44,990 nt of DNA from Okeania hirsuta (GTDB taxonomy: Bacteria; Cyanobacteriota; Cyanobacteriia; Cyanobacteriales; Microcoleaceae): assembly GCF_003838195.1 (NCBI RefSeq), contig NZ_RCBY01000038.1:1-44990 (forward strand). The letters run 5' to 3'. Below are positions 1-44,990 of the stretch, one piece after another. A model generated the notes under the pieces. That model made no database searches. It saw only the letters and a list, made by a program, of their open reading frames with translations, and was not told where the DNA came from. Within the stretch, counting starts at the first letter, position 1. Each line of letters starts with the position of its first letter. Made by a program: the position numbers and the translations under genes.

Positions 1-1
1 A

Positions 2-160
2 GGGATTTTTGTTAATTATAAATTAGCTAAATCTATAAGCGACCAAAATTTTTACGAGTTTCGAGAAGAGCCAAGTTGGCAGATGCGGTCGGCTTTTGCA
101 AGTAAATTTATCAGTATTTCGCCTACCTTATATTCAGGCCAAAACAGGTACTTTATTTAA
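2..160 (+). CDS. possible 3' end of an unrecognised gene (partial at window edge)
   Basis: A reading frame enters from the left edge and stays open for 52 codons to a TAA at 158-160. The peptide is mixed polar and aromatic (it contains YEFREEPSWQMRSAF and ends GQNRYFI) and is not low-complexity, so it could be the C-terminus of a gene beginning outside the window. I do not recognise the family. An open frame this short can occur by chance in AT-rich DNA, so confidence is limited. From 161 to 374 I see no gene. Confidence 0.3.
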   Translation, partial: GIFVNYKLAKSISDQNFYEFREEPSWQMRSAFASKFISISPTLYSGQNRYFI

Positions 161-374
161 TTTAACTTATAGTTAAAATTGATGAAATACTATTGATAAA
201 TATAGATTACAGAGCAATCAAAAAATCCACTTTGTCTCTGTTTCATTATAGAGAAAGATCAAATAATTTTTCTCTTTATCTTGCCAACCATTGACTTTTC
301 TGCTAAATTCAAGATTACTTTATCTAAGTATTCTATAATTTTCATATAGAACCTAAAACCCTAACGTTATAGTT

Positions 375-935
375 ATGACTGTCTCATTAGTTAGTACTAC
401 ACAAGCAGCTTTTCTACTAAATATTTCAACAGGTAGATTGAGGTTTTTACTCAATAAAGGTCGTGTTATCGGCGCTCGAAAAGTCAAAAGATTTTGGCAA
501 ATTCCTCTCAACCATCGCGGAATGCCAGAGATTACACCAGGTTGTCGTGGTCCTGAAGGTAGTTGGAATAAACTTCAACGCAAAGCTAAGACTATTGTTC
601 ATGTTCTGCGAAAGACTATTGACTATAACCGAGACAATGGAACTTCTCATCCAGCCGTTGCAGTGAAAGTGGGAGATAAAAAGAATTATTGCCATGCCCT
701 TAAAATTAACGGACCTTGCCAAATTGTTTATCAGCCTCATAACCCGAACAAAAGTCAAGCTGGGGGAGCTCGTCTGTGGATTGAAGTAGATCCAGAACAT
801 ATAGTAGAACGAAAATATTTTGTTAATGGAGATTATGGTCCGCCACCGGAAGTAGTTCAGCAGCGTGCAAAAACTAAGGGGGCAAAAAGTAAGAAGAAAA
901 AATCTAAAAAGAAAGGAAAGAATAAAACCAGTTAA
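375..935 (+). CDS. excisionase-type HTH protein, copy 1 of a two-member family
   Basis: A 186-residue protein. Residues 8-45 (TTQAAFLLNISTGRLRFLL, then a W-Q-I-P wing) look like a MerR/excisionase helix-turn-helix. It is followed by a PGCRGPEGSW block, TIVHV, and a second conserved block GPCQIVYQPHNP with GARLWIEVDPEHIVE near residues 115-147. The tail from about residue 163 is a Lys/Ser run with Lys-rich, probably nucleic-acid-binding character. The same blocks occur in the same order in the protein at 41284-41793, so the two are paralogues. DNA binding follows from the HTH; the function of the second block is unknown to me. No strong ribosome-binding site is visible before the ATG. The gene stands alone. 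Confidence 0.75.
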   Translation: MTVSLVSTTQAAFLLNISTGRLRFLLNKGRVIGARKVKRFWQIPLNHRGMPEITPGCRGPEGSWNKLQRKAKTIVHVLRKTIDYNRDNGTSHPAVAVKVGDKKNYCHALKINGPCQIVYQPHNPNKSQAGGARLWIEVDPEHIVERKYFVNGDYGPPPEVVQQRAKTKGAKSKKKKSKKKGKNKTS

Positions 936-1154
936 CTGGATAGTTAACTTGGAAACAGAGAATTTCAATAGCAGTGTCTTGGTACTGTTCTATTTTTTGC
1001 TGTCTAGAAATCGCTAATTATACAGACTATTAACTCAGAAAATTGAACATCTATTTAGCGATCGCTCTCCAACTCTCTTTACTTCCAGCAAGTATTTAGG
1101 GTCATTTTTTGTCTCTAGGCTTGACTTCACAAGGCTTTCAAATTCTCAATCATT
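936..1154. other. short gene-free stretch with decayed toxin sequence
   Basis: Contains a HIP1-like octamer near 1058 and, on the minus strand toward 1155, degraded sequence continuing the VapC-like fragment (PEMIENLKAL is readable after a one-base shift). No intact gene is seen. Confidence 0.4.
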
Positions 1155-1223
1155 TCAGGTCAACGAAGAAGGACGTATAGATTCAGAAATTATATTAGTA
1201 TCTAGCAAATAGTTTAAACTCAT
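1155..1223 (-). pseudogene. VapC/PIN-domain toxin, 5' remnant
   Basis: An ATG at 1223 overlaps the stop region of the upstream antitoxin-like gene (ATGA overlap, typical of vapBC pairs). It encodes only 22 residues before a TGA at 1155-1157: MSLNYLLDTNIISESIRP is the characteristic PIN N-terminus with its first catalytic aspartate (LLDTN). After the stop a one-base shift gives PEMIENLKAL, the expected next segment of a VapC, and then similarity ends. The toxin is therefore broken by frameshift and deletion. PIN assignment rests on the N-terminal motif alone. Confidence 0.6.
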
Positions 1224-1441
1224 AAATCAACCTCTCTCCCTGGTGACTTATCTCGTAAGTTCTCAAAAGTATTATCATCAAAAGTAATTCCTTTTTGTTC
1301 TATTTTTGCCCTAAATTTTTGATAGGCTGAACAAAAATCATTAACCTCTTTAATTTCTATTAAAATTTCTTGGTTATCGGGTAAATTTACTTCCTCTAAT
1401 AACTCGATAGTTTTTCCTTTTTTAATTCCCTTTACTAACAT
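1220..1441 (-). CDS. antitoxin-like small protein (partner of a broken VapC)
   Basis: A 73-residue protein starting MLVKGIKKGKTIELLEEVNL. The short beta-rich N-terminus followed by a charged helix resembles the antitoxins that precede VapC genes in cyanobacteria. Its 3' end overlaps the start of the PIN fragment at 1155-1223 by four bases, the usual translational coupling of such operons. Since the toxin is destroyed, this gene would be an orphan antitoxin. Assignment is from size, N-terminal pattern and context; no DNA-binding motif is certain. Confidence 0.6.
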   Translation of the reverse strand: MLVKGIKKGKTIELLEEVNLPDNQEILIEIKEVNDFCSAYQKFRAKIEQKGITFDDNTFENLRDKSPGREVDL

Positions 1442-1459
1442 ACAGCACTTTCCGATGTA

Positions 1460-1650
1460 ATGAGGTACACCTTATTTTAAGTCAGAAGTAATATCATGTT
1501 CGGTTGAATACTTACACTTTGGAGGAGATAAGGCAGAAGGAAAGAAAAGGTTAGAAGGGAAAAGGTTTTTTATCACTGATTATCCGTTAGCGTAGCTCCC
1601 CCGGAGGGGAACATGATATAAAAAACTAAGAAGATTGGACTGTACCTCAT
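1460..1650. repeat. nested inverted-repeat elements (outer 10-bp IR, inner ATATCATG family)
   Basis: The outer ends are a perfect 10-bp inverted repeat, ATGAGGTACA at 1460 and its complement ending at 1650. Inside, 1491-1619 is a second element with ends ATATCATGTTCGG and (C)CCCGGAGGGGAACATGATAT. The inner family recurs at 11283-11442 and 17607-17784; the right arm (CCGTTAGCGTAGCTCCCCCG) is nearly identical to that at 17607-17784. No coding capacity: these look like miniature non-autonomous elements. The remainder up to 1885 holds no gene that I can see. Confidence 0.6.
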
Positions 1651-1885
1651 AGCAAAGGAAACCCCTGTAAAATTAACTTTTTAAATATCTGTAAATTTAT
1701 ATAATCACTCATTTAAACTTAACTATATTGTAAGTAAAAAAACGGAGAGATTTAATCAGTATTTTGTTATCTAATAACGAAATTAATTCTTGTGATTAAA
1801 ATTACCAAAGATTAATTTTTATGTCACATTTTGATTTGATCTTATAGTTTATGATGCCTTGTAGTTGTTACCTAATCAAGCAGTT

Positions 1886-1967
1886 ATGTCTACTCAACAT
1901 GGTCAGAGTTCAGCCCTTAATGAAGAAGCTCAAAATGTTGATATTATAAATAATACAAAGAGTCTAA
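1886..1967 (+). pseudogene. 5' fragment of a membrane-protein gene split by an insertion sequence
   Basis: ATG at 1886 begins MSTQHGQSSALNEEAQNV and is followed to 1967, where the insertion sequence begins. The last six bases, GTCTAA, are repeated directly after the element at 4150-4155. Removing the element and one copy of the repeat joins codon 27 in frame to 4156-5714, giving an uninterrupted 546-residue protein. The fragment alone would run a few codons into the element (…LIGLWTKSN, then stop). The hydrophilic N-terminus precedes membrane segments found in the 3' fragment. Confidence 0.75.
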
Positions 1968-2017
1968 TTGGACTTTGGACAAAAAGTAACTAACAGTTAG
2001 CGTAATTATTACGCTAA
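1968..2017. repeat. left terminal inverted repeat of the insertion sequence
   Basis: Pairs with 4098-4149. The outer 19 bp are identical in inverted orientation; the inner part shares a TTAGCGTAA-N-TATTAC core with mismatches. Confidence 0.8.
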
Positions 2018-2096
2018 TCAAACAGGATAATACCGCTCTATCTCCAGTGAATTTAATCACTGAAAAAAGGCAATAATTAAGAGTTGTCGCCAGTTC

Positions 2097-3542
2097 CTAA
2101 GAAACTTTTCGTTGTTTTCGAGATTTTTTTTGCCCTTTTGTGATAACTTGATGACGAGTTCGTGGTGTTGTTTTATATCCTTTAATCCGTCCAGAAGAAT
2201 AACCTCGACGTTTGGGAGATCGAGCCATTGTTCCCAAAGTTGAAATTATTCTATAAAAGTCTCTTTGAACTAAACTGGGAGTAATTTTAACTGATTTCTT
2301 ATTCTTCAAATACTGTTCCCAATGATGGGGTAAAACAACAGCTAAATTCCTTGCAGTCCATAAATTAACATAAGCAATGAGTGTTAATTTAAACCAATTT
2401 TCTTCATGTTGGACATCCGGAGTTGAATAAGCAGTCATCAACAATTTTTGTTTACCAAATCGAAACAAATGTTCCATGTCATAACGCTGTCGATCAGACT
2501 CATAGCAATCAATTAAACTCAACTCTTGACGTCGAGAACCAATAACAATTAACCACATCGGTTTCCCAATCTGATTACCTACTTCATCAGTAATATTAAT
2601 TTGTAGTAAAGTAAAAGGATAACGATTCATTTTATAGTTCTGAGTTCCTTTCATTAACATCTGTTTCCAACCCGAAATTGTTACTGTCAGTTGACGACCT
2701 TTTTTAGTAGTAAAAATGCATTGACTAATCCCAGTAGGTTTATGCCAAGTATTCTCATCTTTCAGGTCAAACTTATCTCCATACCAACGAGGATGTCCTG
2801 AAGTAATTTTTTGTTTTTTTTTGCTGATAAATTGACGGTAAAAAACTCGATTACTTCTGATTCTGGTCACAGTAACTAAGTTATTTTGCTTCACTTGTTC
2901 TCCAATAAAATCTCTTTGACTGTAGAAACTATCAGCCACTAAAACTGATAACTTATCTCCAGAGAAAGAACCAGTGTTAAAGATTTTTTCCAGTTGTTTA
3001 TTACCAATGTTAGTAGCCTTTTCTGACGAGGGAACCCTTTCTCCTAATAAGGGAACAGCCCAAGGTACATTACCTGTTGCTATTCCCTCTGGTAAAGCAC
3101 ATATAACTGAATATGAATGGCCAATACTAATGGGTTTATTTCCTTTAATTGGATTAGGATAATGGATAAAGGTTTTGTCTGCTAATGTAGCTGAAAAAGG
3201 ACGGGGACAAGGAGTTGTATCAATTCCAAATAAATGAAAATGTCGGGAAACTGGAGTAGGAATTGTTTGAGATGCAGCCTCTAATAAGTAATTAACTTGT
3301 TGTGAGTAATTATGATCATTTTGAGCGGGTAAAAATTCTTGAATTCCTTTATATAAACTGTTATAATCTCGTCGAAATAAAGGATGTTCAGACAATTCTA
3401 CTACCGAACTTGCGATTTGGTTTGATGAGAGGGCATCTACTAATTCTGTGACAGTTTCTTTTCTAGCATTAACTCCATGATATAAGTTTTCCCTCCAGTA
3501 TAAGAACTCCTTGATGGACTGACTGTTTTCTTGATTTTTCAT
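2097..3542 (-). CDS. DDE transposase of the 2.2-kb insertion sequence
   Basis: A 481-residue protein. Candidate catalytic acids are D108 (FGIDTTPCPRP), D204 (VLVADSFYSQRDF) and E357 (RYDMEHLFRFGKQK). The last fits the R-x3-E-x6-K spacing of IS4-superfamily transposases, though the usual tyrosine is not at its exact place. The basic C-terminus (RSPKRRGYSSGRIKGYK… then Lys/Arg runs) suits DNA binding. The ATG at 3542 lies just inside the divergent control region shared with 3619-4047. No frameshift or stop is present. It would cut and join the element ends. Family assignment beyond DDE/IS4-like is uncertain. Confidence 0.85.
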   Translation of the reverse strand: MKNQENSQSIKEFLYWRENLYHGVNARKETVTELVDALSSNQIASSVVELSEHPLFRRDYNSLYKGIQEFLPAQNDHNYSQQVNYLLEAASQTIPTPVSRHFHLFGIDTTPCPRPFSATLADKTFIHYPNPIKGNKPISIGHSYSVICALPEGIATGNVPWAVPLLGERVPSSEKATNIGNKQLEKIFNTGSFSGDKLSVLVADSFYSQRDFIGEQVKQNNLVTVTRIRSNRVFYRQFISKKKQKITSGHPRWYGDKFDLKDENTWHKPTGISQCIFTTKKGRQLTVTISGWKQMLMKGTQNYKMNRYPFTLLQINITDEVGNQIGKPMWLIVIGSRRQELSLIDCYESDRQRYDMEHLFRFGKQKLLMTAYSTPDVQHEENWFKLTLIAYVNLWTARNLAVVLPHHWEQYLKNKKSVKITPSLVQRDFYRIISTLGTMARSPKRRGYSSGRIKGYKTTPRTRHQVITKGQKKSRKQRKVS

Positions 3543-3618
3543 GGTTGTGAATAATACACCTCTGAATATTAGTGTATATTTTACGCTAACCTAGATGCTT
3601 TCTTAACTATTCAGTCTT

Positions 3619-4047
3619 ATGTCTACACCAATATCCAAGCACACCACTCAATCAGCAGCCATTAGAGGGAAACAAATTCAGAGTTTAATCCGTAAGATGA
3701 AGCAGAAAATTAAGAAAATTGAACGAGAAGGAGAGGTGATTCCTCGTGATTGTCATATCATTCGTTATCAAGTCAATAGAAATCAGAAACTGTACTATTA
3801 TTATAAATTACAATCTACTTCACCGATTTTTCCTATGGCTACTGATAGTCAGAAAAAAACTAAATATAAGTATTTAGGAAAAGGGGGAAGTGAAGCTCAT
3901 ATTGATGCAGTTGAAAAAATGACTCGAAGGAATCTTATTGATGAGTTGGAGAGAGTTGTTCATTCCCTTCAAGAAAGTTATTTAGATATTTGTTTTGGTG
4001 GAGAAATTGAACCAGACCCATCCTATGATCTTCAGGATGATAAATAA
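3619..4047 (+). CDS. passenger protein of the insertion sequence, unknown function
   Basis: A 142-residue protein beginning MSTPISKHTTQSAAIRGKQI, carried within the insertion sequence and divergent from the transposase. The N-terminal half is basic and helical with a KMKQKIKKIEREGE stretch (likely coiled coil or DNA-contacting). The middle has YYYYKLQSTSPIFP and KYKYLGKGGSEAH, and the C-terminus is acidic. I do not recognise a family or catalytic motif. Its position inside the inverted repeats suggests a regulator or accessory factor for transposition; this is inference from location only. Confidence 0.65.
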   Translation: MSTPISKHTTQSAAIRGKQIQSLIRKMKQKIKKIEREGEVIPRDCHIIRYQVNRNQKLYYYYKLQSTSPIFPMATDSQKKTKYKYLGKGGSEAHIDAVEKMTRRNLIDELERVVHSLQESYLDICFGGEIEPDPSYDLQDDK

Positions 4048-4097
4048 TGTGAGAAACGAAGATAATTCCAGATTTGATTTCTAATACAATCACCGAT

Positions 4098-4149
4098 TAG
4101 TTAGTGTAATACTTACGCTAACCACTTTTTCTTTTTGTCCAAAGTCCAA
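4098..4149. repeat. right terminal inverted repeat of the insertion sequence
   Basis: Inverted partner of 1968-2017; directly followed by the second GTCTAA target-duplication copy. Confidence 0.8.
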
Positions 4150-5714
4150 GTCTAACTCAACAGGAAGAATCTCCAAATGGTGATAGTTCAAATAACCAAC
4201 AGAAGTTAGAAGAAATAAATCTATCAAGAGACTTTTTTCTCACACTGAAAAAACATCTTACATGGGATTTTATAGCTAGAATAAAAAGCACAAACTCCCT
4301 TACTGTATGCCTAGTAATATTACAGTTAGTTAGTGGCTATACGACTGTAAGAGTAGCTACGATCGTTTTCTCAAAGTCCAGTAAAATACTCTCTGGTTTT
4401 CTTGGTGGAACTTTTCAATTTTTACTCATATTACTTTTAATTTTCAAAGCAGGAAATGGAGGTCCTAAAAGAAGGTGGTTTTCAATTCTAGTTTTGACTA
4501 TAGTGAGTATCTACTGCAATTTATTTTTTATTTATGATGAAACTTTAGGTGGCGAACTAACAAAAAACTCTCCTAAAAAAATACAAGCTCATAATAGTTT
4601 AGTGAGAAAAGTTAAAAGTAATTTTACAGATAAACTTCCAAGGTTAGAAGCGCAAAAATCTGAATTGGAAAGGCGAATACAGGATGAAATAAATGGCATT
4701 AGAGGAAATCCTCCTGGTTGTGGAGCAGAATGTCAAAAATTGACGTTTGAAAAGGAAAAAGTACAAGATGAAATTAATGAAATTAAAAACATTGCACAGG
4801 ATAATAGAATTAACAATCTACTCGCTCTCTCTGCACAAGAAATTCAAGAACAAAAATTAAAACCAAAAGAAATCTACGATATAAACTTAGAAGCATGGAG
4901 TGCTATTCCTGAAACTTATAAAGTATCACAGCCACAATTTTCTGATTATGAAAATTCTGAAGCTTTTTTAATTCCTTTTGTTAAGGTTTACCAAGAAAGA
5001 GAAGCGATCGCTGTTGCTTCTTTAATAATTGCTGTAATCATAGATGGTTTAGGCTTAGTTTTAGGAAGTATTCCTCCCAGTAAAAATTCATTAGTTTTGT
5101 ATAGAATATTAGCAGAAAGTATCACCTCTCCAATCATAGGAATTAAGAGATTTTCTGCTACTCTCCAAAAATCAATCACAGATAATGTAGAACATTTTGA
5201 TACTAATCTAACTTCACTGTCTAGTAGTACAGGAATAATTAAGTTAGTTGGTATAGATGGTGCTAAATTTTTGATGAATTTTTACAATGCAATTAATAAA
5301 TACGACGAACTGAAGATAGATAAATCTCTACTTTGCTCCAAAGAAACTTATGAAAAGATGAAAATTGAAAATAGCAGTAATGAATCATCTATAGATTCTT
5401 TTGAATATTTAAAGACGGCTTATGAATTATTGATAGATAATATGCGTTATCCTCCTTTTGAATGGATTGAAGAGTATCCAAAAGAAAACCAATTTTCAGA
5501 GCAAATTCTAAATTTAATACCTAATAATCAAAACTTTAATAGTAAAACAAATAGTGAAAAAGGCTGGAAGTTTAGGAAAAACTCTTATAAACAATTCGTG
5601 AATTGGATAACAGAAGAGATTGAAGAACAGCTAACTAATGAACAAGTAAAGGTAACGGGAAAAGTGACACTACACCTTTACGGAAAGCCTAAAGAAGAAA
5701 AAGAGAAAGCATAA
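4150..5714 (+). pseudogene. 3' fragment of the split membrane protein with coiled coil
   Basis: Continues in frame from 1886-1967 after removal of the insertion sequence. The restored 546-residue protein would have three hydrophobic segments at about residues 77-99, 105-125 and 135-155 (LILLLIF and FSILVLTIVSIY cores), a charged coiled-coil region (LPRLEAQKSELERRIQDEI, residues about 188-206 and on), a fourth membrane segment at about 311-333 (IAVASLIIAVIIDGLGLVL), and a polar C-terminal part. This layout suggests an inner-membrane protein with a large helical domain; I cannot assign a family. Translation of this part alone would need the TTG at 4494, leaving most of the first membrane cluster out. 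No other lesion is seen in the 3' part, so the disruption may be recent. Confidence 0.75.
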
Positions 5715-5740
5715 TTATTGCTAAACAAAATTTTTGAAGA

Positions 5741-5774
<34 letters not shown>

Positions 5775-5906
5775 AAAATTACATGGGGATTCTAACCCCA
5801 AGTAATTTTGAACACCCTGTAGACGGTGGGGTATTAAACCCACAAAGAAAATGATAAAACACATAGACTGGGATGGAAAACCCACCCCACTAAAATTAAC
5901 AATTAA

Positions 5907-7433
5907 CTACGCACCAACAGCTTCTTTGGCAGCATACATAACTTCTAAAGAAATCTCCCCAATACCACGTTCTCTCGCAAACTTTTCTGTATTTCGCTTC
6001 ACCTTACCCCGAACAAAACCAGGCACCTTATTCAACTCTGCTTTTGCTTCTTTCGTCCAATTCAAATCAGAATCAGCAGAAATACTCTTAGTAATAACCT
6101 CCTTAGTATCATGCCCACCAAATATTTCTAACAGGTGGTCTTCCATTCCCAAAGTAAAGGAGTTGTAAACCAAATCCGCAATTTGATTAGTTCCCTCATA
6201 ACCCATAAACGGTTTATAACCAATGGGAAAATTCTGAATATGAATTGGTGCAGCAATTACACCACAAGGAATATTCAACCGCTTACCAACATGACGCTCC
6301 ATTTGTGTACCAAAAATCGCGGCAGGTTCCACACGAGCGATCGCATCCCCAATCTCTCCATTATCCTCACTAATTAAAACTTCATCGCAATATTCACTCA
6401 CCTGTTCCCGGAACCAGTCAGCATCATATTTACAATAAGTACCTGCCCAAACTACATGAATACCCATTTCCCGCGCCAAAATTTTTGTCAGAGCAGCAGC
6501 ATGAGTATTATCCCCAAATACCACAACTTTTTTACCAGTTAAATTTTGACAGTCAATGGAACGAGAAAACCAAGCTGCTTGAGAAACGTGCAAAGTTTGA
6601 TTATCAATAAATTCCTCATAGTCAACATTGGCACCTTGAGCATTAACCACCTGCTGAATTTTACGAATACAACGAGCAGTTTCCACCACACCCATAGGAG
6701 TAATGTCAATATAAGGAGTTCCAAACTCTGACTCTAAATATTTAGCTGCCATTATCCCCAATTCGCGATAGGGTGTGAGATTAAACCAAGCGCGAGGTAG
6801 ATTTTTTAAATTGTGAACAGAAGCACTTTCGGGAATGACTTCATTAACTTCGATACCTAAATCTGCCATTAAGCGTTTTAACTCGGTGCAGTCATGTTGG
6901 TTGTGAAAACCCAGGGTAGAAACGCCAATAATATTAACAGAAGGTTTTTCAGTTTTCCCTTCTGGAAGTTCCCCTTTCTTTTTCGCCTTCTCAATATAAT
7001 ATTTAACGATTTGCTGCAAAGTGCTATCCGCTGCTTGGAGTTCGTTAACGCGGTAATGGTTAACATCTGCCAGCATTACATCACCTTTGGCATCTATTTG
7101 AGCGCGTTCGACAAAATTTTCTAGGTCTTCTTGCAAAATGCTGGAAGTACAGGTAGGAGTAAGAACAATTAAATCAGGAGCTTCTTCATTGTCTTTACGG
7201 ATGATATTATCTACCACTTTTTCTTGAGAACCCCGCGCCAATACATTACGGTCAACTACACTGGTGGTGACTGGTGTATAATTACGTTCTCTTTCTAACA
7301 TAGAGCGCATGACATTGAAATAATCGTCACCGAGGGGAGCGTGCATTATGGCGTGAACGTTTTTGAAAGAGCTGGCAACGCGCAATGTGCCAATGTGAGC
7401 GGGACCTGCATACATCCAGTAGGCTAATTTCAT
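5907..7433 (-). CDS. chlB: light-independent protochlorophyllide reductase subunit B
   Basis: A 508-residue protein starting [20 protein letters not shown], the unmistakable ChlB N-terminus, with [13 protein letters not shown] and [19 protein letters not shown] blocks; length matches cyanobacterial ChlB. With ChlN it forms the nitrogenase-like catalytic component that reduces ring D of protochlorophyllide in the dark, receiving electrons from the ChlL Fe-S protein. The C-terminal segment ([28 protein letters not shown]…) is the conserved small C-terminal domain. The frame is intact. chlL and chlN are not in the window, so the gene is not in an operon with them here. The start follows a 5' region without an obvious strong ribosome site. 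Confidence 0.97.
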
Positions 7434-7752
7434 CTAATTTTCTCCGTTTTTTGTTAACTGTTATAGATTTGTTACTTTGATTGTCTCAAATTTTGATGTC
7501 TTTATTCATTTAACGGGACTTTTTGAACAATATTTTTTCAGGTTATCCCATCAACTAGGAACTCAGTTTGTCAGTAAAGCAATAAAATTTTGTTTTATTT
7601 AAGTATTCTTAATTTTTTAGTTAATTTGTGTAAATTAGGGGTTGACAATTGTTTGATATAGGTATATGAAAAAAGCGATCGCTTGTTTATAGTGTGCGAT
7701 CGCTCTCCAGAAAAAAATCAGGTAATGTCCTACAAGTAGTGATTTTCTTGGC
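7434..7752. other. upstream region of chlB, no gene
   Basis: About 320 bp. A pair of GCGATCGC octamers at about 7675-7707 could fold on each other (AGCGATCGCT on both sides of a short loop). No coding sequence is seen. A promoter for chlB must lie here but I cannot place it confidently. Confidence 0.4.
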
Positions 7753-8833
7753 TAAGAGCTGATTCATAAAGTAAATCTTAAATTAGCTAGTCCCTTGACC
7801 ATGAGTGGGATTAATCAGCCATAAATCATTGCTTCACTTACATCTGAATAGACTTCATAATCCTTACATAGCGCGCCTAAATCTATTTAGCCACCCATGC
7901 ATTGCCTTCAACAATCCATCGCGCACGGCAATTGCTCAAAACTCTCTGAGGTTCGTTTGATCACTTCCAATAGCGACGCCATCGCCACAAACCTGCCTAA
8001 CAGCATGGGCAAAGTTTTTACCAGAATAACCCTGATCTACCCTGACCACCTCGCTCTTTCGATAGTTTGTCCTTTGCCTCATTGAGTACAACTACTGCTC
8101 CTAAACGTTCTGAGGCATTTGCCTCACTCACCAGAACTCCAATTATAGCAATGAGCGCTGGTGTATTTACAAATTGCAGGAGATGTCCAATAGCTAAAAT
8201 CTTATATTATAGGCAATTTATTCCCCCTTCCGGAGCTGTTGCCTGCGCACAGCGCTATAATAATCCGAATCGAATCTACCACCATAAGGCGCTTACGGCC
8301 TTTAACTTTCTTACCACCATCGCGCGCCGTAGACAGCTCCCTTTTTTCTGTTGTTTTGACTGCCATAGGAATCAGCGTTCGCAACGGTGGAGTCTTGATC
8401 CCTGTCTAGTTGTGTTCTTAATTTTTGGCGAACTTGATCGTGAAGAAGTGGCCAGAAACCACGATGCTGCCATTTGGTGGAAGTATCTGTATACAGTTGT
8501 GTAGGGTGGTAAGTCATGGGGCATCATTTCCCATTGGAATCCAGTTCTTTGTACATAAAATATACCCCATACGAATTTCTCGGAAATCCACTTGAACAGG
8601 ATGACCAAACCCTTTAGGTTTAGGTAGTAGAGCCTTGAGTATCTCCCCCATACGAATCACTCAGGTCCCTTGGGTATGGTTGACGTTTAGGGTTAGCGAT
8701 CACCTCCGGTTAAGGGTACGCTATCGCAGGTATTAGACTCATTGGTTACAATATGGCTCAACTATACTCAACAATCACACCTAATTTGACTGGGATTAAC
8801 TTTCTTTAGATTCTCTTTATGAATCAGCTCTTA
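7753..8833. mobile_element. decayed IS5-like element with recognisable inverted ends
   Basis: Left end TAAGAGCTGATTCATAAAG (7753) is the complement of the right end ending at 8833; the match extends inward over about 28 bp with small differences (TAAATCTTAAA versus AGAATCTAAAG). The interior encodes a heavily frameshifted transposase on the minus strand. A 306-bp internally deleted relative with the same ends sits at 36847-37152. No clear target duplication remains. Confidence 0.75.
7870..8690 (-). pseudogene. IS5-family transposase, multiple frameshifts
   Basis: Pieces in different frames read in the order expected for a short IS5-like transposase: KGFGHPVQVDFREI, then IFYVQRTGFQWEMMPHDLP and TTVYRYFHQM (N-terminal domain), HDQVRQKLRTQLDRDQDSTV, then GGKKVKGRKRLMVVD (DDE core region, where the aspartate follows MVV), then a degraded NASERLGAVVVLNEAKDKL and VRQVCGDG tail. 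At least four frame changes and stops separate them. It cannot encode an active enzyme. Confidence 0.75.
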
Positions 8834-8854
8834 TATTACTAACTACAAAAATAT

Positions 8855-10939
8855 TTAATCAATGCCATATTGCGATCGCAATACCATATACAAAATCCGA
8901 GATAACTCCCGTCGTTTCAAAGGTTGAGCATCCAAAGGTGTACCAGAAGTACCAAATAACTGAAACACATCAAAATCTCCACTTTTACCAACAATAAACG
9001 CTAACTGCTCCCGCGTACATTGTAAATTTGGGGCAAAATATCCATTACCCACCCCCGAAACAATACCCTTTGCTGCCATAGTTTCAATGGCACGATAGGC
9101 AAAATGCTCCTTCGGTACATCGAGAAAAGTGGGAAACTCAGGATTAAGCATTTCAAAACCCATCACATTTACCACTGCCACTGAAACAACTGCTCGGTTG
9201 ACTGTTCCCTCTGGTAGAAAATATAAATGATTGTAATTCTCAGTCCGTACAATACCTGCCACAGCGAGAATTTGTATCGCCTCAAAGTCTGGGTCATCAT
9301 GGGCAATATCGTTATACCAAAATAGGGGAATTTGATTACGAGTTAATAAACCCTGAAATTTATAAATCAGTCGTTTATTTGTAGCAATAGTACGAACATC
9401 CACCCCCTCATTTAGAGCAAAAGCAGCTAAATGACCGCCTGCTTCACCGATCGCCCATTCAACGGCGTGCATCCGATATACAGAATTAGTCAAATGAGTC
9501 GTGCCAATACTTTTCGCCGACAGAATCAGGTTATCCGTATCGAACGGCACCATTGCTTTTAACGCAATAGTAAAAGGCAAACATTTCATCTCATCTTTAC
9601 TGTTGAAAATAAGGTGGTTAGGGTTATCAGTGGGATGAATATCAAACAAAGCATAATGACCGATACCAACGCTATCGTCAAAACATCGTCCCCGTGCTTG
9701 CTCGCCATAATATTGTTGGGCAGTATCTCGGTAAACAATAGTTGTTAATGCTATCCCTCTTCTTGCTTCGCGGATATAGGGTTCCAGAGCAATACCATCA
9801 TTAGTCCAAGTCAAGTCTCCCCGTGGTTTTAACTCCCCTACCTTACCTATTAATATCCAATTGTTGGTTTTTAATGTTTGCGACTGGAGGTAATAAATAT
9901 AAGCTTGAGTATATTCCCGTGCTTGCTGAATATGTTTTTGACGATCGCTCCGACTCACCCCAGTCAACAGACCCACTTTATAATCATTGGACTCATAATT
10001 CAGGATGGTCACATCACCATTACTCGTAGTTGGGATATACCCATCCTTGAGACGTTTTATTCGTCGATAAGTAAAAATTGCAAACCGCTCAAAAAATGTT
10101 CGTCCTTGAAAAGTGCTGGTAAATTTATCCGTTTGCAACCAAGGTTTCACCCCATAACCTTCTGGTTTACCGATGGGAACACCTGCTCCCTCAGCAGTTT
10201 TTTCCACAGCAGCACAAAAAGTGATTGACTGTTGACATTCGGGAAAAGGTTGTTGGGGAAGAAGTGCTTCACCCGTGTCGTTTTGTGATTCTTGTCCGAC
10301 TCGCGACTCAATATTTCCTAATTCTAGTAAGTCTCCCAAGTCTGTCGCCTCAATGGTAATTTGAGCATTGACGGTGAAGCGTTGATTATTCTGCACATCC
10401 TGAAATACAACACCCGTTACCTGTCGCCGTTCATTGGGAGATTCACTAAACAAAATTTCTACAGGTTCGGCAAAAGGAATGAGGGTTAATTTGCCATTGC
10501 TGAGAAAATCTTCGATCGCTTCGTTAAGTGCTTGTGCCATAACTACAGTTGTCGTGGCAAAATTACTTACCCAACCCCCACCAGGATTATCAATTTTCTT
10601 ACCATTAACTGGTTGGAGTTCCCGACTACGTTCGCGGAACTGCCATTGAGTCTTGGAAAAGGCATATTTGTCTCGGTCTACTTTATCTTCATATATTTCC
10701 CCTGGATTAAATTTTTTGTCTAGTTGAGGGTCATCGGAAGCAGGTAATGCTTGGGTAGTAAATTGTCCGCCTAATATTTGTTTTGGTTGCACGAGGCAAA
10801 CATTAGCACCCGCTTTTAATGCACCCAGGGTAGCTGAATATGCTGCAGTGGAACCACCCACTATTAATATGGGAAATGAGAAAATTTGACCATCGGTGGG
10901 TCTGGTAAAAAAGCGATCGTCTAATATACTGTTGCTCAT
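8855..10939 (-). CDS. FAD-dependent oxidoreductase with C-terminal SLH repeats
   Basis: A 694-residue protein. Residues 22-60 are a dinucleotide-binding fold with a modified glycine motif (PILIVGGSTAAYSATLGALKAG, acidic position replaced by V-Q-P) followed by LGGQFTTQ, as in the FAD_oxidored family (PF12831 type). A second FAD contact, IEATDLGDLLELG, lies near residue 200, and LILSAKSIGTTHLTNSVYRM near 485. From about residue 555 to 680 there are two SLH-like repeats (FWYNDIAHDDPDFEAIQILA… and FLDVPKEHFAYRAIETMAAKGIVSGVG… then CTREQLAFIVGK). SLH repeats usually bind cell-wall polymers, yet I see no export signal at the N-terminus. Substrate unknown. The frame is intact. Confidence 0.85.
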   Translation of the reverse strand: MSNSILDDRFFTRPTDGQIFSFPILIVGGSTAAYSATLGALKAGANVCLVQPKQILGGQFTTQALPASDDPQLDKKFNPGEIYEDKVDRDKYAFSKTQWQFRERSRELQPVNGKKIDNPGGGWVSNFATTTVVMAQALNEAIEDFLSNGKLTLIPFAEPVEILFSESPNERRQVTGVVFQDVQNNQRFTVNAQITIEATDLGDLLELGNIESRVGQESQNDTGEALLPQQPFPECQQSITFCAAVEKTAEGAGVPIGKPEGYGVKPWLQTDKFTSTFQGRTFFERFAIFTYRRIKRLKDGYIPTTSNGDVTILNYESNDYKVGLLTGVSRSDRQKHIQQAREYTQAYIYYLQSQTLKTNNWILIGKVGELKPRGDLTWTNDGIALEPYIREARRGIALTTIVYRDTAQQYYGEQARGRCFDDSVGIGHYALFDIHPTDNPNHLIFNSKDEMKCLPFTIALKAMVPFDTDNLILSAKSIGTTHLTNSVYRMHAVEWAIGEAGGHLAAFALNEGVDVRTIATNKRLIYKFQGLLTRNQIPLFWYNDIAHDDPDFEAIQILAVAGIVRTENYNHLYFLPEGTVNRAVVSVAVVNVMGFEMLNPEFPTFLDVPKEHFAYRAIETMAAKGIVSGVGNGYFAPNLQCTREQLAFIVGKSGDFDVFQLFGTSGTPLDAQPLKRRELSRILYMVLRSQYGID

Positions 10940-11099
10940 GGTTATTTGGGATGTGGAACTTTATCGCAAAAGGCTGATTCTTAATATTTCATTGTTTCAG
11001 CTTATTAAGGAAGTCCTAACCTTTTTGTCTAGTGCTATATTAATTTATAGCAGGGAACAGGCAACTCTTTGGAAAAAGAGGTAATTATTAATTATTATA

Positions 11100-11228
11100 G
11101 CAATTTCAAAAAAGAATGTTACGAATAATAAGTGTGATGAAAAGACAGGTTTAGGAGATGTCCCTTTGACTAAAAAGATAATTTACGACCTAAAAAAATA
11201 GAATCTAAGCAATTCATTCTGACTCCTG
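11100..11228. repeat. dispersed repeat, copy also at 21529-21660
   Basis: Begins AATTTCAAAAAAGAATGTTACG and ends CAATTCATTCTGACTCCTG; the copy at 21529 shares these blocks and the spacing between them. Beyond it, the sequences CCTAATAAATA and TAGCAAACATT…GGTATTAGA also match between loci, but here they are separated by the element at 11283-11442. No protein is encoded. Confidence 0.6.
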
Positions 11229-11282
11229 TAGGGGCAAATAGCGGTTTATCCCTACCACTGAGTCCTAATAAATAACCTAGTT

Positions 11283-11442
11283 ATATCATGTCCGGTAGCA
11301 TTGGTATTGTAAGTGTGAAGGTAAGGAAGAAGGAAGAAGGAAGAAGGAAGAGGGAAGAAGGCTTAAAAGCTTGAAAAAACCTAAATTTCCTGTAGATATT
11401 CACCCTTGGTTTTACACAAACAATAAAGTGCGGACATGATAT
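11283..11442. repeat. ATATCATGTCCG inverted-repeat mini-element
   Basis: Ends ATATCATGTCCGG and GCGGACATGATAT are inverted complements. The interior holds a (AAGGAAG)n heptamer run (11323-11360) and no gene. The flanks match the sequence at 21661-21720 where the element is absent, so this is an insertion into another repeat. Related to 1491-1619 and 17607-17784. Confidence 0.65.
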
Positions 11443-11470
11443 TATTTATAGCAAACATTGATCAAATTGG

Positions 11471-11595
11471 TATTAGACATCTCCGAAAAATAATAGACTT
11501 TTTGCATAATTAGGCAATATGCAACAGGGAAGAAAATTTCTGAAAAAAGGCAAAAAAAATTCTCTACATCTGTAATTTATACCAGATGTCTATTA
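11471..11595. repeat. TAGACATCTCC inverted-repeat mini-element, copy A
   Basis: Starts TATTAGACATCTCCGAAAAA and ends with CAGATGTCTATTA, its complement. The left interior (AATAGACTTTTTGCATA…AGGCAA) matches copy B at 12256-12416 on the other side of the pentapeptide gene. The remaining bases from 10940 to 11626 have no gene that I can see. Confidence 0.6.
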
Positions 11596-11626
11596 ATTTT
11601 AAGTTTTTGATTTTCTCACTATTTTT

Positions 11627-12226
11627 CTAGTTACTAACAAACTCGAACAAATTAGAATCTTCAATAATTGCCTCATCAAAAATAGCATGAGTTAAATTGG
11701 CATCCTCAAAAGATGTTTTTGATAACTTCTCCAAGTTGATAACAACTTGAAAAAACAAAATTATCGCCAATCCAAAAACTATTCCAGAACCCAAAAATAA
11801 TAACAATGCCTTAAGTATATTTCCAGCAAAAAAAGAGATAATACCACTCGAACCAATAACAGCTGAAGTACCTGTTAAAACCGCAGCAATAATCTCATTC
11901 TCAGCATTAGTAATGGCAACCGCCACAACCCCAGTTCCAATTAAAGCAGCAACCCCTGCCATTTCACCAGCAACAAAACTAGCAAAAGCACTCGCAATAG
12001 TAACAGCGATCGCCGCTCCAGCACAACGAGCGATCAAAGTCCTAATTTTGCTCCTACATTGTCCAATTCTTGCACCTCGAAAATTTGCCTCTGCTAGGAT
12101 AGCATCCTGAAAATTACAACCTCTCAAGTCAGAACCGCTAAAATTAGCTCCTGTCAGGTCTTGCCCTTGAAAATCACGATGTCGTAAGTCTTGGTTAGAA
12201 AAATCTAAAGGTAATAGTTGATTCAT
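11627..12226 (-). CDS. pentapeptide-repeat protein with central membrane segments
   Basis: A 199-residue protein. Residues 9-55 are pentapeptide repeats of the A(D/N)LXX type (FSNQDLRHRDFQGQDLTGAN, then FSGSDLRGCNFQ and ANFRGARIG). Residues about 65-165 are hydrophobic, with three or four predicted helices (AAIAVTIASAFASFVAG; GVVAVAITNA; AVIGSSGIISFFAGNI; LLFLGSGIVFGLAIILFF). A last repeat-like stretch (SFEDANLTHAIFDEAIIEDSNL) ends the protein. Cyanobacteria carry many such proteins; the molecular role of this one is unknown, and membrane placement is inferred from the hydrophobic core. Related mini-elements flank it on both sides. Confidence 0.8.
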   Translation of the reverse strand: MNQLLPLDFSNQDLRHRDFQGQDLTGANFSGSDLRGCNFQDAILAEANFRGARIGQCRSKIRTLIARCAGAAIAVTIASAFASFVAGEMAGVAALIGTGVVAVAITNAENEIIAAVLTGTSAVIGSSGIISFFAGNILKALLLFLGSGIVFGLAIILFFQVVINLEKLSKTSFEDANLTHAIFDEAIIEDSNLFEFVSN

Positions 12227-12255
12227 GGTATTTTCAAAAAGGAATTAAGCAGAGG

Positions 12256-12416
12256 TAATAGACATTTCCGAAAAAGATATAGACTTTTTGCACATAGCAG
12301 GCAAAAGGGAATAGATTTTTAGGAAAAAGTTACGAAAAATGATTTAGGGGACTTACTTTTACAACTCTAGCTTATGTTAAATAAAGGGTAAGTTTATTTT
12401 CTGGAGATGTCTAATA
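12256..12416. repeat. TAGACATCTCC inverted-repeat mini-element, copy B
   Basis: Begins TAATAGACATTTCCGAAAAA and ends TTTCTGGAGATGTCTAATA. Shares its left part with copy A (11471-11595), but the central sequence differs and is longer. Confidence 0.6.
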
Positions 12417-12438
12417 ATTAATTATTAACTATTAATTA

Positions 12439-13047
12439 TTAATTATTAATTGTTACCATAGGTCGCAACAACTCCCCAACCAAAATCACACAATCAATAA
12501 ATTCTCTAGGAGCGATCGCATCATCTTCCCCTAAAATCATTTCCTGTTGATATCCATCTTCAGTAGGTTGTCGATACACATACAACTGACGATGATTCAC
12601 ATCCAACACCCAATAATCCTCTATTCCAGACTTTGCATACTCTTTTCCTTTAAGCTCCAAGTCACTTTTGAGAGTACTATCAGCAATCTCCACGATCAAA
12701 TACACATCTTCTGCTGTAGGATGAGAGTCATCATAATCAAGAGGGTCTACTTTCACTACTGCAATATCTGGTTCAGGTTGAGAAAAATTATTCAGTATCA
12801 CCGGAAGTTGTTTCTGCACCGAAACCCTTTTTCCTAAAGATTGACTAAACAAGCGGTCTGCTCGTCGAATAGCTGCAGCGTGGGAACTTCCTTGAGGTGA
12901 CATCTTGCGAATAACTTGTCCTGCGATTAATTCTACCTGTTCATCCTGGTGCAAAATTCCTACTTCTGCCATGCGCTGATATTCTTCTACACTCAGCAGA
13001 CGTAGGGGTAATTCTGTGAAATTTAATGGCATTTTGGTGGTTGACAT
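12439..13047 (-). CDS. Uma2-family (DUF820) endonuclease-fold protein
   Basis: A 202-residue protein with the Uma2 layout: LSVEEYQRMAEVGILHQDEQVELIAGQVI at the start, then QPEPDIAVVK, VYLIVEIADSTLKSDL and KGKEYAKSGIEDYWVLDV. The PD-(D/E)xK-like core residues are E71-type VELI, PDIAVV, and VEIADST-x-K. These genes are greatly expanded in cyanobacteria, and their fold is restriction-endonuclease-like, but the cellular role is not established. Frame intact. A second, more distant member lies at 13532-14074. Confidence 0.85.
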   Translation of the reverse strand: MSTTKMPLNFTELPLRLLSVEEYQRMAEVGILHQDEQVELIAGQVIRKMSPQGSSHAAAIRRADRLFSQSLGKRVSVQKQLPVILNNFSQPEPDIAVVKVDPLDYDDSHPTAEDVYLIVEIADSTLKSDLELKGKEYAKSGIEDYWVLDVNHRQLYVYRQPTEDGYQQEMILGEDDAIAPREFIDCVILVGELLRPMVTINN

Positions 13048-13251
13048 GACTGGGAAATGGAAAAATTTCCTAGAAGTATTTATCTATTAATAAAAATTTT
13101 GATAATTGATAGGTTAAAGATTTATCTATGTTTAAATTATCAGTTTAGTTTAGTTTATGCTAATTTTAGCCATCACTTTGTTTTGTAATTGGTTACTTGA
13201 ATTATAGCACAAAAAATCCCTATCTATCTCATTATTAGCTAGTATATATAT

Positions 13252-13345
13252 CAGGACTTACCCATGGGTAAGGAAAAACTAGGACTTGAGATTGTTTCCC
13301 TATGGGTCGCAATGACGGAAATACGTTAAAGTGCGTAAGTCTTAT
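13252..13345. repeat. GGACTTAC inverted-repeat mini-element
   Basis: Left end CAGGACTTACCC, right end GTGCGTAAGTCTTATA (imperfect complement). Same terminal sequence as the elements at 31565-31687, 31812-31912 and 36138-36223. Non-coding. Confidence 0.5.
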
Positions 13346-13432
13346 AATTATCGAAACTTAATATAAATTTTTCTATTATTTTAGGATAGGAAAATATATT
13401 TATCAGTATGATGAGTCAAGCAAGTTTAGCGA

Positions 13433-13494
13433 TTTAAAAGGGGAGGCTTTAAACCAGAATTATTTAATTATTAATTATTAATTATTCGGTAAAA
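13433..13494. repeat. right-half copy of a dispersed AT-rich palindromic repeat
   Basis: AAAAGGGGAGGCTTTAAACC followed by GAATTATTTAATTATTAATT and ATTCGGTAAA. The same block ends the repeats at 14093-14307, 33488-33793 and 36983-37046. Lies about 40 bp before the Uma2 start. Confidence 0.6.
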
Positions 13495-13531
13495 TACTAA
13501 ATAGCAATCTCAAATTATTCATAAACGCACC

Positions 13532-14074
13532 ATGATTACTTTAGCTAAATGGTCAATACAAGACTATCATCAGATGATTTCTGCGGGTATTCTGAGCGAT
13601 CGCCATGTAGAATTATTAGAAGGAGAAATTATTGAAATGTCGCCAGAAAAATCTTTGCATCGGAAAATCACTGATTCTATTGCTGAATATTTGCGAGAAA
13701 AGTTTCGAGGTCTGGCAAAAATCTACGAAGCACATCCAGTTACTCTTCCTAGTTCAGAACCAGAACCAGATATTGCTGTTGTTAAAATGCCAGTATCTTT
13801 ATATGATTCTCGTCATCCTTATCCTGAAGAAATTTATTTGTTAATAGAAGTTTCTGATACAACTTTAGAAAAAGATTTAGAAAAAAAACGGTTTATTTAT
13901 GCCCGTGCTGGCATTTTAGAATATTGGGTTGTGGATGTAGAAAATGAACAACTTGTCGTATTTAAAGAACCATCAAAAGATGATTATCAAGTGCAAAAAA
14001 ACTACAGTCAAGGAAATATTTTTACACTTGTTTTTCCCGATCTTGAAATATTAGTAGAAAAGTTATTGAAATAG
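13532..14074 (+). CDS. Uma2-family (DUF820) endonuclease-fold protein, second member
   Basis: A 180-residue protein with the same ordered motifs as 12439-13047: WSIQDYHQMISAGILSDRHV with VELLEGEIIEMSPE, PEPDIAVVKMPV, YLLIEVSDTTLEKDLEKK, and RAGILEYWVVDVENEQLVVF. The acidic residues and lysine of the PD-(D/E)xK-like core are present. No lesion. The role is not established for the family. It is flanked by two copies of one dispersed palindromic repeat (13433-13494 and 14093-14307). Confidence 0.85.
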   Translation: MITLAKWSIQDYHQMISAGILSDRHVELLEGEIIEMSPEKSLHRKITDSIAEYLREKFRGLAKIYEAHPVTLPSSEPEPDIAVVKMPVSLYDSRHPYPEEIYLLIEVSDTTLEKDLEKKRFIYARAGILEYWVVDVENEQLVVFKEPSKDDYQVQKNYSQGNIFTLVFPDLEILVEKLLK

Positions 14075-14092
14075 GGAGTAGGTAGGGACGTT

Positions 14093-14307
14093 GTATTTCA
14101 TTAATGGATAATTGATAATTACCTCTGGTTAAAACTGTCCTTAATTGAATATCAGGAAATATTATTTCTTCTCTTGTTCGATGGTTAGCCAGCGAGGATA
14201 TATCGCCATCCCACCCTATGGGAAGCTGCGCTAACGACCGCTTTTTTCCCCTTGAAATGGTCGGCTTTTAAGCTGAATAATTAATAATTATTAATTATTC
14301 GGTAAGG
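14093..14307. repeat. dispersed palindromic repeat element
   Basis: Starts TTTCATTAATGGATAATTGA and includes TTACCTCTGGTTAAAAC; ends with CCCCTTGAAATGG, then AATTATTAATTATTCGGTAA. The two ends are roughly complementary (CATTAAT…TGGTTAAAA against CATTAAT…AGGTTAAAA reversed), so the element could fold on itself. A longer copy with the same ends and internal blocks (GATATATCGCC-like, CGCTAACG) is at 33488-33793. Non-coding. Confidence 0.6.
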
Positions 14308-14321
14308 AGGTATTATTAATT

Positions 14322-14536
14322 ATGTCTCAAGAATTATTAAATGAGTTAATGAGTAAATCTGAAGGGTTAAACGTTGAAGAAAAGCTTCAATTAATGCGTT
14401 ATTAATTAAATAATCTTAAAATAGATGATAATTCCACCCTAAACTTCAGCGTAAATGGTTTGAGATTCAAGGAAAAGCGACTTATCCTTTAGTAGGAGAA
14501 GATGCTCAAGAATGGTTTCTCGAACTCGTCAGATGA
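14322..14536 (+). pseudogene. small antitoxin-like gene, frameshifted
   Basis: An AAGGAGG ribosome site at 14304-14310 precedes ATG 14322, giving MSQELLNELMSKSEGLNVEE then KLQLMRY and a stop. After a gap in other frames, RKWFEIQGKATYPLVGEDA followed by QEW is readable up to a TGA at 14534-14536. These two blocks are the start and end of a short cyanobacterial protein family that resembles antitoxins of toxin-antitoxin pairs. No toxin gene follows. Assignment is from pattern memory and moderate. Confidence 0.5.
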
Positions 14537-14628
14537 TTGGGAAGTGCAGGATACTTGACTGATTGCAGGAAGCAGGATATCTTTAAGTAAGTTGGAAATC
14601 TAAAATAGTTATTATTTTATTTTTTTTT

Positions 14629-15247
14629 ATGAAAAATCTAACTCTACTATCTGTCACAGTCCTTACTGCTACATCTGCATTGGTTTTTGGGAAAATACAA
14701 GCTGCCTCTGCTTTAATTTGGAACTGGAATTATTCTGCTCCTGGCATAGAGGCGAGTGGTAATTTGACTACTAATGACACTCCTGACGATTTTGGTTTTT
14801 ACCTAATTACTGGAATTACTGGTACGCGAAATGACGAAACAATTATTGGTTTACAACCTACGGGAACTTCAGTACCAGGAAACTAACCTTTTATACTTGA
14901 CAATATAATTAGTCTTAATCCTGATGAGCAGTTAACAAGTAGCGGTTTTGGGTATTTCACCTCGGAAGGAAACTTTGTTAATATGTTTTTTGCTGATTTT
15001 TTTACAGCCTCCGGGTTATTTTGAGATTTTTTCTGCGCCACCATTTATAACAGGTTTTGAAAATCTTGGGCCAGAAGATAGTGAATTGTCTGTTAGTTTT
15101 TCTGCTACCCCAATCATGGTCTCTGAACCCACCTCTACCTTAAGCTTTCTAGCTCTTGGTACTCTCGGAGCAATTTCAACCCTAAAACGCAAACAAAATA
15201 AAAGAAACAATATATGTCACAAACTCCCTTTTCCCCAGAAGAAATAG
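14629..15247 (+). pseudogene. PEP-CTERM secreted protein gene, stop and frameshift
   Basis: Starts with a signal peptide (MKNLTLLSVTVLTATSALVF…ASA). The frame meets a TAA at 14884-14886, after which the same frame continues sensibly (PFILDNIISLNPDEQL…FGYFTSEGNF) to about 15005, where a T-run slip moves it to another frame: PPGYFEIFSAPPF, then SEPTSTLSFLALGTLGAIST followed by LKRK. That end is a PEP-CTERM sorting signal (SEP in place of PEP, hydrophobic helix, basic tail) recognised by exosortase. The frame of the tail has no stop before 15247, inside purL. Both lesions make the product unusable unless bypassed. Confidence 0.75.
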
Positions 15248-17544
15248 CATCCGAAGGCATCAAACCAGAAGAATATCAAGAAATTCTCAACCGCCTTAGT
15301 CGTCATCCCAATAAAGCAGAACTGGGAATGTTCGGGGTCATGTGGTCGGAACACTGTTGCTACAAAAACTCCCGCCCCTTACTCAAACAATTTCCCACCA
15401 CAGGTAAACGCATTCTTGTTGGACCAGGAGAAAATGCCGGAGTTGTAGACCTAGACAACGGACTCCAACTCGCTTTCAAAATAGAATCCCACAACCACCC
15501 ATCCGCTGTCGAACCATTTCAAGGGGCAGCAACAGGAGTCGGTGGTATTCTCCGAGACATATTCACAATGGGTGCCCGTCCCATCGCTGTACTTAACTCC
15601 CTACGTTTCGGTTCCCTAGAAGATGCCAAAACTAGACACATTTTTACTGGAGTAATTTCCGGCATTTCTCACTACGGAAACTGTTTCGGAGTACCTACAG
15701 TTGGAGGAGAAATTTACTTTGACCCTGCTTATACAGGCAACCCCTTAGTCAATGTCATGGCATTGGGTTTAATGGAAACCCCCGAAATTGTAAAATCTGG
15801 TGCATCCGGTATTGGCAACCCAGTTTTATATGTTGGTTCCACCACAGGTAGAGATGGTATGGGTGGAGCAAGTTTCGCCAGTGCCGAACTCAGCGATAAA
15901 TCAATTGACGATCGCCCTGCGGTACAAGTAGGCGACCCATTCTTGGAAAAATGTCTAGTTGAAGCTTGTCTAGAAGCATTCAAAACAGGAGCAGTAGTGG
16001 CAGCTCAGGATATGGGTGCTGCTGGCATTACCTGTTCTACTTCTGAAATGGCAGCTAATGGTGGTGTGGGTATTGAATTTGACCTTGACAGAGTTCCAGT
16101 ACGAGAAACTGGGATGGTTCCTTATGAATATTTGCTCTCAGAATCTCAAGAACGGATGTTGTTTGTTGCTGAGAAAGGTCGCGAACAGGAATTAATTGAT
16201 ATTTTCCAGCGTTGGGGACTTCATGCTGTCGTTGCAGGTACGGTTATTGAAGAACCTATTGTGCGAATTTTATTTGAGGGGAAAATAGCAGCGGAAATAC
16301 CTGCTACTGCTTTGGCAGATAATACTCCTATTTATGAGCGGGAGTTGTTGAGCGAACCACCGGAATATGCGAAAAATGCTTGGTCATGGAATTCGGCATC
16401 TTTGCCATCATGTACGGCAGCAGGTATTGAAGTGCAGGGAAATTGGCAAACTTGGAATGATATTCTTCTGACTTTATTAGATACTCCAACTATTGCTTCT
16501 AAGCATTGGGTGTATCAGCAATACGACCATCAAGTGCAGAATAATACTGTTATGCTTCCTGGTGGGAGTGATGCTGCTGTCATTCGGTTACGTCCGCAAA
16601 TTTCCACGGACAACCCACTATTAAATTCTGGTGTTGCTGCGACGGTAGATTGCAATTCTCGTTTAGTTTATCTAGACCCATATATGGGGGCAAAAGCGGT
16701 AGTAGCGGAAGCTGCTCGGAATCTCAGTTGTGTGGGTGCGGAACCTGTGGCAGTTACAGATAATCTCAATTTTGGTAGTCCGGAAAAACCAGTGGGATAT
16801 TGGCAACTTGCGGAGAGTTGTCGCGGTATTGCTGAAGGTTGTCGGGAGTTGGGAACTCCTGTTACTGGTGGGAATGTGTCTTTGTACAATGAAACTTTGG
16901 ATAGTGAGGGTCATCCCCAGGCGATATATCCGACTCCAGTGGTGGGAATGGTGGGTTTAATTCCCGACCTGACTAATATTTGTGGGCAAGGTTGGCAAGT
17001 TGAGGGAGATATTATCTATTTAATTGGAAATTTGGGGATGCGGTCTTTAGCTGCTTCGGAATATTTGGCAACTGTTTATGGTGTGGTTGCTGGGAAACCC
17101 AGTGAGGTAGATTTTGATTTGGAGCGTCGGGTACAGGGAGTTTGTCGTTATGGTATTCGTCAAGGTTGGGTAAATTCTGCTCATGACTGTGCTGAGGGTG
17201 GTTTAGCGATCGCTCTTGCAGAGTGTTGTATTAGTGGGAAGTTGGGAGCTGAGGTTAATTTGGAATTAGCTGAAAAGTCTGATTTTCGGTGGGATGAGTT
17301 TTTGTTTGGAGAGGGTGGTTGCCGAATTTTGGTTTCTATTGCGCCAGAAAATCAGAAAATTTGGGAGTCATATCTCCAGGAAAATTTGACTAATTTTTGG
17401 CAAAAAGTTGGTCTGGTGGGTAATGCTGAAAGTAGTTTGCAAATTTTAGTTAATGAGGGTGTGTCTTTGATTAATTTAGAGATAGGGGAAATGAGCGATC
17501 GGTTTAATAATGCTATTGAGAGGCGGTTGAATAGCAGGGAATAG
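15214..17544 (+). CDS. purL: phosphoribosylformylglycinamidine synthase subunit PurL
   Basis: A 776-residue small-type PurL. Landmarks are [20 protein letters not shown] near residue 43, the nucleotide/metal-binding [20 protein letters not shown] with [15 protein letters not shown] near 90-125, [13 protein letters not shown] near 490, and [10 protein letters not shown] with [10 protein letters not shown] in the second half. It catalyses the ATP- and glutamine-dependent conversion of FGAR to FGAM in purine synthesis, working with PurS and PurQ, which are not in the window. Frame intact and length normal. The start lies inside the decayed PEP-CTERM frame; no clear Shine-Dalgarno sequence is seen before ATG 15214. 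Confidence 0.97.
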
Positions 17545-17606
17545 GGAACAGGCAACAGTAGGAAAAATATTGCCTAGTCTAAGATTCATTTTCAGCAAAA
17601 GTCCTA

Positions 17607-17784
17607 ATATCATGTTCGGATAAACACTAACTATAAAGTCATTGCGACGGTCACTGCGTGGAAGGTTTGCGTAGCATTCCGTAAGGAAAGCAATTCTCTT
17701 GGGTTTGAGGTATCTCTTCCATCTATATCCTAATCATAACTATTCAACCGTTAGCGTAGCTCCCCCGGAGGGGGAACATGATAT
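17607..17784. repeat. ATATCATGTTCGG inverted-repeat mini-element
   Basis: Left end ATATCATGTTCGGAT, right end GGAGGGGGAACATGATAT. The right arm, including CCGTTAGCGTAGCTCCCCCG, is shared with 1491-1619. A further single end of the family (ATATCATGTCCGG) starts at 17876. Non-coding. Confidence 0.65.
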
Positions 17785-17955
17785 AACTTATCTTTCTATT
17801 GCTATAGGTGGTAGGTTGTAGATGAAACAAGTTTATCTACAACCATTTTCGCCGGGTTTGTAGGAAGTCAATGTTATATCATGTCCGGATAATTATAGCG
17901 CTGCGCGCAGGCAACAGGCAACAGGGGGAAAAAATTGCTGATAATATAAGACTAT

Positions 17956-18097
17956 TATATAGAATCCGGTTATATAGTATATGTTGATAATTCTATAATT
18001 ACTTCAAGCCTTTAATTTCCCCCACTCCCCTACTCCCCCACTCCCCTACTCCCCTACTCCCAACTATACAATAACTATTCAACCGGATTCTATATTA
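17956..18097. repeat. TATAGAATCCGGTT inverted-repeat mini-element with pyrimidine heptamers
   Basis: Left end ATATAGAATCCGGTT and right end AACCGGATTCTATAT are perfect complements. The interior has a (CCCCTAC/T)n strand-biased run at about 18017-18062. No gene is present between purL and 18158. Confidence 0.6.
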
Positions 18098-18106
18098 GGG
18101 CATTTG

Positions 18107-18156
18107 ATACAAACCCGGTTTCTCTGCTTTTTTATACGGATACTACCGGGTTTGAT
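18107..18156 (-). terminator. hairpin just after the multicopper oxidase gene
   Basis: GATACAAACCCGGT and ACCGGGTTTGATAT form a 12-13 bp stem around a roughly 25-base loop, immediately downstream of the oxidase stop codon (minus strand). It lacks a clean T-tract on that strand, so it may be a repeat rather than a true intrinsic terminator. Confidence 0.35.
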
Positions 18157-18157
18157 A

Positions 18158-20818
18158 TTACTTAGTTGGTGCAGCACCTGATATCTCAAACCCATCTGGA
18201 TTTACTACTTGGATATTATTCATCATGCCTCTATCTTCATGTGCTAGTATGTGGCAGTGATAAACAAATGTACCAGTAATAAAGGGATTCACGAAGGGAA
18301 TACGGATTTTAGTTATGCTGTTTTTAGGTAAGTTAATTACATCTCGATATCCTTGGGATTCTAGAGTACATTTGTATCCATCTGTACCATCAGGAAGAAT
18401 CCCTGTTAGGTGTGTACAATTTTCTACGTCATAATTATTATACTTTTTACTATTAAGGTTTTCAGAGACCGTCACCTCAGTAACAACGAAATCAAGCTGG
18501 TGTATGTGGAAAACGTGAGCATTACTGTCTGCATTGACCAAGTGCCACTCTTCTAAATCTCCTATCCGGGAAACTTTATCAATCCGGTTTGCATCATATA
18601 ATTCTTTGATTTTGTTGAAATCAACCGGGTTGATAAAGTTTCCCGGATAGGAGATTTAGAAGAGTGGCATTGACCAAGTGCCACTCTTCTAAATCTCCTA
18701 TCCGGGAAACTTTATCAATCCGGTTTGCATCATATAATTCTTTGATTTTGTTGAAATCAACCGGGTTGTCTTCTGCTTTTTCAAGTCCTTTTAGAAAAAA
18801 CTTTCCATCTCCTCGGCTGAAATAGAAGTAACGTTTGCTGGTGCGTGGGTCTGTATAAATTGGTTTAATGTCATTGCCACCCTCTGTTGGGTAAGTTATG
18901 CACCTTTTATTTTGCTTTTCTGTAATATTTGCTTTCCCATTGTAAGGAACATCCTCATCATACACAATTTTTTTACCTGTGTTTGGGTCAATTCTATAAG
19001 CATAATGATGATACTTATCTGGACAAGGTTCTAGATTATCTTCTTCATTAGGCATTATCAATTCAGAAGGCGGCAATATCTTGTCTTGATACTCTGAGTG
19101 GTTTTCGAGGTAACTGTATAAGGTCTTGTCATTATCGTCACCATCCTTATCATCGTCATCATCGCCCTGGCATAAATCACCTAACTCCAACTTATTTCCA
19201 CCTGCTTCGTAGCAAACTGTATCATTTCCTACCTCAACAGTTGCTAACAACTGAGTTATTTTAAAGAAGTTGTTAAAAAACGGTTTATCTTTTGCAGTCA
19301 AGTGGGTCTCAAGGTCGGAAACAAGATAATATATATTTTGATCTATCCCTGTCCCTGTAACTGTTGTTGACGGACCTCCTACTACAAGAAGTTCTACTCG
19401 TGCAGCAGGTGGCAATAGAACTGAGTCAGTTGCGACTGGTTTTTCAACAACATCACCATCACGCGCCAAGATAATAAAATTTGGTTCACCATTGGGATTA
19501 GCAAATTGAACTTGATTATCTGGTGTTCCTAACTCATAATGATCACCTTTCCATACTTTTTTACCTTGTTCTAGAGCAATGTTCATATACACATCCGACC
19601 CTGAATTAGCAATGCGCCAGAATTGAACCTCTCCAGGCTTAATTGTTATTTTAGGGTTGACTTGACCATTGAGAGTTAAACATTTTTCATTATTTGTCCC
19701 TAAAATATCATTAAAATCTTTGAACATCATCACCTTTTGATTGACAGAAAAAGGCTCAGGTTCAGTGTCTATATTTTCTAGATTCCCCGTTGTAACTTTA
19801 AGCCCTTTCTCTGTATTTAGAAGCTTGTAATAATCATCCATCCCCTTAATAATAATTCCACCGGACAAACCACCCCGAACCTGTTGCCGACTAAGTGAGT
19901 GAGCATGGGAATGATACCAAAAGAGTCCTGACTGGTGGACGTATGGAATCTTGATTCTCATATTGTACTCATTTATTGGACCACCATATTTAGGTTCGTA
20001 TGTATTATCACCGGGATAATAACCACCAGGAAGAATAGGAGTTGGAGAGAGAAAGTCCGGCGGATTCGTATTGGGTGTCACATTAGAAGGAACATCCACC
20101 AAAACATCATCAGAACTCAGTAAAGGTGATACGTTGAAACCATGATAATGAATGTTAGTGTATTGAGATTGACTCTCTAAATTTTCTTTTGTTTGTGGTA
20201 TACTACCCTCTTCTTGGACTTTGACTGGTAAATTATTTTTCAGAGTTAGGTCAAAGGAGTTAAGTTTAGCATCATTGGGGCCAGGAAATTGAACAGCATC
20301 ATAGTTAAATTCACCATAAGATGTCACTATAGTTGGTGGGGTATAAGTTCCAACCATATTGTTAGAATTATCTTTATACTCTACTACATTAATTTGTGCA
20401 GGTTGCTCAGTATCTCTAACAATAGTTTTTTGTATGTTCTCTATCTTTACTTGATCTTCAGATGGCTGGTCATAGAAAATAGTCTTGTAGAGGTAGCCAT
20501 CGTATTCATAGCCGTCCTTGTTACTTTTATCTACATCCAGGTATAGCTCGTCTTGAACTGCATCTAGAATAACTCCCTGTCTGCTAATTCTTTTACCATC
20601 ACTATTGATATCCTTATTATTTGTGTATGCAAACTTTGGATTTTCAAATTCAGGCTGAGTTCCTATCTGTTCAGTTATTATTGAACATTCATCAATAAGA
20701 ACTTTATATTAACATCATCATCAGCAAAAGCTTCCCCGGTAAAGGTACTAACAAAAGTAAACGTGCTCACTAAGAACACAATCAGTACCCTGCGTAGGAA
20801 CAGGTATAAATGGTTCAT
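18158..20818 (-). pseudogene. secreted multicopper oxidase, broken by a frameshift and a 136-bp duplication
   Basis: ATG at 20818 starts a signal peptide (RRVLIVFLVSTFTFVSTFTG with AFA after it). A one-base shift at about 20705 separates it from the main frame (VLIDECSIITEQIGTQ… onward, continuous to MVGTYTPP at 20357). Copper ligand motifs are NIHYHGFN and FWYHSHAH in the N-terminal half, and HVFHIHQLDF and HCHILAHEDRGMM in the C-terminal piece (18158-18541), so all four ligand clusters of a type 1/2/3 copper enzyme exist. The central insert is highly acidic (CQGDDDDDKDGDDND). A 136-bp duplication-inversion at 18632-18767 shifts the frame just before the last two clusters. Products from single frames would lack either the leader or the trinuclear-site histidines. 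Confidence 0.85.
18531..18768. repeat. direct duplication with inverted spacer inside the oxidase gene
   Basis: Bases 18531-18632 (102 bp) are repeated identically at 18667-18768, an offset of 136 bp (not a multiple of three). The spacer 18632-18668 is the exact reverse complement of 18544-18580 (37 bp). The structure fits template switching during replication, or a chimeric-read artefact. Confidence 0.9.
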
Positions 20819-20950
20819 AAATTCAACCTAGAGAATCGTTTTAATACTTTGACAAGAGGTAGTATGACAATCTGTCGAACTTAATACAAGGCTTTGTAAC
20901 AAAACTTTAGGACATTAATAAAAGATTCAAGCTTGGTTTTAAGTTTTAAT

Positions 20951-21137
<187 letters not shown>

Positions 21138-21506
21138 TAAGTTTTAATAAATCAGATAAATTAATCAGATAAATTAACATTCAATATGATTAACTTCCTG
21201 AATATCAAAGGAAAATTGAAAAACGCAACGAAAAATGTTATTAGCTCTGATGGCAAATTGCATCAGGGTTGTTTTTTTGTTTGGTAGACCCAAAGATAAG
21301 GGATTTGCAACTTAATAAAGTACCGATTATTACTATATAAAAAGTTTCGTGGCTGTCATTGCGAGGCGATAATATTAGACTCAACCTCAATCGGAAATAG
21401 TCAAGCCAGCCGAAGCAATCTCTACTCTATCAATTAATTAGCTGGTAGTCTATTTTTTTGCTAGTCCCTAATCAGAAATTATGTTGAAGATGCAATTTTG
21501 CATTTT

Positions 21507-21913
<407 letters not shown>

Positions 21914-22000
21914 ACACTCTTGTTCCCCCCAAATTTGGGGGGCTAGGGGGGCAAAATTCAGTTAGCTGATAGCTGATAGCTGAGAGCTGATTGCTTTTTG

Positions 22001-25000
22001 TTAAAACTCTCCTGCTAAAGCAGCAACACAACGTTCACAAATAGTGGGATCTTCTGAAGAAACACCGACATGAGTAGAATAATTCCAACAGCGGTCGCAT
22101 TTCTCTCCATCTGCTTTGACTACTCCTATTCCTAAAGAGTCTGAAATAGATTTATATTCAAGGTTACTTAAAGCTTCTGCAGACTCTAATAATTCTACTT
22201 GGGAAGTAATAAACAGATAACGTAATTCATCAACTCCATTACCAGCTATTTTGGCTTTAATATTATTAGGTTGTTGAGGTAAAGTTTCTGCTTCTACTAC
22301 TTGTACTTGTGGTACAGGGGTCAAATCCACTTTTTGGGGAGGAAAATAAGCTCCTTCTGGTGAGACTAAAGTTGCTGACTGTTTAACCGTATTATCTGTT
22401 GATGTTTTCCGTTTGGGTAATAAAACATCTTTGCCAAATATATCTTCTGTCGTCAATTTAATTTTTTCAGACAGTTTTTGCCGATTTTTAGCAAATAATA
22501 GGTCGCCAGTAACAAAGCGAATTGTGTATATAATTCCAACTAATTCCATGATGGAATTTACTATAGGTAGTTGGTGAATTGTTGTTAATACTGTTAATGT
22601 TACTCGGATTAACAACAGTAATATAATGATAAAAAATACTGCCCCTAAAACTTTTTTATATCCACTAAATAGTTTACTCAAAAAAGCGAAAAAATCTGAT
22701 AAAAGTTCCTGATTTTTAGCAAAATTAGCAGTAGTTTTTGGCGGATGATTAAGAGTTGTATTTTCTGTTTTTTCTGGTTCAATTTCGATTTTTGCTTCGA
22801 GAAATTCTGACTTACTTTTTTCTGCTTTAGCAATAGGATTAAAAGCTTGTATTTGCTCCCGTAATTCCGCATCTTTTACATACAACAATACCTTTGCTTC
22901 TAGAGGCGCACCAATGGATTTTTCTGCCCGTGCTTTTTCCAAAACTTTGTTAACTTCAGTACGAGTTTTGCGTAACTCTTCCCATAACTTAGCCAACTCT
23001 GGGTTATGCCATTTTTCCTCCATTTTCACCCACCCAGACTCAAATACAGATTTGTAAAGAGTTGGATAAGGAATATTTTGCCAAATATCTTCTGCCATAT
23101 GAGGCAAAACTGGAGCGATCGCTTTGGCTAAATTTTCTACAGCTACAGCTAAAACAGTCTGACAACTACGGCGTCTGTAAGCATCAGTCGCACTAATATA
23201 AAGTCTGTCTTTGGCAATATCTAAATAAAAATTAGATAAGTCAACCACACAGAAATTTTGAATTGTTTGGAAAAAGCGGAAATACTGAAACTTCTCAAAA
23301 CCATCCTTGACTTCAGCAAATACCTCTGTCATCCGGTGCAACATATAACGGTCTAACTCTGGCATTTCCTCATAAGCAACAGCATCTTTTGCCGGATCGA
23401 AATCATGGATATTCCCTAACAAAAATCGCGCCGTGTTTCTAATTTTGCGGTAAATATCCGCTATTTGCTTGAGAATATTTTTACCCAGGGGTACATCCGA
23501 AGAATAGTCAACAGAGGAAACCCACAAACGCAAAATATCTGCACCATAAGGAGGTTCTTGTTTTTGATTTTTGCCACCTTCGATAACTATTGACGGGTCT
23601 ACCACATTTCCCAGAGACTTACTCATCTTCCGACCATTCTCATCCAACACAAAACCATGAGTCAAAACAGTTTTATATGGTGCAACACCATTCGTAGCAA
23701 TACTGGTCAGCAAACTTGACTGAAACCAACCGCGATGTTGGTCGGAACCCTCCAAATATATATCAACTGGATACTTTAACCCATCCCTTTGTTGAGCAAC
23801 TGCCGCCCAAGATGAACCAGAGTCAAACCACACATCCATCGTATCCGTACCTTTCTGGTACTTGTCAGCATCTGGGCGATATTTTTCTGGTAAAAGCTCC
23901 TCCACCGACATTTCCCACCAAGCATCAGAACCTTTTTCCGCAACAATTTTTTGCACATGAGCAATAGTCTCCTCAGTCAACAAAGGTTCCCCAGTCTTTT
24001 CCTCATAAAATACCGGAATAGGAACTCCCCAACTTCTTTGTCTAGAAATACACCAGTCAGAGCGATCGCTCACCATAGGAGTAATACGGTTTTCTCCTTG
24101 AGCAGGTATCCACTGAACATCAGCGATCGCCTTAAGTGCTTCATTGCGGAAACCCTCTACAGAAGCAAACCATTGTTCGGTAGCTCGGAAAATAGTTGGT
24201 TTTTTAGTTCGCCAGTCATAGGGATATTTATGTTCGTAGGGTTCCTCTTTCAGCAGAGAATTAGCATTTTGCAGTGCTTCAATGATGGCAACATTTCCCT
24301 CTTTTAATACATTTAACCCCTCGAAGTCTCCCGCTTCAGCAGTAAATTTACCATTGCCATCCACAGGGGACAATATTGGCAAACTATAACGTTGCCCTAC
24401 AATATAGTCTTCCTGACCGTGACCGGGAGCAGTGTGAACTAAACCCGTACCTGAGTCAGTAGTAACGTAGTCGCCACCAATAACAACTTTACTTTCCCGG
24501 TCAAACAGTGGATGTTGGTAAGTACAGTTTTCCAAGTCTTGACCTTTGACTGTCGCTACAGGAGTTAAAGTTGTACCCAAAGTTGCCGACAAACGTTCCA
24601 CTGCTTCTGCTGCAACTATAAATAATTTATCTTCTCCCATTGCATAGTCAACATCCGGTTTAACCAAAGCATAATCGAGGTCTGGGTTAACACTGACTGC
24701 CAAATTACCAGGAATAGTCCAAGGAGTTGTCGTCCAGATAGCAACCCAAAGTTTTTCCAGATAAGGTTTGAGAGATTTTTGAACTGCTTTTGCTAGTTTC
24801 GTAATTTTAAAAGCAGCATAGATACTCTGAGATGTGTGACCTTCAGGATATTCCAGTTCAGCTTCTGCAAGAGCAGTCTTAGAACTCGGACTCCAATGTA
24901 CAGGTTTAAGACCACGATAAATGTAGCCTTTCAAAACCATTTTGCCAAATACCCCAATTTGAGCAGCTTCATATTCTGGAGTCAGAGTCATGTAAGGATC

Positions 25001-25462
25001 TTCCCAGTCTCCCCAAACTCCATAACGTTTGAACGACTCCCGTTGTTTGTCTACAGTTTCCAGAGCAAAGTCTCTAGCTTTTTGACGTAATTCTATAGGT
25101 GTGAGTTTTCCCCTTTCTGCCGATTTAAGATTTTGAATAACTTTTAATTCAATGGGTAAACCATGGCAGTCCCAACCAGGAACGTAACGCACTTTTCGCC
25201 CTTGAAGAATTTGATAGCGGTTAATAATATCTTTAAGAATTTTATTCATGGCATGGCCAATATGTAGATTGCCATTAGCATAAGGCGGGCCATCGTGCAA
25301 AGTAAATGTTTCCCCTGGGTTACTTTCCGAGAGGCGTTCATAAATTTGTTCTTCTGCCCAAAACTTTTGTAGTTCTGGTTCGCGAGTGACCGAGTTTGCC
25401 CTCATATTAAAGTTGGTTTGGGGCAAGTTTACGGTGTCTTTATAGGATTTTGGTTCAACCAT
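22001..25462 (-). CDS. ileS: isoleucyl-tRNA synthetase with inserted CAAD membrane domain
   Basis: A 1,153-residue class I synthetase. HIGH is at residues 67-70 ([15 protein letters not shown]), KMSKS near 615 ([17 protein letters not shown]), and the C-terminal zinc finger has CDRCW and CERC near 1121-1145. It charges tRNA-Ile and has the editing insertion ([16 protein letters not shown]). It is about 200 residues longer than ordinary bacterial IleRS. The extra piece, about residues 895-1090 between the anticodon-binding region and the zinc finger, has two hydrophobic helices ([39 protein letters not shown]) followed by [10 protein letters not shown]. This is the pattern of CAAD, the cyanobacterial domain known to anchor some synthetases to thylakoid membranes. 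Charged/proline linkers flank it. The frame is intact. Confidence 0.95.
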
Positions 25463-25719
25463 TAGATTTTGGATTTTTCTGTTAGTATATTCAGAATTTT
25501 AGACTTATTTCTTTGTATCATCCATTGTCTAGGGTATTGATTCTGTTGAATTTTATCTATATAGTGTAATTCGTGTATTAGAATAAACTACGAAATTTAT
25601 CATAGGCATTTCTAAGAACTAACGTTTTTGCCCAGGAACGGCAAAGGTTTGAGATTAATTCTTCAAAATGTCTAATATAAAGTTGCTGAAAGAATAAGTC
25701 AAGGAGAAAAAACCGAAAG
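25463..25719. other. divergent control region between ileS and the aminotransferase
   Basis: A 257-bp AT-rich gap between divergent genes; promoters for both must lie here. The rightward gene has a good AAGGAG site at 25702-25707. No RNA gene is recognised. Confidence 0.4.
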
Positions 25720-26685
25720 ATGAAATTTACTAAAGACTCTAAAACACCAGACCCAATTCCACAAGATGGAATTGAACAAGCGATCAAACTAATGGAAACT
25801 GGGAGACTATATCGTTATAATTTCGGTACAGAATTCAACGAAAATACTGATAATTCTAGTTTAGAGGAAGAGTTGGCTTCTGAGGTGGCACAGCTAGAAG
25901 TAGAATTTAGTAAATATACAGGCCACAAATATACGATCGCTGTGAACTCATGTGGAAGTGCCTTATTCTTGAGTCTGAAAGCAGCAGGAGTACAACCAGG
26001 GGCAAAGGTTTTGACAAATGGCTTCACGTTTACAGCAGTTCCCAGTAGTATTGTCCATGCAGGGGCAGTACCAATTTATTTAGAATGCAATGAGCTATAT
26101 CAAGTAGATTTAGATGACCTCAAAGGAAAAATTCAAGCTCATCAAGATGCGAAATTTTTTATTTTGTCTCATATGCGGGGACACATATCCGATCTCCAGG
26201 CGATCGAAGAGATATGCTGTCAGGCGGGAGTTTTCCTCATAGAAGACTGTGCTCATAGTCTAGGATCAAAGTGGTATGACAACAACCAGAAAAAAGACAG
26301 ATTAGTTGGCCAATATGGACAAATTGCTTGTTTTAGTAGTCAAAGTTATAAATTATTAAATTCTGGAGAAGGAGGCTTTATTGCTACTAACAATGAGAAA
26401 ATAGCAGCTTACTGTATTTTAGCTGCTGGATCTTATGAGAAGTTATATAAGAAGCATCTCAGTCGGCCTTTTGATAATGATTTATTTGAACAAATGAAGC
26501 CGTTGGTGCCTAATTTTAGTTTGAGAATGAATAATTTAACAGCCGCAGTTCTCCGACCACAAATCAAAACTCTTGAAACTAAAATTTCCGAATACAACCA
26601 TAAGGGGGTTGGTAAGGGGGTGCTGGTTTCCCCACTCCTCCACAGGGTGGGGCGGAAAGCACCCCCTTACATAAATAAATGTTGA
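25720..26685 (+). pseudogene. DegT/DnrJ/EryC1/StrS-type aminotransferase, 3' truncated
   Basis: A PLP-dependent aminotransferase of the DegT group used in sugar or secondary metabolism. It has AVNSCGSALFLSLKAAGVQPG (cofactor phosphate region), LTNGFTFTAVPSSIVHAGAVP, LIEDCAHSLGSKW (aspartate contacting the pyridine) and SSQSYKLLNSGEGG, whose lysine (about 229) should form the Schiff base. Family members are usually 370-400 residues. Here similarity stops near residue 293 (ETKISEYN), after which the frame runs through a palindromic repeat (GVGKGVLVSPLL…) to a stop next to the IS605 left end. The missing C-terminus is not found on the other side of the element. Confidence 0.75.
26613..26669. repeat. 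strong palindromic repeat at the 3' end of the aminotransferase
   Basis: TAAGGGGGTGCTGGTTTCCC pairs with the complementary arm ending CACCCCCTTA over about 23 bp with few mismatches, around a short loop. It contributes 19 foreign codons to the truncated gene. It could also fold as an RNA hairpin and end transcription. Confidence 0.7.
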
Positions 26686-26695
26686 TCCGCTTCGA

Positions 26696-27118
26696 TCAAG
26701 ATGTTTGTCTACCTCCCGACTGATTTTTGATGTAATCTTTGACTATTTCCAAGGGTGCGCCACCACAGGAAACTATACATTTTGAGTCATGCCATAATTT
26801 AGCTTTTCCCCAGTAAAATTGGTTGATTTCTTGAGCATATTTTCGTCTAATAATTCTGCTGGTAGCAGACTTTAGAGATGATATTAACTGGGAAATATTA
26901 TTGTCTGGATGTAGCTGAATCAATATGTGTACATGGTCTGGCTCACCTTCAAACTCTTCTAAGGAACAGCGTTTAGCAGTTAAAACTTTTTCTATGATTT
27001 CCCTCATATCTTTAATCATGTTTGTAGTCAATACTTTTTTTCTATATTGAGTCACGAAACATATATGCAGGTGAATGTCATAGACTACATGAGAACCACG
27101 GTTTAATTCTTTTTCCAT
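26696..27118 (-). CDS. tnpA: IS200/IS605 Y1 transposase TnpA
   Basis: A 140-residue HUH nuclease. It begins GSHVVYDIHLHICFVTQYRK, has the metal-binding HUH as H62-V-H64 (GEPDHVHILIQLHP) and the likely nucleophile Y129 (LEIVKDYIKNQ). It cleaves and rejoins single-stranded element ends by recognising their hairpins. Full length for the family. It diverges from tnpB with a 74-bp gap. Confidence 0.92.
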   Translation of the reverse strand: MEKELNRGSHVVYDIHLHICFVTQYRKKVLTTNMIKDMREIIEKVLTAKRCSLEEFEGEPDHVHILIQLHPDNNISQLISSLKSATSRIIRRKYAQEINQFYWGKAKLWHDSKCIVSCGGAPLEIVKDYIKNQSGGRQTS

Positions 27119-27192
27119 AATTTCTACTCATTTTTATTTTTGGTGTTAAGATAATTATATCGACTCAAACTTTATCTAGAGGTGATAGTTCT

Positions 27193-28572
27193 ATGGCCAA
27201 TAGAAGATTGACTTTTCGACTGTATCCGACAAAAGTACAGAAAGAAAAACTATTTTTAGTCAGAAAACTACACCAGCTTTTGTATAACGCTGGTGTCGCT
27301 CATAGGCGTTTTGAGTGGAGAAAAAATCGCTCAAATGTAGACTATTTCACTCAGCAAAACGCATTACCAGGTTTTAGACAGCAGTGGTCCGATTATCAAC
27401 AGCTTAATTTAAGTTCATTGCAAGCAACAGTCAAGCGTGTTGACTTAGCTTATAATGCTTTTTTTAAAGGAATCAGGAAACGCCCAAAGTTTAAGTCAAT
27501 TAGGAATTACTCCGGTTGGACTTACCCAGATGGTCGTCAAGGTTTTAAGGTGCAAATTGAAAAGTGCCAAAAATATTCTGTTAACTGTGGATGGGTGACA
27601 CTTAATGACTTGGGTATGAGACTCAGGATGCGGGGTAGGTTTAAGTATTGGGGAAAACCTACTACTTGTACGATTGTTTATCGTCCTCATAAAGATGAGT
27701 GGTATGTTTCATTTAGTATCAAGACCTCGGAACCATTACCGTTGTTTGGCAGTAAATCTCCCTTAGATTATGAGTCAATGGTGGCTTTTGACCTTGGTAC
27801 TCAAACAGCTTTGACTTGTTATGATGGCTATGGTTTTGACGAAATTAGTAATCCTAGATTTGACAGGGAGTTTGCCCCAAAAATTCAGCAAGCTTCACGT
27901 CAACTCAAAAGAAAGCAAGGACCAATTAAAGGTAAGCAAAAAGCATCAAGTAGATGGAAAAAAGCGAAGAGAAAAATCTCTAAGCTCAAGGCCAAACAAT
28001 CAGCCGTAAGACAAGATTGGCAGCATAAAGTAACTACAGATATTGCTAGTTGTTATGACATCGTAGTTACTGAAAAATTAAATGTTAAAGGCATGACCCG
28101 AAAAGCCAAGACAGGTAAACGCTCAAAGCAAAAAGCAGGTCTCAACCGTTCTCTGCTTGATGTTGGCTTTGGAACATTAAATCAGATGGTGTTGTATAAA
28201 ATTTTAGGTAAAGGTGGTTTGCATATAACCATTGACACCAGGAGAGTCAAGCCTTCTCAGAGATGCCCTAGCTGTGGAACAGTTCATAAAGAATGGGCAC
28301 AGTTGAGTAATCGTTACCATGTTTGTGATGATTGTGGTTTTGAGGTGCCAAGAGACCAAGGCTCGGTCATGGTGATGTGGAATGTTGCTGCAGATCGGCA
28401 ACCGGGGTTAGGAACTGGCCTCGTTAATCGTCGATGCTCAAGCTCTACTGATTCGACCCGTAAACATACAGGCTCGATGAGGCAACTGGGGCAAATGAAG
28501 CGCTCAAAATCTCAAAGTGCGGACTTTGTTGACGGGGACTTAGAAACCCCGTCCGTCTACACGGCGGGGTAG
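27193..28572 (+). CDS. tnpB: RNA-guided endonuclease TnpB
   Basis: A 459-residue TnpB. The N-terminus RRLTFRLYPTKVQKEKL is typical. RuvC acids are D200 (MVAFDLGTQTA) and E294 (VVTEKLNVKGM); the zinc finger is C358/C361 and C378/C381. The last catalytic aspartate is D388 in VPRDQGSVMVMWNVA, replacing the usual DRDxNAA. It carries an unusually long, basic tail of about 60 residues after RuvC, coded by sequence that also forms the element's right end. TnpB proteins cut DNA next to a short motif under the guidance of an RNA from the right end. A TTTATCTAGAGGTGATAG leader gives a reasonable AGAGGTG ribosome site. Intact frame. Confidence 0.9.
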   Translation: MANRRLTFRLYPTKVQKEKLFLVRKLHQLLYNAGVAHRRFEWRKNRSNVDYFTQQNALPGFRQQWSDYQQLNLSSLQATVKRVDLAYNAFFKGIRKRPKFKSIRNYSGWTYPDGRQGFKVQIEKCQKYSVNCGWVTLNDLGMRLRMRGRFKYWGKPTTCTIVYRPHKDEWYVSFSIKTSEPLPLFGSKSPLDYESMVAFDLGTQTALTCYDGYGFDEISNPRFDREFAPKIQQASRQLKRKQGPIKGKQKASSRWKKAKRKISKLKAKQSAVRQDWQHKVTTDIASCYDIVVTEKLNVKGMTRKAKTGKRSKQKAGLNRSLLDVGFGTLNQMVLYKILGKGGLHITIDTRRVKPSQRCPSCGTVHKEWAQLSNRYHVCDDCGFEVPRDQGSVMVMWNVAADRQPGLGTGLVNRRCSSSTDSTRKHTGSMRQLGQMKRSKSQSADFVDGDLETPSVYTAG

Positions 28573-28580
28573 TTCATTGT
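28440..28580 (+). ncRNA. probable omega (right-end) RNA region of the IS605 element
   Basis: In IS605 elements the guide RNA spans the tnpB 3' end and the right-end hairpin, with the guide formed by flanking DNA. Here the hairpin CCCCGTCCG/ACGGCGGGG lies at 28547-28569 and the guide would begin just after about 28578, inside the truncated dam gene. Position is inferred from the family; no structure search was done. Confidence 0.4.
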
Positions 28581-28963
28581 GCCCACCTTCCTAAACTCGC
28601 TGTTTGAGCTAATCCCGTTCTGACTTGTCTTGCTCGGACAAAAAAACGGCGGGCACGTTCTAAATCAGAAATTTGTTCTGTAGGTGGTGTCAGCGCTATT
28701 TTAAATTCTTCTCTAGAAAAGGGGGTAAGAGCGATCGCTTGAATTAGTTCTTCTTGAGAGTCCCGTAACATTCTAAAAAAGTTAACAACTTCTCCATCTA
28801 AATCGTTATAGGTTTCTACATCAGAGGGTTTTCTATTCAATAAAACTGCTGCGGAACCACCAAAAGGTTCACAGTAATGTTGCGTTTCTGGCAATAGTGG
28901 TAGTAACCAATCAAGATGATTAAATTTTCCTCCATACCATCCAAAAGCTATTAATTTACTCAT
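28574..28963 (-). pseudogene. dam: D12-class DNA adenine methylase, N-terminal part only
   Basis: 129 residues. IAFGWYGGKFNHLDWLLPLL and YCEPFGGSAAVLLNRKPS are the N-terminal AdoMet-binding motifs of Dam-type (D12) methylases. ETYNDLDGEVVNFFRMLRD follows as expected. The frame ends after QVRTGLAQTASLGRW, exactly at the IS605 right end, so the catalytic DPPY motif and target-recognition region are missing. Family members are about 270-290 residues. It cannot methylate DNA in this form. Confidence 0.8.
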
Positions 28964-29065
28964 TTTATCTATTAAAAAGTTAGTCTATTGTAGGGGTTGA
29001 CGGCTGTTAACCCCTACAAATGGTTTATATTTGATATAGGTGTGTAAGTCCTGAAAATTTGAAAA

Positions 29066-29263
29066 TCATACCTGCTCTTCAGAAACACTTTCTTTTCTTT
29101 TTTTCAAAGGAGTTTTAATGATTTTTCCTTTCCATTCTTTCTCAAATTGCTCTCGTTTTTCTAACCAGTCAGCGAATATTAATTCCGGATCGTAGTTAAA
29201 AGCTTTGGCGTGTTCTTCTCGAATTTTGTAAATTTCTTCTAAAATTTCATCAGGTAACATCAT
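29066..29263 (-). CDS. antitoxin-like small protein downstream of a PIN toxin
   Basis: 65 residues: LPDEILEEIYKIREEHAKAF then NYDPELIFADWLEKREQFEK and a basic tail. The protein is helical and charged, and resembles the small partners encoded after PIN-domain genes in cyanobacteria. Its ATG overlaps the toxin's 3' end by 14 bp, consistent with a coupled pair in the order toxin-antitoxin. It looks intact. Confidence 0.65.
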   Translation of the reverse strand: MMLPDEILEEIYKIREEHAKAFNYDPELIFADWLEKREQFEKEWKGKIIKTPLKKRKESVSEEQV

Positions 29264-29742
29264 AGTTTTTTCCTCTTAATTGATAAGGTGTACAAAGTAT
29301 TGGTAATTCATAGCCAAAGTTAGTGCTAATTTCAGATAATTTTTTCTGAATATTAGGGTTGGCAATATGACGACAATTCCATGTTAAAAGATAGTCTAAA
29401 CCATAAACAGTTGCTAGAGCAATATGCAATGTATCATCACTAACTAGCTTTAAGGGGAAGATTGGTTTGTTGGAGAAACTGTTGAGCCAAGTCTGTAACA
29501 GTTTCATTGGAAATGAGTGAGGGAAAGTCTTTAATTATCTCTATTCTATTTTGAGCCATTTCTGGGTCGCCTCTAGCTGCCTCATCCAAGACTACTTGAG
29601 AGACATATATTTCAAAATTGCTTCGGCGAGTATCCCACCATTCTCTGGTTACTGCCATATTAGCAGCAACAATTAGATTTTGGCTTGGTCTGGCGGTTAA
29701 ATAACCAATAACACTTGTTTCTAAATATAAAGTTTGACTCAT
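29250..29742 (-). pseudogene. PIN-domain (VapC-like) toxin with a 4-bp frameshift
   Basis: The first frame (29742-29440) gives LYLETSVIGYLTARPSQNLI, VSQVVLDEAARGDPEMAQNR, and ends FLQQTNLPLKAS. The second (to 29250) continues DDTLHIALATVYGLDYLL and TWNCRHIAN. At 29439-29446 the coding strand reads TAGTTAGT; removing one TAGT restores KASDDT and a 162-residue protein. The conserved acids (E of LETS, D of SDDT) and the TWNCRH block are all present, so only the tandem 4-bp gain inactivates it. Reversion by slippage is possible. Confidence 0.8.
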
Positions 29743-29941
29743 GGCTATTTAATTATTGTTCAAATTTATCTTGTTTAAATTTCCTCATAACTAAATTTTA
29801 ACCTAATTTGATTGATTTATTGTGTTAACAATTTAAGATTACTCTGTTTTAAAGCTAGTGAATTGTTTCCAGAGTTAGTTTACAATGCCTTATAAATTAA
29901 CTAAAATATGTCAAGCATAGAAAAGCCGACAAAATAGTAAT

Positions 29942-31552
29942 ATGTTTAATAAAGATTTTTATTCAAAGTTTTCTAACTTCCTATCAGAGCTTTCAGAGAC
30001 AGAAGTAAGGAAATTTTTTTTCGATCAACCCTCAGACGATCCCTGGTTATATGAAGAGACCTTAAGACCAGAAATTGCAGATGAGTTTTTACAACGTTTA
30101 CAGGAACCTATTTTTAAACAATTATCAGAATATATTACTAAATATATCATATCTGTTGACTTCACAAATTTTCCTACTACATTATCTATAAACGGTAGAG
30201 GACTATTATTTAGCACACAAGCAGGTTTCTTATTTGTGGGTTATGCAGGACATTGGTATTTACAAATAGGGTTTTGGATGTCATATACTCATCTGACTTA
30301 CAGACAAGATTGGATATCATCTAATCATGACACTTACAGACAAGATTGGATACGTTTTCAAAACAATATTTATCAAAATCATCCAGAAATTAACTCTATT
30401 TTAAAAGTGCTTACAGAACAGTATCCTTTAGAATTTGCTTATAGCACCTTAGATTATGATCGTTGTAGAAGTAGTAAATTAACAATGGAGGAATGGAGCA
30501 GAGATATTCAAAACAAAGAATATCATCTACAAGATATTGTTGTAACAGCAGAAATTAGCCTATTAGAAACCAGTAACAAAGATTTTTCTTTCTTTAAATT
30601 GAGCAAAGATATAGTATCAATACTTAAGAAACTGTTTCCTTTAGTTTTACTAGCAAAATACGATGATCCAATGCCACTAATATATGATTACCTAAGTGTA
30701 ACTGGTATAAGATATCCCCTATCTCAATGCTCCCAAGAAACTAACTTCCCAGAAACACAACTTACCCAATGGATACGCGCTATCAACCGCAAAAAACAAG
30801 CCATTTTCCAAGGTCCACCTGGTATCGGCAAAACTTTCCTCGCTCAAAAACTCGCTCAACATTTAATTGCTGGAGGTGACGGTTTCTGGGAACTCATCCA
30901 ATTTCATCCTGCTTACACCTACGAAGACTTTATTCAAGGTATTCGACCGCAGAGCGAAGATGGAAAACTCACCTACCCTGTTGTTCCCGGTCGCTTCCTG
31001 AAATTTTGTCAAAAAGCAGCACTCTGTCAAGATACTTGTGTACTCATTATTGATGAAATTAACCGTGCTAACCTTTCCCAAGTTTTCGGGGAACTTATGT
31101 ATCTCCTGGAATACCGCGACGCCAAAATTTCCCTTGCTAGTAGTGGAGAGTTATTCAGCATTCCCGAAAATGTTCGCATTATTGGCACGATGAATACTGC
31201 CGATCGCTCCATTGCTTTAGTAGATCATGCACTTCGTCGTCGCTTTGCTTTTATCACCCTCTCTCCTAACTATGAAATATTGCGTCAATATCACAAAGAA
31301 ATAGAAACAAATTTTTCAGTGGAAGGGTTAATTCAAGTCTTAGAAGAAGTTAACAAAGAAATAAACGACCCTAATTATCAAGTCGGTGTTTCTTTCTTTC
31401 TCCGAGAAAATATTGCAGAGGAAATACAAGATATTTGGCAAATGGAAATTGAACCATATTTAGAGGAATATTTCTTTGCTCAACCAGGAAAAGTCGATAA
31501 TTTTCGGTGGGATAAAATTCAAAATCGGATGTCTTCAGCAATTAACAATTAA
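29942..31552 (+). CDS. mcrB: McrB-type AAA+ GTPase of a modification-dependent restriction system
   Basis: 536 residues. Residues 1-270 are an N-terminal domain I do not recognise, where McrB proteins carry their DNA-base sensor. The AAA+ motor follows: Walker A GPPGIGKT (291-298), Walker B VLIIDEINRANLSQVFGELM (367-386), the McrB-specific MNTADRSIALVDHALRRRF (417-435) with its arginine residues. Such motors use GTP, translocate DNA and activate McrC to cut modified DNA. A 12-residue in-frame duplication, TYRQDWI repeated, lies at residues 119-137. The frame is intact. mcrC follows after 430 bp of repeat-filled DNA, whereas these genes are normally adjacent. Confidence 0.88.
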   Translation: MFNKDFYSKFSNFLSELSETEVRKFFFDQPSDDPWLYEETLRPEIADEFLQRLQEPIFKQLSEYITKYIISVDFTNFPTTLSINGRGLLFSTQAGFLFVGYAGHWYLQIGFWMSYTHLTYRQDWISSNHDTYRQDWIRFQNNIYQNHPEINSILKVLTEQYPLEFAYSTLDYDRCRSSKLTMEEWSRDIQNKEYHLQDIVVTAEISLLETSNKDFSFFKLSKDIVSILKKLFPLVLLAKYDDPMPLIYDYLSVTGIRYPLSQCSQETNFPETQLTQWIRAINRKKQAIFQGPPGIGKTFLAQKLAQHLIAGGDGFWELIQFHPAYTYEDFIQGIRPQSEDGKLTYPVVPGRFLKFCQKAALCQDTCVLIIDEINRANLSQVFGELMYLLEYRDAKISLASSGELFSIPENVRIIGTMNTADRSIALVDHALRRRFAFITLSPNYEILRQYHKEIETNFSVEGLIQVLEEVNKEINDPNYQVGVSFFLRENIAEEIQDIWQMEIEPYLEEYFFAQPGKVDNFRWDKIQNRMSSAINN

Positions 31553-31564
31553 TAATTAATAATT

Positions 31565-31687
31565 CAGGAATTACACAACATAAGAAAATATACACCATCT
31601 GTAGGGGCGAATGGCATTTGCGCTCCGCAAAGCTGCGCTAACGCCCCCTACGAGTAGAGTCTTGTCTAAGAATTGGCGTAAGTCCTG
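31565..31687. repeat. GGACTTAC-family mini-element between mcrB and mcrC
   Basis: Left end CAGGAATTACACAAC, right end TGGCGTAAGTCCTG. Holds the common block TAGGGGCGAATGGCATTTGC…GCTAACGCCCCCTA, also found at 37180-37225. Non-coding. Confidence 0.5.
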
Positions 31688-31811
31688 ATATAATTATCTA
31701 CAAGTATTGTATAGAGAAATTGCTGACGCAAAGCTCCGCTAACGATGTGAATTTTAACTATATTAATCCCATACCAATATTTGCTAAATTCTCATACAAA
31801 TTCTACTATAA

Positions 31812-31912
31812 CAGGACTTACGCAGGCCACCCCAGAAACCGGTTTTTTTGCAAATGTTTATTGTTAAAAACAATGATTTATCCTAAAAACCCGGTTTCTT
31901 TGCATAAGTCCT
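31812..31912. repeat. GGACTTAC-family mini-element between mcrB and mcrC, second copy
   Basis: CAGGACTTACGCA … TGCATAAGTCCT, with an inner inverted pair AGAAACCGGTTTTT and AAAACCCGGTTTCT. A strong long hairpin could form. Non-coding. Confidence 0.65.
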
Positions 31913-31982
31913 AAATTAGATAGACACTTCTCCAAACATCTCTTCCTGTAAAAAATCTTTGTTATGGTTGCTTTTTTCCAAT

Positions 31983-33191
31983 ATGAAATCCCCACAAATT
32001 ATCGAACTTACTGAATATCAACCTCGCCAGTTTCCACCAGATGAAATTGACCACTATCTTGCCACTAAATTATGGCAAGAATACGACAAAAAAGGCAAAA
32101 ATATTAAAGTTGAATTTCCGACTCCTAAAACCAAGAACAAATGGCAATTTACATCTCAAGGATGGGTTGGTTATATTCCTATAATTCCAGATTTTCACAT
32201 CATTCTCAAACCAAAAGTACCACTTCATAACCTATTTGGAATGTTGGAATATGTCTACAATCTCAAAAGTTTTCGTTTCTTAGATGGTTTAGTTAACTTT
32301 GAGTCTCTACAGGAATTTTACAACTGTTTAGTTAATATTCTGGTTCAAAAAATATTAGACCGGGGTCGAAAAGGTTTTTATCGCACTTATCTGCCAAAAA
32401 CAGAAAATTTAACTTATATTCGGGGGCGGTTAAATATGCAGCAAGTTATGCAAAAACCCTGGGATGTTAGGTTGAAATGCGATTATCAAGAATATACTGC
32501 TAATATTCCCGATAATCAAATTTTGGCTTGGACTTTATTTATGATTGGTCATAGTGGTTTCTGTTCTGAAAATGTTGCTCCAACAGTGGCAAAAGCTTTT
32601 CATATTTTGCAAAATTTAGTAAATTTACAGCCTTTTAAATCTAGTGATTGTGTAAACATAAAATATCATCGTTTAAACGAAGATTATCAAACTTTACACG
32701 CTTTATGTCGATTTTTTTTAGATAATATTGGAGCTAGTCATCAGCAGGGTAATTACTCAATGTTACCTTTTTTAATAGATATGGCTAAACTCTATGAAAA
32801 ATTTGTAGCTGAATGGTTAAAAATTAATCTACCCTCAAATTTAAGAGTTCAAGAGCAAGAAAAAGTAGATATTATTGATGATGAAATTTATTGTCGAATC
32901 GATTTAGTTATTTATGAAGTAAAAACTCGTAAGGTTGTTTATATTCTTGATACTAAATATAAGTTAGATGCCAGACCATCGCCAGATGATATTCATCAAG
33001 TGGTAGCCTATGCAACTTATAAAAAATGTCACGAAGCTATTTTAGTTTATCCTCAAAAATTAACTAATTCCATCAATCAATTAGTTGGTGAAAGTAAAGT
33101 AAGATTGCGTAGTTTGACATTTGCTCTTGACTCTAATTTGGAAAAAGCTGGTCAATCTTTTTTAGAAGAATTAATCAAAGATGTTGATTGA
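31983..33191 (+). CDS. mcrC: McrC-type nuclease subunit
   Basis: 402 residues from ATG 31983; a TTG at 31959 would add eight. It has the McrC layout: an N-terminal helical region (FGMLEYVYNLKSFRF), the NLTYIRGRLNMQQVM block, PDNQILAWTL, then a PD-(D/E)xK core near the end with CRIDLVIY, VVYILDTKYKLD (aspartate, then D-T-K) and HQVVAYA. McrC supplies the cutting activity for McrB rings. The frame is intact and the catalytic residues are present, so the system may work despite the interrupted operon. Confidence 0.85.
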   Translation: MKSPQIIELTEYQPRQFPPDEIDHYLATKLWQEYDKKGKNIKVEFPTPKTKNKWQFTSQGWVGYIPIIPDFHIILKPKVPLHNLFGMLEYVYNLKSFRFLDGLVNFESLQEFYNCLVNILVQKILDRGRKGFYRTYLPKTENLTYIRGRLNMQQVMQKPWDVRLKCDYQEYTANIPDNQILAWTLFMIGHSGFCSENVAPTVAKAFHILQNLVNLQPFKSSDCVNIKYHRLNEDYQTLHALCRFFLDNIGASHQQGNYSMLPFLIDMAKLYEKFVAEWLKINLPSNLRVQEQEKVDIIDDEIYCRIDLVIYEVKTRKVVYILDTKYKLDARPSPDDIHQVVAYATYKKCHEAILVYPQKLTNSINQLVGESKVRLRSLTFALDSNLEKAGQSFLEELIKDVD

Positions 33192-33312
33192 TGCTTGACA
33201 CTTATAGTATTTTGTTAAGTTAATCTTAAGTAAGAGATTTTTTAGCTAAAGGGTATGTGATACTTTTTATCAAAAACTTTATCTATTTCAGAGCAGGGTA
33301 GTAGGGTCGGAG

Positions 33313-33340
33313 GTAGGAACGTTGCATGCAACGTCCCTAC
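33313..33340. repeat. palindrome around ACGTTGCATGCAACGT
   Basis: GTAGGAACGTTGCATGCAACGTCCCTAC is nearly perfectly self-complementary (arms of about 12 bases). It is a widely seen type of cyanobacterial short repeat. Stated in two parts: GTAGGAACGTTG and CAACGTCCCTAC around CATG. Confidence 0.6.
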
Positions 33341-33487
33341 AGAGAAGTAAAAATATGAATAATTAATACGCTCCTGGCTAATAATTATCAAAAAGGTTCC
33401 ATCCGCCTTTTTTAATTACTTAATAATTGAAGTGTCGTCTAAGTATAGCATTAGTTTTGGGAATTGGTATTAAATAGCTACAATATA

Positions 33488-33793
33488 TTTCATTAATGGA
33501 TAATGGATAATTGATAATTACCTCTGGTTAAAACCGTTACGGAATTGAATATAAGGAAATGTCCTAGCACTTTTCTCTTGGTCGATTGGATATGGCGAGG
33601 AAACCCGCTCTTATCAGAGCCGCTCCGCTGTTAGCGTTTGCGGTAGCATTCCGGAACGGAAAGCTTTGCGGTAGCAAACGCCATCCCATCCTAACGGAAT
33701 GCTCCGCAAACGACCGCTTTTTCCCCTTGAAAGGGGAGGCTTTTAACCTGAATTATTTAATTAATAATTATTAATTATTAATGATTCGGTAAT
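33488..33793. repeat. long copy of the dispersed palindromic repeat
   Basis: Same ends and order of blocks as 14093-14307 (TTTCATTAATGGATAA, CCTCTGGTTAAAACCG, CCCCTTGAAAGGGGAGGC, ATTAATGATTCGGTAA). It carries an extra internal section (33595-33720) rich in GTTAGCGTTTGCGG- and CGGAACGG-type short palindromes. Between mcrC and the NYN gene I see no real gene; the 62-codon frame inside is not protein-like. Confidence 0.6.
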
Positions 33794-33831
33794 CTAAAGT
33801 TAAACTAAAAAATATAGATTTATTGTCAAAA

Positions 33832-34620
33832 ATGTCAAATACTCATAATCCTACCGAACTACAATATTCAAAAGTAACTTATTTATTTATAGATGGAAGT
33901 TACCTCAGAAAAAGTTATATAGACTCCACTGCTAAATGGTTTGGAAATGAAGTCGAAGACGAGAATATTAATATTGATTTTAATGCCATCAAAAATTTTT
34001 TTGATGCTCGAAAAGTTTTCTATTATGACTATATAGATCGGATTCAAGGTAAGTATGAGGAAAAAATAGATTTTGAAGAACGTGTATCTCAACAAAAAGA
34101 TTATTTTAATCAAATTCGTTCTTTAGAAGAATATCACGTTAAGCTAGGTAATTTGACAAAAAAATCTCAAAAAGAAGCTGGTATTTTCCTCACAGTAGAT
34201 ATGATGAATCACGCTATTCGCAACAATATGACAAAAGCAGTTTTACTATCTGGAGATAAGGATTTTAAACCACTTGTTGAAAGTTTAGTTAATATGGGAA
34301 TGATTGTATATGTATCTTCTGAAGTTCGTTCAACTTCATCAGAGCTGAAATATGCGGCTGATTCTTACATACCATTATCATTTTTTGATTACTATAAATG
34401 GTCGTCTACAGAACTGAAAAATAAGTATCCAATGCCTAAAATCGAAACATATAAAACTCCACTTTTAGGTCGAGGTCTAGAAAAATTTACGGCACTATCA
34501 GATATTAAAATTGGTAAGAAATTTGGAGGTATAGTCAAAGTTTCTGAACCTCAAAATGCTGAATTGCTCGATCGGGGAACAGTTAAAGGTTACGAAGTTA
34601 AGTTATATCAAATCCGGTAG
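33832..34620 (+). CDS. NYN-domain (LabA/DUF88-like) putative RNase
   Basis: 262 residues from ATG 33832 (a TTG nine bases earlier is possible). NYN/PIN-like features: first acid in YLFIDGSYLRKSY, a KVFYYDYIDRIQG strand, FLTVDMMNHAIRN with an acid at the second site, and AVLLSGDKDFKPLVESLVNMG with the third, then KYAADSYIPLSFFDYYKW. NYN proteins are predicted metal-dependent RNases; some act in RNA decay, others in conflict systems. Its place beside mcrBC is suggestive only. The frame is intact; the last 60 residues are extra to the core. Confidence 0.8.
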   Translation: MSNTHNPTELQYSKVTYLFIDGSYLRKSYIDSTAKWFGNEVEDENINIDFNAIKNFFDARKVFYYDYIDRIQGKYEEKIDFEERVSQQKDYFNQIRSLEEYHVKLGNLTKKSQKEAGIFLTVDMMNHAIRNNMTKAVLLSGDKDFKPLVESLVNMGMIVYVSSEVRSTSSELKYAADSYIPLSFFDYYKWSSTELKNKYPMPKIETYKTPLLGRGLEKFTALSDIKIGKKFGGIVKVSEPQNAELLDRGTVKGYEVKLYQIR

Positions 34621-35059
34621 CATCGGTGTAATTAGATTATTATGGTGGGGAGTGTGGGGACCCACCCCTAACCCCTCCGGTGGAGGGGAATTATCGAGAA
34701 ATATTTGGTAATGGTTGAAGATGGAACATTTTTTTATACCGAATTAAACGGATTTGATATTATTTCAAAAAGATCGTGAATTTATCCTCTTTTTTAGAAA
34801 GATAGAAGATGGTTCTACTTTTCAGATGAGTTTGAATAATCAGGATAGATTAGAACTTTACTACGCTCTGGAATATGGAAAAAAAATTAAGTGGGATTAA
34901 ACTAATTATACGAATACTTTTGAAAGCTGATCCTATAGTGGGACTTACACAATTTAATAAGCAAAATCAGACTATAATGGTTATAAACCAACGATTTTAC
35001 GTCGAAGCTTTCGCTCTGATGAAACAAACAACATAAACGTTTAGCTAATATCCGTATGT
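34621..35059. other. gene-free stretch with short repeats
   Basis: Contains a GGGACCCACCCCTAACCCC-type hairpin repeat near 34657-34690. A 48-codon open frame (TTG 34754 to TAA 34900, with FQKDREFILFFRKIEDGSTF) looks like a gene remnant that I do not recognise. A single GGACTTACACA end lies near 34940. Confidence 0.35.
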
Positions 35060-35437
35060 GTTGCACTTCATAAACTTACAACCTACCTAGCCAAGAACCA
35101 CGGCAGTGTTGCGCTCGAAAATTTGAATGTATCTGGAATCTTAGCTAACCATAACCCACCCCCATCCCCTCCCGGGAGTGGAGCTAGAGGGGTGGGTGCA
35201 GACCAAGGTTTTTATGAGTTTAGACGACAACTTGAGTATAAGTGTCAATGGTATGATTGTGAGCTAGTAATAGTAGATAGATTTTTTCCATCATCAAAGA
35301 CTTGCAGTAGGTGCAGTCATATTCAGGATATGCCATTAAACTTGAGAACTTTTGATTGCTCTGAATGCGGTATATCTATAGACAGAGACTTAAATCCAAG
35401 TATAAAGAGCGAGAGATGCGGTCGGCTTGACCGTTGA
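35060..35437 (+). pseudogene. tnpB remnant with internal palindromic repeat
   Basis: Reads VALHKLTTYLAKNHGSVALE then NLNVSGILANH, the region around the second RuvC acid (E in ALENLNV). It jumps to DQGFYEFRRQLEYKCQWYDC, VDRFFPSSKTCSRCSHIQDM and CSECGISIDRDLNPSI (zinc finger and last RuvC aspartate). The N-terminal half is absent. Between ANH and DQG a palindromic repeat (35154-35197) replaces coding sequence but keeps the frame. Confidence 0.75.
35154..35197. repeat. GC-rich palindromic repeat inside the tnpB remnant
   Basis: ACCCACCCC … GGGGTGGGT arms with a CTCCCGGGAG inner palindrome. Translated as NPPPSPPGSGARGVGA. Confidence 0.7.
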
Positions 35438-35498
35438 TGCCTGTGGACGGAGTGCTGCCGACAGTTCCGCAAGAAGCAGGAAGTAAACATTCATAATA

Positions 35499-35930
35499 TC
35501 ACTTGACTCTCGGTCTAATACCATAATGACGATACTGTAAATAATCTCGGAGAATACGGTCGTGGTCAAAACAGAGGTCTTGGGGAATTTGCCAAGATTC
35601 AAACAAAGCTAAATTTTTTGCATCATCGGCTGCTTTTGGTTCTCCAGTAGCAGTGGCAATAAATACAACACTCATAGTGTGTTGACGAGGGTCGCGACTG
35701 GGGTCAGAATAAACATAAAATTGTTCGATTAATTCTACTTCTAAACTGGTCTCTTCTTTTGCTTCTCGTCGCGCTGCAGTTTCGACAGATTCTCCATAGT
35801 CAACAAACCCACCAGGAACTGCCCAACCAAAAGGTTCGTTTTGACGTTCGATCAGTATAATAGGCCGCCCCGGTCGATTAGTTAATTCAATAATAATGTC
35901 AACGGTCGGAGTAGGGTTGCGATATGCCAT
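35499..35930 (-). CDS. NUDIX hydrolase
   Basis: 143 residues. The Nudix box is at about 41-63: [20 protein letters not shown] then ET, with the REx2EE catalytic/metal-binding core intact and threonine in place of the second glycine. The PFGWAVPGG lead-in is typical of the ADP-ribose/NADH pyrophosphatase-like branch. It hydrolyses a nucleoside diphosphate linked to another group; the substrate is not predictable here. Single gene, intact. Confidence 0.9.
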
Positions 35931-36548
35931 GTTAATTTTTGAGAAACAATCATTTTGAATTTTATCTGCCTAAATACCAATTGCCAAGGAACTTTATGTT
36001 TAAATTAGACACTTAATAATGTTAAAAACTTAGTGATATACTTGATTTTTATGGTCTAATTAGTATTAGAACAATTCTTAAAAATAATGTTATATTTATT
36101 GAAAACTTCAGTTATTAAGTAATAATGGTTAATTAATCGGGACTTACCCATAACTATCACATATAGTTAACGGCCGTTCACACCTAAAAATGGTGTATAA
36201 TTTCGTCTTTTGCATAAGTCCTGTTAATGTTTTTAGCAATTATTTATATATTGCTCCTACTCCCTACTCCCTGCTCTTAAAAAAATGTAGCAAAAATGCA
36301 TGAAATTTGATATTTAGATGAAAAAATGTTACAAAGCTGTGATTTATAGGGAAAATGGAGCAGGCATTTGTAGCAAATATTTATTCAAATGGTATAGTAG
36401 ATAAGTATAGAGAAGAGGAATTAATACCTTGCACTCAAGCCATTAACAAAAAACAACAAAATAAATAGTGCTAGGTACATAGAAATAAATTTCTCTTCTC
36501 CTAATGACAAAAGAGAAAGACTTTTTTTTAAGTCAAGGAGGTATTTCT
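35931..36548. other. gene-free stretch with a mini-element
   Basis: AT-rich, no gene until the strong ribosome site at 36535. It contains the GGACTTAC-family element described at 36138-36223. Confidence 0.4.
36138..36223. repeat. GGACTTAC-family mini-element
   Basis: Left CGGGACTTACCCATAAC, right TTTTGCATAAGTCCTG, imperfect complements; 86 bp, non-coding. Confidence 0.5.
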
Positions 36549-36770
36549 ATGTCTACTCTTATCTATACTGAGCAAAAGTATATTCTCATCCATACTGAGC
36601 AAAAAAAAACTCAGCAGATCAAACCGAAGAAACATTTAAACAAAAAAGTAAAAATAAAAGCTATAAAAAGTGAAAAAAATTTAGTTGATGAATATTGGCA
36701 CAAGTCAGAGCCTGAATCTTTTCATGATTTACTGATTCGATTTATTTCTGGATTTATCGTTCCTCTCTGA
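36549..36770 (+). CDS. small basic protein of unknown function
   Basis: 73 residues from ATG 36549. That start is chosen because AAGGAGGT at 36535-36542 is an ideal ribosome site seven bases before it; the upstream ATG at 36504 has none. It begins STLIYTEQKYILIHTEQKK, an apparent tandem duplication of an I-(Y/H)-TEQK unit, then a lysine-rich stretch, then EPESFHDLLIRFISGFIVPL. No family recognised. The strong ribosome site argues for a real gene. Confidence 0.6.
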   Translation: MSTLIYTEQKYILIHTEQKKTQQIKPKKHLNKKVKIKAIKSEKNLVDEYWHKSEPESFHDLLIRFISGFIVPL

Positions 36771-36846
36771 TTTTTGAGATTTTTCTTGACCAAATTTCCT
36801 GCTTTTTTGACTAGCCATAATAATTTTCCCAACCTTTCTTTGAAGC

Positions 36847-37152
36847 TAAGAGCTGGTTTATAAAGTAAATCTTAAATTAGCTCATCCCCTGACCTTAGGT
36901 GAATCAAAGTGACATAAATCATTGCTTCACTGAATGTTATAGCTATAAGTATTTCCTAAGTCATGCAAGGAAAAAATTTATTTTTTACCCCTTGAAAGGG
37001 GAGGCTTCAAGGCGTGAATTATTTAATTATTAATTCTTCGGTAAAAACTATTACCTATAAGATTTTGAAGTTTTAGAGCTGTCCTAACTTTAGTGCATAC
37101 TGTTATACTTGGACAAGACTTTCTTTAGATTATCTTTATAAATCAACTTTTA
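36847..37152. mobile_element. non-autonomous derivative of the IS5-like element
   Basis: Left end TAAGAGCTGGTTTATAAAGT (with AAATCTTAAATTAGCT inside) and the next 80 bp match 7753 onward. The right end CTTTCTTTAGATTATCTTTA…CTTTTA matches 8796-8833. The transposase region is gone. A different repeat (36983-37046) is nested inside. Confidence 0.7.
36983..37046. repeat. palindromic repeat nested in the IS5-derived element
   Basis: CCCCTTGAAAGGGGAGGCTT and GAATTATTTAATTATTAATT then CTTCGGTAAAA: right half of the family at 13433, 14093 and 33488. Confidence 0.6.
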
Positions 37153-37279
37153 CAGCGGTTTTCATTTCAGTAGACCACAGTAGGGGCGAATGGCATTTGC
37201 GCTCCGCAAAGCTACGCTAACGCCCTTACAAGGTTTTGGTTATGACGATGTGGTTTATCAATCTGAAAAGCGCTGTAAT

Positions 37280-37321
37280 TAAATTAGTTTGGTATTCAGT
37301 AAAAGAATAGATAGGAAATCG
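37280..37321. repeat. 42-bp direct repeat, left copy
   Basis: Identical to 37445-37486 and directly abuts the left end of the mini-element 37322-37444. Confidence 0.85.
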
Positions 37322-37444
37322 GGCATTGGTAATTGACAGGATGATTTATATTTTGGGGTAGCGCCCTCGTTCCTACCCAGGTTAATGATTGACAACCACA
37401 GGGGAATTGTCCCTACAAATTTCATCCTGTGATTTACCAACGCC
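37322..37444. repeat. GGCGTTGGTAA-family mini-element flanked by 42-bp repeats
   Basis: Left end GGCATTGGTAATTGACAGGA, right end reading GGCGTTGGTAAATCACAGGA on the other strand; 123 bp, non-coding. Same terminal sequence as 20951-21137. Confidence 0.75.
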
Positions 37445-37486
37445 TAAATTAGTTTGGTATTCAGTAAAAGAATAGATAGGAAATCG
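37445..37486. repeat. 42-bp direct repeat, right copy
   Basis: Identical to 37280-37321. On the minus strand it reads through as RFPIYSFTEYQTNL, a plausible continuation of the broken gene at 37501-37880. Confidence 0.85.
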
Positions 37487-37500
37487 ACTATTTAAATTTC

Positions 37501-37880
37501 TTAAAGAATTAGAAAATTTATTAAAGTGACAAGTCTATTCACCTCATCAGAGTGGAACATGGCAATATTGATATCATTTTCATATTGGAGAATCATAGTA
37601 TCAATAACTCCTGAAAACTCATCTGCTATTACATCGTGAGCTTTCAGTAATTCTATAGGAATTTTTGATTCTTGAGGACTGGGAGTTTCATAGGGCAATA
37701 AGTAGCGATATGGCTAACGCCACGCTCCGCGAACGCCAATTTCTTTCTCTTCATTACGAACTACAGCAAATTGTGGGTCCTTCCATCCTTGAGCAACTAC
37801 CCTACCATCCCGTTTGATAATTGGTAATTCTTCCCCCACAGCACTGATTTTTTTGTAGACATCCTGATTGACATCCTCCC
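37501..37880 (-). pseudogene. broken gene of unknown function
   Basis: Minus-strand fragments read YKKISAVGEELPIIKRDGRV then VAQGWKDPQFAVVRNEEKEI, then a short palindromic repeat (GGCGTTCGCGGAGCGTGGCG at about 37715-37735) that introduces a stop, then PYETPSPQESKIPIELLKAH and IQYENDINIAMFHSDEVNRL-like sequence to a stop at 37501. A one-base change near 37515 would let it continue into NKFSNSLRNLNSRFPIYSF. The N-terminus is lost at the tnpB element on its right. Family not recognised. Confidence 0.5.
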
Positions 37881-39217
37881 GACGCTGCACTTGCGTGACA
37901 GCGCGGGATTCCTAAGATCGCGCTTTAGGGGCTTTCTGCTTCAATGCACCTGCCTTCCGGGGTTTACTCCCTTTGGGTCTTACAGTCGCTCCACAGACTA
38001 AAACTGCGAGTCCCGCAGCCTTCGAGTGTGGGCGTTCCCTTGCGTCTGACACCGACGCGGGTTCCCATCAGCAAACCCTATTTATACTTGCGTTAATATC
38101 GCGGTCATGGTGAGTACCACAGGACTGACAATCCCACTCCCTGATATTTAGAGGCAATTTCTCTACTACATCACCACAATTAGAGCAACGCGCGCGAACT
38201 AGGGAAATATCTGTCAATTTTGATTAATTCCCGTCCATACCATTTAGCTTTATACTCTAATTGCCTGAGTAATTCTCCCCAGTTAGAATCACTAATAGCT
38301 CTGGCTAATTTATGGTCTCTTGGTGCGCGTTCCGCAAGGGAGCTGGCGTATTCGCGGGGTCGCACCCCTTTTTGACCATGTTTTTTACTGCCAAATCCTC
38401 TACTACAACAGTTTGATTTTCTCTGATTAGTTGGGTTGTCAGTTTATGGGTGTAGTCTAGCCTGGAATCTTTGATTTTTGCGTGTATCTTAGCTACTTTT
38501 ATTCTAGCTTTGTGATAGTTATTAGAGCCTTTTGTTTTACGAGAAAGTGATTTTTGGGCTAACCTTAATTTTTTGTGTAACTTGTAATGGTTCTTTAGGT
38601 TAGCAAATTTTTCTCCATCACTGGTCGTTAATAGACTGGTAATTCCTAAGTCAATGCCTATCTGTTTTTTAAGTGGCTTGAGGCTCAAATCTCTAGTATC
38701 ATTAACTCTCAAAGATACAGACCACCTACCAGATGGGTCAAGTTTTACGGTAATTGTGCTTGGTACACAACCTGGTGGTAGTTGTCTACATCCATCTAAT
38801 AGGCAATGGTTCAGCACACTTAGCTAAATATACTTGACCATCTTTCCACTTAAATGCGGACTTTGTGAACTCAGAATTACCACCATTGCGCTTTTTCTTA
38901 AAGTTAGGGTTTTAGCCCGTCCACTAAAAAAGTTCGTAAAAGCTGTTTGTAAATGCCTGAGACTTTGTTGGAGTGGCACACAACTTACTTCGCTGAGGAA
39001 TCCTAAGTCATCCTGCTTTTTCCAGTTGGTCAGCATGGCCGAAGTTTCCTTATATCCTATTCGCGGCTTTGTTGTTCATACCACGCCTGAGTTCTCACCG
39101 CTAAAGCTTTGTTGTAGATTAGTCGAACGCACCCCAAAGTTCTCCTATGCAGATTTTCCGGCTCTGGGTTTGGATAGAACCTGAATTGGTATGCTTTTTC
39201 GACTTTTGTTAAATCCG
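37870..39217 (-). pseudogene. tnpB: IS605-family tnpB with right end, frameshifted and interrupted
   Basis: Pieces in order on the minus strand: YQFRFYPNPEPENLHRRTLG and RLIYNKALAVRTQAWYEQQS (N-terminus), LTNWKKQDDLGFLSEVSCVP, KKQIGIDLGITSLLTTSDGE (first RuvC acid), QTVVVEDLAVKNMVKKG (second), an inserted palindromic repeat (about 38312-38368), [29 protein letters not shown], and CSNCGDVV with [17 protein letters not shown] (zinc finger and last acid). Several frame changes occur. The right-end hairpin CCCGACGCTG…CAGCGCGGG is at 37879-37907. No tnpA is nearby. Confidence 0.8.
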
Positions 39218-39308
39218 AATTTAACCTAAAATTATTAGTGATTTACGGGCATCCCAGTAATATAATGATAAAATTTATTTTTTAGCTAAATTTGTAATTT
39301 AGATAATT

Positions 39309-41096
39309 ATGCGAACCTATTATTGCGGCCAACTAAATAGTAATAATATTGAAGAAACTGTAAACCTCTGTGGATGGGTAGACCGTCGTCGGGATCATGG
39401 GGGCGTAATTTTTTTAGATTTGCGCGATCGCACAGGGATTGTCCAAATTGTGAGTGACCCAGAGCGGACTCCTGACTCATATCAAATAGCTGGGGATATT
39501 CGCAATGAATATGTTGTGCAAATTACAGGTAGAGTCAGTCGTCGCCCGGAAGAGTCTCTCAACCCTAAACTTCCTACTGGCGAAGTTGAAATTTATGCCG
39601 ATGACATTAAACTGTTGAATAGTTTAGGGAAACAATTACCATTTCAAGTTTCCACTGCCGAAACAGAATCTGTCCGGGAAGAGTTGCGACTCAAATATCG
39701 CTACTTAGATTTGAGAAGGGAGCGCATGACTAAAAACCTGCAACTACGCCATGAAGTTGTCAAAGCTATCCGCCGTTTCCTGGAAGACGAACAAAATTTT
39801 ATTGAAGTCGAAACACCCATTCTCACTCGCTCTACTCCAGAGGGAGCGCGGGATTATCTTGTTCCTAGTCGCGTTCATGCAGGGGAATGGTTTGCTCTAC
39901 CTCAGTCTCCCCAATTATTCAAACAAATGTTAATGGTTTCCGGTTTTGACCGTTATTATCAAATCGCTCGTTGTTTCCGGGATGAAGATTTGCGAGCGGA
40001 TAGACAGCCAGAATTTACTCAGTTAGATATGGAAATGAGTTTCATGTCTCAGGAGGAAATTATCCAATTAAATGAGAAGTTGGTGGGATATATTTTTGAG
40101 AAAGTCAAAGGCATAGATTTGCCTCTACCATTTCCTCGCTTGACTTATGCAGAAGCAATGGATCGTTACGGCAGCGATAAACCAGATATTCGGTTTGGCT
40201 TAGAATTGGTAAATGTCTCTGACTTAGTGAAAGATTCTGGTTTCAAAGTATTTTCTGGAGCAGTTGCTGCTGGTGGGATAGTGAAAGTGTTGCCTATTCC
40301 TGGAGGTAACGATGCTATCTCCAATGTAAGAATTAAACCGGGTGGCGATTTGTTTAAAGAGGCGAGTGAAGCAGGAGCCAAAGGTTTGGCTTATATTCGT
40401 GTTAAAGAGAAAGGCAAAATAGATACTATTGGAGCTATTAAAGATAACCTCACCGACGAACAAAAACAGGAATTGTTAGAACGCACGGGTGCAAAACCAG
40501 GTCATTTGCTATTATTCGCTGCTGATGATGCAAGTACTGTGAATAAAACTTTAGATCGTTTGCGGTTAGTGGTGGGTGAAGAGTTGGGATTAATTGACCG
40601 CAATAAAATTAGTTTATTGTGGGTAACAGATTTTCCTATGTTTGAATGGAATCAGGATGAAAAACGTTTGGAAGCTTTACATCACCCATTTACTGCACCT
40701 CACCCAGACGATATTAATGACTTGAAAACAGCACGAGCGCAGGCTTACGATTTGGTTTTTAATGGTTATGAAATCGGCGGTGGTAGTCTGCGGATATATC
40801 AACGAGATGTACAGGAAAAAGTGTTTGAGGCTATTGGTTTATCTGATGAGGAAGCTGATAGTAAGTTCGGTTTTTTGTTAGAAGCTTTTGAATATGGCAC
40901 TCCTCCTCATGGTGGTATTGCTTATGGTTTAGATCGGTTGGTGATGTTGTTAGCTGGTGAAGAGTCAATTCGAGATGTAATTGCATTTCCGAAGACTCAG
41001 CAGGCTAAATGTTTGTTGACAAATGCACCGTCTGAGGTTGATAAAAAGCAATTGAAAGAATTACACGTTAGTTCGATTTCTAAACCGAAGTCTTAG
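39309..41096 (+). CDS. aspS: aspartyl-tRNA synthetase
   Basis: 595 residues, class II synthetase of the bacterial type. N-terminal OB-fold anticodon domain ([20 protein letters not shown]), motif 2 [20 protein letters not shown], the bacterial GAD insertion in the middle (about 290-410), and motif 3 [20 protein letters not shown]. Charges tRNA-Asp; whether it also charges tRNA-Asn cannot be told from what I see. Intact, normal length. Single gene with a short, AT-rich leader. Confidence 0.97.
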
Positions 41097-41283
41097 TTAT
41101 AGCAAAAGGCAGCGAGAGCTGTTTGCGTAGCATGAAAAACAGAAAGGCAGAATTTTGCTTCTGAGCATTCTGCCGTTTCAGCTTTTGTGTAAATTATCAC
41201 CTTGTTTGACTACTGCTATAACCTTAAGTCAACAATTTCAAGTTCTGCTGAAAAAGGAAGTCTAACAACTGCAACTAAATTAC

Positions 41284-41793
41284 TTAACCATATTGACGTT
41301 TGACATTTTTATAACTTCGTCTAGCTGCAAAAGGTTTAAACTGGGTATCCACAAACTGTACAGGCTCGTATGTCTCAATCCACAAATGCGCTCCACAATC
41401 CAAGGGTTCATAAGGCCGATAAACTATACGACACGGACCTTCAAGAATCATCTGATAACCAAAATCGTTACGATTTGTCTGCTTCAAGCAGACTACTGGT
41501 ATTAATTGGTCGGGAGTCATTAGAGGATCGTGTCTAATTCTATCTCCATTTTTTCTAATTCTATGTTGATTAACATGAACTATGGTTGGCTTCTTTCGTT
41601 TGTGATGACACCAAACACCTTTCGGACCTCTCCTTCCTGGTATGACCACAGGCATTTTCCCATAAAGAGGTATTTGCCAAAATCCGTTATGCTTATAAGC
41701 ACCTTTAATTCTGTTTTGAGAAAGCAAGACTCTCACTCGTTGACAACAGATGCCTAATAAAAAAGCTGCTTCTCTAGTTGTGATAATAGTCAT
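41284..41793 (-). CDS. excisionase-type HTH protein, copy 2 of the two-member family
   Basis: 169 residues. Residues 5-42 (TREAAFLLGICCQRVRVLLS, then GFWQIPL) are the excisionase-like HTH. PGRRGPKGVW, TIVHV, GPCRIVYRPYEP and GAHLWIETYEPVQFVDTQF follow in the same order as in 375-935. It lacks the long lysine tail of that protein. Orientation is opposite to the ATPase gene at 42069, with a shared 275-bp upstream region, so it could regulate that neighbour; this is inference only. Confidence 0.75.
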   Translation of the reverse strand: MTIITTREAAFLLGICCQRVRVLLSQNRIKGAYKHNGFWQIPLYGKMPVVIPGRRGPKGVWCHHKRKKPTIVHVNQHRIRKNGDRIRHDPLMTPDQLIPVVCLKQTNRNDFGYQMILEGPCRIVYRPYEPLDCGAHLWIETYEPVQFVDTQFKPFAARRSYKNVKRQYG

Positions 41794-41823
41794 TTTTACT
41801 CTAGCACTATAGTTTTTATTATA

Positions 41824-41947
41824 ATTGAATTATATCTATCTATATATTATTTAGTTCAGTAAATAATAATGTTATATTTGTTACTATTGAATTATATCTA
41901 TCTATATATTATTTAGTTCAGTAAATAATAATGTTATATTTGTTACT
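41824..41947. repeat. 62-bp tandem duplication between the HTH and ATPase genes
   Basis: 41824-41885 is repeated without change at 41886-41947 (unit starts ATTGAATTATATCTATCTAT). It lies in the divergent control region, so promoter or operator copies may be doubled. Confidence 0.9.
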
Positions 41948-42068
41948 GTTGAGAAAAAAATATGGGACTTCTGCATAGTAATGGTAGATAGGGATTGAAC
42001 TAGGTTAAGGTTGGCCCACTTACTTGGTTTCTGATTGTTGAAATGATCGGATAAATATTTTTAGATTT

Positions 42069-43220
42069 ATGAGAAATATTGATAATTTAACTATTCATCG
42101 TTTCCGTGGTTTGCGAGATTTGACATTGGAAGATTTAGGTCAAATAAATTTATTAGTTGGTGTTAATAATTCAGGTAAAACAAGTGTTTTAGAAGCGATT
42201 TATACCTACTGCAATCCTTTAGATCCTTTGGAATGGATAAATACTGCTTGGCGACGGGAAATTAAATTTTCCCGTAAATCAAAATTAGAATCTCTTAAGT
42301 GGTTATTTCCTCAAAATAGTGACAATAATCCAGATGATTTTTATCAAGGAGAAACTTTTGTTTCTGGCAGTGGTAATTTTGGTGTAGTAGAGTCAAAAGC
42401 AACTTATGAAGAATTTGAAGGAATCTGGGATACCACAGAAAATATTAATGAAGAATACGATCAAGAAAGTCTGATTGATGAGATAGATATTGATAATAAT
42501 GAAATTAGATGTGGTGCAGATTTAAAGCTAACATTTACCCCACCAGAGAAAATAATTGAGCTTCTTAAGGATGAAAATAAGGATATATCTATATCTAAAA
42601 AGTTTAAAATATGGGAAAATCAACCATTAACTACTCTTAACGAATATAAAAGCTACTGGTTATTAGTTGATACAGTTACTCCTTTTTCTCATAGGATAGA
42701 ACAGTTGCAAATAAAACTTTTAACAGGTGCAACTTTCCAAGGTTTTAAGGAAGATGTACTAGAGTTGATTTCTATCATGGACTCAGAAATTATTGATTTA
42801 GAAATTCTATCTCCCACTGGTAAAACTCCACGGCTCTATATAAATCATAAAACATTAGGTATTGCTCCACTAAGTGCTTTTGGCGATGGTGTTCGTCGGT
42901 TGTTATTTATGGCTTTAACTATCGCAAAATTAAAAGATGGAATTTTACTAATAGATGAGCTAGAAACAGCGATTCATACAGAAGCTTTACTACCTTCATT
43001 TTCTTGGTTAGTTAAGTGGTGTAGAAAGATGAATGTACAATTATTTGCTACTACCCATAGTCTAGAAACTGTTGATGCAATTTTGGCAGCCAGTGAATCA
43101 GAAAATGATTTAGTTTTATATCGCTTAGAACAACAAAATACTCAAACTCAAGCAGTTAGACTTGACCAAGAAAGATTGGGTAGATTGCGAGAAGAATTGG
43201 GTCAGGAGGTGAGATGGTAA
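42069..43220 (+). CDS. AAA15/OLD-like ABC-class ATPase
   Basis: 383 residues. Walker A LLVGVNNSGKTSVLEAIY (28-45), ABC-signature-like LSAFGDGVRRLLFMAL (268-283), Walker B GILLIDELETAIHTEALLP (291-309) and H-loop LFATTHS (325-331). This is the SMC/OLD-type ATPase pattern found in anti-phage systems. The TOPRIM nuclease domain that OLD proteins carry at the C-terminus is absent; the gene that overlaps its last seven bases supplies a TOPRIM-like protein. Intact frame. Function as a sensor ATPase is inference from family. Confidence 0.88.
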   Translation: MRNIDNLTIHRFRGLRDLTLEDLGQINLLVGVNNSGKTSVLEAIYTYCNPLDPLEWINTAWRREIKFSRKSKLESLKWLFPQNSDNNPDDFYQGETFVSGSGNFGVVESKATYEEFEGIWDTTENINEEYDQESLIDEIDIDNNEIRCGADLKLTFTPPEKIIELLKDENKDISISKKFKIWENQPLTTLNEYKSYWLLVDTVTPFSHRIEQLQIKLLTGATFQGFKEDVLELISIMDSEIIDLEILSPTGKTPRLYINHKTLGIAPLSAFGDGVRRLLFMALTIAKLKDGILLIDELETAIHTEALLPSFSWLVKWCRKMNVQLFATTHSLETVDAILAASESENDLVLYRLEQQNTQTQAVRLDQERLGRLREELGQEVRW

Positions 43221-43816
43221 AATATGCAATTCTTGGCGTAGAGGGGCCTCAAGACCAAGCAATAGTAGGAAAGTTATTAAAGCTTTTAGGTTTGAAAAAA
43301 TTTGACGGGTCAGTATCAAATTTAGACTCTTTCTGGAAGAAATTTATTCCTACTTATCCGAAAAAAGGAAACTTTTATAAACGATTAGATATGCCTTCTA
43401 TTCTATTTAATGATAGTTTATCAATAGCTATCTATGTTGGTGAGGGTAGTAATCTTGTGAAAAATTTAGATGATATTTTATCTAATAATTCTCAATATAG
43501 AAATGATATAGCAGCATTTGGAATTGTTGCAGATGCCGATAAAAAAAATCCTGAAGATGTAGTAGCAGAATATTATAGTGACTTATGTAAATACTTCCCT
43601 AATTTTCCTAATCAGCCTGGTTTTGTAGATATAAATATTCCCAGAACAGGTATTTATGTATTACCAGATAATATTTCTCACGGAGTTTTAGATACCTTAT
43701 TATGTGAATGTGGAAAAGTAGCTTATCCAGAATATATGGAAAGAGCTAAATCATATCTAGCAGACTTTTCTGAACAAGAACAAAAATCTCTTAAATGGAA
43801 GCCATTTGATCGATAA
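43214..43816 (+). CDS. DUF3226/TOPRIM-like partner of the ATPase, shortened by a stop
   Basis: 200 residues to a TAA at 43814-43816. A TOPRIM-like fold is suggested by LGVEGPQDQAIVGKLLKLLG (E10 as the first acid) and FGIVADADKKNPEDV (D107-A-D109). ISHGVLDTLLCECGKVAYPE is a typical later block of DUF3226 proteins. Overlaps the ATPase gene by 7 bp, so the two are co-translated. The same frame reads on sensibly after the stop for another 61 codons (see next entry), meaning the C-terminus is cut by a single nonsense codon. Whether 200 residues suffice is unknown. Confidence 0.75.
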   Translation: MVKYAILGVEGPQDQAIVGKLLKLLGLKKFDGSVSNLDSFWKKFIPTYPKKGNFYKRLDMPSILFNDSLSIAIYVGEGSNLVKNLDDILSNNSQYRNDIAAFGIVADADKKNPEDVVAEYYSDLCKYFPNFPNQPGFVDINIPRTGIYVLPDNISHGVLDTLLCECGKVAYPEYMERAKSYLADFSEQEQKSLKWKPFDR

Positions 43817-44002
43817 AAAGCTTTAGTAGCCACAGTAGTTAGTGTTTTAAAACCAGGAAAAACAAATACAGTTAGCATCGCAGATAATAATTGGGTGAGC
43901 GATAAAACACTTCTTGAAGTAGCAGCATTAAAAAAACTAAAAACATTTTTAATAGAACTTTTAGAAATAACTAATACTGCTAACCAAAATATTAGGTTTT
44001 GA
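43817..44002 (+). pseudogene. C-terminal part of the TOPRIM-like gene beyond an in-frame stop
   Basis: In the same frame as 43214-43816: KALVATVVSVLKPGKTNTVS then IADNNWVSDKTLLEVAALKK and a TGA at 44000-44002. The sequence is protein-like and free of further stops, so the original gene was probably 262 residues and the TAA is a point mutation. Confidence 0.7.
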
Positions 44003-44117
44003 AAACTTTTAAAATTAGCTGTATGATTACGCTCCCAAATTCAGAGTCACCTCTTAAACCTTGGAAAGAAACAGTAGTATGATCATAAAAAATACTAAGA
44101 AAAAGGAAACAAGCAAA

Positions 44118-44969
44118 ATGAGAGAAACTTCCCAACCTGTTGTAAACAAAGTAGCCATCATTGGAGCGGGGCCTGGTGGTCTAGCAACAGCGATCGCTCT
44201 GAGAAAAAAAGGTATTGATGCCCATGTGTACGAGCGAGCCAAGGAATTACGTCCAGTAGGGGCAGGTTTAGGTTTACAGGCCAATGGTTTGAGATGTCTA
44301 GATGTGATTCAACCAGGTATAGTAGATATACTAAAACGTTCAGGTTGTCAAGTTAAAAGAGTGACTGTGAAAACAAGCACTGGAGAAACAATTAGGACTA
44401 GCGAAAGTACCATGATGGAAAAATATGGGCAACCACTGTTAATTATTTGGTGGTGGCGTTTGCAACAGATTTTAGCATCATATCTACCACCAGAAGTCAT
44501 TCATCTGAATCATCGTTGCATTAGCTTTGAACAAAATGAAAACACTGTTATTACTCATTTTGATAACGGAAAAACTGCCCAAGCAGACTTGCTCATTGGA
44601 GCTGATGGGGTAAATTCTAGAGTAAGACAAACATTGATTGGTGACGGTCAACCTCGATATGTGGGTAGTATGTCTTGGCGAGCTGTTCTCAATTATCAAG
44701 ATGAGTTACTACCACTAAATGAAGTCATCTTGATGAAAGGAGAACAAAGTATAGTTTATCTGCTTAATGTGGGAGAAGGAAATATGAGTTGGTTAGCGCG
44801 GAAGTTATTGCCAGACTCTACACTTTCTTCTACTTTTGCTGAAGTCAAGTCTCGCGTCCTTAGAGAATTTGCTAATTGGATGGAACCAGTAAGAGAACTG
44901 ATAGCACAGACAGATCCGGAACGGATATTAGAAGGCAGGGAAAACGCATCTAATTTTTTTGACAAATGA
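44118..44969 (+). pseudogene. FAD-dependent aromatic-type monooxygenase, 3' truncated
   Basis: 284 residues from ATG 44118 (an AAGGAAAC site lies before it; earlier ATG 44079 or TTG 44061 are possible). KVAIIGAGPGGLATAIALRK is the FAD-binding GxGxxG motif, YERAKELRPVGAGLGLQANG and LLIGADGVNSRVR (the DG motif) follow, as in salicylate hydroxylase/zeaxanthin epoxidase-like enzymes. Relatives are about 380-410 residues and contain GDAAHPM after PERILEG; here the frame leaves the family at RILEG and ends NASNFFDK. The FAD-closing motif is therefore missing. What replaced it lies mostly beyond the window edge. Confidence 0.7.
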
Positions 44970-44990
44970 CCAAAAATAAAATTTCAAATG

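Follow-up and report, generated by a model that had tools for sequence, protein, structure and literature searches.

Two short elements in the window, the 44,990-nucleotide stretch of Okeania hirsuta DNA analysed here, are MITEs of a single non-autonomous family with the ends GGCRTTGGTRA. An 8-bp target duplication is the norm of this family, and it is accompanied by rare overlong exceptions, two of which, of 42 and 11 bp, lie inside the window. Duplication length is regarded as a constant trait that marks a transposase family; the family described here offers exceptions that can be counted, and these make it possible to test loose strand transfer against crosses between neighbouring insertions as their source.

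Two MITEs and their flanking repeats

The elements and the direct repeats that enclose them are located as follows.

37280..37321, + strand: left copy of the 42-bp direct repeat, without any other genomic match except its right partner
37322..37444, + strand: MITE1, a 123-bp MITE with the ends GGCATTGGTAA / GGCGTTGGTAA; no ORF of at least 80 aa overlaps it
37322..37344, + strand: left terminal inverted repeat of MITE1
37422..37444, - strand: right terminal inverted repeat of MITE1
37445..37486, + strand: right copy of the 42-bp direct repeat, identical to the left copy
20940..20950, + strand: left copy of the 11-bp direct repeat TAAGTTTTAAT, shared with the same-genus genome G004
20951..21137, + strand: 187-bp MITE of the same family as MITE1; no ORF of at least 80 aa overlaps it
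21138..21148, + strand: right copy of the 11-bp direct repeat, identical to the left copy

A preliminary description of the window had placed a 123-bp element between perfect 42-bp repeats and a 187-bp element between perfect 11-bp repeats, and had considered the two to be related, IS-derived elements with duplications of different length and a common terminal sequence, GGCRTTGGTAA. Its coordinates are exact: 42 identical bases abut both sides of MITE1, 11 identical bases abut both sides of the 187-bp element, and GGCRTTGGTAA is present without mismatch at all four ends. The kinship and the IS ancestry are borne out as well, since both elements belong to the same MITE family and IS1-type relics carry the same ends. 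The inverted ends of MITE1 span 23 bp and are 87% complementary, those of the 187-bp element span 25 bp and are 84% complementary; both elements fold better than all of 200 shuffled sequences (z -4.1 and -2.7), with the ends of MITE1 pairing as a stem. With up to one mismatch allowed, GGCRTTGGTAA has eight matches in the window against 1.1 expected.

The own genome is an 8.79-Mb draft in 716 contigs. When up to three mismatches are allowed, the 42-mer occurs only at its two places within these 8.8 Mb, and the repeat is therefore duplicated single-copy DNA and not a dispersed repeat. The nearest copies of MITE1 form a 113-bp subfamily in the own genome with 78-80% identity, and the 187-bp MITE has 58 own-genome matches, of which 40 candidates were scored. 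A short tandem array of AGGAGTC occupies positions 20992-21026 inside the 187-bp MITE; the motif, which is present in longer family copies too, may be behind the length variation of the family. A further copy of 170 bp (locus L008, positions 1501-1670, on G000:C171) seems to have arisen by partial internal duplication of a 113-bp subfamily element.

A dispersed family of non-autonomous elements

GGCRTTGGTAA has 92 matches in the own genome, compared with three for the reversed control. The variant GGCGTTGGTRA was counted in the window's own genome (G000) and in four same-genus genomes (G001-G004), yielding 181 matches in G000, 165 in G003, 138 in G002, 173 in G004 and 89 in G001, against 3, 3, 3, 5 and 5, respectively, for its reversed control. 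A stricter pattern that demands paired ends recovers 45 stretches across the GTDB collection, from Okeania, a Microcoleaceae MAG, Trichodesmium, Pleurocapsa and Pseudanabaenales records; one family element occupies positions 451-574 both of G003:C63 and of the Okeania record NZ_JAAHGO010000155.1. Paired copies have imperfect inverted ends, and most of them measure between 113 and about 290 bp. The elements are thus short, non-coding and bounded by terminal inverted repeats and flanking duplications, and they are present in many copies with intact ends, as is typical of MITEs. Among the open-access papers listed on these subjects, none is recognisable from its title or the start of its abstract as dealing with Okeania or Trichodesmium MITEs or with an IS1-type MITE with overlong duplications. 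The family is novel as an IS1-type MITE family, the kind of element is already known, and apart from its rare long repeats the family is an ordinary one in a repeat-rich marine cyanobacterium.

Eight base pairs are the rule

Duplication lengths were collected from end-pairs lying 60-700 bp apart, each 11-bp end being allowed one mismatch, after removal of sequence duplicates; the census covers fetched loci, which were selected either for their end pattern or for resembling the window elements. Among the 258 end-pairs gathered in this way over several genomes, 163 are flanked by an exact 8-bp repeat and 32 by an 8-bp repeat containing one or two mismatches; exact repeats of 5, 6 and 7 bp flank one, two and four pairs, and longer exact repeats comprise 9 bp (five pairs), 11 bp (two) and 10, 13, 23 and 42 bp (one each). 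The remainder consists of 29 pairs without a repeat and 16 false pairings with a further end inside them. When shared insertions are counted once, 171 independent sites remain that have an exact repeat of at least 5 bp, a number that leaves out the 29 repeat-less, 32 mismatched and 16 false pairs. The exact repeat measures 8 bp at 157 of these 171 sites. It is shorter at six, with 7 bp at three sites, 6 bp at two and 5 bp at one, all of which may be decayed 8-bp repeats, and it is longer at the others, three of which have 9 bp, while lengths of 10, 11, 13, 23 and 42 bp are found at one site each. The five sites with at least 10 bp are spread across four Okeania genomes; the 13- and 10-bp repeats are found in G003 and the 23-bp repeat in G001.

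Earlier, smaller passes agree on the 8-bp norm, and in the first two of them only the window copies exceeded 8 bp. Non-exact copies contain no longer blocks within their flanks (median 1215 bp) when mismatches are allowed, and no repeat of 43 bp or more turned up as far as the fetched flanks reach, all five long ones being shorter than 50 bp. At one locus (L263) an exact 8-bp repeat sits inside a 14-bp tandem array, giving an imperfect 22-bp block. Repeats of 15 bp came up at loci L320 and L326 in a looser pass with two mismatches per end; they belong to an array with a 141-bp period and are not MITE copies.

From the two unequal duplications in the window the preliminary description had suggested a different mechanism of insertion, such as cuts staggered by varying lengths or repair synthesis. 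Two copies are too few to infer such a mechanism for a family, and 157 of 171 sites at 8 bp argue that this family does not use one; the idea retains its value as an explanation of the rare exceptions. The same description had named a fixed short duplication at all other copies as the observation that would speak against it. The copies nearly conform to this, yet lengths of 10, 11, 13, 23 and 42 bp each occur once. It is important to point out that the tail does not demonstrate a new insertion mechanism; it merits a bigger count.

The long repeats and the search for empty sites

Random pairing of left and right flanks (153 copies, 200,000 draws) produced repeats of at least 10 bp in 0.025% of draws, which is roughly how often a draw would match the left flank of one of the five long copies to its own right flank. 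The long repeats all lie directly against both ends of their element, and in none of them does the 8-bp comparison succeed; since a true 8-bp repeat would be extended only in periodic sequence, the repeats of 10-42 bp are not 8 bp lengthened by chance. The 11-bp insertion is shared with G004 (locus L305), whose flanks agree at 99-100% along 122 and 200 bp, and the presence of the same repeat in G000 and G004 shows that it is not a recent mutation.

Confirmation of the duplication by an empty site rests on one 9-bp site. In the own genome it is empty (locus L076, positions 777-785) and present as a single copy that differs in its last base, whereas it is occupied and present in two copies in G003 (L321), G004 (L401/L421) and G001 (L315), where the elements measure 191, 246 and 215 bp, respectively. 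For the 42-bp repeat, no empty site was found among the matches listed for the region in 58 relatives (best six candidates per genome), and the 37-base core of the repeat has no counterpart with up to three mismatches in 60 other genomes of the taxonomic family. The nearest syntenic region (locus L149 in G004) holds different DNA at this site. A lineage-specific junction lies nearby at 37536/37537: from 37537 onwards to the right, the window is matched in five relatives, and to the left of the junction G004, G011, G016, G008 and, in pieces, G034 share DNA that is absent from the window. A search with the 23-bp case, whose query included the element and was swamped by repeats, showed no empty site among the matches listed (best 40 candidates per genome); none was seen for the 11-bp repeat in G001-G004, where G004 alone aligned across the site and was occupied. 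The 42- and 23-bp cases are each known from one draft genome.

IS1-type relics and the likely driver

The profile of the IS1 transposase, PF03400, has 27 matches in the own genome at E ≤0.01, and every one of them contains stops or covers the model only in part. Two relics link such genes to the ends of the MITE family. In the own genome, an 815-bp relic (locus L073, positions 1501-2315) with exact GGCGTTGGTAA ends holds a PF03400 (DDE_Tnp_IS1) fragment that scores 26.8 bits against a cut-off of 24.1, and its flanks agree in seven of eight bases. In G003, both ends of a relic of 1159 bp (L295, positions 786-1944) read GGCGTTGGTGA; this relic contains an IS1-like fragment and is flanked by an 8-bp repeat. 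Both are decayed. Among the loci fetched there is no intact transposase between exact family ends. Four further IS1-like elements of the own genome (754, 778, 816 and 845 bp) are flanked by 8-bp repeats and end in GGCGTTG or GGTGTTG. This comparison of IS1-like elements covered end-pairs whose repeat was no shorter than 6 or 7 bp; no such pair was present at the other PF03400 loci.

Decayed IS1-type genes between the same ends, in the same genus, point to a transposase of the IS1 family as the likely driver, which would move the MITEs in trans. By its ends and the length of its repeats, the MITE family is IS1-derived: an IS1-like duplication of 8, 9 or 10 bp is found at 161 of 171 sites, the window copies with 42 and 11 bp lying outside this range.

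Other families can be rejected. Derivation from ISL3 would lead one to expect ends like GGCTCTTCG in place of GGCRTTGGTRA, and the length of the repeat is also against it; in the IS1634 family, ends begin with C and, in IS1549 and IS1634, repeats are long and variable, as opposed to GG ends and 8 bp at 157 of 171 sites. An IS66 transposase lies between family ends at one locus (L075); the IS66 element is a passenger there, bounded by separate ends and a separate 8-bp repeat. This locus (positions 171-2011, on G000:C135) is a family MITE that holds the IS66 element, whose repeat reads TACCTGAC.

Origin of the long repeats

We give about an even chance to the explanation that an IS1-family transposase moves the MITEs and that a rare misplacement of the second transfer made the 42- and 11-bp repeats. 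A DDE transposase of this family would act in trans on the non-autonomous elements and, in its usual reaction, would join the element ends 8 bp apart to opposite strands of the target, resulting in AT-rich 8-bp duplications. Occasionally, in no more than a few percent of events, the second strand transfer would land further off, and gap filling would then duplicate the whole interval between the two transfers; the 42-bp (37280/37445) and 11-bp (20940/21138) repeats would be products of such an extended stagger. A single event of this kind, not two ordinary ones, most likely lies behind the 42-bp repeat. IS1 duplications extend up to about 14 bp, and a tail that reaches 42 bp is, to our knowledge, far beyond the range of IS1. 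A more specific version, which we hold tentatively and consider somewhat less probable, is that the IS1-type transpososome of these cyanobacteria has a loose grip on the second strand of the target and that, as a result, duplications of 10 to more than 40 bp arise at a steady rate of a few percent of insertions. If this is true, the family would be a natural intermediate between elements with a fixed stagger and the long-repeat elements IS1549 and IS1634.

The principal rival is a hybrid of two ordinary 8-bp insertions that took place 34 bp apart on two chromosome copies, at TAAATTAG at the start and GGAAATCG at the end of the 42-bp stretch; recombination inside the element, or replicative transposition between chromosome copies, would have joined them and left 42 bp duplicated. 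Here the canonical 8-bp reaction suffices, and since cyanobacteria are polyploid, occupied and empty chromosome copies could coexist. The sites themselves can be scored as targets. In a scoring built on 160 sites, the first and the last eight bases of the 42-bp repeat are both fair targets (local top 7% and 9%), and an earlier, smaller version on 70 sites places the same two 8-mers in the top 7% and 14% of the window, a weak signal. Two target-like terminal 8-mers are what two insertions predict, and they are only mildly unexpected under an extended stagger. However, the hybrid requires two independent insertions 34 bp apart and predicts repeats of any length up to kilobases, and that all five found are shorter than 50 bp favours a misplaced strand transfer over two joined insertions. 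MITE1 also lacks a visible mosaic breakpoint, though a cross between identical copies would leave none. Overall, we judge the hybrid to be unlikely, about half as probable as the extended stagger. The helical phase of the long repeats, inspected by eye, reveals no pattern.

Still less probable, in our estimation, is that a break arising while the DNA at this place was duplicated or rearranged took up the element, which would then have made no staggered cut itself. A precedent, Dup-IS-Dup, is provided by IS481 in Pseudomonas fluorescens, where, in an extract of PMC11708052, the usual 4-bp duplication is absent. The lineage-specific junction described above (37536/37537), which lies 50 bp to the right of the 42-bp repeat, indicates that the neighbourhood has been rearranged in the lineage of the window and so leaves room for such a capture, but the junction may be older and unrelated. 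Furthermore, the published duplication is large, compared with 42 bp here and 10-23 bp in other members of the tail, and the repeat ends resemble transposase targets: jointly, the ends of the five long repeats look like ordinary target ends (combined p 0.005), which speaks mildly against random breakage, with the 23- and 11-bp sites lacking an individual signal (local fraction 0.49 and 0.37).

Two further possibilities appear very improbable, and to a similar degree. If the 42 bp had already been in tandem and the element had entered at their junction, the final structure would be the same, but an 8-bp insertion into a tandem yields 8 bp or 8 bp plus the period, as exemplified by the 14-bp array at L263, and not 42 bp; the insertion would have to be free of duplication and to hit exactly one position, and the 42-mer has no other genomic copy. 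An assembly error is conceivable in a draft of 716 contigs, with the 42-bp case present in a single genome; against this, the 207-bp unit is short and reads or read pairs should span it. The agreement of two genomes on the 11-bp case counts against misassembly there but has no bearing on the 42-bp repeat.

Comparison with known elements

IS1-family elements and the MITEs derived from them resemble the Okeania family in their inverted ends starting with GG, in AT-rich duplications of about 8 bp and, within the genus, in relics that hold PF03400 or IS1-like fragments between the same ends. In E. coli, IS1 makes duplications of about 8-10 bp and also cointegrates, according to the accessible portion of PMC3031569. 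Compared with IS1, the window MITEs have no coding capacity and their family has a rare tail reaching 42 bp. Long direct repeats of variable length are shared with IS1549 and IS1634, for which excerpts of PMC2266710 report 8 to 514 bp and propose no model; as far as these excerpts go, long variable repeats are usual in those elements and the family ends start with C, whereas the Okeania MITEs follow an 8-bp rule and have GG ends.

The Dup-IS-Dup structure of P. fluorescens SBW25 is similar, in the extract cited above (PMC11708052), in that an element parts two copies and the normal short duplication is missing; it differs in its large duplication, as opposed to 42 bp in the Okeania case, and in belonging to the IS481 family. 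Among cyanobacteria, a Microcystis MITE is described in sections of PMC11448079 as a 187-nt element with ISL3-type ends, a stem-loop and an 8-nt duplication. Judged from these sections, it matches the Okeania elements in its host group, stem-loop, duplication and similar size, and it is set apart by its GGCTCTTCG ends and ISL3 transposase.

A neighbouring inverted-repeat element

A separate, unrelated small inverted-repeat element (TTACAGCGGTTTTCA ... TGAAAAGCGCTGTAA) occupies positions 37150-37278 and stops 1-2 bp to the left of the left 42-bp copy. It may be flanked by TA in the manner of IS630-type MITEs. Diverged relatives of this element are present in several of the fetched loci.
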